A stretch of 54,956 nt of DNA from Limnochordia bacterium (GTDB taxonomy: Bacteria > Bacillota > Limnochordia > Darwinibacteriales > DTU012), in assembly GCA_007116145.1 (NCBI GenBank), contig SKJB01000003.1, positions 1-54,956 of the forward strand. Reading direction: 5' to 3'. Below the pieces are notes generated by a model. The model searched no databases. It was not told where the DNA came from and worked only from the letters and a program-made list of their open reading frames with translations. Shown here piece after piece: positions 1 to 54,956 of this stretch (positions are counted from its first letter, which is position 1; every line of letters begins with the position of its first letter). Made by a program: the position numbers and the translations under genes.

Positions 1-70
1 ACCAATCTAATCATCGCTCCCCAGACCCTTCTATGTATCTTATATTACATACATAGAATTATATTTTAAG

Positions 71-120
71 GTGGGGTACTTTTCAATTATTATCTGGTGT
101 ACTTTTAGTTTATCATAAAC
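71..120. mobile_element. Candidate IS21-family terminal repeat (remnant)
   Basis: Two direct copies of GTACTTTT lie 23 bp apart (76-83 and 99-106), inside GGGGTACTTTTCA and GGTGTACTTTTAG contexts and followed by TTTATCATAAAC. Tandem GTACTTTT-type repeats of this kind are familiar from the ends of IS21-family (istA/istB) elements in Firmicutes. No istA or istB is in the window, so the rest of any element would lie to the left of position 1. The assignment rests on remembered pattern only. An imperfect hairpin (CTATGTAT at 31-38, ATACATAG at 49-56) lies just outside. Confidence 0.35.
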
Positions 121-122
121 AT

Positions 123-162
123 ATAGTCCTGCCTGGGGGAGGTGGTTGGTGGGAGGAAATGG
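123..162. repeat. 40-bp direct repeat, copy 1
   Basis: Positions 123-162 match 1336-1375 at 37 of 40 positions in the same orientation. The similarity starts sharply at ATAGTCCTG and ends at GGAGGAAATGG. The two copies bracket the alpha/beta hydrolase gene, 1213 bp apart. Copy 1 directly follows the IS21-like end. Confidence 0.8.
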
Positions 163-183
163 CGATTCGTGGTGTTGGATTCT

Positions 184-1122
184 CTAATTGTCGAGAATTT
201 CGTTCAAAAAAGCAAGAACTGCGTGCGTAACGCCAAAATCTTCTGGGTCACCAAACCATCTGTTGATTTCGCTATGCGTTCGATCGGTGGCATCAACGAG
301 TTCGACCAGAATCCCGTTTTCTACCAGAGCGTCGGCGAATGCTCGTGCCTGCAGCTGATTAACTGGATTCACCCTCTCCGGACGGCTTCCACGAGTATAG
401 AACAACTGAAACGGTGGGATGTCAATGTTCTCGGCGATATGATAAATCGGCGAGGCATCTCGCTGTGTGTCTGGGTTGTCAGTGAAGACCCGACTGTGAA
501 AACCGGCTGTCCCCCGCAATGTCGTCACAGCCGGAATGTCATAGGCAGCTGAGTCCAGTAGGACCACCGCCCTAATGATGCTCAAATCAAGCCCAATCTG
601 GCGCAAGTAACGGGAATCGGTGGCAACGAGAGATGCTAAGTGTGCCCCAGCAGAATGCCCCATAATCGATATGGAGTTATTGTCGCCGCCATACCGTTCA
701 ATGTTGCGGTAAACCCAACCAATTGTCAGACTGACATCTTCTACATTGCGAGGATGCTGACCTTCCGGCAATAAGCGATAGTTAATGCTCACAAATACCC
801 AACCATTGGCGAGAAAGAACTCCGCCTTGCGTCCCGCATAGGACTTGTCTCCGCGCCACCAACCACCTCCATGAATCCAAACCATTACAGGAGCATTAGA
901 GCTGTCTGGGAGCGCATAAATGTCCAAGCTGTGACGATGGGGGTCAACGCCTTCCATTTGCACATATTGGACGCTTTCTACATACCGGCTAACTCCTCCG
1001 ATATTGACCTCTGGCAAAACCTCGCCGGCAAGTCCAGGAAAAGACCATAGGCTGACCACAATGATCACGGCAAGAAGTGAAAGCATATGTCTCAGGACTC
1101 TACTATACATAATAGGATTCAC
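184..1122 (-). CDS. Secreted alpha/beta hydrolase (carboxylesterase-like)
   Basis: The 312-aa protein has a hydrophobic N-terminus (about residues 12-32, ending near LAG) typical of a signal peptide or anchor. An alpha/beta hydrolase fold of the BD-FAE/esterase-lipase type follows. The oxyanion-hole loop HGGGWW is at 84-89 and the nucleophile elbow GHSAG has Ser157. A C-terminal Asp (277 or 280) and His283 in DRTHSEIN complete the expected triad. It probably hydrolyses an ester at the cell surface; the substrate cannot be read from sequence. The GTG at 1122 sits close behind GGAAGGGAG, and an ATG at 1110 is an alternative. It lies alone between two near-identical 40-bp repeats and next to an IS-like end, so recent acquisition is plausible. 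The family call is firm; the role is open. Confidence 0.85.
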   Translation of the reverse strand: MNPIMYSRVLRHMLSLLAVIIVVSLWSFPGLAGEVLPEVNIGGVSRYVESVQYVQMEGVDPHRHSLDIYALPDSSNAPVMVWIHGGGWWRGDKSYAGRKAEFFLANGWVFVSINYRLLPEGQHPRNVEDVSLTIGWVYRNIERYGGDNNSISIMGHSAGAHLASLVATDSRYLRQIGLDLSIIRAVVLLDSAAYDIPAVTTLRGTAGFHSRVFTDNPDTQRDASPIYHIAENIDIPPFQLFYTRGSRPERVNPVNQLQARAFADALVENGILVELVDATDRTHSEINRWFGDPEDFGVTHAVLAFLNEILDN

Positions 1123-1146
1123 GCTCCCTTCCTGCCGCTAAGGATA

Positions 1147-1443
1147 CTACGTGGATACAAAGGCACCCGGTAGCAGACGGCTGAAACACGCCTCGTCAGC
1201 TAGCCTTCTGAAAAGGAAAAGGCAGCTTTTGGCTATTGCCGTATCTCGTATCAACAGAGTTCCCTGGCATTTAGCACAAAAGCGAACTGCCCTCAGATCG
1301 CCGGTACTGCTAAATGAGTTCGCCGCAATGCGGGCATAGTCCTGTCTGGGCGAGGCGGTTGGTGGGAGGAAATGGGACTGGTGGGTGGTCTGGCCGCCGC
1401 ATTTTGCCACCGTCCTCTTGATGGTTGTTTTGCTCATCGGCAC
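1147..1443 (-). pseudogene. Decayed zinc-ribbon-like ORF
   Basis: An open frame of 98 codons starts behind a fair ribosome-binding site (AGGGAG) but reads as two frames of a zinc-ribbon protein. The main frame carries a CxxC in RFCAKCQGTL. The neighbouring frame over the 40-bp repeat reads TGLCPHCGELI, which looks like the matching first half of a CPxCG...FCxxCG ribbon. This suggests one or two frameshifts in a small zinc-ribbon gene, possibly from a mobile element. The downstream half has no recognisable similarity. It could also be a chance ORF. The repeat copy at 1336-1375 lies inside it. Confidence 0.3.
1336..1375. repeat. 40-bp direct repeat, copy 2
   Basis: This is the second copy of the repeat at 123-162, with three substitutions and no indels. 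On the minus strand it is continuous with codons reading LCPHCGE, so this copy looks like the ancestral context and copy 1 like the duplicated piece. Confidence 0.8.
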
Positions 1444-1470
1444 TCCCTACCATCTAGCTCACCAGGTTGT

Positions 1471-2454
1471 TCACCTTGCGTACATCGGACCAACTCGATC
1501 AATCCTATTTGTCCAGATACCACCAGCGTAGTTAGAAGGTAGCATTTCTAGGTCATCCACAGTATCGAAGCCTTCAGCCCATCTTCCATCCCCTGTTACA
1601 ACAAAGACATGGGTATCAACTGCTTTCATCCGTTGTACGAAACGATGGGGCCAACCCCACAAAAAGCGAGCGTAGCGAATAGGCAGAATGAGTAGCGTGT
1701 TCCGCAAAGCCTGCGGGATATAACCTGTCCATCCCACAAGAATATAGGGCAGCAGGCCGTCCTTCATCGTAGATGTAGACATAACCCTTAGCTCGGGAAT
1801 CTCTTCCTGCAGTACACGAATCGGGTTATCCCCTCCATAGACTGATAGGCTAACTAATCGTTCTGCGGGCAGGGTCTTTAGGTACGAAGCCAACTGTCGG
1901 CCTTCATCTGCATCGTTGCTCTTGATGTGAATCAAGAAGTTCCCTTCAGGAAAGTGTGTCAACACTTCATCAAGGGCAGGCATAAGACCTACACCCTGCC
2001 CCCGAAAAGGGTATGTCTCTCCATAATCCGCAGTGTAGCCATATCCCACATCCAGTTTCTTCAACTCAGCCATAGTATGCTCTCTAGTCACCCCGTACCC
2101 ATCGGTTCGATACTGAAGGATCCAATCATGAAATACGGCAAACTGCCCATCTGTAGTTGGATGGATGTCTAGTTCTACTATGTCAGCACCAGCGGCAAAG
2201 GCAGCTTCCATAGATGGTATGGTATTCTCCAGATATGGATGCTCTGGCTCATAAATGCGCTCTGCCGTATTTGCATCGCCGGTGATTCCATCCATGTGGA
2301 ACGTCTGGCCGAGTCCTCGGTGCGCTAGCAGCAGAGGCTTATCCGGAGAGGTCGTTCGCAAAAGCGAGCTATTGTTAAGATAAACGAAGGCAATTAGTGC
2401 AAGTACTGCCAACAAAACTTTGGATCTTGTCCTTTTCAATGTAATTACGATCAC
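1471..2454 (-). CDS. Glycerophosphodiester phosphodiesterase family protein
   Basis: The 327-aa protein has one N-terminal membrane segment (about residues 12-27) and a GDPD TIM-barrel. It shows the family signatures LAHRG near 43-47, ENTIPSMEAAF near 76-86, and ELDIHPTTDG with FHD about 20 residues later. These place the catalytic His pair and the metal-binding Glu and Asp. The family cleaves glycerophosphodiesters to glycerol-3-phosphate and an alcohol; membrane anchoring suggests action outside the cell on lipid head-group products. About 30 residues lie between HRG and the ENT motif, longer than in minimal GDPDs. The GTG at 2454 abuts the GAGGGG sequence, so the TTG about 15 bases downstream is a credible alternative start. 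It appears to be a single-gene unit. Confidence 0.85.
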   Translation of the reverse strand: MIVITLKRTRSKVLLAVLALIAFVYLNNSSLLRTTSPDKPLLLAHRGLGQTFHMDGITGDANTAERIYEPEHPYLENTIPSMEAAFAAGADIVELDIHPTTDGQFAVFHDWILQYRTDGYGVTREHTMAELKKLDVGYGYTADYGETYPFRGQGVGLMPALDEVLTHFPEGNFLIHIKSNDADEGRQLASYLKTLPAERLVSLSVYGGDNPIRVLQEEIPELRVMSTSTMKDGLLPYILVGWTGYIPQALRNTLLILPIRYARFLWGWPHRFVQRMKAVDTHVFVVTGDGRWAEGFDTVDDLEMLPSNYAGGIWTNRIDRVGPMYAR

Positions 2455-2795
2455 CCCTCACTCTCAGACGCCGCAATTCCGGCATACTAATAGGATAGCA
2501 CAAAGAACCAAGGATGGCTTTACCACAGGGATATCTAAAGGATCAGCAGTTAACTCCGATTTCGTCATTTTGACGGTCTGGGTAACCACTCAACCATGGT
2601 GTTCACTGATGAGACTACGATTACTCTATTCTCTTCAACTCATGCAAATTCCTTCCAAACTACGAAAGGTGCATCCAGAGGACCGCCGGAATATGTCCCC
2701 CATTACCACATATGTTTCCTATGACCCGATCGCCAACATTCTCACTCATCCCATCCGAAACCAAAAACTGCCAAAACGCCCACCACCAAAGGGTT
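2455..2795. other. 341-bp intergenic region, no gene recognised
   Basis: This stretch separates the GDPD gene from the RNA methyltransferase. No frame reads as a recognisable protein. The plus-strand ORF that crosses it overlaps coding sequence at both ends and has no family look. No U-tracted hairpin is evident. A weak sigma-A-like box pair (TTGGTT, then TAGTAT on the minus strand near 2485-2510) could serve the GDPD gene, but it is not convincing. Confidence 0.5.
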
Positions 2796-4190
2796 TCACC
2801 GTTCCAGCACTACTACACACTCCACGTGACTCGTATGTGGAAACATATCGACCGGTTGCACATAACCGACCTCATAACCCTGTTCCACTAGATAGGCCAC
2901 ATCGCGAGCTAAGCTACTAGGATTACAGGAAACATATACTATTTTCGGCACTTCCAATTGACTGATAGTCGATAATAGCTCCACTTCACAACCTTTACGC
3001 GGAGGATCGAGTAGTACTACATCCACCTTTGCACCTTGTTCAATCAGATCCGGTACCACTTGCTCAGCTTTACCACAAAGAAACTGAACATCGGTGATTC
3101 CGTTTAATCTTGCATTATGGCGGGCATCTTCTACAGCTTCTTTCACTTCTTCTACTCCGTAGAGCTCACTTGCGTCTTCAGCTATGTATAACCCGATGGT
3201 TCCGATTCCGCAATAGAGATCCCAGACTGTTTCGGCACCCGTTAAAGCTGCTGCCTTCTTCACTTCATCGTAGAGAATATGGGTTTGCACAGGATTTACT
3301 TGAAAGAACGATCGTGGTGAAATGGCGAATTTTAGATAGCCAATCGTATCAATTAAATTTGCTTGACCCCAAAGAATTTTGGTCTTGTCCCCAAAAATCA
3401 CATTGGTATCGCTTGTGTTTATATTATGCGCAATGCTTACCAACTCGGGCACCTGGGCAATCAGTTTCTGAATTAGCTCTTCTTGCTGTGGAAATTTCGC
3501 TGTGTTTGTGACAAACGTTACCATCAGTGTATCTTCGCTAAAACTCACTCGTGTTACCACATGACGAATGACCCCTTGTCTGGTCTTTTCATTATAAGGT
3601 TCAATACCAAGTTCATGTAACACACTTTTTACCGCAAGCGAGAGCTTCATTGTCAATGGATGCTGGATCATACATGCATCGAGATCAACGATTTCATGTG
3701 TGCGTTTACGATAAAACCCCATGATAACCTGGTTATTCACCATGCCTATGGGAAACTGACCCTTATTGCGATAACCAGCAGGATCTTCCATTCCTTTAAT
3801 CTTCCGGACTTCCACATTGAGTTTGGCAATTCGGGTAAAAGCATCCTCCACCTGCCGTTTTTTCCAAAAAAGCTGGGTTTCATACTCCATATATTGTAAC
3901 TGGCATCCCCCACAATTAGTGGCTACTGGGCATAGAGGTGTCTTTCGCTGGCTCGACGGCTGTACGATTTGCGTGATCAGTCCTCGAGCATAGCTTTTTT
4001 TCGAAGAGATAATGCGGATACGCACACTATCACCAGGCATCGCATCAGGCACAAATACTGCTAATGAACCAATACGTCCCACACCCTCACCATCATGGGT
4101 TAGACCGTGAATCTCCACTTCATGCTCTTCGCCGCTCTTTATTCGTTCCTTTGTACTCACAATTTTTCTATCCAAAATTACACACCTCAT
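2796..4190 (-). CDS. rlmCD: 23S rRNA (uracil-5-)-methyltransferase, RlmCD/RumA type
   Basis: The 464-aa protein is a TrmA/RumA-family SAM-dependent m5U methyltransferase. An N-terminal TRAM-like OB domain spans about 18-75. The iron-sulfur cysteines Cys87, Cys93 and Cys96 (CPVATNCGGC) follow. The SAM site reads LYCGIGTIG. DPPRKG and the SCNPSSLARD motif with the catalytic Cys lie near the C-terminus. The Firmicute member methylates two 23S rRNA uridines; which ones apply here is inference. Its first codon overlaps the U32 gene stop by ATGA. A TTG at about 4175 with the better-placed GAGGTG is a possible true start. It is the last gene of the run that begins at alaS. Confidence 0.9.
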   Translation of the reverse strand: MRCVILDRKIVSTKERIKSGEEHEVEIHGLTHDGEGVGRIGSLAVFVPDAMPGDSVRIRIISSKKSYARGLITQIVQPSSQRKTPLCPVATNCGGCQLQYMEYETQLFWKKRQVEDAFTRIAKLNVEVRKIKGMEDPAGYRNKGQFPIGMVNNQVIMGFYRKRTHEIVDLDACMIQHPLTMKLSLAVKSVLHELGIEPYNEKTRQGVIRHVVTRVSFSEDTLMVTFVTNTAKFPQQEELIQKLIAQVPELVSIAHNINTSDTNVIFGDKTKILWGQANLIDTIGYLKFAISPRSFFQVNPVQTHILYDEVKKAAALTGAETVWDLYCGIGTIGLYIAEDASELYGVEEVKEAVEDARHNARLNGITDVQFLCGKAEQVVPDLIEQGAKVDVVLLDPPRKGCEVELLSTISQLEVPKIVYVSCNPSSLARDVAYLVEQGYEVGYVQPVDMFPHTSHVECVVVLER

Positions 4191-5410
4191 ATTTCAATTT
4201 TAACCTTCACCTTCCGTAATATAGAAAACGGCAGAACCTTAGGCATCGGAATTCGTGCTTGATAATTGGCATGCACTGCATCCACAGATTTATTAGTCTT
4301 ATCATCGATAATATGTTCAACAACAAAGTCAAAATTCTCTGCGCGTGGTTGCATGATCTCGAGGGCATCGCCGATTTGCAAGCGATTACGTACCTCAATA
4401 ATCGCTTCTCCTGACGCTTCATCATACTCTTGGACTACTCCAAGAAAATCATAGGTCTGCGAATAAGCCGTACTCTCTGGATTGGTTCCCGCTTGATTGC
4501 CGGTAAAGAAGCCGGGGTAATACGGTCGGTGACTAACTTTGCTTACTTCCTTGAGTAAGACTGGATCTAAAGTATAATTATTGGGATCGGACTGATAGCT
4601 ATCTAAGGCCTGACGATACGCTCGAACTATTGTTGCTACATAGTAAGCGCTCTTCATTCGCCCTTCAATCTTGAGGCTATCGATACCTATTGCAATTAGA
4701 TCTGGAAGATACTCGAGTAAACAGAGATCGCTTGAGTTAAAAATATATGTGCCTTCTGGTGCTTCTTCAATCGGGTAATATTTATTCGGCCGCGTTTCCT
4801 CCACTACAGCATACTTCCAGCGACAACTTTGGGCACATGCACCTCGATTAGCATCACGACCTGTCATCACATGACTGAGCATGCAGCGCCCTGAATAAGC
4901 CATACACATCGCTCCATGGACAAATACTTCCATCTCCGCACTGACCTTCGTGCGCATGATCGCCATATCATCTTTGGTAATCTCCCGAGCCGTTACAATG
5001 CGTGCTATCCCAAGCTCCGCCCAAAACTTTGCAGCTTGCCAATTCGTAGTATTAGCCTGGGTACTAAGGTGCAGAGGAACATGTGGGGCTACTTGCTGGG
5101 CAATCCGCATAATACCGACATCGGCCAGGATAATGGCATCTACCCCTATTTCACCTAAATATTGAATATAGTCGGGTATACCTGGTAGATCCCGATTGTG
5201 GGGAAAGACATTCACTGTGACGTAAATCTTCACAGCCCGATCATGCGCATAGTGCACCACTGTTTTCAGTTCTTCTAAATCAAAGTTTCCTGCCATCGCT
5301 CGCATCCCAAATTGGTTACCTGCGAGATAGAGAGCGTCGGCTCCATACGCAATGGCGATTTTGGCCTTTTCCATATTTCCTGCTGGTGCTAACAGTTCGG
5401 GGATATTCAC
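4187..5410 (-). CDS. U32 family peptidase-like tRNA hydroxylation protein
   Basis: This is a 407-aa member of peptidase family U32, closest in length and start (IPELLAPAGNMEKAKIA) to the YrrO/TrhP-like subgroup. That subgroup is linked to 5-hydroxyuridine formation at tRNA wobble U34 and has historically been called collagenase-like. The U32 signature region around HGAMCMAYSGRC and the cysteines in GACAQSC near the middle of the protein fit the family. IKIEGRMKS follows. The GTG at 5410 is chosen because AAAGGA stands nine bases ahead; the upstream ATG at 5428 overlaps the mltG stop and has a poorer site. B. subtilis has two U32 genes (yrrN, yrrO) here; only one is present. Function is from family knowledge. 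Confidence 0.85.
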   Translation of the reverse strand: MNIPELLAPAGNMEKAKIAIAYGADALYLAGNQFGMRAMAGNFDLEELKTVVHYAHDRAVKIYVTVNVFPHNRDLPGIPDYIQYLGEIGVDAIILADVGIMRIAQQVAPHVPLHLSTQANTTNWQAAKFWAELGIARIVTAREITKDDMAIMRTKVSAEMEVFVHGAMCMAYSGRCMLSHVMTGRDANRGACAQSCRWKYAVVEETRPNKYYPIEEAPEGTYIFNSSDLCLLEYLPDLIAIGIDSLKIEGRMKSAYYVATIVRAYRQALDSYQSDPNNYTLDPVLLKEVSKVSHRPYYPGFFTGNQAGTNPESTAYSQTYDFLGVVQEYDEASGEAIIEVRNRLQIGDALEIMQPRAENFDFVVEHIIDDKTNKSVDAVHANYQARIPMPKVLPFSILRKVKVKIEI

Positions 5411-5427
5411 TCTACCACATCCTTTCA

Positions 5428-6483
5428 TTAGTAACCTAATGCTTGCCGTGCTCTTACATGCTCTTCAAAGGTATAGCTAAATTGGTGCGTTCCATCTCGC
5501 CGACTGACAAAAAACAAATACTCAACCTCTGCAGGATCGAGCACAGCCAAAATTGACCGGATTCCAGGACTTGCAATCGGACCTGGAGGGAGCCCCGAAT
5601 TGCGATAGGTATTATAGGGGGAATCTATGTCTAGATCTCGATACAAGACACGACTGCGTTCTTCAGTCATCACATAGCGTACTGTAGGGTCGGCCTGTAA
5701 AGGCATGTTAATGGCCAAGCGGTTTAAGTAAACACCAGCCACAACTGGACGCTCGCAGTCGACCATGGCTTCCTTTTCCACGATTGAAGCTAAGGTTACC
5801 ACTTCATGTAATGTTAATCCACTCTCTGCAACTCTCGGATCCACAATCGGTGGAACGACAGCGAGAAATCGATTGACCATATGACGAAGAATAGCTTCTT
5901 CGGTTTGCCCTTTCACAAACTGATAGGTATCAGGAAATAAATATCCTTCCAATGAAGCAATCGGCACTTCGATTGGCACCCTATCGCCATACACAAAATA
6001 CGCATTGCGAGCTAAGTGTAAAAAGCGCTCTTCATCAACTAAACCAGCTGATGCTAAGACTGCGGCAATCTGTTTTAACTCATAACCCTCGGGTATGATC
6101 ACAGTAGATGCAATCACCTGTCCTTCATTTAACTGTTTGATAATGCGTAACGGCGACATAAAAGGGTTTAAGAGATAATAGCCAGCTTGGAGATTACTAT
6201 CAGTTCTCGTTAACCGTAGCAATCGTTGAAATAACTCTGCATTTCGGACGATTCCTTCTTCTTCTAAGAGACGGGCAATTTTTCGACCACTAATACCCCT
6301 AGGTATAGTAATCATTCGGTCTAAACTAACCGGATTCGTACTCACAGGTTGCAATCCTACCATTATCAAGGTCGCGAGAATTATGCTTGCAACCATAAAT
6401 CCACTCATAATAAAACGGACCAGGATTGTCACGGTCCGTTTTGCCGTACCAGGATTCTTGTGCGTATGGTCTGTATCTGCCAT
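5428..6483 (-). CDS. mltG: Endolytic murein transglycosylase MltG
   Basis: The 351-aa YceG/MltG protein has a short cytoplasmic N-terminus and a membrane segment at about 24-46. A LysM-like subdomain follows (IPRGISGRKIARLLEEEG, IIPEGYELKQIA). The catalytic domain carries the signature ASIVEKEA, whose second Glu is the expected catalytic residue, then GVYLNRL and LQADPTVRYV. The enzyme cuts nascent glycan strands at the outer membrane face and terminates their growth. AGGGAG eight bases before the ATG supports the start. Its position between DUF1292 and U32 genes matches B. subtilis yrrL. Confidence 0.94.
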   Translation of the reverse strand: MADTDHTHKNPGTAKRTVTILVRFIMSGFMVASIILATLIMVGLQPVSTNPVSLDRMITIPRGISGRKIARLLEEEGIVRNAELFQRLLRLTRTDSNLQAGYYLLNPFMSPLRIIKQLNEGQVIASTVIIPEGYELKQIAAVLASAGLVDEERFLHLARNAYFVYGDRVPIEVPIASLEGYLFPDTYQFVKGQTEEAILRHMVNRFLAVVPPIVDPRVAESGLTLHEVVTLASIVEKEAMVDCERPVVAGVYLNRLAINMPLQADPTVRYVMTEERSRVLYRDLDIDSPYNTYRNSGLPPGPIASPGIRSILAVLDPAEVEYLFFVSRRDGTHQFSYTFEEHVRARQALGY

Positions 6484-6568
6484 GATTATGTCTCCCTAAT
6501 GGTTAATAGAATATATCATATCTATTATATACAAACCAGACAGATTTAGCAAACAAGAACTCGTACAA

Positions 6569-6820
6569 TTACTCTATTGCATCTTCTTCTAAGATTTGTA
6601 CGACTTTATCAAATTCCTCATCATCTTCTATGTCAACAAGGAACTCTTCGCCATTTTCATCTTCTTCAATCCGAAAAATCACTGCACCTGCATCTGGGTC
6701 TTCCTCAGGTAGTAAAACCGCATAGCGCTTAGACTCTACCTCTATTAAATCCACAACGGTAAAATCATGTTCCTTATTATCCTCATCGACTAAAGTAATT
6801 TTCTCACTATTGTCAGCCAT
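6569..6820 (-). CDS. DUF1292 domain-containing acidic protein (YrzB-like)
   Basis: The 83-aa product is strongly acidic and matches the DUF1292 pattern: a short beta-rich repeat with VDEDNKEHDF, KRYAVLLPEEDPDAG, FRIEEDENGEE, ending in an acidic tail. Biochemical function is unknown. The start at MADNSEK is supported by GAGGAGG about six bases upstream; the longer frame has no such site. The gene sits between ruvX and mltG, the conserved yrzB location, and probably shares their transcript. Confidence 0.88.
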   Translation of the reverse strand: MADNSEKITLVDEDNKEHDFTVVDLIEVESKRYAVLLPEEDPDAGAVIFRIEEDENGEEFLVDIEDDEEFDKVVQILEEDAIE

Positions 6821-6881
6821 GATTAGCCTCCTCATATTTTGGAGTAAACTTGTAAATGCCAAGTGCTCCTTTTAGCTTGTG

Positions 6882-7289
6882 TTAGCTTCGATCCAAATAT
6901 GCCTGTAAAATGACACAGGCTGCAACCATATCAATTACTTGCCGGCGCTTTTTGCGACGAACATCCCCTTCTAATAGGACTCGTTCAGCAGCTACAGTGG
7001 AAAAGCGTTCATCCCAATATTCGACTGGAATCGGGATTTCCTTTTCCATTTTTACTACAAAATCTTTCACCTTATCGGTTTCTGGACCATACGAACCGTC
7101 GGTACGTCTGGGTAAACCCATGATAATCTTGGTTACCTGTTTTTCCTTCACTATTTCCTTTAAGCGCCCAAAATCATTGGTCAAATTGGTGCGCCGGATT
7201 ACTTCTAATCCTTGCGCTGTCCAACCCAACTCATCACTAATAGCGATACCTATCGTTTTCTCGCCTAAATCCATTCCCATTAATCGCAT
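6882..7289 (-). CDS. ruvX: Putative pre-16S rRNA nuclease / Holliday junction resolvase YqgF
   Basis: This is a 135-aa RNase H-fold YqgF protein. The first acidic residue is in MGMDLGEKTIGIAISDE. A GLPRRTDGS loop and YWDERFST follow, and the final acidic residue lies in VIDMVAAC. The family has been assigned to 16S rRNA 5'-end maturation and to Holliday-junction resolution; sequence does not decide between them. GGAGA lies directly upstream of the ATG. It belongs to the alaS-ireB-ruvX-DUF1292 block, but here three unrelated genes separate it from ireB. Confidence 0.92.
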   Translation of the reverse strand: MRLMGMDLGEKTIGIAISDELGWTAQGLEVIRRTNLTNDFGRLKEIVKEKQVTKIIMGLPRRTDGSYGPETDKVKDFVVKMEKEIPIPVEYWDERFSTVAAERVLLEGDVRRKKRRQVIDMVAACVILQAYLDRS

Positions 7290-7303
7290 ATTCTATCTCC
7301 AAT

Positions 7304-8239
7304 TTAGATAACCTTAATGGCAAATTCCGGACAAACTGCTCCACAATATCCGCAGAATACGCACTGTGATCGATCATTTACCACCTGGTCTTTGTTTATC
7401 GTTAGCGCATTCGCTGTACATACATCAATACAGCGGCCACACCGGACACACCATTGCTCAATGTGTAACAGGCGGTCCGTATCCATAACCCAAGGTTCTA
7501 CTACTTCATGATTAAAATAGGCAAGATTGCGCTCAAGTTCTATAAACGACTTCATCCCTAAGGCAATTGCATCAATATCTTCATTCATAGTCAAAAAATC
7601 TAGAGCATTAAGCCATGAATTAACTAAATGGCCACCACCTAATGGCTTCATGGCATAAATGCCCTTACCACAGGCTTTAGCTTGCTTAATGGCTGCAAGC
7701 ATTTGTCCTAAATCACCACCTTGAATCCCAATACCAGAAATGTTTACCAATGGTGATAGTATCTCTACTTCTGGATAAAGGCAGGCACCTAAAACTCCAG
7801 TCACATGGTGTGTAGAAATACCGACTGCTCTTACTTTCCCCGCCTCTCTAGCCCGTAATAAATATTCCAAAGCTGGCCAATGTCCTCGGATGGTGTGTTC
7901 GGATTCTTGCTCATGCAGCAGTACAATCGGTACCACATCCACTGCTAATGCCCGCAATGCTTCGTGTAGAGCAGCTTCCATAGCATCAGCTGTGTAGGCG
8001 TAAGACTTTGTGGCAATAACCACATCCTCGGACCACCCTTTCAAGGCTGCATGGATATATGGGTAGGTACCATACAATTGGGCGGTATCTATAAAGTTAA
8101 TCCCAGCCTCAAAAGCCCCTCGGATGAGTTTTGCTCCCTCTTTGATTGGTAACTTTCGTTGTAAGGGACCAATCGTGAGAGAGCCAAAGCATAAATGCGA
8201 CACTTCTAACCCAGTATTTCCTAATCGTCGATATTCCAC
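7304..8239 (-). CDS. Aldo/keto reductase fused to a C-terminal 2[4Fe-4S] ferredoxin domain
   Basis: In this 311-aa protein residues 1 to about 250 form an AKR barrel. It keeps the catalytic tetrad: Asp and Tyr in FIDTAQLYG, Lys in IATKSY and His in VLLHEQ. The last 60 residues hold two ferredoxin motifs, CVRCGRCIDVC and CVFCGYCGAVC, each with a more distant fourth position. Such AKR-ferredoxin proteins are common in anaerobes, with substrate unknown. The barrel would use NAD(P)H and the clusters suggest coupling to an electron carrier. The GTG start has GAGGAG seven bases ahead. It lies 14 bp before ruvX and 12 bp after the baseplate-J-like gene, probably in one transcript. Confidence 0.88.
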   Translation of the reverse strand: MEYRRLGNTGLEVSHLCFGSLTIGPLQRKLPIKEGAKLIRGAFEAGINFIDTAQLYGTYPYIHAALKGWSEDVVIATKSYAYTADAMEAALHEALRALAVDVVPIVLLHEQESEHTIRGHWPALEYLLRAREAGKVRAVGISTHHVTGVLGACLYPEVEILSPLVNISGIGIQGGDLGQMLAAIKQAKACGKGIYAMKPLGGGHLVNSWLNALDFLTMNEDIDAIALGMKSFIELERNLAYFNHEVVEPWVMDTDRLLHIEQWCVRCGRCIDVCTANALTINKDQVVNDRSQCVFCGYCGAVCPEFAIKVI

Positions 8240-8251
8240 TGTTTAGCTCCT

Positions 8252-9694
8252 CTACTGTAGCACAACCTGTAACCACCGACTGTAACGCGGGAGTCGATTA
8301 CCAGTACTTTGTTCCACTGTAATCTCTAAAATTTCTGGGTGATTAGCAGCCACCTGTGCCACTTCTTGCACTGTACTCCCTAATAGTCGCTGGGTTATTC
8401 GTTCTAGATCAACAAATCCTTGAGCTAGACCGGTAACTGTGAGTGTTAGTCGCCAACCCTCGACGTCCTGCACTGTAATATTTTGTATTTCTAGTGTATC
8501 GGGTAAGAGTTGAAAACCTGTGGGGATCACATGTTTTAAAGCCTCTTTAGCTTGGTTTGTTAACTTTGCACTGTCGACCACATAAATCTGTGCGTTACCT
8601 ACTGTTGAGACACTAACTTCATCGGTTTCTGTTCCCACAACTGTCTGCTCTTTCCAATCCACATCAACCTCTAGAGTATCCTCTAAAACCATACCATTGC
8701 CAATTTGTTCGTATAGTTTCGTGAGGGTGAGCTGACGAATTTCCCTTAATACGCTATCCTTAACACGCTGAACATCCTGATCTGTAGCCACTGACAATGT
8801 GGTATCTATCCCACCTTGGGTCGCTTCAGGATTGCGCACATCTAATAAATAACCAACAATAGTTTGAATACGGCCGGCTGCAACATTACCTTTTGTCCCA
8901 CTATTAAGCGCAACAATCCCCACTTCTCCTTGCCCCGCTCGCAACCCTGTCGGCACATCCATAAAAAACTGAGTCTCTACTGCCGGTACCACCACTTCCT
9001 TGATTGTCATAAACGGTTCGCCATTACCAGTTTTTACAATCGTTCCTCGCGGTACGACCACGTCCTCCTTATTCTGATTAACCAAGATGACGACTCCGGT
9101 TGCCGCTTGGATGCCCACCGTTTTGCGACCCGTTGCTGGGGTTTTACGTGTTACAGCCACATTTGTCTGCACAAGATCCACACCAGCTAGGCGCGAAAAC
9201 TCGAATATTACACGTTCTGTAAAGTCGCGGTTATTTGGTGTAATCACAACGAGGGCACGAGGCATATTCACATATACTAATCCTAATAGACCACTGATAA
9301 TAAACAGAAGCACAACAATCCGATCCCTCCACTGTCGCTTCCTTCTACTAGCTTTCTTTCGCTTCTTTTGTGGTGAGTCTTCAGCACTACTAGCATCAGG
9401 CTTCGAGGGCGTAGCAGATTTCTCTGGATCATCTTCATGTGTACTAGCGGTCATATCCTGCCACACTTCAACTCCTTGAATCTCAGCCTCTTTAATTACA
9501 AGCGGATCGTTTGTTTGTAAACGTAAATCTTTATTAAAATCTTTTGCATATTTAACCAAGAGCTGCATACAATTCCTATCTCGAAGCACTCGGCATTCAT
9601 CAGGTATAATCATTAGTATTGCTTGGTCTTCAGAACGCTTCATGCGTTGCACAATGGTGTTAATCTCATCCGCAGGATCAATATGGAGAATCAT
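8252..9694 (-). CDS. Single-pass membrane protein with baseplate J-like ectodomain
   Basis: The 480-aa protein has a cytoplasmic-looking N-terminal domain (1 to about 78), then an acidic and Ser-rich linker (80-108). A basic patch KKRKKASRRKRQ (110-121) leads into one membrane helix at about 126-143. A long outer region resembles the baseplate J/gp47-like family (for example VVVPRGTIVKTG, TVVGTETDEVSV). The phage name reflects domain similarity only; no phage gene is nearby. Its ATG overlaps the FtsA-like gene stop (ATGA), so the two are probably translated together. The arrangement recalls PilM-PilN, where an actin-fold ATPase docks on the cytoplasmic tail of a membrane partner. That analogy is inference. 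Confidence 0.65.
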   Translation of the reverse strand: MILHIDPADEINTIVQRMKRSEDQAILMIIPDECRVLRDRNCMQLLVKYAKDFNKDLRLQTNDPLVIKEAEIQGVEVWQDMTASTHEDDPEKSATPSKPDASSAEDSPQKKRKKASRRKRQWRDRIVVLLFIISGLLGLVYVNMPRALVVITPNNRDFTERVIFEFSRLAGVDLVQTNVAVTRKTPATGRKTVGIQAATGVVILVNQNKEDVVVPRGTIVKTGNGEPFMTIKEVVVPAVETQFFMDVPTGLRAGQGEVGIVALNSGTKGNVAAGRIQTIVGYLLDVRNPEATQGGIDTTLSVATDQDVQRVKDSVLREIRQLTLTKLYEQIGNGMVLEDTLEVDVDWKEQTVVGTETDEVSVSTVGNAQIYVVDSAKLTNQAKEALKHVIPTGFQLLPDTLEIQNITVQDVEGWRLTLTVTGLAQGFVDLERITQRLLGSTVQEVAQVAANHPEILEITVEQSTGNRLPRYSRWLQVVLQ

Positions 9695-10938
9695 CCGAGC
9701 ATCGCACCCCCGATAATACCACCCTTACCTGCTTGGACTAGGGCGGCTTGGAATGCTATGCTTTTTGGCGTTACATCCTGCACACTTGTTAAATATTCCT
9801 TGGTATCGGCAATACCAAATACTTGCTTAGGTCGTAGTAAGGTAACCTGTGGAACTTGCGAGAATAACCCTGCTTTGACTAATCGTACATGCCCAATAGC
9901 CTCAACAATTCCTGGCAACCCACTACCACCGCCACACAGTACAACGCGTGGTGGTAAGGGCGTCCCGTGATACAAATCCCGTAGTGCAAGAATAAGTGCA
10001 CTCTGCCATATTTCCAGGTCTTCGCCTATAATGGACTCTAATTCCCTTACACCGATGCCTTCTGCATAATCTAGTTTTAATTGTTCAGCATCACGTAGTG
10101 TCTTACGAGTATGGGCAGCAATTCCTTTTGTAAATGCCCGCCCTCCCATAGCCATCATCTTCGTTCCCACAATGCCTTTACGCTGAATAAGTGCAATATC
10201 TGTGCTTCCACCACCCACATCAATAACCAATGATCCAAACTCATACGCTTCATCTGTTAATGTGCTCGCGGCGACAGCATATGGTTCTGCTACCATAGCG
10301 ATTAATTCCAACTCAAGGCGGTTGGCAATGCTGCGCATTGCACTTGCATGCACTAAGGGTGCAAAAGTCATAAATAGTGTTATCTCCACATTACGACCTC
10401 GAAAATCCAATGGGTTGACGACAGGATACCCGTCAATACGAATACTAACAACGGCTGAATTAACCAGTTCAATATCCATTTGCTTAAAACCTAACTTACT
10501 AGCCATCTCGTCTTTGACCGTTTCAAGAGCCTCTTGTTGAGCCCCTTTAACAAACAAAGCTAATTCTTTATAGGTTAAGGACCTCTCTGGTTTACTTCGT
10601 TGTTTCTCTACAGTACGTGCAAGACCAGTCACATATTGACCAGCTAATCCAAGGACAACTTCCTTAGGCTTAACTCCTGCAATCACTGAACCTTGCGTCA
10701 TTGCTTGGCGGCAACAACGAGCCACTCCAGGGATACTAGAGATAGCCCCACCTTCCATATCTGCATAGTCTTGCCTTGCACGTCCCACGCCAAGTACCTT
10801 AGCCCCATCCGAATTAAGTTCGATATAAATAGCTTTTACATACTCCGTTCCAATATCAAGAGCTAAGCGATAATGCGGTCCGTTTTCGTGGTTTTGGGTT
10901 GGCCATGGATAAATGCGTCGAATCCATTCTTTCAGCAT
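9691..10938 (-). CDS. FtsA/PilM-like actin-fold ATPase
   Basis: This 415-aa protein has the FtsA/PilM (SHS2-containing) actin fold. The phosphate-1 loop is ALDIGTEYVKAIYIE, a middle FtsA-specific segment follows, and the phosphate-2 loop reads LVIDVGGGSTDIALI. An adenosine-side VVLCGGGSGLPGI motif comes later. It lacks the C-terminal amphipathic tail expected of divisome FtsA, and no ftsZ is adjacent, so calling it ftsA would be unsafe. The ATG at 10938 has GAGG eight bases ahead; the longer frame adds 17 residues without a ribosome site. It overlaps the baseplate-J-like membrane protein, its likely partner. Confidence 0.75.
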   Translation of the reverse strand: MLKEWIRRIYPWPTQNHENGPHYRLALDIGTEYVKAIYIELNSDGAKVLGVGRARQDYADMEGGAISSIPGVARCCRQAMTQGSVIAGVKPKEVVLGLAGQYVTGLARTVEKQRSKPERSLTYKELALFVKGAQQEALETVKDEMASKLGFKQMDIELVNSAVVSIRIDGYPVVNPLDFRGRNVEITLFMTFAPLVHASAMRSIANRLELELIAMVAEPYAVAASTLTDEAYEFGSLVIDVGGGSTDIALIQRKGIVGTKMMAMGGRAFTKGIAAHTRKTLRDAEQLKLDYAEGIGVRELESIIGEDLEIWQSALILALRDLYHGTPLPPRVVLCGGGSGLPGIVEAIGHVRLVKAGLFSQVPQVTLLRPKQVFGIADTKEYLTSVQDVTPKSIAFQAALVQAGKGGIIGGAMLG

Positions 10939-10986
10939 TTTTAGCCTCAATCCTTTTATGGAGAAATTTGTCATTCTAAAATTGGG

Positions 10987-11019
10987 CACAAGGAATCGGC
11001 ATAAAACCGATTCCTTGTG
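10987..11019 (-). terminator. 13-bp perfect hairpin after ireB
   Basis: CACAAGGAATCGG pairs exactly with CCGATTCCTTGTG around a 7-base loop, three bases past the ireB stop. Downstream on the minus strand comes CCCAATTTTA, with no clean U run, so termination may be partial. It separates the alaS-ireB part from the FtsA-like gene. Confidence 0.45.
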
Positions 11020-11021
11020 AT

Positions 11022-11276
11022 TTATCCTGCCAAAAATGTACTTACCATTTCGTCGAGAATTTCGTCGCGATCTAGGTTCGTAATCAATTCTCTAGCATTC
11101 CGGTGACTGGTAATATATGTGGGATCTCCTGAAATTAAGTATCCCACAATTTGTCCCGTTGGATTATACCCCTTCTCCTGCAATGCTTGATACACTTCCA
11201 AAAGCACCGCGCTTACTAAGGTTTTACCTTCTCGTAGGTTGCTGCGAAACACAGTAGTTTTATCTTCCATAACCAC
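11022..11276 (-). CDS. ireB: IreB family regulatory phosphoprotein
   Basis: The 84-aa DUF965 protein is similar to enterococcal IreB and B. subtilis YrzL. Family features visible are TVFRSNLREGKT near the N-terminus, QEKGYNPTGQIVGYLISGDPTYIT in the middle and NARELITNLDRDEI near the end. IreB is phosphorylated by the PASTA kinase IreK in Enterococcus; the target Thr residues there are near the N-terminus, where this protein has TT and S. The GTG (six bases from AGGGGG) and an ATG six bases later are both possible starts. It follows alaS by 56 bp, as in most Firmicutes. Confidence 0.92.
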   Translation of the reverse strand: MVMEDKTTVFRSNLREGKTLVSAVLLEVYQALQEKGYNPTGQIVGYLISGDPTYITSHRNARELITNLDRDEILDEMVSTFLAG

Positions 11277-11332
11277 CGAAGACCCCCTTTGTGGTTGATA
11301 GTAACTCTACTACTTTAATTCGCCAAAACTAT

Positions 11333-13975
11333 TTACTTTCCCTTTAACTGCTTAAGGAAGATTTCCTCCGCTTTCTTTAAAGCTTCGTCGAGCATCTCAG
11401 GGTTTCGCCCACCCGCTTGGGCCATATCTGGACGTCCCCCACCTCCGCCGCCACAGATTTGGGCTGCAACTTTAATTACATTACCTGCATGCACTTGTTT
11501 CCCAGCGATTTCTTTCGAAACCATACTGAGTAACAGAACCTTATCATCACTTCTTGCTCCTAAAAATACCACTCCAGGGTTTAGTCGATCGCGTAAGTTG
11601 TCACCTAAGCTCCGTAATTGTCCCGTGTCCGTTAACTCAACTTCCGTCACAACCAAGCGCACCTCTCCCACCACCTGAGCATTCGCCACGAGAGTATCCG
11701 CTAAATCTCCAGATACATCTCGTTTTAACTTCTCGATTGCTTGTTCGCAGGCCTTTTGCTGACTAATCAATTTCGTTACCTGATCTAACACACTATCTGG
11801 TTTACTCTGTAACTTAAGACTTACTTCCTGTAGAAGCTTTTCGCGCTCGTCTGTAAACTGTAACGCCTGCTTACCAGCGACAGCTTCAATCCTGCGGATG
11901 CCTGCGGCTACACTACCTTCAGAGATGATGCGAAAGAGACCAATATCACCCGTTGCGCTAACATGCGTACCTCCACAGAGCTCTTTGGATTCACCCATAC
12001 AGATTACTCGTACAGTTTTTCCATATTTTTCACCAAATAGCGCCATTGCACCTTCAGCTCTTGCTTCCTCAATACTCATAACTGAAGCGCTTACTGGATC
12101 ATTTTGCATAATCGCTTCATTTACTTTTTGTTCAATTAACGCAAGCTCTGCTTTTTTTACAGACTCAAAATGCGTAAAGTCGAAACGTAAACGGTGCGGA
12201 CTTACATAGGATCCTGACTGATTCACGTGGCTACCAAGGACTTCTCGTAAAACCTTTTGCAGCAAATGAGTTACGCTGTGATGACGAGCAGTGTCAACTC
12301 GTTCCTTCTGGTAAACCGATGCTAACACTTGATCACCAACTTCTAACCGACCAGATGTGATGGTCCCTTGGTGTGTAATCAACCCTTCAACTGGCTTGCG
12401 AACATCCTTGACACTAAATTGACCCGCTTTCGCAGTAATTGTTCCAGTATCAGCTATCTGCCCACCGCCTTCTGGGTAGAACGGAGAAACATCCATCACG
12501 ATTACAGCAGCATCACCTTGCTCTAGACTATCGACACGCTGATCGTCCTTAATTACAGCAACAACTCGTGCAATTGTTTCTGTCTGCTCATACCCAACAA
12601 ACTCCACTTGCATGAGTTCGCGTAATTCCTTATATAAGTCAACCTGCGTTCCCAAATACCCCATCTCTGCTCGAGCAGACCGCGCTCTTTGCCGCTGGGC
12701 TTGCATAGCTTCTAAAAAGCCCGCTTCATCTAAGGCAAACCCTTTTTCTTCGGCAATTTCTTGGGTTAACTCAACAGGGAAGCCAAAGGTATCGTAGAGT
12801 TTAAATGCATCACTACCAGTAATCTCTCGAACACCGTTTGCTTGCGCCTTCGTCATCAGATCCTGTAGGAGAAGCATTCCTTGATCTAAGGTTTCGTGAA
12901 ACCGCTTTTCTTCTAGACTAACCACTTTATGAATATACTCGCGCTTTTCCACTAACTCTGGATAACCAAGACTCATGTTCTCCATCACCACATCAACAAT
13001 GTCTAGTAAAAATTCCTGTTGGATACCTAATAAGCGACCATGACGAACTGCACGCCGGAGCAGACGGCGCAACACATAACCACGACCCTCATTTGCAGGA
13101 AACACACCATCACACACTAAGAAGGTAACACTTCGCACATGATCCGTAACCACACGTAAAGATACATCATGGGCCGCACTCGATCCGTATGTGGTACGCG
13201 CTAACGTTGCGACTCGATCCATAATTGCCCGCATATTATCAATTTCAAAAATGCTTTTTGTGCCTTGGAGTAAGCTTGCAACGCGTTCCATTCCCATTCC
13301 CGTATCAATCCCTTTATGGATGAGAGGTTTTAGATTTCCTTGCTCATCTTGCTGGAATTGAATGAAGACTAAGTTCCAAAACTCTAAAAAACGCTCACAC
13401 TCACAACCTGGTTTACAATTAGGATCGGCACAACCATATTCCAGACCGCGATCGATGTATATTTCCGAGCAGGGACCACAAGGCCCAACCCCAATTTCCC
13501 AGAAGTTATCAGCCTTGCCTAAGCGCACTATCCGCTCTTGGGGTACACCAACCTTCTGCTCCCAAATACTAAATGCTTCATCATCATCAAGATAAACGCT
13601 GACCCAAAGTTTGTCCACTGGAAGTTCGAGGTGTTTAGTAATGAACTCCCAAGCCCAAGGAATGATTTCTTCTTTAAAGTAATCGCCAAACGAAAAGTTA
13701 CCTAGCATTTCAAAAAACGTTCCGTGGCGATCTGTTTTCCCAACATTATCAATATCGGGCGTACGTAAACAACGTTGGCAACTAGTAACACGAGGATACT
13801 CCGATTTCTCTTGTCCGAGAAAATACGGTTTAAACGGGACCATACCTGCTCCTGTTAGTAATAAAGTAGGATCCCCATGAGGCACCAAGGAAGCACTCGG
13901 TAAAATCTGGTGATTCTTTGATGCAAAGAAGTCCAAAAACATCGATCGTAAATCATTGACTGTGGTATACTTCAT
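11333..13975 (-). CDS. alaS: Alanyl-tRNA synthetase
   Basis: The 880-aa length is normal for the family. The class II catalytic domain opens with HQILPSASLVPHGDPTLLLT. The editing domain keeps HHSVTHLL and the distal zinc ligands in CGGTHV. A glycine-rich C-terminal C-Ala region (ICGGGGGGRPDMAQAGG) completes the enzyme. It charges tRNA-Ala and hydrolyses mischarged Ser and Gly. A sigma-A promoter lies about 60 bp upstream; the leader is too short for a T-box. AGGCGG precedes the ATG. This is the promoter-proximal gene of the run towards rlmCD. Confidence 0.98.
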   Translation of the reverse strand: MKYTTVNDLRSMFLDFFASKNHQILPSASLVPHGDPTLLLTGAGMVPFKPYFLGQEKSEYPRVTSCQRCLRTPDIDNVGKTDRHGTFFEMLGNFSFGDYFKEEIIPWAWEFITKHLELPVDKLWVSVYLDDDEAFSIWEQKVGVPQERIVRLGKADNFWEIGVGPCGPCSEIYIDRGLEYGCADPNCKPGCECERFLEFWNLVFIQFQQDEQGNLKPLIHKGIDTGMGMERVASLLQGTKSIFEIDNMRAIMDRVATLARTTYGSSAAHDVSLRVVTDHVRSVTFLVCDGVFPANEGRGYVLRRLLRRAVRHGRLLGIQQEFLLDIVDVVMENMSLGYPELVEKREYIHKVVSLEEKRFHETLDQGMLLLQDLMTKAQANGVREITGSDAFKLYDTFGFPVELTQEIAEEKGFALDEAGFLEAMQAQRQRARSARAEMGYLGTQVDLYKELRELMQVEFVGYEQTETIARVVAVIKDDQRVDSLEQGDAAVIVMDVSPFYPEGGGQIADTGTITAKAGQFSVKDVRKPVEGLITHQGTITSGRLEVGDQVLASVYQKERVDTARHHSVTHLLQKVLREVLGSHVNQSGSYVSPHRLRFDFTHFESVKKAELALIEQKVNEAIMQNDPVSASVMSIEEARAEGAMALFGEKYGKTVRVICMGESKELCGGTHVSATGDIGLFRIISEGSVAAGIRRIEAVAGKQALQFTDEREKLLQEVSLKLQSKPDSVLDQVTKLISQQKACEQAIEKLKRDVSGDLADTLVANAQVVGEVRLVVTEVELTDTGQLRSLGDNLRDRLNPGVVFLGARSDDKVLLLSMVSKEIAGKQVHAGNVIKVAAQICGGGGGGRPDMAQAGGRNPEMLDEALKKAEEIFLKQLKGK

Positions 13976-14018
13976 GAAATCCGCCTAACGCGGCTTCCCC
14001 CTCTCGCACTCTCCCCAA

Positions 14019-14040
14019 AATATAGTACTATTCCTATATT
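14019..14040. promoter_or_regulatory. Inverted repeat overlapping the alaS -10 box
   Basis: AATATAG, 8 bases, CTATATT form a perfect 7-bp dyad that covers most of the -10 hexamer and reaches past the start point. It could be an operator or a fortuitous AT-rich palindrome. Confidence 0.35.
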
Positions 14041-14064
14041 ATCCAAAGCCGGAAACCTTGTCAA
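14036..14064 (-). promoter_or_regulatory. Sigma-A promoter for alaS
   Basis: On the minus strand TTGACA (14059-14064), a 17-bp spacer, and TAATAT (14036-14041). The -35 overlaps the stop of the upstream permease gene. Transcription would begin near 14029, about 54 bases before the alaS ATG. Confidence 0.8.
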
Positions 14065-15080
14065 CCAGCGTTATCTAACTTTCCAATAAAGAAGAGCATA
14101 AACACGCGGATAATAGCTGCAACAGGAACCGCGATTAACATACCCATGATTCCCATTAATTCTCCTCCAGCTAGGACGGCAAAAATGACCGCAAGTGGGT
14201 GTAAGCCCACCCGTTCGCCGATAATCTTTGGGGCCAAAACAGTCGCTTCAATTTGATTTACAACTAAAAATACAAGAAGAACCCAGAAAACTGACATGGG
14301 TGACTTTAATAACGCTAATAACATGGTGGGAATGAAACCAATTATCGGCCCAAAATATGGGATGATATTAAATAGCCCAGCAATAAAACCGATAAATAGA
14401 GCGTAACGAATCCCAACAATCGCTAGACCCGCTGCAATCAATAACCCAACAAGCAATGAGATCACCAATTGGCCTCGAATAAATCCGTTAAGAACCTTAT
14501 TCCCCGCCTTTGCTAGGTAATAGATATCCTTACGATACCTATTTGGAATATAAAAGTAGAAATGCCTCTTCAACGGCGCTAAGTCACGCAAGAGATAAAA
14601 AGCGAGAAACGGCGATATTACTAAACTTACTAGTTGGGATACCATCCCAACTAGTAAGTCGGCTACCCGGCTTGCAAGTCCCTCTAACAGTAGCTGAATC
14701 CGTTGAATAACTAGGTTTATTGAATCCTGAATTCCCTCTGGAATTGGAATGCGCTGAAAGTTTCGCAGTGCATCTTGACCAAAGCCTTCTAAGTTCTTGG
14801 TATGCTGGGGCAAAAGGCGTAGTATCTCATCGACTTCACTGGCTAGCTGTGGAACGAGAACCGAGACGATCACACCGACGATGACCCCAATAACTAGATA
14901 AACTAAAATAATTGCAGTGGACCTTGGTACCTCCCTCTGCACAAAAACCTCCATTAGGGGATAAGCAATATAGGCAATAATCGAAGCAAAAAAGAAAGGC
15001 GTGAGTACGACACGTATACGGTAGAGAAACAGCACACTTGTAACAACAACAATGATGTATAGCCATTTTCGATTGTCCAT
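14061..15080 (-). CDS. AI-2E family transporter (PerM/YrrI-like)
   Basis: This 339-aa polytopic membrane protein has the AI-2E exporter family layout. Two helices fall near 8-40 and one near 58-80. A soluble middle part follows, then a cluster of helices from about 150 to the end. Family motifs LVISPFLAFYLLRD and IGPIIGFIPTMLLAL are visible. Substrates in this family vary, and quorum-signal export should not be assumed. It matches the yrrI position next to alaS. The ATG at 15080 has no good Shine-Dalgarno and lies only 14 bases after a terminator-like U tract, which is odd. Confidence 0.85.
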   Translation of the reverse strand: MDNRKWLYIIVVVTSVLFLYRIRVVLTPFFFASIIAYIAYPLMEVFVQREVPRSTAIILVYLVIGVIVGVIVSVLVPQLASEVDEILRLLPQHTKNLEGFGQDALRNFQRIPIPEGIQDSINLVIQRIQLLLEGLASRVADLLVGMVSQLVSLVISPFLAFYLLRDLAPLKRHFYFYIPNRYRKDIYYLAKAGNKVLNGFIRGQLVISLLVGLLIAAGLAIVGIRYALFIGFIAGLFNIIPYFGPIIGFIPTMLLALLKSPMSVFWVLLVFLVVNQIEATVLAPKIIGERVGLHPLAVIFAVLAGGELMGIMGMLIAVPVAAIIRVFMLFFIGKLDNAG

Positions 15081-15094
15081 AGCTTTAGTATAAC

Positions 15095-15120
15095 AAAAAA
15101 GAGGTTGGACTAATCCAACC
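15095..15120 (-). terminator. Intrinsic terminator after the 74-aa membrane protein gene
   Basis: On the minus strand GGTTGGA, loop TTAG, TCCAACC, followed by TC and six T. It begins two bases after the stop codon of the small upstream gene and ends just before the permease start. Confidence 0.75.
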
Positions 15121-15121
15121 C

Positions 15122-15346
15122 CTAGTGGCGCATTGCTTGCATTCCATCTTGAATCGCTGATTTACCTGCTTGATACACATGACCTATCCGAGTTGCTTTG
15201 TGTCTAGCACTACGCATTGCATTTCTGCCCTGATACCGAATTTTTCGTTGCGTCTTCGTACCATCTAACATGTTCATCACATACATACCAGCAACAGCAC
15301 CGATGATTCCTGCAAATAGCATACCCTTACCGAAACGTTGACCCAT
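15122..15346 (-). CDS. Small glycine-zipper membrane protein, YtxH-like
   Basis: The 74-aa product has one membrane helix near residues 7-26 with small-residue spacing (GKGMLFAGIIGAVAGMY). A very basic, Arg/Lys-rich tail follows. It resembles the YtxH-type small membrane proteins in layout, but no family motif is decisive. AGGAG stands 11 bases before the ATG; a TTG one codon earlier is better spaced and may be the real start. It lies between nifU and the permease, where B. subtilis carries mnmA and small yrz genes. Function unknown. Confidence 0.6.
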   Translation of the reverse strand: MGQRFGKGMLFAGIIGAVAGMYVMNMLDGTKTQRKIRYQGRNAMRSARHKATRIGHVYQAGKSAIQDGMQAMRH

Positions 15347-15411
15347 CAAATCTATCACTCCTTGTCTAGCACTAGAACATTGCTGTATCTCTAGTATGTA
15401 CCATTTTACCT

Positions 15412-15442
15412 AAAAAAATAACCGTCAGTCTGACGGTTATTT
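15412..15442 (-). terminator. Terminator of the nifS-nifU operon
   Basis: AATAACCGTCA, loop GAC, TGACGGTTATT followed by a T tract on the minus strand, a few bases beyond the nifU stop. The stem is 11 bp and perfect. Confidence 0.9.
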
Positions 15443-15445
15443 CCA

Positions 15446-15820
15446 CTAACTCACTTTCACTTTAGCCCGATAGTCATCAATTGCCTTCTGTAGAGCATTC
15501 GCGGCTAAGTTAGAACAGTGCATTTTTACCGGAGGTAAGCCATCAAGAGCTTCTGCTACCGCATTATTGGAGATTTGCTCTGCTTCATCAATGGTCTTAC
15601 CAATCACAAGTTCCGTAATTATGCTTGAGGTTGCAATCGCGGCACCGCATCCAAAGGTCTTAAACTTCGCCTCAATAATCCGCCCGTTTTCTACTTTAAT
15701 CCACAATTTCATGATATCTCCACAGCGAGCATTTCCTTCCTCGCCAACGCCATCAGCATTCGATATCTCTCCCACATTGCGTGGATTTTGGAAATGATCC
15801 ATTACTTTGTCGGTATACAT
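15446..15820 (-). CDS. nifU: Iron-sulfur cluster scaffold NifU/IscU-like
   Basis: The 124-aa U-type scaffold has the three cluster cysteines, Cys33 (NARCGD), Cys58 (TFGCGA) and Cys102 (MHCSN), plus Asp35. It has the length of the NifU N-terminal domain alone, without the ferredoxin-like or Nfu extensions of nitrogen-fixation NifU. Clusters would be built here with sulfur from the adjacent desulfurase. The frame runs 23 codons further upstream, but that part overlaps nifS; the ATG of MYTDK is the family start and has AAAGGGG about nine bases ahead. It lies 25 bp after nifS and is followed by a strong terminator. Confidence 0.95.
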   Translation of the reverse strand: MYTDKVMDHFQNPRNVGEISNADGVGEEGNARCGDIMKLWIKVENGRIIEAKFKTFGCGAAIATSSIITELVIGKTIDEAEQISNNAVAEALDGLPPVKMHCSNLAANALQKAIDDYRAKVKVS

Positions 15821-15845
15821 AACATGATCCCCTTTCTGATAGAAA

Positions 15846-17003
15846 CTACCTATTGTATAACGGTGACATTTCTCGCAAGCGCTCGACAATCGGAGGTAAC
15901 TCCGCTAAAACTCGATCTATTTCACTCTTCTGCGTATCTTTACCTAATGTCAAACGTAGCGAGCCATGTGCGATCTCATGACTAAGACCTAAAGCTAGCA
16001 ACACATGGGATGGATCGAGAGAACCGGATGTACAAGCCGATCCACTGGAAGCAGCGATGCCCTTCATATCTAAGTTTAACAACAATGATTCACCTTCAAT
16101 AAACTGAAAACACACATTAACATTATTTGGTAAGCGACGAGTCCGACACCCGTTCACTTTGACATTCGGGATTTTCTCAAGACCAGTAAGCAAAACATCG
16201 CGCAACCTCTGAATATGTGGAATTACAACTTCTCGTTCCGCTTCAGCAAGCTCAAGTGCTTTGGCTAGTCCAACGATAAAAGCAACATTCTCAGTCCCCG
16301 CTCTACGTACTCTCTCTTGCCCGCCACCGTGCACTAATGGTGCTAATCGAACCCCTTTACGAATATAGAGAGCACCTACGCCTTTAGGGCCATAAAACTT
16401 ATGTGCCGATAATGTTAATAAATCCACATTAAGATCGTTGACATTAACAGGCATAGCCCCCACCGTTTGCACCGCATCTGTGTGCAATAGCACACCGTGC
16501 TCGCCACAAATCTGACCAATTTCTTGAATAGGCTGAATCGTACCGATTTCATTGTTGCCGTGCATGATGCTAGCTATGATCGTATCACTGCGCAATGCTG
16601 CTCGAAAATCATCCACAGATATAATGCCATCTGCATCTACAGGTAAATACGTAACTTCAAATCCTTGTTTTTCCAGCCACTTTACACTATCCAAAACAGC
16701 ATGATGCTCGATCTGACTTGTGATAATATGCTTTCCCCTGTCACTATATTGCCAGGCAATGCCTTTAATTGCCATGTTATCCGATTCAGACCCACTACCA
16801 GTAAACACTATTTCATTAAAATCGGCTCCTATTCTGTTAGCAACCGAAGCCCTAGCATCGTCTAACGTCTTTTTCGCCTCGCGCCCCCAACCATAAATCG
16901 TGGATGCATTACCAAACTTATCTGTTAAGTAGGGTATCATTGCTTCCAACACTTCCGTCCGCATTGGTGTGGTGGCTGCATGATCAAGATAAATACGGTC
17001 CAT
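15846..17003 (-). CDS. nifS: Cysteine desulfurase NifS/IscS
   Basis: This is a 385-aa class V aminotransferase-fold enzyme. His101 in QIEHHAVL stacks on the cofactor, Lys202 in SAHKFYGPKG binds PLP, and Cys324 in the flexible loop SSGSACTSG receives the persulfide. It removes sulfur from cysteine for Fe-S clusters and thio-modification. GAGGGGG precedes the ATG. It is transcribed after the Rrf2 regulator (38 bp) and before nifU (25 bp). In B. subtilis the neighbouring desulfurase YrvO supplies MnmA; here a scaffold gene takes that place, which points to cluster assembly. Confidence 0.95.
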   Translation of the reverse strand: MDRIYLDHAATTPMRTEVLEAMIPYLTDKFGNASTIYGWGREAKKTLDDARASVANRIGADFNEIVFTGSGSESDNMAIKGIAWQYSDRGKHIITSQIEHHAVLDSVKWLEKQGFEVTYLPVDADGIISVDDFRAALRSDTIIASIMHGNNEIGTIQPIQEIGQICGEHGVLLHTDAVQTVGAMPVNVNDLNVDLLTLSAHKFYGPKGVGALYIRKGVRLAPLVHGGGQERVRRAGTENVAFIVGLAKALELAEAEREVVIPHIQRLRDVLLTGLEKIPNVKVNGCRTRRLPNNVNVCFQFIEGESLLLNLDMKGIAASSGSACTSGSLDPSHVLLALGLSHEIAHGSLRLTLGKDTQKSEIDRVLAELPPIVERLREMSPLYNR

Positions 17004-17041
17004 ATTTTTATATACCCCCTCATTACTATCTTTTAAAAGAA

Positions 17042-17491
17042 CTAGATATGATACATAAACGAATCATCTTTAGCCTGCAATTTCATAGCTTCTTGACAAA
17101 GACAGGCGAGGGTCGTATTGTCCAAAACCTCTTCCATACTATCACGCAATCGTTGCCACAGTACTCGGGTTGCACACTTCTCGGTGTGACTGCAACAGCC
17201 ATCATTATCATCAACGCAGTCCATAGGTGCAATTGGACCTTCTAAAGTCCTGATAATGTCACCAATTCGGACCTCGTCTGGCCTTTTCGCCAATAGGTAG
17301 CCCCCCTGAGCTCCTCGCACACTCGTTACTAACCCCGCCTTACGAAGTGTACTGATTAACTGCTCAAGATAATGCTCGGATATCTCTTGACGCTCTGCTA
17401 TTATTTTTAATGGAATAGGACCCTGACCATAATGGATGGCTATATCTAGCATGGCACGTACTCCATATTCTCCGCGAGTTGAAATTCGCAT
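17042..17491 (-). CDS. iscR: Rrf2 family transcriptional regulator, IscR-like
   Basis: The 149-aa protein has an Rrf2 winged helix at about 1-80 (MRISTRGEYGVRAMLDIA, LEQLISTLRKAGLV, RGAQGGYLLA). A cysteine-rich loop follows, with Cys92, Cys99, Cys100 and Cys106, and two more at 130 and 132. Three closely placed cysteines in this loop are typical of the cluster-binding IscR branch, whereas CymR lacks them. The likely role is Fe-S-responsive control of its own operon with nifS and nifU. An operator-like inverted repeat lies between its promoter and start codon. The ATG has GGAGGGGG upstream. Confidence 0.88.
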   Translation of the reverse strand: MRISTRGEYGVRAMLDIAIHYGQGPIPLKIIAERQEISEHYLEQLISTLRKAGLVTSVRGAQGGYLLAKRPDEVRIGDIIRTLEGPIAPMDCVDDNDGCCSHTEKCATRVLWQRLRDSMEEVLDNTTLACLCQEAMKLQAKDDSFMYHI

Positions 17492-17506
17492 ATTTCATCC
17501 CCCTCC

Positions 17507-17531
17507 AATTCCGAGTAAGTTCCTAGGAATT
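17507..17531. promoter_or_regulatory. Rrf2-type operator in the iscR leader
   Basis: AATTCC, 13 bases, GGAATT form an inverted repeat of 25 bp, starting just downstream of the predicted transcription start. AATTCC/GGAATT half-sites at about this spacing resemble CymR/Rrf2 operators of Firmicutes. The location fits repression by the gene's own product. Confidence 0.6.
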
Positions 17532-17542
17532 GATTTACCATA

Positions 17543-17571
17543 ATAATAGCATAAGTAGTTAACCATGTCAA
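17543..17571 (-). promoter_or_regulatory. Sigma-A promoter for iscR-nifS-nifU
   Basis: On the minus strand TTGACA (17566-17571), a 17-bp spacer and TATTAT (17543-17548). The start point would be near 17536, next to the operator dyad. Confidence 0.85.
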
Positions 17572-17603
17572 CAAAAAAGCAAAGCGAAACGTTGTTAAAA
17601 GAA

Positions 17604-18926
17604 TTAGCTTTTTAACCGTTGTTTTATGAAATATTCCAGTCGTTCTTTGATGCTTTTTTCCCGCCCTTGCTCCGTTGGTGTATACAGCTTTTGGTTTTCT
17701 AAACCCTGGGGCAGATATTGTTGTGGGACATAGTGATAGGGATAATCGTGGGGATAGAGATATCCAACCCCATTGCCGAGGTCTGCTGCACCCTTATAAT
17801 GAGTATCACGTAAATGCTCTGGCACTGGCTCTGCTTGATGGGTTGCTACTAATGCGAGTGCTTTGTCTACCGCCTGGCAGACGGAGTTACTCTTGGGAGC
17901 TGTGGCTATGTAAATGATGGCTTGTGCAATCGGTATGCGAGCTTCTGGCATCCCGATCCATTCGAGAGCATTAGCTGCAGCTTGAGCTAGTAGCATCGCT
18001 GTCGGATCCGCCATACCTACATCCTCGGAGGCATGCACAATTAGTCGACGCACGATGTAGCGGGGATCTTCATTTGCATAGACCATACGAGCAAACCAAT
18101 AGAGTGCGGCATCTGGGTCGCTACCGCGCAACGACTTTATAAATGCAGAAATAATATCATAATGGAAATCACCAGACTTATCATAACTAACACGCTGTGT
18201 TTGCACTGCATCTTCGGTTATCTGCAACGAAACATGACGAATTCCCTCGGAATTCGCCGTCGCAGTAACAACGGCAAATTCAAGCGCATTAAGTAATACG
18301 CGGGCATCACCACTCGCTGTTCGAATTAGATGATCGAGAGCATCTGACGCTAGATGTGCATGAAAACTAGCTAACCCTCGCTCCGCTTGGAGAGCCAGAT
18401 TGGCAATCTTTTGTAAATCACTTGTGTGCAACGGTTTTAACTGAAATATATGAGCGCGACTCAGTAGTGCCTGATTCACCTCGAAGTAAGGGTTTTCAGT
18501 GGTTGCAGCAATCAAAATCACATCACCACTCTCCATTGCTGGTAGTAGTACATCTTGCTGCCCTTTGTTTAGTCGTTGAACCTCATCAATAAAGAGAATT
18601 GTCTTCTTTTGATGAAACTTGCGCCGCTCCCTACTTTCCTCAATAATTCGCTTTAATTCTGCTACACCAGTGGAAGTAGCACTCACTTGCACAAATTCCG
18701 CTTTTGTCTTGTGCGAAATCACGGAGGCTAGTGTTGTCTTTCCTGTTCCTGGGGGGCCATAAAGAATCATTGAACTCACCTGATCTGCCTCAATTGCCTT
18801 ACGTAGTAACTTGCCTTTGCCTAAAATATGCTGCTGGCCGCTATATTCCTCTAAGTTCCGAGGACGCATACGTACAGCTAAGGGTTGTTCTAACCGATTT
18901 TGAGGTGTTGCACTAAAGAGATCCAC
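17604..18926 (-). CDS. rarA: Replication-associated recombination protein RarA (MgsA)
   Basis: This is a 440-aa clamp-loader-like AAA+ ATPase. Walker A is GPPGTGKTT (about 55-63), Walker B is ILFIDEVQRL and sensor 1 lies in IAATTENPYFE. The C-terminal MgsA/RarA tetramerisation region includes GSDPDAALYW and YLYPHDYPYHYVPQQYLP. It acts at stalled replication forks. GGAG about seven bases before the GTG supports the start. It follows tcdA by 11 bp, as yrvN follows yrvM in B. subtilis, and probably shares its transcript. Confidence 0.95.
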   Translation of the reverse strand: MDLFSATPQNRLEQPLAVRMRPRNLEEYSGQQHILGKGKLLRKAIEADQVSSMILYGPPGTGKTTLASVISHKTKAEFVQVSATSTGVAELKRIIEESRERRKFHQKKTILFIDEVQRLNKGQQDVLLPAMESGDVILIAATTENPYFEVNQALLSRAHIFQLKPLHTSDLQKIANLALQAERGLASFHAHLASDALDHLIRTASGDARVLLNALEFAVVTATANSEGIRHVSLQITEDAVQTQRVSYDKSGDFHYDIISAFIKSLRGSDPDAALYWFARMVYANEDPRYIVRRLIVHASEDVGMADPTAMLLAQAAANALEWIGMPEARIPIAQAIIYIATAPKSNSVCQAVDKALALVATHQAEPVPEHLRDTHYKGAADLGNGVGYLYPHDYPYHYVPQQYLPQGLENQKLYTPTEQGREKSIKERLEYFIKQRLKS

Positions 18927-18937
18927 AATATCAACTC

Positions 18938-19699
18938 CTACATTCCTAATATATCCCTGATAACTACACTAGCCATCAAATAACCAGCCACAGGAGGCAC
19001 AACAGCACTAGAGCCCGGAATCGATCGGCGTTTGGTACACACAAATTCTAATTGATCCTTATTGGGGCAAATACAACTCTCCTTACAATTTGTCGCATCG
19101 GCTTGGATCGGAAGAGGTAATTCAGTAGAGAAGACAGTTTGGATCCCTTTAGAGATCCAGCGCTTGCGTAATTCCTTCCGCACCACTTTGGCTAAAGGAC
19201 AGGTATGTGTTTTAGAAATATCCACCACCTCAAGCTTGGTCGGATCTAATTTGTTACCAGCTCCCATTGCTGAAATTACAGGTATACCTTGTCGGTAACA
19301 CCTCTCAAGCAAATCAAGCTTCGCAGATACAGTGTCAATAGCATCAAGTACATACGAGTAATCTGGTTGCAAAAGATAGTGCGCTCGTTCGGGTTTATAG
19401 AACTCCTTATAAACAATAACTTCGCACTTTGGATTAATCGCCTTAATCCGTTCTTGCATTACATCAACCTTAGCCTGTCCCACGGTCGACTGTAGGGCAA
19501 TCACCTGGCGGTTAATATTTGTGAGACAAACATCATCATAGTCAATTAGTACCAAACGACCCACTCCACTGCGAGCAAGAGCTTCAGCAGCAGTCCCACC
19601 CACTCCACCAATACCAAAAACAGCGACTTGCGCATGGGCTAAGCGTTCTAAACCACTCTTACCAATGATTAATTCAGTACGGCTGAATCTGTGTAACAA
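18938..19699 (-). CDS. tcdA: tRNA threonylcarbamoyladenosine dehydratase TcdA
   Basis: The 253-aa E1-like (ThiF/MoeB) enzyme has a nucleotide-binding loop GIGGVGGTAAEALARSG and acidic LVLIDYDDVCLTNINRQ. YVLDAIDTVSAKLDL and SAMGAGNKLDPTK follow. It cyclises t6A at position 37 of ANN-decoding tRNAs to ct6A using ATP. The start is set at TTG 19699 because AGGTG lies seven bases ahead and the product then begins MLHRFSRTELIIG, very like B. subtilis YrvM. The longer frame runs back through a terminator. Its 5' neighbour is the 6S RNA gene, also as in B. subtilis. Confidence 0.93.
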   Translation of the reverse strand: MLHRFSRTELIIGKSGLERLAHAQVAVFGIGGVGGTAAEALARSGVGRLVLIDYDDVCLTNINRQVIALQSTVGQAKVDVMQERIKAINPKCEVIVYKEFYKPERAHYLLQPDYSYVLDAIDTVSAKLDLLERCYRQGIPVISAMGAGNKLDPTKLEVVDISKTHTCPLAKVVRKELRKRWISKGIQTVFSTELPLPIQADATNCKESCICPNKDQLEFVCTKRRSIPGSSAVVPPVAGYLMASVVIRDILGM

Positions 19700-19728
19700 A
19701 ACTATACACCTCATTTTCTTGTGCACAC

Positions 19729-19751
19729 AAAAAACCCCCTCTAAAAGGGGG
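19729..19751 (-). terminator. Terminator of the 6S RNA gene
   Basis: On the minus strand CCCCC, loop TTTTAGA, GGGGG followed by six T. It lies about 30 bases before the tcdA start codon, so it ends the 6S transcript and also attenuates any readthrough into tcdA. Confidence 0.88.
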
Positions 19752-19945
19752 CTAACACCTTTAAAAGCTGTAAGCCGCATAAGCGCGACATCTAATCCTA
19801 ATTCCCCACCATGCCGTTTTGCTGACCTCTTAATGAACCTGCTCTTGCAGGTGGGTACCCTCCTAATAGTTGCAGGCTTCCCTCAATACCGGGCTTGCTA
19901 TTCACTACTAGAGATAAGTTCCCTTTGTTATGGTGTTGGCTCATA
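19735..19945 (-). ncRNA. ssrS: 6S RNA (SsrS/BsrA-type)
   Basis: The intergenic segment between tcdA and aspS is the usual place of 6S-1 RNA in Firmicutes. It contains the apical stem ACCCACCUGC, loop, GCAGGUUCA, a pattern I recognise from 6S RNAs. GAGGGAAGCCUGCA on one side and GAGGUCAGC on the other fit the central-bubble flanks. The predicted ends pair: GCCAACACC near the 5' end with GGUGUUAGC just before the terminator. 6S RNA sequesters the housekeeping RNA polymerase holoenzyme. The 5' end is estimated from this terminal pairing and the promoter is not clear. Confidence 0.8.
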
Positions 19946-20119
19946 ACAAAGCCAGCTATATCCCGCACACAGCAGGGCTTTATTTGTTTTTATCTTATCA
20001 CAAAATAACTGACTATGCAACAGTTTGAAACTACCAATTTGAACAACTTCCGATTGAGTGCTAAACGATGACTGTTTCTCATATGTTAAGATATAAAAAC
20101 GATTAAGGAGGCTAATCCT

Positions 20120-20422
20120 ATGGATCCCATTAGTTCAAGTTTGGTTGATCCCTTAGTAATTCACAAGGTAATCATCATCGCCATGTTAGTAGAAGTCACC
20201 ACCAATTTCATCAAAATCATAATTCCTAACCTTGAGAAACGCTACATCACCATTGTCGCAGGGTTAATTGGAGTTCTCGTTTCAACCGTAACTGGAGTAG
20301 GAATTTTAGGCACTCTCGACATTCCAGTTAACTTCGTCCCACTTGACTATATCCTCACTGGTATCATAGTGTCACGCGGCGCAAATCTTGTCCATGATTT
20401 TTCAAAAAGACTCAACCTTTGA
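20120..20422 (+). CDS. Small holin-like membrane protein of unknown function
   Basis: The 100-aa product has two or three hydrophobic stretches (about 13-34, 42-66, 76-86) joined by short loops, with a charged tail ending in a basic stretch. Size and layout recall small phage-type holins and short membrane proteins of Clostridia, but no motif proves a family. AAGGAGG with correct spacing before the ATG makes it a credible gene. It is one of only two plus-strand genes here and its 3' end overlaps the aspS 3' end by 11 bp in a convergent arrangement. No lysin lies nearby. Confidence 0.65.
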   Translation: MDPISSSLVDPLVIHKVIIIAMLVEVTTNFIKIIIPNLEKRYITIVAGLIGVLVSTVTGVGILGTLDIPVNFVPLDYILTGIIVSRGANLVHDFSKRLNL

Positions 20423-22178
20423 CCTGAATGTGTAACTCCCGTAATTGCTTCGCACTAACTTCACTCGGTGCATTCACCATGAGATCGATGGCACTCGCTG
20501 TTTTGGGAAACGCAATCACATCACGAATTGACTTAACGCCTGTTAACATCATTATGATGCGATCTAAACCAAACGCAATACCACCATGTGGTGGTGCACC
20601 ATAGTCGAAGGCTTCCAAAAAGAAACCAAATTTTTCATAGGCTTGTTCCATGGTGAACCCTAACGCCTTAAACATGCTTTCTTGGACACTGCGTTCAAAG
20701 ATCCGAATGCTTCCTCCACCTAGCTCAACTCCATTTAACACTAAATCATAGGCTTTCGCTCGTACTTGCGCAGGGTTGGTCTCTAGCAAACCAAGATCTT
20801 GATCATTAGGAGCTGTGAACGGATGGTGGGCGGCTACATACCGTCCTTCATCCTCGTCGTAGAGTAGTAATGGCCAATCTGTTACCCACAAAAATTTCAG
20901 AGCCCGCTCATCCATTAAACCTAATTTCTCGCCGAGAAACAAGCGTAACCGTCCGAGTGCATCACAGACAACGTCTTGTTTGTCGGCAACTACTACTAAG
21001 AGATCGCCAACTTCCCCTTCAAGGGTTTGCACTATTGACTGTAACTCCTCCTCTGAAAGGAACTTGGCCACAGGAGATTTAATGGTTTCTCCAATATTAA
21101 ACCACACTAATCCTTTCGCACCATACTCCGTTACTTTCTCCACTAATTGATCAATTTCTCGACGCGAAAAACTGGTTCCACAACCCTTAACGTTGATGCC
21201 GCGAATTACTCCACCATCTGCGAGTACGCTGGCAAAAACCTTAAATGTACACGCCTTTAAAATATCGCTTAAATCAACCAACTCTAACCCAAACCGCATA
21301 TCGGGCCGATCAGACCCATAACGAGACATGGCCTCTTGATACGTCATGCGCAGAATGGGTTCGGTTACCGTCTTATTGGAGTGCTCTTTAAATACGGCTA
21401 AAACCATTTCTTCCATTAATTCCATCACATCGTCAGGTTCCACAAAAGACATTTCAAGATCAATTTGTGTAAACTCGGGCTGCCGATCCGCCCGCAAATC
21501 TTCATCGCGAAAACAACGAGCAATCTGGTAATACCGTTCAAATCCAGCTAACATCAATAATTGCTTATAAATCTGGGGAGATTGTGGTAATGCATAAAAT
21601 TGTTCGGAATGGATTCGACTAGGCACAATATAGTCTCGTGCTCCCTCAGGAGTTGACTTAGTCAAAATCGGTGTTTCTATGTCTAGGAAACCCTTGGTCT
21701 CCAAGAAATTCCGAACTTGATGAACGACCTTATGACGAATTATCAGTGCTTGTTGTAATTCTTTGCGCCTTAGGTCTAAATAGCGATATTTTAAGCGGAC
21801 ACTTTCATCGACATCTACTTGTTTATCAATGGGAAAAGGTGGTGTCTTTGCTTCTGCGAGAACAGAGATTGATTCAATATATACTTCAATCTCTCCAGTC
21901 GCTAGCCCAGGATTATTCTGCCCCTCTGGTCGTCTTTGTACCTTACCTGTCACTGCAACAACATATTCACCACGAAGACCTTCAGCAATCGTATATTGTT
22001 CTGCCGTTAGTACTTCAGGACTAAAGACAATTTGGACAAGACCACTGCGATCGCGCAAATCAATAAACACGACGCCGCCATGATCTCTTCTCCGATTAAC
22101 CCAACCATTTAATGTCACCTTGTGGCCCACTAGATCTCCATTTAACACCCCACAAGGGTGCGTACGTTTCCAACTCAT
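20412..22178 (-). CDS. aspS: Aspartyl-tRNA synthetase
   Basis: The 588-aa bacterial-type AspRS has an N-terminal anticodon-binding OB fold (VTLNGWVNRRRDHGGVVFIDLRDRSG). Class II motif 2 lies in FRDEDLRADRQPEFTQID. A GAD insertion domain is in the middle and motif 3 reads GIAFGLDRIIMML. The enzyme charges tRNA-Asp; whether it also charges tRNA-Asn cannot be told here. Its ATG overlaps the hisS stop by four bases, so the two are co-transcribed, as is general in Firmicutes. The 6S gene lies downstream. Confidence 0.97.
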   Translation of the reverse strand: MSWKRTHPCGVLNGDLVGHKVTLNGWVNRRRDHGGVVFIDLRDRSGLVQIVFSPEVLTAEQYTIAEGLRGEYVVAVTGKVQRRPEGQNNPGLATGEIEVYIESISVLAEAKTPPFPIDKQVDVDESVRLKYRYLDLRRKELQQALIIRHKVVHQVRNFLETKGFLDIETPILTKSTPEGARDYIVPSRIHSEQFYALPQSPQIYKQLLMLAGFERYYQIARCFRDEDLRADRQPEFTQIDLEMSFVEPDDVMELMEEMVLAVFKEHSNKTVTEPILRMTYQEAMSRYGSDRPDMRFGLELVDLSDILKACTFKVFASVLADGGVIRGINVKGCGTSFSRREIDQLVEKVTEYGAKGLVWFNIGETIKSPVAKFLSEEELQSIVQTLEGEVGDLLVVVADKQDVVCDALGRLRLFLGEKLGLMDERALKFLWVTDWPLLLYDEDEGRYVAAHHPFTAPNDQDLGLLETNPAQVRAKAYDLVLNGVELGGGSIRIFERSVQESMFKALGFTMEQAYEKFGFFLEAFDYGAPPHGGIAFGLDRIIMMLTGVKSIRDVIAFPKTASAIDLMVNAPSEVSAKQLRELHIQVKG

Positions 22179-23461
22179 GCTAATACTTGCCCCTCTCTAA
22201 GCTTGACTACTGCTTGCTCTACTTGCTCTACATGATTCAAGTCTATTTCTATCTCTTCACTTGTACTCATCTTCCGTAGTTTGGCCCTATTTTGGGCAAC
22301 TTCGTCCTCGCCAATCACGATTACACCTAGACAATTAAGTTTATTTGCGACCTTCATTTGTGCACGCAAACTTTTTCCCATGTAGTCTAACTCGACCCAC
22401 AAGCCTTGATCACGTAGTTTGTGGGCAAGGGCAATCGCCACATCCTTGGTTGCTCCCCCAAACTGAGCAAGAAAGAGATCTGGTTTAGGCGCTTGGAAAA
22501 CAGTGGTCTCCTTTTGCGCAAGGGATAAGAGTACTCGCTCTAAGCCTACAGCAAAGCCAACTGCAGGCTGCGGTTCTCCACCACATTCTGCAACCAAGCC
22601 ATCATAACGTCCCCCACCGCCAATCGCATTTTGCGATCCTAGAGTTGGGACAATAATCTCAAATACAGTCTTTGTGTAATAATCGAAACCACGCACAAGT
22701 TTAGGATTAATCACATACTTAACATCGAGTTGATCCAAATACGTGCGCACTTGGGCAAAATGATCGCCACAATTTTTACACAGAGATTCTGTAACTAACG
22801 GAATATCGGCAAGTAAGCTTTGACACTCCTTAACTTTACAATCTAACACTCGGAGCGGATTGCGTTCAATCCGTCCTTGGCATGTCATGCAAAATGCTTC
22901 TTGCTGTGCTAGAAACTTATCTTGCAGTGCCTTACGATAAGCGGGTCGACAGTCTGGACAGCCGATACTGTTTATATGTACTTTAAAACCCTCTAAACCA
23001 CACGCCTGGTATACCTTAATCGGTAAAGTAATCATTTCGACATCTAACATGGGATCAGAACTCCCTAGAGCCTCAACTCCAAATTGCGTAAATTGACGAT
23101 AACGTCCGGCTTGAGGGCGTTCATAACGAAACATTGCTCCTAAGTAATACACCTTTGCTGGCATTGCTTGGGCATATAATTTGTTCTCTAAAAATGCACG
23201 TACCACTGGCGCTGTACCCTCTGGACGCAAGGTCATACTGCGATTTCCGCGATCGATAAAGGTATACATTTCTTTCTCGACAATATCGGTAGTTTCACCG
23301 ATACCGCGCTCAAATAACTCGGTATGTTCAAAAATTGGTGTGCGTAGCTCTTGATAACCAAAGTTGTGGCATATCTCGCGAATCTTTGCTTCAACTATTT
23401 GCCATTTATAACTTTGATCGGGTAAAACATCATTTGTACCCCTTGGTCGTGTTACACTCAC
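22175..23461 (-). CDS. hisS: Histidyl-tRNA synthetase
   Basis: This is a 428-aa class II synthetase. The N-terminus RGTNDVLPDQSYKW is typical, motif 2 appears in MTLRPEGTAPVVRAFLE, and the HisRS motifs LVRGFDYYTKTVFEI and GGGRYDGLV follow. Motif 3 lies in AVGFAVGLERVLL. A four-cysteine segment in the middle (CMTCQGR, LDCKVKEC, CKNCGDHF) is seen in many Firmicute HisRS. The GTG start follows AGGAGGG. The leader holds a long hairpin but no T-box signature. It forms an operon with aspS. Confidence 0.97.
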   Translation of the reverse strand: MSVTRPRGTNDVLPDQSYKWQIVEAKIREICHNFGYQELRTPIFEHTELFERGIGETTDIVEKEMYTFIDRGNRSMTLRPEGTAPVVRAFLENKLYAQAMPAKVYYLGAMFRYERPQAGRYRQFTQFGVEALGSSDPMLDVEMITLPIKVYQACGLEGFKVHINSIGCPDCRPAYRKALQDKFLAQQEAFCMTCQGRIERNPLRVLDCKVKECQSLLADIPLVTESLCKNCGDHFAQVRTYLDQLDVKYVINPKLVRGFDYYTKTVFEIIVPTLGSQNAIGGGGRYDGLVAECGGEPQPAVGFAVGLERVLLSLAQKETTVFQAPKPDLFLAQFGGATKDVAIALAHKLRDQGLWVELDYMGKSLRAQMKVANKLNCLGVIVIGEDEVAQNRAKLRKMSTSEEIEIDLNHVEQVEQAVVKLREGQVLA

Positions 23462-23506
23462 TGCCTAGACCCTCCTATAACTCATATCTAATAAATCATA
23501 GCATAG

Positions 23507-23538
23507 CAAGCGAGTGGTAGAATGCCACCACTCGCTTG
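23507..23538 (-). other. 12-bp perfect hairpin between the PPIase gene and hisS
   Basis: CAAGCGAGTGGT pairs with ACCACTCGCTTG across an 8-base loop, 24 bases after the PPIase stop and 46 before hisS. Neither side carries a U tract, so it is not a standard terminator. It may be a weak terminator, an RNA-stability element or a leader structure for hisS. Confidence 0.6.
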
Positions 23539-23562
23539 AAAACACAACTTCGTATTATCTCA

Positions 23563-25023
23563 TTACTCTGTTATCCCTGTTTCAACTGGGCTTTCTAAGT
23601 CTGGATCTACTTGCTCATTCTGCTGTTGCTGTAACTTCTGTAACTCATCATGCCAGTTTAACAATTCTTCAATGCGCTTGTCAATTAAATCTGCTTCTTC
23701 TTCACGCCCAAGCTGATTCATGATACCTTGTACTTGTAATTGCACTGAAAAATCATTTGGCATTAATTCAGAGGCCTTTAGATAGGCGATCACTGCCTCC
23801 TCTTCAAGCTCAGCCTCTTGGTATAAGTTGGCCAACATGAAGAATAATTGACCATCATTTCTTATCTTTTCTGTTGCTGTTACGTATTCTGCTAAAGCAC
23901 TATCAATGTCATCTAATTCAAGATATACATCACCAAGTGAAGCATACAAATATCCGTCTTCAGGAGTTTCTTCAATCGCTTTTTCATAACTAAGCTTGGC
24001 TTCCTCTAACTCACCAGCAATCAAGTGAGTAATTGCAATTAGATGTTTATCGTTAATGACGACACTAGCCGTTTCGCGTAATTCTTCTAACCACCGATTC
24101 ACAACTCTTTCTTCTTCCGCAGACCGTAAACGGTCAACAATTTGACTCTTTGCGAGTTCAAACTCTTCACCTTCAGCCAATTTACTATCCGTTACCTTGA
24201 TAATGTGATAGCCAAATTGGCTCTTCACGAGACCACTGACTTCGTTAATTTCCATGTTGAAAATGACTTCTTCATATTCTGGTACAGTGTCTCCACGACC
24301 AACATAACCAATATCGCCGCCCGCTTCGGCACTACCATAATCATCACTAAACGCTTTTGCTGCACTTGCAAAATCCATTTCAGCCAATTGTGCAAGTACA
24401 AATTCTGCATATTCTTTCGCTTCTGCCCAAGCCTCTTCAGTATCACCATCACTACGAATTAGGATATGACTAGTGCGTACCTCTTCATACTGCTCCTTAA
24501 TCATCTCGTCACTAATCTCAACTGGACCGATAACTGTACTCCAAAGTTTTTCTTGTTGTAAATCCTGCTCTAAAAGCGTCTTTAATTGCCCTTCTGTTAA
24601 GCCTGCCATTTGTAATTGCTGGCGATAAATACTCTCATCGGGAAATCCAGCCTTAATCTGTGCTAAACTATCATTCACTTCGGTTGCAGATACGCTAATA
24701 TCCCGGTTTTTAATCTCTTGTTCGACCAAAACGCTGTATACAAAGGAATCAAATGTGCGATATTTAATGATTTCGAGCATTCGACCATCCACACGTCCAG
24801 ACTGAGATTGCTCTTGTTGGAGTTGTGAAATGTAGGCTTGTTGGAAATCGTGATAGGTAATCGGAATTCCGTTTACTGTTGCGATTGCAGCGCGCGCTGA
24901 ATGTCCTCCCTGCTCACCGCCGAGATAAGAAGACCCTCCAAGATAAATCATACCACCGAGAAATGTAACACTTACAATAATGACGATAATCTTTACTTGT
25001 GCTCGTAATTTCTTAAATATCAT
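23563..25023 (-). CDS. Membrane-anchored peptidyl-prolyl isomerase with TPR repeats (SurA/PrsA-like)
   Basis: The 486-aa protein starts with an uncleaved-looking anchor at 10-35; there is no lipobox Cys, unlike PrsA lipoproteins. A SurA-type chaperone domain spans about 45-170 and a parvulin rotamase about 182-280 (TSHILIRSDG, GGDIGYVGRGDTVPEYE, FGYHIIKV). Tetratricopeptide-like repeats run about 310-440, and the tail is acidic and Gln-rich. It probably assists folding of exported proteins outside the membrane. The ATG at 25023, with AAAGGGA upstream, replaces a longer frame that runs through the promoter. The parvulin-TPR combination is uncommon in B. subtilis but occurs in Clostridia. Confidence 0.88.
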   Translation of the reverse strand: MIFKKLRAQVKIIVIIVSVTFLGGMIYLGGSSYLGGEQGGHSARAAIATVNGIPITYHDFQQAYISQLQQEQSQSGRVDGRMLEIIKYRTFDSFVYSVLVEQEIKNRDISVSATEVNDSLAQIKAGFPDESIYRQQLQMAGLTEGQLKTLLEQDLQQEKLWSTVIGPVEISDEMIKEQYEEVRTSHILIRSDGDTEEAWAEAKEYAEFVLAQLAEMDFASAAKAFSDDYGSAEAGGDIGYVGRGDTVPEYEEVIFNMEINEVSGLVKSQFGYHIIKVTDSKLAEGEEFELAKSQIVDRLRSAEEERVVNRWLEELRETASVVINDKHLIAITHLIAGELEEAKLSYEKAIEETPEDGYLYASLGDVYLELDDIDSALAEYVTATEKIRNDGQLFFMLANLYQEAELEEEAVIAYLKASELMPNDFSVQLQVQGIMNQLGREEEADLIDKRIEELLNWHDELQKLQQQQNEQVDPDLESPVETGITE

Positions 25024-25066
25024 TAGTATACCATCCCTTTCCATTATCATAAGAATGCATAAGAAC

Positions 25067-25095
25067 ATTGTACTGTAAACCACTTGTTCTGTCAA
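25067..25095 (-). promoter_or_regulatory. Sigma-A promoter for the PPIase/TPR gene
   Basis: On the minus strand TTGACA (25090-25095), a 17-bp spacer and TACAAT (25067-25072). The -35 overlaps the last codons of hemZ. Confidence 0.8.
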
Positions 25096-26579
25096 ACGGA
25101 TAAATGTTGCTGAATCTGGCTTTTTTTGGTAACGAGAAACTGCTCTAATTGTTGTCCGTAGGTAGCAGGACACTTAGGATTAGCTAAGCGGTAGACGCCA
25201 AGACCTTCACTGACAAGCTTTGTGATGGCTCCTCCCCCCAACCCGATAATGGTCTGGCGCTCTTCCATCATCTGGATATTGTAAATCGATTCCATCCTTG
25301 GTTTGGCATAGCCAATATTTTCTAAATCACTTAATATATACCGCTGACGATACAGATAATATGGAGTCATCCCCATACTCGATGCATACTGTGTAGCAAG
25401 TGTACTCATAGCTATTCCTTGCGTCTGTGCAACATCAAGCTGGTCCATCTCCTTACGCCAGGTAGCAGCTCGTTTCATGGCTAAGCTATGTACTGTCAAG
25501 CAATCAGGTTCTAATTGCTGAAGCTGTACTAGAGTGTGCTCCACATCCTCTTCAGCTTCACCAGGTAACCCCAGAATAATATCGGAGTTGATAACGGGTA
25601 TTCCAGCTTGTCGAACCTTAGCAAATGCTCTTTTAACATCCAAAGCGCTGTGTTCTCGTCCAATTCGCACTAACGTTTTGTCCTGCATCGACTGCGGATT
25701 TATACTAATGCGCCCCACACCTGCTTGTGAAAGTGTCTGAACCGTCGCTTCTGTTAATGTCTCTGGCCTCCCAGCCTCTACCATAAATTCTTTTAAGCCC
25801 TCTGTAGCAAAGTACCTATTGATCAATTTCATTAAGTAAATAAGTTGGTTTCCATGAATCGTGGTTGGAGTACCACCACCTAAGTACACCGATTCAATCG
25901 GAATCTTTAGTTCCTTTAACAATTCACCCACTTCAATAATCTCATGGCAGAGGGCACGAAAGAAGTCGGGCAGCAAGTGACTATGCGTTGTCATCGGATA
26001 CGCAGAAAACGAACAATACCCACACCGAGTTGGGCAAAACGGTATTCCTATGTAAATACTCACAGGAGAGTTTGGATGGGCATGGAAATAGCCTCGTTGT
26101 TTCTGAATAACATCAAGGACTAACGTTTGCCGCTCCTCGCTTACCCCATAAACTTCCCGTAATAGCTGTCTAATTTCTGGTAGCGTAAAGCCCTTATCGA
26201 CATATCGATGTACCAGTTTCGTTGGACGCACACCCATAAGAATCCCCCATGGGCTCTCTGGTATATGAAACATCTGGCAAACCACTCGCATAATGCCAAG
26301 GCGAATGCGTTCCTTAATGCGATGCTCCCAATCAGTCTCTGTAAACTTCGCTCTCAAGATATCGTGATCATGGTGTTCCCAGTTTACACCCGTACCCGTT
26401 AATAGCACTTGTGTGTAAATACCATTGGATTTCCGCTCTGAGATAACAACTAATTCCGTTCCACTACCCCACTGCACTTGCGGCACTAACGATTGCATTT
26501 GCTGGACAATCATTGTGTGATACTCAACAGGACACCGTAACTGAAGCTTAATAATTTGCGTTTGATGGGGAATCGGCAC
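25092..26579 (-). CDS. hemZ: Coproporphyrinogen III oxidase-like radical SAM protein HemZ
   Basis: The 495-aa protein has an N-terminal extension of about 165 residues. The radical SAM core follows, with the HemN-type cluster motif CPTRCGYCSF and the SAM-binding YLGGGTPT. Coproporphyrinogen-dehydrogenase family residues follow, such as DIILGLPGE and YYLYRQRY. In B. subtilis HemZ is an anaerobic coproporphyrinogen oxidase homologue, but other HemN relatives have other substrates, so the reaction is likely rather than certain. The GTG start directly abuts GCGAGG, so the exact start is unsure. It immediately follows the dtd relic. Confidence 0.88.
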   Translation of the reverse strand: MPIPHQTQIIKLQLRCPVEYHTMIVQQMQSLVPQVQWGSGTELVVISERKSNGIYTQVLLTGTGVNWEHHDHDILRAKFTETDWEHRIKERIRLGIMRVVCQMFHIPESPWGILMGVRPTKLVHRYVDKGFTLPEIRQLLREVYGVSEERQTLVLDVIQKQRGYFHAHPNSPVSIYIGIPFCPTRCGYCSFSAYPMTTHSHLLPDFFRALCHEIIEVGELLKELKIPIESVYLGGGTPTTIHGNQLIYLMKLINRYFATEGLKEFMVEAGRPETLTEATVQTLSQAGVGRISINPQSMQDKTLVRIGREHSALDVKRAFAKVRQAGIPVINSDIILGLPGEAEEDVEHTLVQLQQLEPDCLTVHSLAMKRAATWRKEMDQLDVAQTQGIAMSTLATQYASSMGMTPYYLYRQRYILSDLENIGYAKPRMESIYNIQMMEERQTIIGLGGGAITKLVSEGLGVYRLANPKCPATYGQQLEQFLVTKKSQIQQHLSV

Positions 26580-26589
26580 CCTCGCTAGC

Positions 26590-26640
26590 CTACCTCTCTT
26601 TGGACTCTAACCACATAGTGACAGGCCCATCATTGGTCAA
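26590..26640 (-). pseudogene. dtd: C-terminal relic of D-aminoacyl-tRNA deacylase (dtd)
   Basis: Seventeen codons reading LTNDGPVTMWLESKER and a stop match the conserved end of Dtd, whose family ends NDGPVT followed by LDS or LES. The rest of the gene is absent: the relA stop lies only ten bases upstream. The location between relA and the next gene is exactly where dtd stands in B. subtilis and many Firmicutes. This indicates an in-place deletion of roughly 130 codons. It is far too short to act. Confidence 0.8.
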
Positions 26641-26650
26641 CGTACTTCAC

Positions 26651-28795
26651 TCACGTTGGACTTGCTCGACGTACACTTACTACTCCATCAACTTTGCGTA
26701 ATCGTGTAATCACCGCATTCATGTGACTGACATCGTGAATATCTACGACTAAATGAATCATCACCCATCCATCCTTGGCAGTGCGCGCATTTACCGCCTC
26801 GATATTGGTTTTACCCTCGGATACATTATTCATGATTGTGGTTAATAAATTTACCCGATCGACACCTTTGATCTCAATCTCCACTGGATACGCTTGTGAA
26901 TCTTCACTATTCCAAGTCACACTAATTTGCCTTGCTTCATCATTAGCTAAGGTCTTAATGTTAGGACAATCTGTGCGGTGAACAGAAACCCCGCGCCCAC
27001 GTGTGATATAGCCTACAATATCGTCACCAGGTACTGGTGTACAGCATTTTGAAAAGCGAACCAGCAGATTATCCACACCTTTAATCGAAATCCCTTTAGA
27101 ATCCCGTTTACGCGCCTTTACTACTTTTTCTTGCTTTTTTTGCATATTGCGTTCTTCGAGTTCCTTAGCGACAAGTTTCTGCATTACTTGTAAGGCAGTA
27201 ACTCGTCCAAACCCAATATTAGCGAGTAAGTCCTCCGATGTGCTGATCCCATACCGCTTTGCGACCTCTACTATCCGTTCATGGTCCATATGCTCTTTAG
27301 GTTCAAAATTAGCTTTTTTCAGCTCCCGCTCTAACAACTCTTTACCTCGCAAGAGACTCTCTTCTCGCTGTTCTTCTTTGAGCCAGGCACGAATCTTATT
27401 TTTGGCTTTGGAGGTTTTCACAAAACTTAACCAATCTTGGGTCGGTGTTCCGTTTTTGCTCGTTAGAATCTCAATAAACTCACCATTTTTTAGGGTATAA
27501 TTCAGGGGAACAATACGCCCATTTACTCTTGCTCCAACACAATGATCGCCAATATCTGTGTGAACATCAAAAGCAAAGTCGACTGGAGTAGCTCCTTTAG
27601 GTAGCGGCTTAACATCTCCTTTTGGCGTAAAAACAAAGACTTCATCCTCAAATAAATCTATCTTAAAGCTTTCCATAAATTCCTGCGGATCCTTCATCTC
27701 TTGCAACCACTCTACTGCTTCTCGTAACCACTGGACTTTATCGTCATACGAATTTCGCTTATTATACCCTTCTTTATACAACCAATGGGCTGCTACACCC
27801 TTCTCTGCAATGCGATGCATATCGAAGGTTCGGATCTGGATCTCATAATGTTGTCCCTTCGGACCAATGATCGAAGTGTGTAAGGATTGGTACATATTTG
27901 ATTTTGGCATAGCAACGTAATCTTTAAACCGACCAGGTATTGGCTTCCACATGGTGTGAATTGCCCCTAGAACTGCGTAGCAATCTTTCACCGATTCTAC
28001 TAGTACTCGAAGTGCCATCAAGTCATAGATCTCATCTAAGCTCTTGTTTTGGCGTTGCATCTTTTGATGAATACTATATAAGTGCTTCGGTCTTCCATGT
28101 AGTTCAGCGTCAATTTCTAATTCATCTAACTTCTCCTGAACGAGCTCCATTACGTGCTGCAAATCACCTTCGCGCTCTTGACGCTTGGAGGAAATCATTT
28201 TCACTAACGAGTAGTACTCGCTCGACCAAAGATAACGAAACGCTAAATCCTCCATTTCCCACTTAATCTTCCAGATACCTAAGCGATGGGCTAAAGGTGC
28301 ATAAATATCTAATGTTTCTCGGGCTGTTTTCTGCTGTTTCTCAACGACAACGTGGCGCAAGGTTCGCATATTGTGTAGCCGATCGGCCAATTTAATGAGA
28401 ATAACACGAATATCTTTGGCCATGGCAAAAATCATCTTGCGCAGATTCTCCGCTTGGCGCTCATATCGGTCTTGAACAGGTAACTTATCTAACTTTGTCA
28501 CTCCATCTACCAGCAAAAGGATCTGAACACCAAACTCTTTCTGCAATTCTGCGTGCGTGATCGGGGTATCCTCTAACACATCATGCAATAATCCTGCTGC
28601 AACAGTATCCACATCGAGCTCTAATTCCGCTAAGATACACGCAACTTCAAAAGGATGATTAAAATACGCCTCTCCTGAATCGCGTAGTTGTCCCTCGTGA
28701 GCATCTTTAGCAAAGTGGTAGGCTTTTTCAACTAAATCCAAATTTGCACTAGGAAAATAAGCCTGAACTCGTTCAATCAAGGATTCTAACTTCAA
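26651..28795 (-). CDS. relA: Bifunctional (p)ppGpp synthetase/hydrolase RelA/SpoT
   Basis: The 714-aa long RSH protein has all domains. The HD hydrolase (about 25-180) shows LLHDVLEDT. The synthetase (about 225-350) has GRPKHLYSIHQKMQ and RFKDYVAMPK; the RxKD form fits bifunctional enzymes. TGS is at about 390-450. A zinc-finger/RIS region has CCTPVPGDDIVGY and an ACT domain ends the protein. It makes and degrades the stringent-response alarmone. A TTG start is preceded by GGGGTGG. It is 18 bp from apt in a recJ-apt-relA unit. The missing dtd downstream is notable. Confidence 0.97.
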   Translation of the reverse strand: MKLESLIERVQAYFPSANLDLVEKAYHFAKDAHEGQLRDSGEAYFNHPFEVACILAELELDVDTVAAGLLHDVLEDTPITHAELQKEFGVQILLLVDGVTKLDKLPVQDRYERQAENLRKMIFAMAKDIRVILIKLADRLHNMRTLRHVVVEKQQKTARETLDIYAPLAHRLGIWKIKWEMEDLAFRYLWSSEYYSLVKMISSKRQEREGDLQHVMELVQEKLDELEIDAELHGRPKHLYSIHQKMQRQNKSLDEIYDLMALRVLVESVKDCYAVLGAIHTMWKPIPGRFKDYVAMPKSNMYQSLHTSIIGPKGQHYEIQIRTFDMHRIAEKGVAAHWLYKEGYNKRNSYDDKVQWLREAVEWLQEMKDPQEFMESFKIDLFEDEVFVFTPKGDVKPLPKGATPVDFAFDVHTDIGDHCVGARVNGRIVPLNYTLKNGEFIEILTSKNGTPTQDWLSFVKTSKAKNKIRAWLKEEQREESLLRGKELLERELKKANFEPKEHMDHERIVEVAKRYGISTSEDLLANIGFGRVTALQVMQKLVAKELEERNMQKKQEKVVKARKRDSKGISIKGVDNLLVRFSKCCTPVPGDDIVGYITRGRGVSVHRTDCPNIKTLANDEARQISVTWNSEDSQAYPVEIEIKGVDRVNLLTTIMNNVSEGKTNIEAVNARTAKDGWVMIHLVVDIHDVSHMNAVITRLRKVDGVVSVRRASPT

Positions 28796-28813
28796 AGCAC
28801 CACCCCATTTCCC

Positions 28814-29332
28814 TTAGTCTTGATACTCAACCAAAGATAGTATATCATAGTCCACTAATTTCCGTCTTCCCTCTAAAAATCCTAGTTCAATCAAAAAAGC
28901 ACATCCTGTAATTTCTGCTCCCACTTTTTCCACTAAAGATGCAGCGGCACCAATTGTACCTCCTGTGGCCAATAAGTCGTCGACTAAGACCACTTTCATT
29001 CCGGCAGAAATAGCATCACGATGGATTTCTAGTGCATCTTGGCCATACTCTAAGTCATATTCCACTCGTAAAATATCTCCAGGTAATTTACCAGGCTTGC
29101 GTACAAGCGCAAAACCAAGACCTAATTCATAGGCTAACGGGGCTCCTAAAATAAAACCTCTAGATTCTACACCAACAATGAGATCAACTTGACGTTCTCG
29201 GCAAAACTGTGCCATGCGTTTCACGGCTTCTCTAAAGGCTACTGGGTCCTTTAGGAGAGTAGTGATATCTTTAAAGCTAATTCCTGGTTTCGGAAAATCG
29301 TTAATCACTCTAATTTTATCCTGTAAATTCAT
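28814..29332 (-). CDS. apt: Adenine phosphoribosyltransferase
   Basis: This is a 172-aa type I phosphoribosyltransferase with the PRPP-binding loop [13 protein letters not shown]. The N-terminal [15 protein letters not shown] is characteristic of Apt. [13 protein letters not shown] lies in the middle. It converts adenine and PRPP to AMP in the cytoplasm. The first 17 bases overlap the recJ 3' end and AAAGGGG lies inside recJ. The recJ-apt-relA order is conserved in Firmicutes and links purine salvage to (p)ppGpp synthesis. Confidence 0.97.
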
Positions 29333-31862
29333 GTAAGAAACCCCTTTCCAGGCATTGCTGTAAAAACTTCAAATGCTGTGCGCGCTTTTTCATACTCTTA
29401 GTATACAAAAGAGAGGAATTTAAGTCTAGCTTCGAATCGGGCTTCGGCAAAATTGTAATCCCGTCGTCTGATTTTTGGATTAAGCCTAGTTCAACAAATA
29501 TCTGAATGGCTAAGGATACATCTGTCGTTTTCCCTAAGTCAGTTGCTAGTTTGTGTAAATCAGCCTCTAATAAACTGCTCTTACCACTTCTAACAATACT
29601 ACGATAAACCTGGGCTAAGCACTCTCGTGTTGGAAAAGTCCGCTGAAAACGACTCTGTAACGCCTTACGATCTTCCTCACCATACAGTAGCCAAAACTCT
29701 CCATGTGCTCTGCTTTGATTCAGCAGGAAATTTAATTGTGCGAAACTAGGAGGTAGTCCGTAACACACGACATGATCCCATTGAGTTTCCCAGGGTATAA
29801 GTCCAGTAGAAACCAACCATCGAATCTGCTTCTTCTGTAATAAATCTAGCAACTCTTTGCGTTCATCAATCGTTAACAACTGATGCTCAAATCCTATGTA
29901 GCTTGTATCACCAACCATTCTAATTCGTAATTGGCGCGTCACGGCTAAAACATCAGCCGCTGTGGGCACATAAATTAGAGCGTTAGTACTCTGTGCAATA
30001 CCCTTAAGAGGTTTTAGTTTGTCCCAAGTATTGCGTAAATCTCTTATTTGACGACTTTTCTGCTCGCCCTGTGGCGGAATGTGCGCTACACCACAAACTT
30101 CCTGGTAGTTCGTAGGAAGATCCCACGGATACCGACGCTTAATCCAGTCCTCAATATAATTAGTGATTAGAGACTCCGTTTGTAAATCCTTTAAGACAAG
30201 CTGGAGTGCATATCCATTACCACTATTGATTTGCGGTGTAACAGCAAATTTCATCGCTTCTAGATATCCCGCAACCTCCATCATCCGTTGGTACATCCCA
30301 AAACCAATCGCTTCCATAATTATTCCATTCTCGTCCTGAAGTTGGCATATTAAATGCGTACCCTCTTTGCCGATGGAACGAGTGGATATCACCGATCCTG
30401 CAACTTGTAATACTGGCCCTGGATTTCCCATACCAAAGGGTTCTAAATGGTTTAACTCCTCCATAAACTGCTCATCAATGGCGGGAAATGGTAATTCGGT
30501 ATCCAAATGAATTTTTGGAATAAAATCTTCTGCGGTTAAGGATGAGACTACAATTTCTCCAAGCATCTCTCGCAATGCGTCAACTTTTTCTGCTGCAATG
30601 GTTAAACCCGCTGCCATCTCGTGACCACCATACTTTATGAGTAGAGCGCTACATTTACTCAAGCTGGCAAAAAGATTAAAGCCCGCTATGCTTCTTGCGG
30701 AAGCTTTACCGATCCCTTTTTCGAGTGCAATAACAACAACTGGACGATAGTACGCCTCGACTAATCTTGACGCCACGATCCCAATCACACCAGGATGCCA
30801 ATTCTCACTAGCAACCACAATCACGGGATCTTGGTCCCAACCATTCTCCTCCACTAGGTTCTTAGCCTGCTGACAAATATCTGCTTCTGTTAATTGTCGC
30901 AACTGATTCTCTTGATCCAGTAACTGCGCTAGTCGCCTAGCTTCAGCAGCATCATCCGTTAAAAGTAAAGAAACTCCCCGCTTCGGCTCACCCATACGAC
31001 CTACTGCATTCAGCCGTGGCCCGATTTTATAGCCAAAATCCATAGCTTTATACGGTTTACGTACTTTGCTAACAGTGAGTAGCGCTTGCAAACCAACAGA
31101 TGAAGATTTTGCTAATTGGGTCAAACCCATTTTAACGAGTATCCGATTTTCATCCACTAAAGGTACCAAATCGGCCACAGTACCTAGTGCGACAATATCC
31201 AGATATTCCTGAAAATCTTGCTGATAACGCTCTCCAAGAGCCTGCGCTAATTTATAAGCCACACCCACTCCACACAATTCTTTAAATGGATACAGACATC
31301 TAGGTTGCTTAGGATTAAGAATACCCACTGCCTCGGGCAAAATCGGTCCAGGTTCGTGATGGTCTGTGATAATTAAGTCTAAGCCAAGTTCCTTCGCATA
31401 GGCTGCTTCTGCAACTGCAGAAACCCCACAATCAACAGTCAGAATCAACGAACAAGAGCGAGCTGCTAGTTCATGGAGGGCTTCTTGATGCAGCCCATAG
31501 CCTTCCTCCATCCGATGGGGGATGTAATAATCTACGGTTAGAGGTTCTTGCACAAGTCTGCGTAATACCTTGACTAATAAAGCTGTTGATGTCTGACCAT
31601 CCACATCATAATCTCCATACACAGTTATGCGCTCTTGATTACGAATTGCTTGACAAATGCGATCGACAACAGTCTCCATATCTTTCATAAGCCAAGGTGC
31701 ATAGAGGTCCTTGTAACCACCATAGAGAAATTTTTTCGCTTCGTCTATCTCTCTAATGCCACGATTAGCAAGTAACCGAGCGGTTATCCTTGATATTGAC
31801 AAGCCCGTCTGCAACAGATTAACACTCTCATTATTCGGTCGTAAACGCCATTGCTTTTCCAT
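29316..31862 (-). CDS. recJ: Single-stranded-DNA-specific exonuclease RecJ
   Basis: The 848-aa protein has the DHH phosphoesterase core: [14 protein letters not shown] near 80, LTVDCGVSA near 140 and the DHH motif in TDHHEPG near 165. DHHA1 carries GGHEMAAG, and an OB domain and a long C-terminal region follow, as in Firmicute RecJ. It degrades single-stranded DNA 5' to 3' in recombination and mismatch repair. AGGGGG about eight bases before the ATG supports the start. It heads the recJ-apt-relA operon and is divergent from hpt. Confidence 0.96.
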
Positions 31863-31934
31863 ATCATCGTCCCCCTAACCATGTTTAGTTCTGCATAGAG
31901 GAAAAATGTCCTGCTATATCCAATCGCCAGTTTC

Positions 31935-31963
31935 TTGATTTTTTGGTTCAGGAATAGTATGAT
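31935..31963 (+). promoter_or_regulatory. Sigma-A promoter for hpt
   Basis: TTGATT (31935-31940), a 17-bp spacer and TATGAT (31958-31963). GGGAGG and a GTG follow about 20 bases downstream. It lies in the divergent recJ-hpt intergenic region. Confidence 0.75.
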
Positions 31964-31993
31964 GAGATAAACGACTCTAAGGGAGGTAATCTA

Positions 31994-32530
31994 GTGGATG
32001 TAGTCGAACGCATTCTCATAAGCGAAGAAGAGATCCAAGCACGAATAAAAGTACTGGCAAAAGAAATCTCTCAGCAATACCAAGGTGAGACCATCTGTCT
32101 ACTCTGTATCTTAAAAGGCGGGTTAATGTTTCTAACGGATTTAGCCAAGCAACTTACAGTACCTGTTACCTTTGATTTTATTGGCATCTCCAGCTATGGT
32201 AACGCAACCAAATCCTCGGGCATCGTGCGGATTACAAAAGATTTAGAAGAAAGTATTGAGAATAAACATATCCTAATTGTGGAAGATATCATTGACTCTG
32301 GCCTTACTTTAAGCTACTTGGTTAAAAATCTAGAAAGCCGTAAACCCGCTAGCGTTAGAATCTGTACGCTTCTAGATAAGCAAATCAACCGAGAAGTGGA
32401 CATACCCATCGATTACGTCGGCTTCCTAGCACCCGATGAGTTTCTCGTTGGTTATGGCTTGGATTATCAAGAACTCTACCGCAATATTCCTTTTGTATTT
32501 GTGCTAAAATCGGATTACTATGCTAACTAG
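31994..32530 (+). CDS. hpt: Hypoxanthine phosphoribosyltransferase
   Basis: The 178-aa PRTase has the PRPP loop ILIVEDIIDSGLTLSYL. The early LLCILKGGLMFLTDL and the late VDYVGF-like segment (IDYVGFLAPDEFLVGYGLDY) are typical of Hpt rather than Apt. It salvages hypoxanthine and guanine to IMP and GMP. The GTG start has GGGAGG seven bases upstream, and its own promoter is visible. It is on the plus strand, divergent from recJ, and converges on the AarF-like gene with 11 bp between stops. Confidence 0.96.
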   Translation: MDVVERILISEEEIQARIKVLAKEISQQYQGETICLLCILKGGLMFLTDLAKQLTVPVTFDFIGISSYGNATKSSGIVRITKDLEESIENKHILIVEDIIDSGLTLSYLVKNLESRKPASVRICTLLDKQINREVDIPIDYVGFLAPDEFLVGYGLDYQELYRNIPFVFVLKSDYYAN

Positions 32531-32541
32531 TTTAGTTATGA

Positions 32542-34215
32542 CTAATAGCGACCAGAACGCAAAATGGAAATGAGTAGCCATAAACCAATCAAACCCGCTA
32601 GCACAAAACCAAACAGACCGATGATAGGAATTTGCATGAAGTGAGGCCCTTGGTCGATATTAAGTAGGAGTGATGAACCAACAATTAGCGCCCCAATAAT
32701 AATCCCAAACGTGACTCGATTGGATATAATGTCCAATCGGTTAATCAATTTATCCAAACCAACATGCTGAAAGCGCACCTGAAACTCTCCATCATTTACA
32801 GTATGTAATAGCGCATCTAGTTCTGTCGGAAGGCGCTGAAAAATCCGGCTCCAGTCTGAGAGGTTGTCGATGGTCCGATTAGCGACACTATCTATACTAT
32901 AATGCTTCTTTACCCAATCTTTCGCAAATGGTTCCGCGAGTTCCATACTGTTGAAGTTAGGAACAAGCTTTGATCCTACTCCTTCAATGGTGACTATGGC
33001 TTTCACTAACAAGAGCAAATCAGAAGGAAATTGGAGCGGATGGCGCCTGATTAAATCCAATAGGTCCTCTGCAATTAATGGAAACCGCAACTCTTTTAAA
33101 TTTTTTCCGTAGTGAATATCGATTAGCTCAACCACGTCTAAGCGCATCTCACGTGAGGGTTTTCCCACAAAAGCATCTAAATCAGCTAATACCTGAATCA
33201 AGGTATCTACATCTCGTTTGGTAATGGACACTAGTAAGCGCGCGAGAGATTGCATGGTTGCCTTGTCAATTCGACCGACTATACCAAAGTCAACAAAGGC
33301 AATCTTCCCGTCCTTAGATATAAGGAGGTTGCCAGGATGGGGATCACCGTGAAAAAAACCATGCTCGAAAATTTGTCGCATGATAGCCTGAGCGATGTTA
33401 CTCGCTAGCCTCTGCAGATCATGGCCTTGTTCCCGTAATCGATCGAGATTGTTTACTTTATCTCCGCGGATATACTCCATGGTTAAAACTTTATCCGTGG
33501 AAAATTCCCAATAAACTTGAGGGACAACAACAGTGTCATCCCCCTGAAAATTCTGGGCAAAGCGCTCGATATTTCTGCCTTCTTTACTATAATCAAGCTC
33601 TTTGCGTATTAGACGCGCAAACTCATCCACTATTGCAACACTGTCAAAAGCATCTTTCGCTAAACGCTCTTGTAACGCACGGGCAAAACCATAGAGAATC
33701 TCTAGGTCTGTCCCAATTATTCTCTCCACTCCAGGTCGACGAACTTTAACCACGACTTCTGTGCCATCGATTAAGCGGGCAAAGTGCACTTGACCGATGG
33801 ATGCAGCAGCGAGAGGAGTACTCTCAAAACTACTAAACAACATTTCCAAAGGCTGCCGGAGCTCACTCTCGACTTGGTTCTTTATTTTTACAAACGAGAT
33901 AGGAGTGACGTCATCTTGTAAACGCTCTAACTCTTGAGTAATATCAGGAGGTAGTAAGTCGGCTCTCGTGCTCAACAATTGGCCAAATTTAATAAATGTC
34001 GGGCCTAGGGTCTCTAATACCATACGCACTCGACTACCAAGCGACAGCAACTGTTCGTGATGACGCTTCATTGCTTGTATTCTGCGTAACGGAGGAAGAA
34101 CATAAATCAGCCCTGTTTGTTGCAATAGGTAACCAAATCCGTGCCGTAATAGAACTTCGCCAATTTGCCGATACCGTTGAATATGCCGATAACGCCGATT
34201 AATGGAAAAGGGCAT
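32542..34215 (-). CDS. AarF/ABC1/UbiB-family kinase-like protein
   Basis: The 557-aa ABC1-family protein keeps the family's KxGQ element in FIKFGQLLSTRADLLP. It has an alanine-rich nucleotide loop (AAASIGQVHFARL), HGFFHGDPHPGNLL in the catalytic loop and FVDFGIVGRI as the metal-binding DFG. Two C-terminal membrane helices fall near 500-520 and 528-552. UbiB relatives support quinone or isoprenoid lipid metabolism; the role in a likely anaerobe is not known. The ATG at 34215 has AGGAGA nine bases ahead; the GTG three codons earlier overlaps the phasin-like stop. It is paired with the phasin-like gene. Confidence 0.88.
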   Translation of the reverse strand: MPFSINRRYRHIQRYRQIGEVLLRHGFGYLLQQTGLIYVLPPLRRIQAMKRHHEQLLSLGSRVRMVLETLGPTFIKFGQLLSTRADLLPPDITQELERLQDDVTPISFVKIKNQVESELRQPLEMLFSSFESTPLAAASIGQVHFARLIDGTEVVVKVRRPGVERIIGTDLEILYGFARALQERLAKDAFDSVAIVDEFARLIRKELDYSKEGRNIERFAQNFQGDDTVVVPQVYWEFSTDKVLTMEYIRGDKVNNLDRLREQGHDLQRLASNIAQAIMRQIFEHGFFHGDPHPGNLLISKDGKIAFVDFGIVGRIDKATMQSLARLLVSITKRDVDTLIQVLADLDAFVGKPSREMRLDVVELIDIHYGKNLKELRFPLIAEDLLDLIRRHPLQFPSDLLLLVKAIVTIEGVGSKLVPNFNSMELAEPFAKDWVKKHYSIDSVANRTIDNLSDWSRIFQRLPTELDALLHTVNDGEFQVRFQHVGLDKLINRLDIISNRVTFGIIIGALIVGSSLLLNIDQGPHFMQIPIIGLFGFVLAGLIGLWLLISILRSGRY

Positions 34216-34220
34216 TGCTT

Positions 34221-34520
34221 TCACTCTCCTAGCTTGGCCTCTAGTGCCTCTACACGCACAACTAACGCTTGATAGTCCGCCCTAGAAACCAAACCCGCTT
34301 GATCGATCATCCTCTGTACCTCTTTCTGGATACGGGTGCGTACTTCCTCTCGCTCACTATCAACTCGTTTCATCCACGTATCGAGTAGCTCTCGCCCTTC
34401 TTCCTTACTTAACTCACCTTCTTTTACCCATTCTTCTATCAGTGCATCCGCCTTCTCTTTAGTAAATACAGCCAAGCCTAAACCCGTGACAAGTACTTTA
34501 CGAGCCGCTTCATAAATCAT
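34221..34520 (-). CDS. Phasin-family-like helical protein
   Basis: The 99-aa protein is almost wholly helical and highly charged. An N-terminal aliphatic segment (ARKVLVTGLGLAVFTKEKAD) comes first, and a C-terminal heptad-like stretch (DYQALVVRVEALEAKL) predicts a coiled coil. The pattern matches PhaF/phasin-like small proteins that often precede ABC1-kinase genes in Clostridia. No polyhydroxyalkanoate genes are in the window, so a granule role should not be assumed. GGAGGAG precedes the ATG, and an extended -10 promoter lies just upstream. Confidence 0.75.
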   Translation of the reverse strand: MIYEAARKVLVTGLGLAVFTKEKADALIEEWVKEGELSKEEGRELLDTWMKRVDSEREEVRTRIQKEVQRMIDQAGLVSRADYQALVVRVEALEAKLGE

Positions 34521-34544
34521 AGAAATCTCCTCCTTTCATATCCT

Positions 34545-34553
34545 ATTATATCA
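34545..34553 (-). promoter_or_regulatory. Extended -10 promoter for the phasin-AarF unit
   Basis: On the minus strand TGATATAAT, an extended -10 (TGN plus TATAAT) with no good -35. It lies directly after the secF terminator and about 25 bases before the ATG. Confidence 0.6.
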
Positions 34554-34554
34554 C

Positions 34555-34585
34555 AAAACTCCAGAGGTATTTCCTCTGGAGTTTT
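34555..34585 (-). terminator. Terminator of secD-secF
   Basis: AAAACTCCAGAGG, loop of five, CCTCTGGAGTTTT: a 13-bp perfect stem with A/T flanks on both sides, 14 bases past the secF stop. Either strand could use it. Confidence 0.9.
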
Positions 34586-34599
34586 AAAGTTCTCTGTAA

Positions 34600-35502
34600 T
34601 TACTTATTTGTGATGCTTGCTACTTGCGAAACTTTTTTCTTCTGTATTGCTAACGTCCATTCAAGCCAGACAGGACTTGCCACAAATATGGAAGAATAGG
34701 TTCCAGCTAATACTCCAATTACTAAGGCAAATGCAAAATCACTAATAGAAGATCCACCAAAGATAAAGAGTAATGTCACTACAATTAACGTAGTCAAGCT
34801 AGTATTAATTGAACGGGAGAGTGTTTGGTTAAGGCTCTTATTAACAACCTCTTCATACGTCTCTTTCTTTCGTAAACGAAGATTTTCGCGCACTCGATCA
34901 AAGATAACGATGGTATCGTTGATTGAATATCCGACTACGGTGAGAATTGCTGCCACAAAGGGAGAATTAATCTCACGTCCTGTTATCGCAAAAACCCCTA
35001 AAACTAAGATTACATCATGCAAAACAGCTATAATAGCGGCCACAGCAAAACGATATTCAAATCGCAAAGATACATACCCTAAAATACCGAAAGCAGCAAT
35101 GAGTAGAGCCCAAAAAGCTTGGCGTACCAACTCTTGTCCAATAACCGGACCAACCATCTCTGTTCGGCGTTCAACTAAACCACCAAAAGCTTGATCGAGC
35201 GCTTGGTCCACCTCTGCAATCTCATCATTAGCTAAAGTACGGGTGCGAACCATAAAATCATTAGGACTGTCTAAGCGTTGAATGACTGCTGTGCCAATGT
35301 CTAAATGACTTAGTTGCTCGTCAGCCAACACAGCACGAATAGTTTCCGTTGTAATCATTCCATCAACTCGCCGTTCCATCAGTGTTCCGCCAGTAAAATC
35401 TATGCCTAGATTTAAACCAGGAAAAACTAAGAAAATGACTGAAAGCAACAAAAGAACAGCCGAGACCGTAAAAAACTTGTGACGTAAGCCTACAAAGTTC
35501 AT
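34600..35502 (-). CDS. secF: Protein translocase subunit SecF
   Basis: The 300-aa protein has one N-terminal helix, then the SecF motif FPGLNLGIDFTGGTLME. A periplasmic-equivalent domain and five C-terminal helices carrying VVGYSINDTIVIFDRVREN follow. With SecD it uses the ion gradient to draw exported chains out of SecYEG. The ATG overlaps the secD stop by four bases. B. subtilis has a fused SecDF; here the genes are separate, as in most Clostridia. Confidence 0.97.
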   Translation of the reverse strand: MNFVGLRHKFFTVSAVLLLLSVIFLVFPGLNLGIDFTGGTLMERRVDGMITTETIRAVLADEQLSHLDIGTAVIQRLDSPNDFMVRTRTLANDEIAEVDQALDQAFGGLVERRTEMVGPVIGQELVRQAFWALLIAAFGILGYVSLRFEYRFAVAAIIAVLHDVILVLGVFAITGREINSPFVAAILTVVGYSINDTIVIFDRVRENLRLRKKETYEEVVNKSLNQTLSRSINTSLTTLIVVTLLFIFGGSSISDFAFALVIGVLAGTYSSIFVASPVWLEWTLAIQKKKVSQVASITNK

Positions 35503-36707
35503 CTAGACACCCCTTTCATAGCGAAGTAACGAGCCATTTTTTCTGGGTTTATATCAACTACAGTTGTCACTAGGATGCGGGTAATCACAATCGCTGTAAA
35601 CATACTGGCCAAAATACCAATACTTAGTGTAACCGCAAAACCACGAACTACACTAGTTCCAAAGTAGAATAGTACCCCAGCAGTAATCAGTGTCGTGATA
35701 TTCGCGTCAAGAATCGTCCTAAACGCTCGGGCAAATCCAGCCTCAATAGCTGGGCGCAGACGCTTACCATTATTTAGTTCCTCTTTAATCCGCTCAAAAA
35801 TAATTACATTCGCATCCACAGCCATACCGATAGAGAGAATAAAACCAGCAATGCCTGGCAATGTTAGTGTAGCGTTAATTCCAGCTAGAATCGCTAATAC
35901 TAGAATAACATAAATTCCTAAAGCTACATCGGCAATTAAACCTGGAAGCTTGTAATAAAATAACATATACAGTAAAACAAGCATTATACCAATGGCGCCA
36001 GCTTTCGTACTACGATCAATGGAATCTCGCCCTAATGAGGGACCAACATTGCGAATTTCCATTACTTCCATGGGTACCGGCAATGAACCACCCTGCAATA
36101 AAACTGCTAGATGACGGGCTTCTTCATGGGTAAACGACCCTGTAATCTGCGCTTTCCCCTCTAAAATAGGTTCTTGAATCGTCACTCTTTGTAAAACCTC
36201 TCCGTCAAGCATAATGTTGGTTAACTGCCCTTGAAACTGGGTTGTTAACTGTCCGAATAAACGAGCTCCTTCACGATTAAACTCCAAATCGACGGAAGGT
36301 CGTCCAAAGCGATCTGCTCCTAATTGGGCAGACTCTAAATAGGCACCCGTCAACACAGTATTACCAAAAGGATCTTTAAATTCTAACAAAGCTGTGCGAC
36401 CAATCGTATCAATTGCCTGCTTTTGATCATGAACGCCTGGCAATTCTACAATGATTCTTCGGCTTCCTTGTCGTTGGACAATCGGTTCGGCTACCCCTAA
36501 TGCATTAATTCTTCGTTCGATCACAGCCAACGCACGGCGTACACCTTCATCGGTAATTGGACTATCTGTGTCTTGCGCTTCCAATACCACATGTACTCCA
36601 CCTTGTAAATCTAACCCCAAATTCATGGGCGTTTGGGTGAGTAAAATTCCAGCAACTACCGTAATAACTAATATTATGCCAACTCTCCAAGCACTTCCTC
36701 TTCTCAA
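35499..36707 (-). CDS. secD: Protein translocase subunit SecD
   Basis: The 402-aa protein has an N-terminal helix, then the SecD hallmark LGLDLQGGVHVVLEA. P1 and a short P2 follow, and six helices are expected, with IAGFILSIGMAVDANVIIFERIKEEL. It is shorter than E. coli SecD, as is usual in Firmicutes. The start is a TTG seven bases after AAAGGAGG. A sigma-A promoter lies upstream and secF overlaps downstream. Confidence 0.97.
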   Translation of the reverse strand: MRRGSAWRVGIILVITVVAGILLTQTPMNLGLDLQGGVHVVLEAQDTDSPITDEGVRRALAVIERRINALGVAEPIVQRQGSRRIIVELPGVHDQKQAIDTIGRTALLEFKDPFGNTVLTGAYLESAQLGADRFGRPSVDLEFNREGARLFGQLTTQFQGQLTNIMLDGEVLQRVTIQEPILEGKAQITGSFTHEEARHLAVLLQGGSLPVPMEVMEIRNVGPSLGRDSIDRSTKAGAIGIMLVLLYMLFYYKLPGLIADVALGIYVILVLAILAGINATLTLPGIAGFILSIGMAVDANVIIFERIKEELNNGKRLRPAIEAGFARAFRTILDANITTLITAGVLFYFGTSVVRGFAVTLSIGILASMFTAIVITRILVTTVVDINPEKMARYFAMKGVSR

Positions 36708-36750
36708 GGCGCTTCCTCCTTTATTTCAGGGTTTAATCACAGACAAAACC

Positions 36751-36779
36751 ATTATATATCCATCCTAACAGCTTGTCAA
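36751..36779 (-). promoter_or_regulatory. Sigma-A promoter for secD-secF
   Basis: On the minus strand TTGACA (36774-36779), a 17-bp spacer and TATAAT (36751-36756), a perfect consensus. It separates secDF from the phosphatase cassette. Confidence 0.9.
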
Positions 36780-36802
36780 CGGAAAGCTAGCAATTCTCTT
36801 TG

Positions 36803-37171
36803 CTAATCTGTTCGAATTCTCTGACCTAATATGGTATCTACATGATTTATTAATTCTGTCGGTGTAAACCCATCTGTCTGCACAATTAGGTTCGCATGAA
36901 CGAATGCATCATGTAGTAAGAACTTCTGTCGCTCGTATTTCTCCAGGCCCCAACTGATTCGTTTCCGTTCTCTAATTGTTGCATATTGGCAGTTAAGGTA
37001 AATAATAAAATCTGGATTTCGCCTCTGATATACATACGGTGATACCGAGTGTTCTTGTGCAAAACTGCGAGCATTATACCCTAAAGCTTGTAACCCCTGT
37101 GACAAGGTGGATTTTCCAGCTGCACAGACTCCAACAATAATTATTAGTGGTTTTTTATCCATTCCACTCAT
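36803..37171 (-). CDS. Small P-loop NTPase/kinase-like protein
   Basis: This 122-aa protein has a Walker A at 14-21 (GVCAAGKST). A central NPDFIIYLNC strand could be a Walker B equivalent, and a basic helix RERKRISWGLEKYERQK resembles a LID. It is similar in layout to small nucleoside or metabolite kinases (AAA_33/adenylate-kinase-like), but it is shorter than most and its substrate is unknown. GGAAAG precedes the first ATG; MDKK three codons on is an alternative start. It follows the PP2C-like gene by 18 bp and ends the cassette before the secD promoter. Confidence 0.65.
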   Translation of the reverse strand: MSGMDKKPLIIIVGVCAAGKSTLSQGLQALGYNARSFAQEHSVSPYVYQRRNPDFIIYLNCQYATIRERKRISWGLEKYERQKFLLHDAFVHANLIVQTDGFTPTELINHVDTILGQRIRTD

Positions 37172-37189
37172 CGCTTTCCGTTTTACGCC

Positions 37190-37894
37190 TCAGAAAGGAT
37201 AATGCACTGTTAAACGGCGTTTACCTAAACCTTTATCTAGATCTCTAATACCCAAAATAGCTACAACCATGTCATCGTGAGGCTTACCTCGATCTTTTGC
37301 GATCGCATAGTCCATTAAGTGACTAGCTATCCACTGCGGATCTGGTTCTGCCTTGCTGACCAGGCCATACACATAATCTAGTGAAAAACCATCATCACCG
37401 TAATACCTCCCTGCATGGATAACCCCATCGGTAAAACCAAGCAAAGTCGTTCCAGGGTAGAGTGGCCATTGGGATACTGAAGGTTTATTGGTCTTATGCA
37501 CTCCAATGGGATTTACACCCGCATCGAGACAGCTTGAACCATCATGATGTCCAATAACAACCGGAGAATTAGAGTTACGCGAAATAATTAAAGTGTTTGC
37601 TTCTAAATCTGCTGTGAGAATAGTTACTGTTGCCGACACCCTGCCATCGCGCTGGGCGTATAAATAGTCGCTAATAGAACGCATCACAACACCGTCTCTA
37701 GCTCCATCACCAATTAGAGTGGCAGCTTTTGTGGCTACTTGATGGCTAATGCGTTTTGCTGATCGACCATGGCCTTGTCCATCAACGATAACTAGCGAGA
37801 GTCCACCGCGTGGTCTCTCTACCACTTCTACAGTGTCTCCACTATCGGATACTGCATACTTACCTACCTTTGCTATTCCTATCTGAATCTCCAC
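37190..37894 (-). CDS. PP2C/SpoIIE-type serine phosphatase domain protein
   Basis: The 234-aa stand-alone phosphatase keeps the metal-binding aspartates Asp38 in VDGQGHG, Asp156 in GFTDGV and Asp207/208 in KPHDDMVV. No sensor or membrane part is present, a layout like RsbX. Such phosphatases usually act on anti-sigma antagonists or a partner kinase substrate, but no STAS or HATPase gene is adjacent. The GTG start follows TAGGGG. It stands between a membrane-anchored protein (25 bp upstream) and a small P-loop protein (18 bp downstream), which suggests a common function. Confidence 0.8.
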   Translation of the reverse strand: MEIQIGIAKVGKYAVSDSGDTVEVVERPRGGLSLVIVDGQGHGRSAKRISHQVATKAATLIGDGARDGVVMRSISDYLYAQRDGRVSATVTILTADLEANTLIISRNSNSPVVIGHHDGSSCLDAGVNPIGVHKTNKPSVSQWPLYPGTTLLGFTDGVIHAGRYYGDDGFSLDYVYGLVSKAEPDPQWIASHLMDYAIAKDRGKPHDDMVVAILGIRDLDKGLGKRRLTVHYPF

Positions 37895-37919
37895 ACAAAG
37901 CCCCTACCTTATCATTTCC

Positions 37920-38480
37920 TTACCGCCATTCGGATTCATTTACTGCACGCAACCAGTGTTGTTGGATCGCATCCTTATATTCTGCGCTTGGCAGAAACAT
38001 CACCAAATACACAACCACATCATCTTTTGAAAAATAAACAGATCGTAACATATGCTTCCTACCATCAGGACCAGTTGCTTCCAAAGCATAGAACTGAGCA
38101 GGCAAACCGTTCGAGGTATTGATAATCCGATTCGATAGCACCGTAACATCCTTAAGCACAGCACTCCAACGTCCAGCCACAAATTGCTGTACTTGCGCAA
38201 CCTGCATTCCCTCTTTACTCCCAATCTGAATCACCGCATCACCGTTCTTCGATGCTATTTCTAACACCGTATGGCCCAGATATTTCTTTAGCGGCAAATA
38301 GCCTACCCAATCGCTTAAATCACTTGGAATGGCAACATCAAAACTAGAATTATCTCCTACATGCAATCGATACCACCAGTAGCGCTCATCGTTATGGATA
38401 TAGAAAGATCCCGCCAACACAATACCGTTTGCCAGTAAAACCGTAATCAACGTTAGAACTACAATTTTCCGCGATTTCAC
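37920..38480 (-). CDS. Membrane-anchored protein of unknown function
   Basis: The 186-aa product has an N-terminal signal or anchor (about 5-25; KIVVLTLITVLLANGIVLAG). A soluble outer domain rich in beta-strand patterns and tryptophan follows (RYWWYRLHVGDNSSFDVAIP, GRWSAVLKDVTVL, DVVVYLVMFLPSAE). The layout resembles small PsbP/DUF1795-like lipoprotein domains that contain a hydrophobic pocket, but I do not recognise the family. The GTG at 38480 has AGGGGGG six bases ahead; the longer frame starts inside the yajC terminator. It heads the phosphatase cassette. Confidence 0.6.
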   Translation of the reverse strand: MKSRKIVVLTLITVLLANGIVLAGSFYIHNDERYWWYRLHVGDNSSFDVAIPSDLSDWVGYLPLKKYLGHTVLEIASKNGDAVIQIGSKEGMQVAQVQQFVAGRWSAVLKDVTVLSNRIINTSNGLPAQFYALEATGPDGRKHMLRSVYFSKDDVVVYLVMFLPSAEYKDAIQQHWLRAVNESEWR

Positions 38481-38501
38481 GTTTGGCCCCCCTATTTGCT
38501 T

Positions 38502-38525
38502 AAAAACCACCTTACTAAGGTGGTT
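38502..38525 (-). terminator. Terminator after yajC
   Basis: On the minus strand AACCACCTT, loop AGT, AAGGTGGTT then TTT. The 9-bp perfect stem starts a few bases after the yajC stop. Confidence 0.75.
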
Positions 38526-38528
38526 CTG

Positions 38529-38819
38529 CTACGACTTTATCACCGAACTAATCCCAGTCCGACTAACCTTAATCTCAACTTTTTCTGCAATTTTTAGTGC
38601 GATATAGTCTTCTTTTACTGCTGTTATTTCGCCGTAGACACCGCCTACAGTAACAACCTTATCACCTTTTGCTAGGGCACTAAGCATACTCTGCCTCTTC
38701 TTCTGCTGTGCCTGTTGCGGTCGAATCAATAAAAAATAGAAAACTGCTATCATGATGATAAATGGCAAAAACATCTGCAGTACTCCTGGTCCTGTTAATC
38801 CATCTGCTTGTAGAAACAC
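38529..38819 (-). CDS. yajC: Preprotein translocase accessory subunit YajC
   Basis: The 96-aa protein has a single membrane helix near 15-34 and the family signature YFLLIRPQQAQQKKRQ. A small basic cytoplasmic domain follows (LAKGDKVVTVGGVYGEI). It associates with SecDF. The GTG start with GGGGGG upstream is preferred over a longer frame. It lies after tgt, the standard queA-tgt-yajC-secDF order, although a terminator and three genes separate it from secD here. Confidence 0.93.
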   Translation of the reverse strand: MFLQADGLTGPGVLQMFLPFIIMIAVFYFLLIRPQQAQQKKRQSMLSALAKGDKVVTVGGVYGEITAVKEDYIALKIAEKVEIKVSRTGISSVIKS

Positions 38820-38873
38820 GATTCCACCCCCCTTATTAATCATCTCGCCTCTATTTTTCTCCTCAACCCTAGT

Positions 38874-39995
<1,122 letters not shown>

Positions 39996-40006
39996 TTACC
40001 GATCCC

Positions 40007-41044
40007 CTATTTTTGTAGTAACATCGCATCACCGAAACTAAAAAAGCGGTAGTTTCCTCTTAACGCTTCTTTATATACTCTTTGGATCATGTCAGACCCA
40101 GCAAAAGCAGAAACTAACATTAAAAGACTCGATTTCGGCAGATGAAAATTCGTTACTAATGCATCGACTATCTGAAACTGATAGCCAGGATAAATAAAAA
40201 TATCCGTCCACCCTGATCCAGCCTTCACACAACTATTGCCCACGGCTAGTGTCTCTAATGTGCGCACCACGGTAGTTCCGATGGCAATGACACGGCCACC
40301 CTTAACTTTACAGGCATTAATCTTCTGGGCATTTTCCTCCGATAAGCGATAAAACTCGGCATGCATCTTGTGATCTGCCACATCATCTACTTGTACGGGA
40401 CGAAAGGTACCCACACCAACATGTAATACCAAGGGAATAATGGGAACACCCATTGCTTCTATCTGGTCGATTAACCGCTGTGTAAAATGTAGACCTGCGG
40501 TGGGAGCCGCCACTGAACCTTGTTCCTTTGAGTATACAGTTTGATAGCGCTCTTTATCTGTTAGTTGCTCTGTAATGTAAGGTGGGAGTGGCATTTCGCC
40601 AAGCTCTGCTAAAACATCCTCAAATACTCCTTCATAAATAAATTCCACGATCCGACCACCCACATCAGTTTCGGAGATAATCTTGGCCTGTAACTTGCCG
40701 CCAAAATCAAAAATGCGTCCGATTTTCGCCCGTTTACCTGGTTTTACGAGAATTTCCCATCGATTATCGGTAAGTGGTCGTAATAAAAGGAACTCCATTT
40801 TTCCGCCAGATTCTATGGCAGTACCATATAATCTAGCTGGAATGACTCGAGTCTCATTGATAACTAAAACATCATTTGGAGTAAGATAATCAGCGAGGTC
40901 ATAGAAATACTTATGCGATATCTGTTCTTTTGTGTAGGAAACCACCATTAGCTTCGAATGATCTCGTGGTTCTAAAGGTGTTTGCGCTATCCGATCTGGT
41001 GGTAACTGATAATCGAAGTCTGCTACTTTCATATGTGGCGTCAC
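40007..41044 (-). CDS. queA: S-adenosylmethionine:tRNA ribosyltransferase-isomerase
   Basis: The 345-aa QueA shows family blocks DFDYQLPPDRIAQTPLEPRD, INETRVIPARLYG, APTAGLHFT and TNFHLPKSSLLMLVSAF. It transfers the ribosyl part of SAM to preQ1 in tRNA, making epoxyqueuosine. The GTG at 41044 and an in-frame ATG at 41032 are both possible; AAAGGGG spacing slightly favours the GTG. It is followed by tgt. RsgI and SigI genes precede it, unlike the ruvB-queA order of B. subtilis. Confidence 0.97.
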   Translation of the reverse strand: MTPHMKVADFDYQLPPDRIAQTPLEPRDHSKLMVVSYTKEQISHKYFYDLADYLTPNDVLVINETRVIPARLYGTAIESGGKMEFLLLRPLTDNRWEILVKPGKRAKIGRIFDFGGKLQAKIISETDVGGRIVEFIYEGVFEDVLAELGEMPLPPYITEQLTDKERYQTVYSKEQGSVAAPTAGLHFTQRLIDQIEAMGVPIIPLVLHVGVGTFRPVQVDDVADHKMHAEFYRLSEENAQKINACKVKGGRVIAIGTTVVRTLETLAVGNSCVKAGSGWTDIFIYPGYQFQIVDALVTNFHLPKSSLLMLVSAFAGSDMIQRVYKEALRGNYRFFSFGDAMLLQK

Positions 41045-41081
41045 TGACCCCTTTCAACTATTATTCGATAATGAATGTAGG

Positions 41082-41927
41082 CTATGGAGCTGCCCTGGTC
41101 AGACTCATGGGGGTAAGAACCGGCCTTGTTACATGGAATTCAAACATTTGTACCTCACCATTACGCTCAAGCGTGGTAGTGACGACTGTTGATCGACTGC
41201 GTGTACCCTCTGAATCGACAACCGGTTCATGCCGCTCCACATATACAGCAATATAGTGTGCGGGAGTTATTCCTGCTCTCCGCACCTCATGACGAACATC
41301 CACGGGCACCTGCCACACGCTTACCTCCACTTGATAAAAGACGGAAAATGCATCACGCACTGCGCCTTCTAACTGAGAGGATATATCCGTTTCTCTTCGC
41401 TCTAGCCTCATGTGTTCAAGCTTTTTTAGTTTCGAATCCGCTTTTTCATCTGTGGTAATCGTGACGGTAATTTCATTCTCCCCGACCCGTAAATATCCAT
41501 CGATTTCGGCCTGGGAACCAATGATCTCTATCGCTTGTTTAAACGGTCGTCCGATGACATTCGTTTTACTTATAAGTGTATGTCCTTCATCATTGATCCC
41601 TTCCACACTCACAACACGTTGCTCTCTATTTAAAGCTAACTCAATACTTGGGTTAATGTCAAGTGTCACAAAATATGATGCTTCCATCCCCCCCGGAATG
41701 GGTAGTGAGTCGTTAACTACACCCGCCGATCCTACAATAGCAAGAAAGACAACAGCAGCCATACTCCACTGCCAAAATGTAGGACGTTTCTTTAGGGTAA
41801 AGCAGATCTCTTGCCCCACACAGACGGGCTTACTAAAAGGAATTCGCATAAATTCCCCTTGGGAAGTCAAAACAATGACTTTATTCCGGGCTGCCATTTC
41901 AACGACAATCCCTTTGCCCCTCTTCAT
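41082..41927 (-). CDS. rsgI: RsgI-type anti-sigma factor
   Basis: The 281-aa protein has an N-terminal RsgI cytoplasmic domain (1-48; GIVVEMAARNKVIVLTSQGE) and one membrane helix at about 52-71. The outer periplasmic-like domain has the family segment FVTLDINPSIELALNREQRV. No carbohydrate-binding or protease module follows, unlike the multidomain RsgI proteins of cellulolytic Clostridia. It should hold SigI inactive at the membrane. It starts 17 bp after sigI with GGAGG upstream, so the two are co-translated from one mRNA. Confidence 0.88.
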   Translation of the reverse strand: MKRGKGIVVEMAARNKVIVLTSQGEFMRIPFSKPVCVGQEICFTLKKRPTFWQWSMAAVVFLAIVGSAGVVNDSLPIPGGMEASYFVTLDINPSIELALNREQRVVSVEGINDEGHTLISKTNVIGRPFKQAIEIIGSQAEIDGYLRVGENEITVTITTDEKADSKLKKLEHMRLERRETDISSQLEGAVRDAFSVFYQVEVSVWQVPVDVRHEVRRAGITPAHYIAVYVERHEPVVDSEGTRSRSTVVTTTLERNGEVQMFEFHVTRPVLTPMSLTRAAP

Positions 41928-41943
41928 GCATTACCTCCCCCTT

Positions 41944-42687
41944 TTAAACTGTGCGTTTCAAATACTCTTGTAGATATCTGAATTCGCCTACTAGAATGAG
42001 TGTCAGTGTTATAATATATTTCCGTTGACGCTCTAGCGTTTTGCGACTTACACCGACTCGCTTTTCCAATTCCTTGAGCGGTAACGATCTACGACTTGTT
42101 AAGTATGACATCAACTCAGGATCACTTGCCAGTATCTGGGCTACCTCGAGGGCCCGTTCTCTAGCATCTTTATGCTTTGGTGCAGTCTTTAGAAGATCCG
42201 CAAACAACACTCCATAATTACTCAATAACTGGTTAAGCCGAAAAATCTCCTCACGCCGTTCTTCAGCTTCATGTTGAATCCGGAGTACTCCTAGAGCTTC
42301 CTTGGACTCGATTTGCTGTAAATAAGCATTTTCATGTTCTTCCGATTCCAATGCCGATATCGGTATTTCAATCTGCCCTTTACTACGACGACGAAAGAAG
42401 TCTATCATACGGCGTTTAATGACTATCTCGGCAAAACTTATAAAAGAAGAACCTGCATCCTTCTTATACGCTGTGATAGCCTCATCAAAAGCGAGCATTG
42501 CAATACTCGCTTCATCATCCCGGCCAAGTACCAAATACTTCCTCGTAGAACTTGAAGCTACTCGCAAGTAAAAAGGACGGTAATCCCGAATCAATTGTTC
42601 GCGAATTAGTTTATTGCCATTTTGAGCTTGTTCAATTAAGTAACCGATTTCTGTTTGCTGTTCATTCTTAAGTAGGTTAAGTGCCAT
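41944..42687 (-). CDS. sigI: RNA polymerase sigma factor SigI
   Basis: The 247-aa sigma-70 family protein has a region 2 (GRDDEASIAMLAFDEAITAYKKDAGSSFISFAEIVIKRRMIDFFRR). The SigI-specific C-terminal domain ends with an HTH-like LKELEKRVGVSRKTLERQRKYI. SigI proteins respond to heat or to cell-wall polymers through RsgI. GGGAGG precedes the ATG. The pair stands between era and queA, an uncommon location. I saw no convincing SigI promoter upstream, so autoregulation is not shown. Confidence 0.9.
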   Translation of the reverse strand: MALNLLKNEQQTEIGYLIEQAQNGNKLIREQLIRDYRPFYLRVASSSTRKYLVLGRDDEASIAMLAFDEAITAYKKDAGSSFISFAEIVIKRRMIDFFRRRSKGQIEIPISALESEEHENAYLQQIESKEALGVLRIQHEAEERREEIFRLNQLLSNYGVLFADLLKTAPKHKDARERALEVAQILASDPELMSYLTSRRSLPLKELEKRVGVSRKTLERQRKYIITLTLILVGEFRYLQEYLKRTV

Positions 42688-42746
42688 TACAATCGACCCT
42701 CCCTTATAGCTCTTCGTTATGTATTACACCCTTTATTAGGGTAGTC

Positions 42747-43634
42747 TTATTGATACCCTAATTCATGTAAAGACCCAGGCTTGTCTCGCCAATCCTTTTT
42801 CACTTTTACCCATAGGTCTAAAAAAACTTTCGCTCCTAATAATACCTCAATCTGAATTCTGGATCCAGTTCCGATCTTCTTGAGCATTAAGCCGCCTTTC
42901 CCAACAATAATCCCTTTCTGGGAATCACGTTCCACATAGATCGTAGCTCGAATGCTAATTATGGCCTTTCTCGGATTCTCCTTCATCTGATCAATATCAA
43001 CCGCAACGGAATGGGGTACTTCTTCTTCCGTATGAAGCAAAATCTGTTCACGGATAAATTCGGCGATAACAAAGCGTTCTGGGTGGTCTGTTATCCAATC
43101 GTCTGGGTAATACTGTGGTCCTTCGGGTAAGTACTCAAATAGGGTACCAACTAACAATTCTAGGTTCTCTTTATTCATAGCAGATATGGGTATAATACTC
43201 GCAAAGTTATACTTTGCGCTAACTTCCTCTCTAAATTCCTCCTGTTTGCTCTGAGAAACTAGATCCATTTTATTTGTCACTAAGATTACTGGCGTTTCAG
43301 CAGACTTTAATTCTGTTAAGATATAGTCATCACTCTTTCTCCAACCTTGAATATCGACTAGCATACAGACAGCATCCACCTCTTTCAGAGCCAAACGAGC
43401 CGCCTTAACCATGTATTCGCCTAACTTATGTACAGGACGATGAATCCCTGGTGTATCCAAAAAGACAATTTGTCCCGCATCCTTTGATAAAACAGCTTGA
43501 ATGGTATTTCTTGTGGTCTGTGGTTTATTCGATACGATAGCAATTTTTTGACCTAATAATGTATTTAATAACGTAGATTTACCTACATTGGGGCGACCAA
43601 CAACAGCCACAAACCCACTTTTATACTGAGACAT
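42747..43634 (-). CDS. era: GTPase Era
   Basis: The 295-aa GTPase has G1 GRPNVGKST, G2 around TTRNTIQAV, G3 DTPGIH and G4 NKMD, then a C-terminal KH domain (GIIVGKGGLMLKKIG) for 16S rRNA. It acts in 30S assembly. AGGAGG precedes the ATG. It follows the GNAT gene by 10 bp and cdd by about 490. The usual recO does not follow; sigI does. Confidence 0.97.
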   Translation of the reverse strand: MSQYKSGFVAVVGRPNVGKSTLLNTLLGQKIAIVSNKPQTTRNTIQAVLSKDAGQIVFLDTPGIHRPVHKLGEYMVKAARLALKEVDAVCMLVDIQGWRKSDDYILTELKSAETPVILVTNKMDLVSQSKQEEFREEVSAKYNFASIIPISAMNKENLELLVGTLFEYLPEGPQYYPDDWITDHPERFVIAEFIREQILLHTEEEVPHSVAVDIDQMKENPRKAIISIRATIYVERDSQKGIIVGKGGLMLKKIGTGSRIQIEVLLGAKVFLDLWVKVKKDWRDKPGSLHELGYQ

Positions 43635-43644
43635 AGAAATCCTC

Positions 43645-44109
43645 CTAAGGACAAGTTAATTCTAGTGTTAAATATAGGCGATCCTCACCAACCCCATATT
43701 CATTGGGCAAGAACTCCATCTGAACATAGTTACACTTCGTACAATATAGATGCAGAGCTTCGGTGTTATTTGGATCTACGGTTAGACATACCTTTGTGAA
43801 CCCTTGTTTTCTTAAACTGGAATGAGCTGTTGACAACAGCTGAAATCCTAACCCTTGTCCACGATGATCTTGGTGAACCGCTAGTCCAAATAAATAAGCA
43901 GTAGTTTCATTGTGGAAATCTCGCATAAACTCGGCGACTGCCGCAATATGTCCGCTATTTTCCAAAACAAAGACTTGTCCATGACGTAAAAAAGGCATTA
44001 GAAACCAGTGATTCATACCTCCACTACCAAATGCTTCTTGTTCTATGGCAATAATCTGGGCAATCTCAAACTCATTTTTACTTACAAGTTCTTTAAATAT
44101 ATAATCCAT
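43645..44109 (-). CDS. GNAT family N-acetyltransferase
   Basis: The 154-aa GNAT protein has the acetyl-CoA loop in VHQDHRGQGLGFQLL, preceded by YLFGLAVHQ and followed by CLTVDPNNTEALHLY. The layout resembles RimI, but the substrate is not predictable and no rimI neighbours are present. GAGGG is upstream of the ATG. It is inserted between cdd (14 bp) and era (10 bp), which are adjacent in B. subtilis, and is likely co-transcribed. Confidence 0.85.
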   Translation of the reverse strand: MDYIFKELVSKNEFEIAQIIAIEQEAFGSGGMNHWFLMPFLRHGQVFVLENSGHIAAVAEFMRDFHNETTAYLFGLAVHQDHRGQGLGFQLLSTAHSSLRKQGFTKVCLTVDPNNTEALHLYCTKCNYVQMEFLPNEYGVGEDRLYLTLELTCP

Positions 44110-44123
44110 TTAAACATACACCC

Positions 44124-44519
44124 TCATAGCAGTTCCTTTCTGCTAAAGCTATCTGGGAGCAACTGGGATATTTTGCGATAAGCAATGTCTCCTTGTAAAT
44201 TAGCCAAATAAATCTCTACCTCATCATCGAAAAACTCCATTAAAACCTGACGACAAACACCACATGGTGCACAGCCTTTGGCTGTATCAGCGACAATGGC
44301 AAGAGCCACAAACTCCCGTTCACCTTGGGATATTGCATTAAAAATCGCCGTACGTTCCGCACAATTTGTGGGACTGTAGGCCGCGTTTTCAATATTACAG
44401 CCTAGGTATATATTACCACTCTTTGCTAATATGGCTGCCCCCACCTTAAATCCTGAATAGGGCACATATGCCCTTGTCCTTGCTAACTTGGCATGTTTTA
44501 CTAATTCTTGAGGACTCAT
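44124..44519 (-). CDS. cdd: Cytidine deaminase
   Basis: The 131-aa tetrameric-type enzyme binds zinc through Cys53 (NCAERTA; Glu55 is the proton shuttle), Cys86 and Cys89 (PCGVCRQ). It deaminates cytidine and deoxycytidine to uridine forms. GGAGG precedes the ATG, and an extended -10 promoter lies about 35 bases upstream. It heads a cdd-GNAT-era unit. Confidence 0.96.
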   Translation of the reverse strand: MSPQELVKHAKLARTRAYVPYSGFKVGAAILAKSGNIYLGCNIENAAYSPTNCAERTAIFNAISQGEREFVALAIVADTAKGCAPCGVCRQVLMEFFDDEVEIYLANLQGDIAYRKISQLLPDSFSRKELL

Positions 44520-44551
44520 AGAAAAACCTCCATTTTTCTGTGATTAATCCT

Positions 44552-44560
44552 ATTATACCA
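44552..44560 (-). promoter_or_regulatory. Extended -10 promoter for cdd-GNAT-era
   Basis: On the minus strand TGGTATAAT gives a perfect -10 with a TGN extension. The -35 position is poor, and it overlaps the palindrome CCACTAGTGG (44575-44584), which might bind a regulator. Confidence 0.6.
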
Positions 44561-44647
44561 AATTTTGATGCATACCACTAGTGGATTAGCTTCCAACCCT
44601 GGGAACTGCCAGCTATAAGTGGGATTGAAAAGGGGTAAAGCATGAGA

Positions 44648-45340
44648 TCATCCCTTCATCTGAAAAAAGAACACGGTCACTAGAATTCCTAATAACGCTC
44701 CGACGACAACTTCCCAACGAGAGTGAAATTTAGCTTCTAAGCGACTCTGGGCCACCAAGAACGCTAGCAGCAGCCCTAAAAGTACTACAAACCCCTCTAC
44801 CGAGAAAAAAATGGCTGTGGCCACGCTAAAGGCGATCGCAGCATGCCCGCTAGGCATTCCTCCTTGAAAAAAATTGGACCAACCAGCCCAAGCCTTCGCT
44901 GCAATCGTAATCACAATAACAGCGAGAAGAGCCATTAGTGTGAGATAAGGTTTTGTGATGCTTTGCCGTAGCAGGGCAGGTTGAATAAATAGGAGGCGTT
45001 CTATAAATATGACATACGCTACACACACAGAGATTAACGATGTTACCAACACTGCCCCTGCAGCTACATTCTTCGCTATCTTCGCTAACGGATGGTATTC
45101 CCGGGTGACTAAATTTACAACTTCTTCAATGGCCGTATTGATCATTTCTGCCGAAATCACTAAACCAACGGTGATTAGTAAAACTAATAGCTCCAATCGA
45201 TTTACATCCAGAATAGAACCGAATACCAGCACTAAAAGCCCTAAAAGAAAATGTACTTTCATATTACGTTGGGTCTTTAGTGCGTATAACACACCCTCAA
45301 TTGCGCAGGTGAAACTGTGTACTAGATTTTTTGAACGCAA
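44648..45340 (-). CDS. dgkA: Undecaprenol/diacylglycerol kinase fused to a PAP2 phosphatase domain
   Basis: In this 230-aa membrane protein residues 1-115 are DgkA-like, with the signature AEMINTAIEEVVNLV. Residues 130-225 are PAP2-like, with PSGH at 163-166 and SR...H206 in SRLEAKFH. The PAP2 C1 motif (KxxxxxxRP) is absent and position 210 is Glu where C3 has Asp. Kinase and lipid-phosphate phosphatase on one chain could recycle undecaprenyl phosphate or phosphatidic acid. The start is TTG 45340, five bases after GGGGGAG; the GTG seven codons earlier lies in ybeY. Confidence 0.85.
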   Translation of the reverse strand: MRSKNLVHSFTCAIEGVLYALKTQRNMKVHFLLGLLVLVFGSILDVNRLELLVLLITVGLVISAEMINTAIEEVVNLVTREYHPLAKIAKNVAAGAVLVTSLISVCVAYVIFIERLLFIQPALLRQSITKPYLTLMALLAVIVITIAAKAWAGWSNFFQGGMPSGHAAIAFSVATAIFFSVEGFVVLLGLLLAFLVAQSRLEAKFHSRWEVVVGALLGILVTVFFFQMKG

Positions 45341-45353
45341 ATAGTCTCCCCCT

Positions 45354-45818
45354 TCACTCACGGGCTAATTGACACGCTTCCATGAGTTGTTCCTCTTTCT
45401 TACGCATCTCATGCTGCTCATCTTCGTTGCCATGGTCATATCCGAGTAAATGTAATATCCCATGAGCAACTAAATACCCTACTTCTCGTCGTAAACTATG
45501 ACAATACTCCTGGCTTTGTTCTACGGCCTTCTCTAGAGATATAACAACATCCCCAAGCATGCGCGGCATCCCCGCAATGTGATTAAATTCCTCTCCTTCA
45601 TCCTGAGCAAAGGATAAGACATCGGTAGCTATATCCTTATGCCGATACTCCTTGTTTAATTGTTGGATCCTTTGGTTATCGGTAAACGTAACACTTACCT
45701 CAACATCACTATCCATTTTCGCTAACGCGATACCTTGGGTAACAATTTTCTCTGTAAGAGGGATAAAATCCGCGATCTCTACCCTATTTTGTTCGTTACT
45801 AATATATACCTCCACCAT
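45354..45818 (-). CDS. ybeY: Endoribonuclease YbeY (rRNA maturation)
   Basis: The 154-aa UPF0054 metalloprotein has the zinc motif HGILHLLGYDH with His119, His123 and His129. The conserved Arg/Asp lie in EYRHKDIATDVLSF. It takes part in 16S rRNA 3' processing and ribosome quality control. Its ATG overlaps the pgpH stop (TAATG). Its position between pgpH and dgkA is the conserved yqfF-yqfG-dgkA order. Confidence 0.96.
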   Translation of the reverse strand: MVEVYISNEQNRVEIADFIPLTEKIVTQGIALAKMDSDVEVSVTFTDNQRIQQLNKEYRHKDIATDVLSFAQDEGEEFNHIAGMPRMLGDVVISLEKAVEQSQEYCHSLRREVGYLVAHGILHLLGYDHGNEDEQHEMRKKEEQLMEACQLARE

Positions 45819-47944
45819 TAGTTTCCCTTTCCTTCTATATCTTCACGTGTTATATTTTCTGGATACTCGACACGAGCATGAAATATCCCAATGAGTACCT
45901 TAACAAACGCATCTGCTAGCTTGTCGAGGTCTTTAAACGTAATTTCACTCTCGTCGAGTTGGCCATCATCTAGACGGTCTCGAATTATTTTCTTTACTAA
46001 CGTTTCTATCTTGCCTGGAGTCGGCTTAACGAGCGAACGCACTGCTGCTTCGACTGCATCAGCAAGGGAGACAATGGCCGTCTCCTTTGTCTGTGGCTTT
46101 GAACCAGGATAGCGAAAATCCTTCTCTTGTACAGTCTCCACTCCGTTTTCCTTCGCCCGATGATAGAAATATTTAACTAAATCTGTCCCGTGATGTTGGG
46201 CAATGAACTTCGAAATCACACTTGGCAACTTATAGTCTCGTGCTAATTCTAATCCATCCTTAACATGGGATGTGATAATTAGTGTGGACAATGTAGGTGC
46301 AATTTTGTCATGCGGATTTTCCATGCCGATCTGGTTTTCCACAAAGAAGTACGGTCGTTTTAGTTTCCCGATATCATGATACGTTGATCCAACTCTTGCA
46401 AGTAACCCATCTGCGTGTACAGCTTCAGCCGCTGCCTCGGCAAGGTTACCGACTAAAATGCTATGGTGATACGTACCTGGTGTCTCCATCAATAACCGGC
46501 GCAGTAGGGGTTGGTTTGGATTCGATAATTCTAGCAAGCGAATTGCAGAGGTGATACCAAAGAAACTCTCTAAATAGGGCAATAAACCGATTGCTATCAC
46601 GGAGCTGAATGCCCCATTTAATACCCCTAAATAGCTGTGCACCATTAAATGAACGTCTCCGAGCATCAGCCCATACCCTATCATAACAAGGAAATTTGTC
46701 GCTCCGACGACAAACCCTGCGCGCATTAGATCCCCGCGTTGGCTCACTTGGGATACACTAAATACTGCAACTAAACCACCGATTAAAGCCATTAAACTAA
46801 TAACCAACGACTCAAAAATGAGTGCTACTACTACAGAGATAATAATCGTAGCCATGATCCCAGTACGTGAATCTAAGAGAATAGCAATCAGTATACCCAC
46901 CAAAGCTACTGGTGTTAAGAGTGCAGCCTCAGGCCATTGAATCAGGGATAGTATTTTGGCTATGAAGGAAACCACTATAACAACTGAACCTAGCAACGCT
47001 AACTGCCCTTCGTCATCAAGAATGCTATGCTGATACTTATGCAAAAACACGCCAAATACACTAAGAAGTAACCCAACCAGAATAACTAAACCCAATAATG
47101 CTAGATAGTCGATACCCGTTCGGTGCATTCCAAGATCCTGTAAATACTGAATATGCTCCTCACGTACCACATCACCCTTGCGTAAAACAACCTCACCTCG
47201 CAAGATGGTTACGGGCTCGACTGAGCTTACTGCATCTAGGCGAATCAGTTCTACCTTTGCCGTATCAAGCACTAGGTTAGGCTGAATGATTTGCAACCCT
47301 ATTTGCGTAGCAGAGCGCTGTAACATAATGCTAAGAGGCAACTGAGAAACCGTATTAGAATAATCATTACGTGCCTGCTGTAATTCGGGCTGGGAAATTC
47401 GCTGGTTCATATGATCCATGATTGTGCTTGTTGTTGTTTCTGTAAACCCTTGAAATTCTTCTAACTCTAACTCGATTACACTACTAATCAGATCTAAATG
47501 GAGCTCCACCCCCCAAGACTCATAGAGAGCATCGCGAATTTGCTCCCCTTTCAAAGTCGGATCATCAAGTTCCATCTGCTCGATTCCTTGCACCAACAAA
47601 CCAAAAACGCCCCGAACCCGCTCCTCGGCCCTGATAATGGTGGCATGATTTAGCTCATAATTCGCTGAATCTTCACTCGCAGCACTCACAGCTCGCTTAC
47701 TTGCCTCATCTTGTAAACGTTGCGTTTGCTCTCGATTAATTACCGTACGCGGTGCAACAATGTCTGCGCGACTAACTTGACCCACCTCTAGATCAAAACC
47801 AGTTGGCCACAAATTAATCATGAGAATCGCATAGATTGCAGCAAAGAATAGAATAGCAAGCATCCATTGACGCACCGAAGTATTGTCGAGCTTGTCCTGC
47901 CAGCATTTTCGTAGTTTATTCCACTTCTTTAACGTTACCACCAT
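45818..47944 (-). CDS. pgpH: 7TM-HD family c-di-AMP phosphodiesterase PgpH
   Basis: In this 708-aa protein one membrane helix (about 28-46) is followed by an outer 7TMR-HDED domain. A block of seven helices spans about 275-470. A cytoplasmic HD domain has HSILVGNLAEAAAE, YHDIGKLKRPYFF and the second histidine pair in IAQHHGTDL. The family hydrolyses c-di-AMP in Listeria and Bacillus. The start has GAGGGGGA ahead of the ATG. It overlaps ybeY and follows phoH by 9 bp. Confidence 0.95.
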   Translation of the reverse strand: MVVTLKKWNKLRKCWQDKLDNTSVRQWMLAILFFAAIYAILMINLWPTGFDLEVGQVSRADIVAPRTVINREQTQRLQDEASKRAVSAASEDSANYELNHATIIRAEERVRGVFGLLVQGIEQMELDDPTLKGEQIRDALYESWGVELHLDLISSVIELELEEFQGFTETTTSTIMDHMNQRISQPELQQARNDYSNTVSQLPLSIMLQRSATQIGLQIIQPNLVLDTAKVELIRLDAVSSVEPVTILRGEVVLRKGDVVREEHIQYLQDLGMHRTGIDYLALLGLVILVGLLLSVFGVFLHKYQHSILDDEGQLALLGSVVIVVSFIAKILSLIQWPEAALLTPVALVGILIAILLDSRTGIMATIIISVVVALIFESLVISLMALIGGLVAVFSVSQVSQRGDLMRAGFVVGATNFLVMIGYGLMLGDVHLMVHSYLGVLNGAFSSVIAIGLLPYLESFFGITSAIRLLELSNPNQPLLRRLLMETPGTYHHSILVGNLAEAAAEAVHADGLLARVGSTYHDIGKLKRPYFFVENQIGMENPHDKIAPTLSTLIITSHVKDGLELARDYKLPSVISKFIAQHHGTDLVKYFYHRAKENGVETVQEKDFRYPGSKPQTKETAIVSLADAVEAAVRSLVKPTPGKIETLVKKIIRDRLDDGQLDESEITFKDLDKLADAFVKVLIGIFHARVEYPENITREDIEGKGN

Positions 47945-47953
47945 GCTCCCCCT

Positions 47954-48916
47954 CTAACTCTCTAATTCGTCATAGGATTCATAGGCTCTAATAATCCTCT
48001 GTACCAAGGGATGACGCACCACATCACTGGCGGATAAATAGCTAAATGCTACCCCCTCGACATTACCTAAGATCTTAGTAACTTCTATTAAGCCCGAGGA
48101 TTTACCTCGAGGCAAGTCCACTTGGGTAATATCTCCCGTAACCACCGCTCGAGATCCAAATCCAAGACGTGTGAGAAACATTTTCATCTGTTCTTGCGTA
48201 GTGTTTTGTGCTTCATCCAAGATTATAAACGAATCGTCTAGAGTCCGCCCACGCATATAGGCTAATGGAGCTATTTCAATAATACCCTTCTCTCTAAATT
48301 TTAAATAGGTCTCTTGACCCAAAATGTCATACAAAGCATCATATAATGGTCGGAGGTATGGATCAATCTTATCTTGTAGATCACCAGGAAGAAATCCTAA
48401 ACTCTCTCCCGCTTCTACAGCTGGTCGTGTTAAGATTAAGCGACTTACCTCTTTGCGCTTAAGAGCTGCAACCGCCACTGCCATCGCCAAGTACGTTTTC
48501 CCTGTACCAGCTGGTCCAATCGAAAAAACGATTTCATGGTCTCGCATCAGCTCTGCATACTTACATTGTCCTACCGTCTTTGGCCGAATCTGTTTGCCTT
48601 TGGCGGTGGTTACCACAACCTCGGAGTTTACTTCCTTAAGCTTGGTTGTAGCACCTTTTCTGGCTAGTTCAGCTGCGTATTGAAAGTCATGGGCTGTTAT
48701 ATCTCGTTCTAACTCAGAGACATTTCGTAGAACTTGCATAACCTGATTCACAGCTTGTGATTCCCCTGTAATTGTTAATTCCATTCCTCGCATAAAGATT
48801 TGAATGCTAAACTGAGATTCCAACCAACGAAGGTTTTCGTCGCCTTTACCACTAATTGCCTGTGCATGTGTATTGCTTTTTAATGTAAATATCTGCTCAA
48901 TTAATTGCTGAGTCAC
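47954..48916 (-). CDS. phoH: PhoH-like ATPase
   Basis: The 320-aa protein has an N-terminal KH-like part (1 to about 100) and a PhoH ATPase. Walker A is GPAGTGKT at 134-141 and Walker B is in IILDEAQNTT. RPAVEAGESLGFLPGDL is the family core. The role is uncertain, probably RNA-linked. The GTG start follows AGGGGG. A promoter with an extended -10 lies just upstream, so it begins the phoH-pgpH-ybeY-dgkA unit. Confidence 0.95.
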   Translation of the reverse strand: MTQQLIEQIFTLKSNTHAQAISGKGDENLRWLESQFSIQIFMRGMELTITGESQAVNQVMQVLRNVSELERDITAHDFQYAAELARKGATTKLKEVNSEVVVTTAKGKQIRPKTVGQCKYAELMRDHEIVFSIGPAGTGKTYLAMAVAVAALKRKEVSRLILTRPAVEAGESLGFLPGDLQDKIDPYLRPLYDALYDILGQETYLKFREKGIIEIAPLAYMRGRTLDDSFIILDEAQNTTQEQMKMFLTRLGFGSRAVVTGDITQVDLPRGKSSGLIEVTKILGNVEGVAFSYLSASDVVRHPLVQRIIRAYESYDELES

Positions 48917-48953
48917 TCACAAACCCCCTAAGTCAACATGAAACACTAACTCT

Positions 48954-48982
48954 ATTATAACAAAATGTGTTCAAGATGCAAA
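48954..48982 (-). promoter_or_regulatory. Promoter for phoH-pgpH-ybeY-dgkA
   Basis: On the minus strand TTTGCA (48977-48982), a 17-bp spacer and TATAAT (48954-48959) with a TGT extension. The -35 matches four of six consensus bases. Confidence 0.6.
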
Positions 48983-48993
48983 TAGCAGACCGC

Positions 48994-50166
48994 TTAAGGT
49001 TTTGGCAAGAACGCAGCAATGTCTACTTCAACCTCTACCAACAAGCCAACACGAATACCATATTGATCTGTAATAGCGATTTCCTCCACCTGCGTTGCAC
49101 GAGCCATATCTTTAGAAATATCAAATGCTGCCAAAGCCGCCCACGCTCGAGAGATGGCCATCTCCTTTGCTTCTGATTCAGGAACTACCCTAGTCTCATA
49201 AAAGACCTCATGATATGTACTGCGAGTAAAACGCACAGGCAACGTATATCCGCGCATAGTTTGCGAAAATTCTTCACGCTCTACAATATACTTTGCATAC
49301 GGCACCTCCTGGTTATACGTGAGCTTCCGCTCGCCAATAGTGAGAGTGGAAACCACATGCGTCTTACCTGTCCTTTGTTGCTTAATCCTACGAAAGGCTG
49401 CCTCCCCTACCGCTTCATACCATACTCGAGCCTTGACGACTCCTTCTGCCTTACCTACTTGCGCACGCCCATACATATCATAGTAATTCCCTTTGATTAG
49501 GATGTCTCCTTTACGTACAGTTGTTCCTGGTTGCACATTTGGGGTACCACGAAATGTTAAGACATGTGTTACTAAGCCATCTTGACTGGCAACCAGATCG
49601 CCCGACTCTATAGTTGCTTGATCTGGAGTCGAACGCTCGACAACCTGAACTTTCACCAACGATCCCTTGAAGCTTATACCAGCCCAAGACAATTGATCGA
49701 TCTGGGTTAGAAGTGCGGTTTCCATGGCCTTAGGCGAAAAATCTTTCTTCGATGCTCCAGCTTGCAAACCTTGTTGCTTTAGGATCGCAAAAATATCCTC
49801 TTTACTCACTTCTTCGTTACCTTCTAGTTGAATAAACCAGATAAATCCAGATAAGTAGTATAATATCAGGAGAAAAATTACTAAACCAACAATAAGGAAC
49901 TGCCGTCTCCGAAATTTTTGCCAAAAGAAAGGCAAGCCTTTTTTACCCACAATACTAACACGAATATTGAGTTTCCATAGCAGCGGCCGTAAGCGCCGAA
50001 AGTCCTTAACACTAACTTGAGCCACAATGACATCAGTCGTTACACGTTCTACAGACCAAACGGAGATTCCGTCATCAATGAGCAGATTTAATAAACATTC
50101 AATGCTAGCACCTTTAAATTTGACTATCACATACCCCATCAACCAAAACCACAGCGATTGAATCAA
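48994..50166 (-). CDS. yqfD: Sporulation protein YqfD
   Basis: The 390-aa protein has a cytoplasmic N-terminus and a helix near 90-110 (FLIVGLVIFLLILYYLSGF). A long outer part with SGDLVASQDGLVTHVLTFRGTPNVQPGTTV follows. It matches the YqfD/SpoIV-type stage protein, whose exact role is not established. The TTG at 50166 is chosen because GAGGTGG lies five bases ahead. It directly follows yqfC and points to a spore-former. Confidence 0.92.
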   Translation of the reverse strand: MIQSLWFWLMGYVIVKFKGASIECLLNLLIDDGISVWSVERVTTDVIVAQVSVKDFRRLRPLLWKLNIRVSIVGKKGLPFFWQKFRRRQFLIVGLVIFLLILYYLSGFIWFIQLEGNEEVSKEDIFAILKQQGLQAGASKKDFSPKAMETALLTQIDQLSWAGISFKGSLVKVQVVERSTPDQATIESGDLVASQDGLVTHVLTFRGTPNVQPGTTVRKGDILIKGNYYDMYGRAQVGKAEGVVKARVWYEAVGEAAFRRIKQQRTGKTHVVSTLTIGERKLTYNQEVPYAKYIVEREEFSQTMRGYTLPVRFTRSTYHEVFYETRVVPESEAKEMAISRAWAALAAFDISKDMARATQVEEIAITDQYGIRVGLLVEVEVDIAAFLPKP

Positions 50167-50186
50167 AACTACCACCTCGCTATCTT

Positions 50187-50468
50187 CTAGTGCTCGGAAA
50201 ATGCTACACTAACAATATGTCCATCGAGCTTTAACTCGTCTTTAACGAAAAACAGAATTCGTAATCTCCGTCCGTGAATGATCAAAATACCCGTTTTTGT
50301 GCGCAGACGTATTGTTTTAGGAGTATACTCTAGCAGACCCTTATGGTTTTCAACTACTAACTCAACATTTCCCATCATACGAATGCGTGGCATATCCATC
50401 AATACATCAGAGGGCATATCCATCACAGCAGTGAATCCTTTTATGATTCTATCTACTGATTTTGCCAT
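50187..50468 (-). CDS. yqfC: Sporulation protein YqfC
   Basis: The 93-aa YabP/YqfC-family protein has short beta-rich repeats (PRIRMMGNVELVVENHKGLLEYTPKTIRLRTKTG). GAGGAGG about six bases before the ATG places the start at MAKS; the longer frame has no ribosome site. In B. subtilis yqfC-yqfD is a SigE unit. A GCATAGTTTT stretch upstream loosely resembles a SigE -10, without a confident -35. A 23-bp palindrome separates it from the Gfo/Idh gene. Confidence 0.92.
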   Translation of the reverse strand: MAKSVDRIIKGFTAVMDMPSDVLMDMPRIRMMGNVELVVENHKGLLEYTPKTIRLRTKTGILIIHGRRLRILFFVKDELKLDGHIVSVAFSEH

Positions 50469-50562
50469 TAGCACACCTCCTCGAAATCCCTTTGCATCCA
50501 CTCTTATAAAACTATGCACAATGATAGAAAAGCATTACCGAAAAGCATAGAAAACTTACTCT

Positions 50563-50611
50563 AGCACAAAACCCTCCATCCACGTAAGACGTGGATGGAG
50601 GGTTTTGTGCT
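50563..50611. terminator. Very strong palindromic terminator (23-bp perfect stem)
   Basis: Two 23-base arms pair without mismatch around an AAG/CTT loop. The A/T-rich outer ends (AGCACAAAACCC and GGGTTTTGTGCT) give a short U tract in either direction. It starts 12 bases past the Gfo/Idh stop and insulates yqfC. Confidence 0.85.
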
Positions 50612-50622
50612 AACTCATATCC

Positions 50623-51705
50623 TCAGAAGAAAACTGGTGCCCCTGATTCCGCAGATTTATAGATAGCCTCTAAAATCTCTGTAACTACTAAAGCTTGTTC
50701 TGGTAAACACACTGGCTCTGTATCATTTAAGATCGACTGAATCCACTGGTGCGCTTCCATATCGGCTGGGCTCTTTGAACTTCCTTCATAGAAAGCAACT
50801 CCACCTGATTTTAATTCAGGTCTCTTTACATACAAACGGCTTAATTCTTCACCATTAATCCGTAATCCGTCTTCCATATCGGCACCGGCTTCTGTGCCGC
50901 AAAGCACACACTTAGCTTCACCAACAAATAGACTGTTTAACGCCCAACTAGACTCTAGAACTATTGTAGCGCCATTCTCCATCACGACAAAACCAAACGC
51001 TGAATCCTCAACTGTAAATTTCTTTGGATCCCATGGGCCCCATGCATTTGCAGCATTTTCTTTAGCGCTTAACTTATGATATACAGTCCCTACTGCGTAC
51101 TTTGGTTTATAATTATCCATTAACCATAAGGTTAAGTCAAGAGCGTGGGTACCTATATCAATTAGAGGTCCACCACCTTGTTTTTCTGCATCTAAAAATA
51201 CACCCCAAGTGGGTACAGCGCGTCTACGAATGGCTTGTGCTCTAGCGTAATACACTTCACCTAGATCGCCACGTTGGGTAACTAGGCGCAAATGCTGGCT
51301 CTCTTTGTTGAAACGATTTTGGTACCCAATCGTTAATTTCCTATCTGTGCGTTTCGCCGCTGCTAACATTGCTCGAGCTTCAGTAGCTGTTTTTGCCATT
51401 GGTTTTTCACACATTACATGTTTATTTGCTTCAAGCGACGCAATCGTAATTTCCGCATGCGAACTGTTCGGTGTACAAACGTGAATCACATCAATTGATT
51501 TATCACCGATTAAGTCTTTATAGTCTTCGTACACTTTCGCATCGGCTGTTCCAAAAACCTTAGCAGCTTTCTCTGCTTTATCTTTGATGACATCACAAAA
51601 AGCAACCATTTCTACTTGTGCCACAGTTTTTAAACTAGGCATATGTTTTCCAGTAGCAATTCCACCACAACCAATAATTCCGATTCTAAGTTTTTTGGCC
51701 ATCAT
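50623..51705 (-). CDS. Gfo/Idh/MocA family oxidoreductase
   Basis: The 360-aa protein has an N-terminal Rossmann fold (RIGIIGCGGIATGKHMPSL) and the family EKP motif in MCEKPMAKT. A C-terminal substrate domain has GGGPLIDIGTHALDLTLWLM with the catalytic-region His. It is an NAD(P)-dependent sugar or inositol dehydrogenase of unknown substrate; no sugar genes are nearby. AGGAGG precedes two adjacent ATGs. It is inserted between the flotillin cluster and yqfC-yqfD, and is followed by an unusually strong terminator. Lateral gain is plausible. Confidence 0.92.
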   Translation of the reverse strand: MMAKKLRIGIIGCGGIATGKHMPSLKTVAQVEMVAFCDVIKDKAEKAAKVFGTADAKVYEDYKDLIGDKSIDVIHVCTPNSSHAEITIASLEANKHVMCEKPMAKTATEARAMLAAAKRTDRKLTIGYQNRFNKESQHLRLVTQRGDLGEVYYARAQAIRRRAVPTWGVFLDAEKQGGGPLIDIGTHALDLTLWLMDNYKPKYAVGTVYHKLSAKENAANAWGPWDPKKFTVEDSAFGFVVMENGATIVLESSWALNSLFVGEAKCVLCGTEAGADMEDGLRINGEELSRLYVKRPELKSGGVAFYEGSSKSPADMEAHQWIQSILNDTEPVCLPEQALVVTEILEAIYKSAESGAPVFF

Positions 51706-51763
51706 AGTCCTCCTAATAACTCCTACACATGTACTCGAATATCTCCAATCCTTCGTTCAGCTT

Positions 51764-52219
51764 CTAACGATCCGGCCACCGTCTCTTAGACCGAGGCAAT
51801 CGCCATATTTCACTTAGAATTAGCCCGCGACGCATGGTTTCTCGCGAACAGCCATAGTTACCGAAGCCAACTTGCTTGCTGTTTGGTCTGGACTTCATCC
51901 CTAACAGTTGTCCTTCAATTTCGTCCTCATCCCAGTCCATAGAGGAGTAGGAGCGTCTAGTTTGTGACTCATCTATCACAAGATCAGGAGGGTTAGACTC
52001 GTCAAGATCCATTGGCTCCACTACCTCGTTTACTATTTCATAGGTCTGAGACTCAACACTCTGCTCAGCTTGATCCAACGGCGCACTTGGGATACTTCCC
52101 CATTGCGGTTTAGATCCACCGCTAACTGGCCCCTTACTAGAATTTATACTTTTTAATACTGCACCTAAAACAGAAGCAACGATATAAATCACTATACCCA
52201 GAGGTATAACTGAATCCAC
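51764..52219 (-). CDS. Short membrane-anchored protein of unknown function
   Basis: In this 151-aa protein one N-terminal helix at about 4-22 is followed by a long, acidic, low-complexity cytoplasmic stretch (residues 40-115). The C-terminus is basic and ends LILSEIWRLPRSKRRW. That end resembles a short terminal motif (I-I/L-x-SEI-x-x-P-x-S-x-R) I associate with uncharacterised Clostridial proteins, but I do not know a function. The GTG start has AAGGAGG at good spacing. It lies 47 bp after floA and precedes the Gfo/Idh gene, at the place where B. subtilis has yqfB. Confidence 0.6.
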   Translation of the reverse strand: MDSVIPLGIVIYIVASVLGAVLKSINSSKGPVSGGSKPQWGSIPSAPLDQAEQSVESQTYEIVNEVVEPMDLDESNPPDLVIDESQTRRSYSSMDWDEDEIEGQLLGMKSRPNSKQVGFGNYGCSRETMRRGLILSEIWRLPRSKRRWPDR

Positions 52220-52266
52220 CTGTATTCCTCCTTCCAAAAACTCAAGCTGTTCTCGGTTTGCCTAGA

Positions 52267-53268
52267 CTATACAGAGGAATCTCCACCGGGACCTTCCTTC
52301 GTAGCATCGCTACCAGGATCGCCAATGCTTTGTCGCATTTCGGTATCGGCCATAATGTTACGCATGTTATAATAATCCATTACGCCAAGCTTGCCTTCTC
52401 GTAAAGCTTGCGCCAGTGCTTTAGGAACTTCAGCTTCAGCTTCCACAACACGAGCTCGCATTTCCTGTACGGTAGCTTTCATTTCTTGCTCTAAAGCCAA
52501 AGCTGCAAAACGACGTTCAGCGGCTTTCGCTTGGGCAATACTTTTATCCGCCTCCGCTTGGTCAATCTGGAGACGAGCACCAATATTACGACCCACGTCG
52601 ACATCAGCAATGTCAATCGAGAGGATTTCAAAAGCCGTTCCCGCATCTAATCCTTTTGTTAAAACTGTTTTTGATATCTTATCAGGATTTTCTAAAACTT
52701 CCTTGTGAGTTTCACCGGACCCGACTGTGGTGACAATTCCTTCACCAACCCGAGCGATAATTGTAGCTTCGCCTGCACCACCGACTAAGCGATCGAGATT
52801 TGCACGCACGGTAACTCGAGCTTTTACCTTTAATTCGATTCCGTTACGCGCTACAGCGGCTACAACTGGTGTTTCAATTACTTTCGGATTAACACTCATT
52901 TGCACAGCTTCTAATACATTTCGGCCAGCTAAGTCAATCGCCGCAGCTCGTTCAAACGGCAAGGTAATATCGGCTCGATGGGCAGCAACTAACGCATCAA
53001 TCAGGCGATCTACATTACCACCAGCTAAAAAGTGCGCCTCTAATTTGTCAATCACTACGTCTAATCCAGCTTTTTGCGCCTTAATTAATGGCAAAATAAT
53101 TCTACCTGGCGGAACACGACGTAAACGCATTCCTATCAGGGTAATAATTCCCACATTAACACCAGCCGCTAGGGCTGAAATCCAGAGCCCGATTGGGACA
53201 AAGCTAAACAGAAATATCACAAATATGAGCAGCAGAATTATGGGAAATAAAGGGATGAGCAATTCCAT
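52267..53268 (-). CDS. floA: Flotillin-like protein FloA
   Basis: The 333-aa protein has two closely spaced hydrophobic segments at the N-terminus (about 4-48), a re-entrant or hairpin anchor. An SPFH-like domain follows, and an Ala/Glu-rich coiled coil ([29 protein letters not shown]). It is the YqfA/FloA family of membrane-microdomain scaffolds. GGAGGT precedes the ATG. It follows nfeD by 23 bp, the standard NfeD-flotillin pair. Confidence 0.95.
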
Positions 53269-53291
53269 TGTTGTTACCTCCTTGTTATTTT

Positions 53292-54602
53292 TTAATTACT
53301 AACTTCTCGCACTACAATTCGATTTCCTTCAACAGTCACCACCTTCACTACAGCATTCTTATCCATAAACCCTCCCTCTGAAACAACATCATAGCGTTTA
53401 TGATCTAGTTCCATTGTACCTGCGGGTCGCAACGGAGTCAATGTTACACCTTGCTTATCGATGAGTTCTTTGTAGGCTCCCACACCTTGATATCCTAGAT
53501 GCTTGTCTTCACGAGTCTGAAGAACCAAGCGGCGCCATGCTCCTGATCGAGTAAATCGATTCCAAAACAAAGATATGGCTAACAAACTGATAAAAAATGC
53601 AATCAAGATGCTGTATAACGCAGTTATTGTATCACCATAGGCCAGTATAATACTACCAAACAAGCTGATAATTCCTAATCCCCCAAGCACCCCGAATCCG
53701 GGAGTAATGAATATCTCGCTAAAAAGCAACACCAACCCAACAATAAATAGAATGACCACTTCCAATCCAGCTAAACCAGTAACTAAACGCCCACCAAAAA
53801 ACAAGGTTAATGCTAAGATGCCAGCAGTTCCTGGCACACCCCAACCTACAGATGTCACCTCAAAAATTAACCCTAAAAACCCGATGGTCAAAAGCAATTG
53901 ACTGATCGTCGGTTCAGTAATCCAGCGTGCAACAGTTTCAGCCCAATTCGGTCTAAATTCAATGATTTCTAGATCACCTAATTCAAAATGGTTCAACACC
54001 TCGCTGCGTGAAGAGGCAATGATATCAGCAAAACCATTCTCTTGAGCTAAAACAGCCGATAGAGTTAGAATCTTACCTTCGGTGATAATACCTTCAATTT
54101 CCACGTCTGCATCCACCATAGCGGCAGCTATCCTTGGATCGCGACCACTACGTTGCGCAGTGGACTCAAATTCAGCACGTAGTGCAGAAACCGTTTTTTC
54201 ATCAAAGGGCCGCGGCTCTGCTGCACCGATGGTGCTACCCGGAGCCATTGCCACATGTGGAGCGGCTAATGTAATTAAGGCGCCAGCAGACCAAGCACGG
54301 TCACGCACAAAGGAGATAACAGGCACGTCCATTCGGATAATTAGATCACGTATTTCAGTCGCAGCATCTACTCGTCCACCGAATGTATTAATCTCTAATA
54401 GCACAGCAGCATTATTGCTTTCTGCGTCTTGCAATACTCGCTCAACAAACTGCGCTAGTCCTGGTTCAATTGCACCTTCGATCGGCAATACATACACCAC
54501 CTCAGGTTTAGCCTGTGTCGGTTCGGCCATCACTATACCCTGAGTTGTGATAGTTAATGTGAATACGATTAACAATACTAGAAGAACCACTCTGTGATTC
54601 AC
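53292..54602 (-). CDS. NfeD family membrane-bound ClpP-class protease-like protein
   Basis: The 436-aa protein has a signal peptide (about 5-26), then a ClpP-like domain with GxxxAA-type [14 protein letters not shown]. The catalytic candidate Ser105 is in DRAWSAGA and Lys136 may be the partner. Four to five helices span about 230-340, and an NfeD OB-fold C-terminus reads [19 protein letters not shown]. It is the YqeZ type and partners FloA. The GTG start follows GGGGGG. The gene yqeY, common between rpsU and this gene, is absent. Confidence 0.93.
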
Positions 54603-54635
54603 TGCAACCCCCCCTTTTGTTTAAAATACATGTTA

Positions 54636-54668
54636 CAAAAAAGCTCGACATCATTTGATATCGAGCTT
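54636..54668 (-). terminator. Terminator of rpsU
   Basis: On the minus strand AAGCTCGATATC, loop AAAT, GATGTCGAGCTT then six T. The 12-bp stem has one G-U pair. It begins about ten bases beyond the rpsU stop. Confidence 0.88.
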
Positions 54669-54675
54669 GTCTTGT

Positions 54676-54858
54676 TTAACGAGATTTTACACTTCGCTTA
54701 CGTGCCGCTTCCGACTTCTTTTTCCTTCTTACACTTGGCTTTTCATACTGTTCCCTTTTTTTTGCTTCAGACAATACACCAGTAAGCCGAACTTGTTTCT
54801 TGAAACGGCGTAGAGCATTATCGAGGGACTCGTTTTTACCTACCTTAACTTCCGCCAC
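54676..54858 (-). CDS. rpsU: 30S ribosomal protein S21
   Basis: The 60-aa S21 begins [20 protein letters not shown], the family signature, and ends in a very basic [17 protein letters not shown] tail. The GTG at 54858 with GGAGGGAGGG upstream gives the normal length. It has its own promoter and terminator, so it is a single-gene unit. It contributes to mRNA binding and initiation on the small subunit. Confidence 0.96.
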
Positions 54859-54907
54859 CCTGTATCCCTCCCTCCGCAACAACACTTACTTTACAGGTTC
54901 TTCGTAT

Positions 54908-54936
54908 ATTATATACGATATCTTTGAGACGGTCAA
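54908..54936 (-). promoter_or_regulatory. Sigma-A promoter for rpsU
   Basis: On the minus strand TTGACC (54931-54936), a 17-bp spacer and TATAAT (54908-54913). An AT-rich dyad (TCGTATATAATATACGA) surrounds the -10 box. Confidence 0.9.
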
Positions 54937-54956
54937 TTACTTTATCCAGGAGGCCA

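Follow-up and report, generated by a model that had tools for sequence, protein, structure and literature searches.

A DgkA-PAP2 fusion protein of altered phosphatase signature whose PAP2 half probably faces the cytoplasm

The undecaprenyl diphosphate (Und-PP) phosphatases known so far are outward-facing, and the lack of a counterpart that faces the cytoplasm has been remarked on. LpxE, for example, has its active site in the periplasm. LpxE is described as carrying periplasmic-surface helices and as hydrolysing C55-PP as well (PMC6581854), the signature residues of PgpB are placed at the membrane-periplasm interface (PMC7413402), and the confinement of Und-PP dephosphorylation to the outer leaflet is posed as an open question (PMC12826051, 2025). 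DgkA has three transmembrane (TM) helices and active sites at the membrane/cytoplasm interface, with Arg92 located in H3 at its cytoplasmic end; helix 3 starts on the cytoplasmic side, the loop that joins it to helix 2 being cytosolic (PMC6408475). The B. subtilis enzyme converts undecaprenol to undecaprenyl phosphate (Und-P) (PMC5723303). The hpap2 and dgkA genes that have been discussed in the neighbourhood of mcr genes are separate, and the word "fusion" is not used there (PMC7559476). No description of a DgkA-PAP2 fusion was found among the titles and abstract openings of the open-licence literature. The architecture may already figure in domain databases.

Such a fusion is encoded in the window, the term used here for the whole stretch of 54,956 nucleotides that was analysed (Limnochordia bacterium, assembly GCA_007116145.1, contig SKJB01000003.1), and the features of the locus are collected in Table 1.

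Table 1. Positions within the window of the fusion gene, its parts and its neighbours
Feature	Position	Strand	Basis or remark
DgkA-PAP2 fusion gene, 230 aa, TTG start	44648..45340	-	Open reading frame and profile matches
Shine-Dalgarno-like AAGGGGGAG	45346..45354	-	Read directly; abuts the ybeY end, 5 nt 5' of the TTG
DgkA half, surface helix and three predicted TM helices	45005..45307	-	Profile and predicted model
Kinase residues Glu72, Asn75, Glu79, Lys97	45071..45148	-	Alignment to E. coli E69, N72, E76, K94
Linker between the halves, predicted outer side	44957..45004	-	Sidedness inferred
PAP2 core, residues 136-235, four predicted TM helices	44657..44956	-	Predicted model
Degenerate C1, Lys156-x6-Asn163-Phe164 for KxxxxxxRP	44870..44896	-	Alignments
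C2, GGMPSGH (167-173)	44843..44863	-	Alignments; PSGH is 170-173
C3, SRLEAKFHSRWE (206-217), Glu in place of Asp	44711..44746	-	SR-x5-H is 206-213; Glu217
ybeY, conserved upstream neighbour	45354..45818	-	Open reading frame and flank comparison
Cytidine deaminase gene (cdd), downstream neighbour	44124..44519	-	Homologue in 51 of 80 loci

The reading frame can be opened at a GTG inside the 3' end of ybeY (44648-45361, 237 aa), and the residue numbering used here follows this longer frame, seven being subtracted to obtain that of the 230-aa protein. The start codon is likely the TTG at 45340, as read from the sequence 5 nt after the Shine-Dalgarno-like stretch, and Met occupies this column in 74/110 aligned sequences; the extent given to the gene in a preliminary description of this DNA is thereby upheld. 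The gene order phoH-yqfF-ybeY-dgkA-cdd-era is that of B. subtilis. Between cdd and era lies a gene (43645-44109, minus strand) that by eye resembles a GNAT acetyltransferase, a homologue of which stands close to the fusion in just 6 of 80 named loci. In the window genome the fusion is the sole DgkA match, alongside two further PAP2 matches, one BacA and one DUF212 protein.

A profile search of genome contigs yielded 267 relatives, the best 80 of which were taken as named loci; these were joined by the window's own fusion and, from a sample of the window's phylum, by the 29 best fusions and 18 more to give the 128 fusions compared here. In that sample the genomes with a fusion of this length number at least 48 out of 299, counting that of the window, and 242 have any match. 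Each of the first 110 loci, counting the window, has an open frame of at least 200 aa, although stops were flagged inside the matched range of L033, L065 and L108. Because the first 109 homologues were chosen by likeness to the window protein, decayed copies are under-represented among them; the 18 later fusions were added as an offset, and 4 of these lack one catalytic His. The labels of the 80 loci are Bacillota (55), Nitrospirota (10), Actinomycetota (7), Omnitrophota (3), Thermodesulfobacteriota (2), Vulcanimicrobiota (1) and Pseudomonadota (1), with one unlabelled, these being the submitters' own labels on records many of which are metagenome bins. Within flanks of 3 kb or less, a YbeY homologue accompanies 78/80 named loci (all except L098 and L106), PhoH 57, YqfF 50, Cdd 51 and Era 57. 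Since proteins of this architecture turn up under several phylum labels, and ybeY lies so regularly beside their genes, the fusion is not a chance event. Among plasmid records there are five matches, of which one, to a 2.6-Mb record of Acetoanaerobium noterae, spans most of the length, and these five give no sign of a mobile gene.

With a profile of the PAP2 half only (A2), the 299 genomes gave 48 matches of at least 66.7 bits, namely 47 fusions and one fragment of 74 aa, truncated where its contig ends (L229, genome G032); save for this fragment, no DgkA-free copy of the PAP2 subtype was found in the 299 genomes. The next matches score 46.8 bits or less and mostly run from C2 onward, and those that were read are canonical PAP2s, among which the fusion that has diverged furthest (G278, 43 bits) stands in this ranking. 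Separate origins of the fusion were considered, and a single clade of fusion kinases was not rejected in a comparison of 56 thinned fusions with 39 standalones (p-AU 0.677), though one origin is not thereby proven.

Both domains that the preliminary description had seen in the window protein score over their cut-offs. DAGK_prokar (PF01219) reaches 115.4 bits on residues 19-119 (cut-off 22.3) and PAP2 (PF01569) 35.7 bits on residues 166-235 (cut-off 27.2), the latter model being matched by all 54 members of fusion family A1 at E 0.01. The kinase half looks, from its sequence, like an ordinary Gram-positive-type DgkA: the four kinase residues are present in 128/128 fusions and in 39/39 standalone DgkA proteins, and this part of the predicted model matches E. 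coli DgkA with a Z of 13.6. Loss of kinase activity through Gln31 and Asn98 (E. coli E28 and D95) was rejected, because the phylum's standalone DgkA proteins have these two residues just as often, Gln31 occurring in 69/110 fusions and 29/39 standalones and Asn98 in 46/110 and 22/39, respectively.

In the PAP2 half the classical signature is partly altered. The window protein has the PSGH of C2 and SR-x5-H of C3 and has neither KxxxxxxRP nor the C3 Asp, its place being taken by Glu217, all of which had been read correctly beforehand. It had further been described as lacking C1, with a normal C1 elsewhere in fusion homologues named as a counter-finding. In the window protein there is indeed no KxxxxxxRP, but the C1 Lys156 is kept and aligned, as it is in 127/128 fusions counting the window protein; across the family the Arg-Pro is usually replaced, but the Lys is near-invariant and a full KxxxxxxRP is found in 10/128, at exactly the same position and not elsewhere. 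Of these ten, five belong to genomes of the window's phylum (L014, L026, L029, L032, L034) and four to Nitrospirota (L101, L108, L109, L110), the tenth being L236, one of the 18 later-added fusions. At residues 163-164, TP stands in 47 of the 110 sequences, TY in 18 and RP in 9, the window protein having NF, and the family pattern may be written Lys-x6-(Thr, Arg, others)-(Pro, Tyr, Phe) followed by GG-x-x-SGH. When the profiles of the fusion and of 21 canonical PAP2s from the phylum are aligned (prob. 98.7), Lys156 falls on the C1 Lys and Asn163-Phe164 on the Arg-Pro; the LpxE alignment gives the same placement of C1, at a score that is meaningless there (2.1 bits). The spacing from this Lys to the C2 Ser is 15 residues in 84/110 fusions versus 28-30 in 16/19 canonical PAP2s, the other three being L230, with 18 residues, and the misparsed L211 and L225. 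As judged from these alignments, C1 is worn rather than absent, its Lys kept, its Arg-Pro replaced and the C1-C2 loop about half as long. The spacing and the comparison of residues 163-164 suggest either that the loop was shortened and the Arg mostly lost, or that the Arg was never present in some lineages.

The remaining catalytic positions are strongly conserved in the 128 fusions: Ser171 of C2 in all, His173 in 124, Arg207 of C3 in all and His213 in 126, the four occurring together in 123/128 and in 44/48 within the phylum sample. Position 217 is Glu in 114, Gln in 13, Gly in 1 and Asp in none. Arg163 and Arg/Lys/Gln166 are mutually exclusive (0/9 versus 91/100; Fisher 1e-8, with L114 dropped and the 18 later-added fusions left out), but by phylogeny the independent pairs number 2, or at most 4, too few for a sign test. 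A basic residue or Gln at 166 as a substitute for the C1 Arg is for this reason a lead only. A phosphate ligand shifted by three residues, from 163 to 166, is possible.

In a few copies the PAP2 half has decayed. L114 has lost both His, L249 has lost His213, Lys156 and Glu217, and in L235, L237 and L239 the C2 His is replaced by Gln, the kinase residues being intact in all five; in L155 (genome G005), which is outside the 128, the PAP2 motifs are apparently all gone, and further decayed fusions may exist beyond the matches listed in the phylum sample. By the residue counts above, the PAP2 half is thus preserved in the majority of copies; in a few it seems to have been given up, with the kinase remaining. 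In addition, L125, L128, L257, L260 and L261 are DgkA proteins that apparently end just past the first PAP2 helix and are remnant-like.

The predicted model of the window protein (mean pLDDT 82.0, pTM 0.57) comprises a surface helix (13-30), the DgkA helices 32-50, 55-85 and 91-124, a short helix 128-133 and the PAP2 helices 137-159, 172-187, 190-209 and 215-234. That of the KxxxxxxRP-bearing L101 (pLDDT 88.2, pTM 0.52) shows the same helix order, with the third kinase helix extending to residue 129 and no short helix; both pTM values denote low inter-domain confidence. Residues 136-235 superpose best on LpxE (6ebu; Z 8.6, rmsd 1.9, 98 residues), followed by B. subtilis YodM/PgpB (5jki; Z 7.6), with aquaporin (Z 6.9) scoring above human LPP1 (6.8) and E. 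coli PgpB (6.3). Foldseek with the model gave no match at E 0.001, LpxE standing at E 0.039; the same LpxE chain is found by the fusion profile at E 4.7e-8 and by the PAP2-half profile at E 1.7e-9. Hydropathy alone gives 5 to 7 segments per sequence and does not resolve seven TM helices.

Since helix 3 of DgkA begins on the cytoplasmic side, the chain would exit the kinase domain outside; the first PAP2 helix would therefore run inward, the PAP2 core would be inverted with respect to PgpB, and Lys156, GGMPSGH and SR-x5-H would come to lie on the inner side beside the kinase site. From the orientation of DgkA and the predicted helices, the PAP2 active site is thus probably on the cytoplasmic face, unlike that of the known enzymes of this kind, and this predicted orientation, which the preliminary description had not noticed, is the main new point on the DgkA-PAP2 fusion. 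The loop charges are mixed and back the inversion weakly. With the catalytic Lys and Arg included, the fusions show a positive net charge in loops 2, 4 and 6 and at the N-terminus, but in the outer linker too. For the opposite-side loops, the charge of 109 fusions versus 19 canonical PAP2s did not differ significantly (p 0.18 and 0.15, one misparsed row and one outlier being included); the test on the C1-C2 loop was weak (p 0.004 with 109 rows, 0.03 when thinned to 40), and for the C3 loop there was no difference from canonical PAP2s (p 0.97).

A model of function, which we favour tentatively and with somewhat less than even confidence, may be built on this orientation. It proposes a bifunctional membrane enzyme with both sites cytoplasmic, in which the DgkA half would use ATP to phosphorylate undecaprenol or a similar lipid alcohol. 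The PAP2 half would be a competent phosphatase, though one whose signature is altered (Lys-x6-Thr/Arg/Asn; GGxxSGH; SR-x5-H-x3-Glu), and its core of four helices would be inverted relative to PgpB as the preceding three-helix domain is predicted to end outside. Most likely this half would remove one phosphate from Und-PP in the inner leaflet, so that both halves would feed Und-P. This substrate is preferred because of the mutant pattern of PgpB, the action of LpxE on C55-PP and the product of B. subtilis DgkA. In PgpB, R104A retains 2.0% of activity on C55-PP versus 0.4% on PGP, P105A 3%, and H163A 27% versus 0.09%; the complementation threshold is about 3% on C55-PP, and R104A rescued C55-PP strains only with IPTG (PMC7413402). 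By analogy there is a hint that loss of the residues altered in the fusions, the C1 Arg and in a few copies the C2 His, is milder on a diphosphate than on PGP. However, the C1 Arg does matter in PgpB, and D211A retains 0.07% on C55-PP and 0.1% on PGP (PMC7413402), where, at this charge-relay position, the fusions have Glu or Gln, which by the same analogy argues against the favoured model. Loss of the counterparts of the Ser and the nucleophilic C3 His, both kept in the fusions, is severe, S161A retaining 0.14% and 0.03%, respectively, and H207A having no detectable activity; conflicting data on PgpB mutants from other groups are also reported (PMC7413402). K97A retains 118% on C55-PP and 298% on PGP (PMC7413402) though the fusions keep the C1 Lys, and the mapping of roles is therefore imperfect. 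The fusion as sole Und-PP phosphatase was rejected because BacA occurs in 79/80 genomes examined, the single miss being a genome that is 72% complete.

The main rival of the Und-PP reading is an opposing Und-P phosphatase, in which the PAP2 half would turn Und-P into undecaprenol in the inner leaflet and carrier lipid would be stored and released by a reversible switch. We regard this as unlikely, although both sites would lie in one leaflet, the origin of undecaprenol has been called open, with an Und-P phosphatase activity of S. aureus lacking an assigned protein (PMC5723303), and the C2 His that PgpB needs for the monoester PGP (PMC7413402) is kept in 124/128 fusions. Such a switch would waste ATP unless regulated, Gln replaces this His in 4/128 fusions, and loss of the C1 Arg, common in fusions, hurts PgpB more on PGP than on C55-PP (PMC7413402). 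The preliminary description had likewise supposed opposing activities on one chain, a supposition that would fail with Und-PP as substrate, since both halves would then yield the same product, Und-P. The least probable of the readings is a glycerolipid version, in which diacylglycerol would be the substrate of the kinase and phosphatidic acid or PGP that of the phosphatase. E. coli DgkA is a diacylglycerol kinase (PMC4703834), YodM acts on PGP and weakly on C55-PP (PMC6581854), and the best DAGK_cat (PF00781) score in the window genome is 20.8 bits, under the 23.6 cut-off; on the other hand, B. subtilis DgkA phosphorylates undecaprenol (PMC5723303), and PgpB without its C1 Arg keeps only 0.4% of its PGP activity (PMC7413402).

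It is improbable that the PAP2 half is a non-catalytic partner that binds lipid or stabilises the kinase. The C1 Arg is mostly missing, L114, L155 and L249 lack catalytic residues, and the five remnant-like proteins apparently retain the first PAP2 helix alone; such a state thus seems to occur but to be rare, and the joint presence of the C2 Ser and His and the C3 Arg and His in most fusions would be needless for binding alone. Between the two options that the preliminary description had left side by side, a reduced but active phosphatase is favoured over the partner, both by these residues and by the superposition of the modelled core on LpxE. Of similarly low probability is an active PAP2 half that faces outward like PgpB, with the linker or the DgkA half off the predicted path. 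The linker is basic, averaging 20 residues with 3.04 K+R versus 1.90 D+E per sequence, and the positive-inside rule would put it inside; however, with about 3 K/R in 20 residues it is too polar for a TM helix, and the window and L101 models both show three kinase TM helices before the PAP2 core.

The inverted model, if correct, may be relevant to the way in which the carrier lipid of the bacterial cell wall is made. It could even be that DgkA-PAP2 is the missing cytoplasm-facing undecaprenyl-(di)phosphate phosphatase, an inverted enzyme found only as a fusion and acting on Und-PP (or from Und-P to undecaprenol) in the inner leaflet with no flipping, a proposal that we consider possible but doubtful. 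If true, the GG-plus-HxxxE signature shared with DUF212 would be the hallmark of a broader group of PAP2 proteins that face inward. With a helix order that would place a PAP2 site near a DgkA-type kinase on the inner face, this widespread fusion makes the questions of where Und-PP is dephosphorylated and which protein dephosphorylates Und-P testable with one gene, and it illustrates the drift of a phosphatase signature (C1 Arg lost, C3 Asp to Glu) with most catalytic residues kept.

Compared with known systems, the kinase half resembles DgkA (PF01219) in its fold of a surface helix and three TM helices and in its invariant Glu, Asn, Glu and Lys, and differs by the extra C-terminal PAP2 core and by Gln at 31 and Asn at 98, both frequent in the phylum's standalones too. 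Known DgkA is a homotrimer whose sites are shared between subunits and an ATP-dependent lipid kinase. DUF212 (PF02681) shares GGMPS-x-H and H-x3-Glu-Val with the fusion, and the two match in profile-profile comparison (prob. 97.95); the DUF212 Pfam model is matched by 20/54 fusions at E 0.01, the window protein scoring 22.5 bits on residues 145-187, under the 26.5 cut-off. The DUF212 proteins that were read differ in having YDAAGVRR and a long loop where the fusion has SR-x5-H, and no DgkA half. The DUF212 loci L186-L209 resemble a bare four-helix PAP2 core with basic active-side loops. In the 16/21 sequences that could be parsed, these loops average 3.38 and 7.12 K+R versus 1.25 and 5.12 D+E, and the opposite turn 0.19 versus 1.19; from such charges, DUF212 proteins may also be inward-facing. 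SepP and LpxE are the only NCBIfam matches of the PAP2 half, and their scores of 24 and 19.6 bits are far under the respective cut-offs of 250 and 177. The fusion differs from the solved LpxE chain, which has Lys-x6-Arg, PSGD and H-x3-D, and yet LpxE of Aquifex aeolicus (6ebu) is the best solved match of this half by both profile and model. With PgpB and YodM the fusion shares the four-helix core, the C2 Ser and His and the C3 Arg and His; PgpB differs in having its site on the outer face, where the inner face is predicted for the fusion, and in its C1-C2 region of 70 residues, its C1 Arg104 and its C3 Asp211 (PMC7413402).
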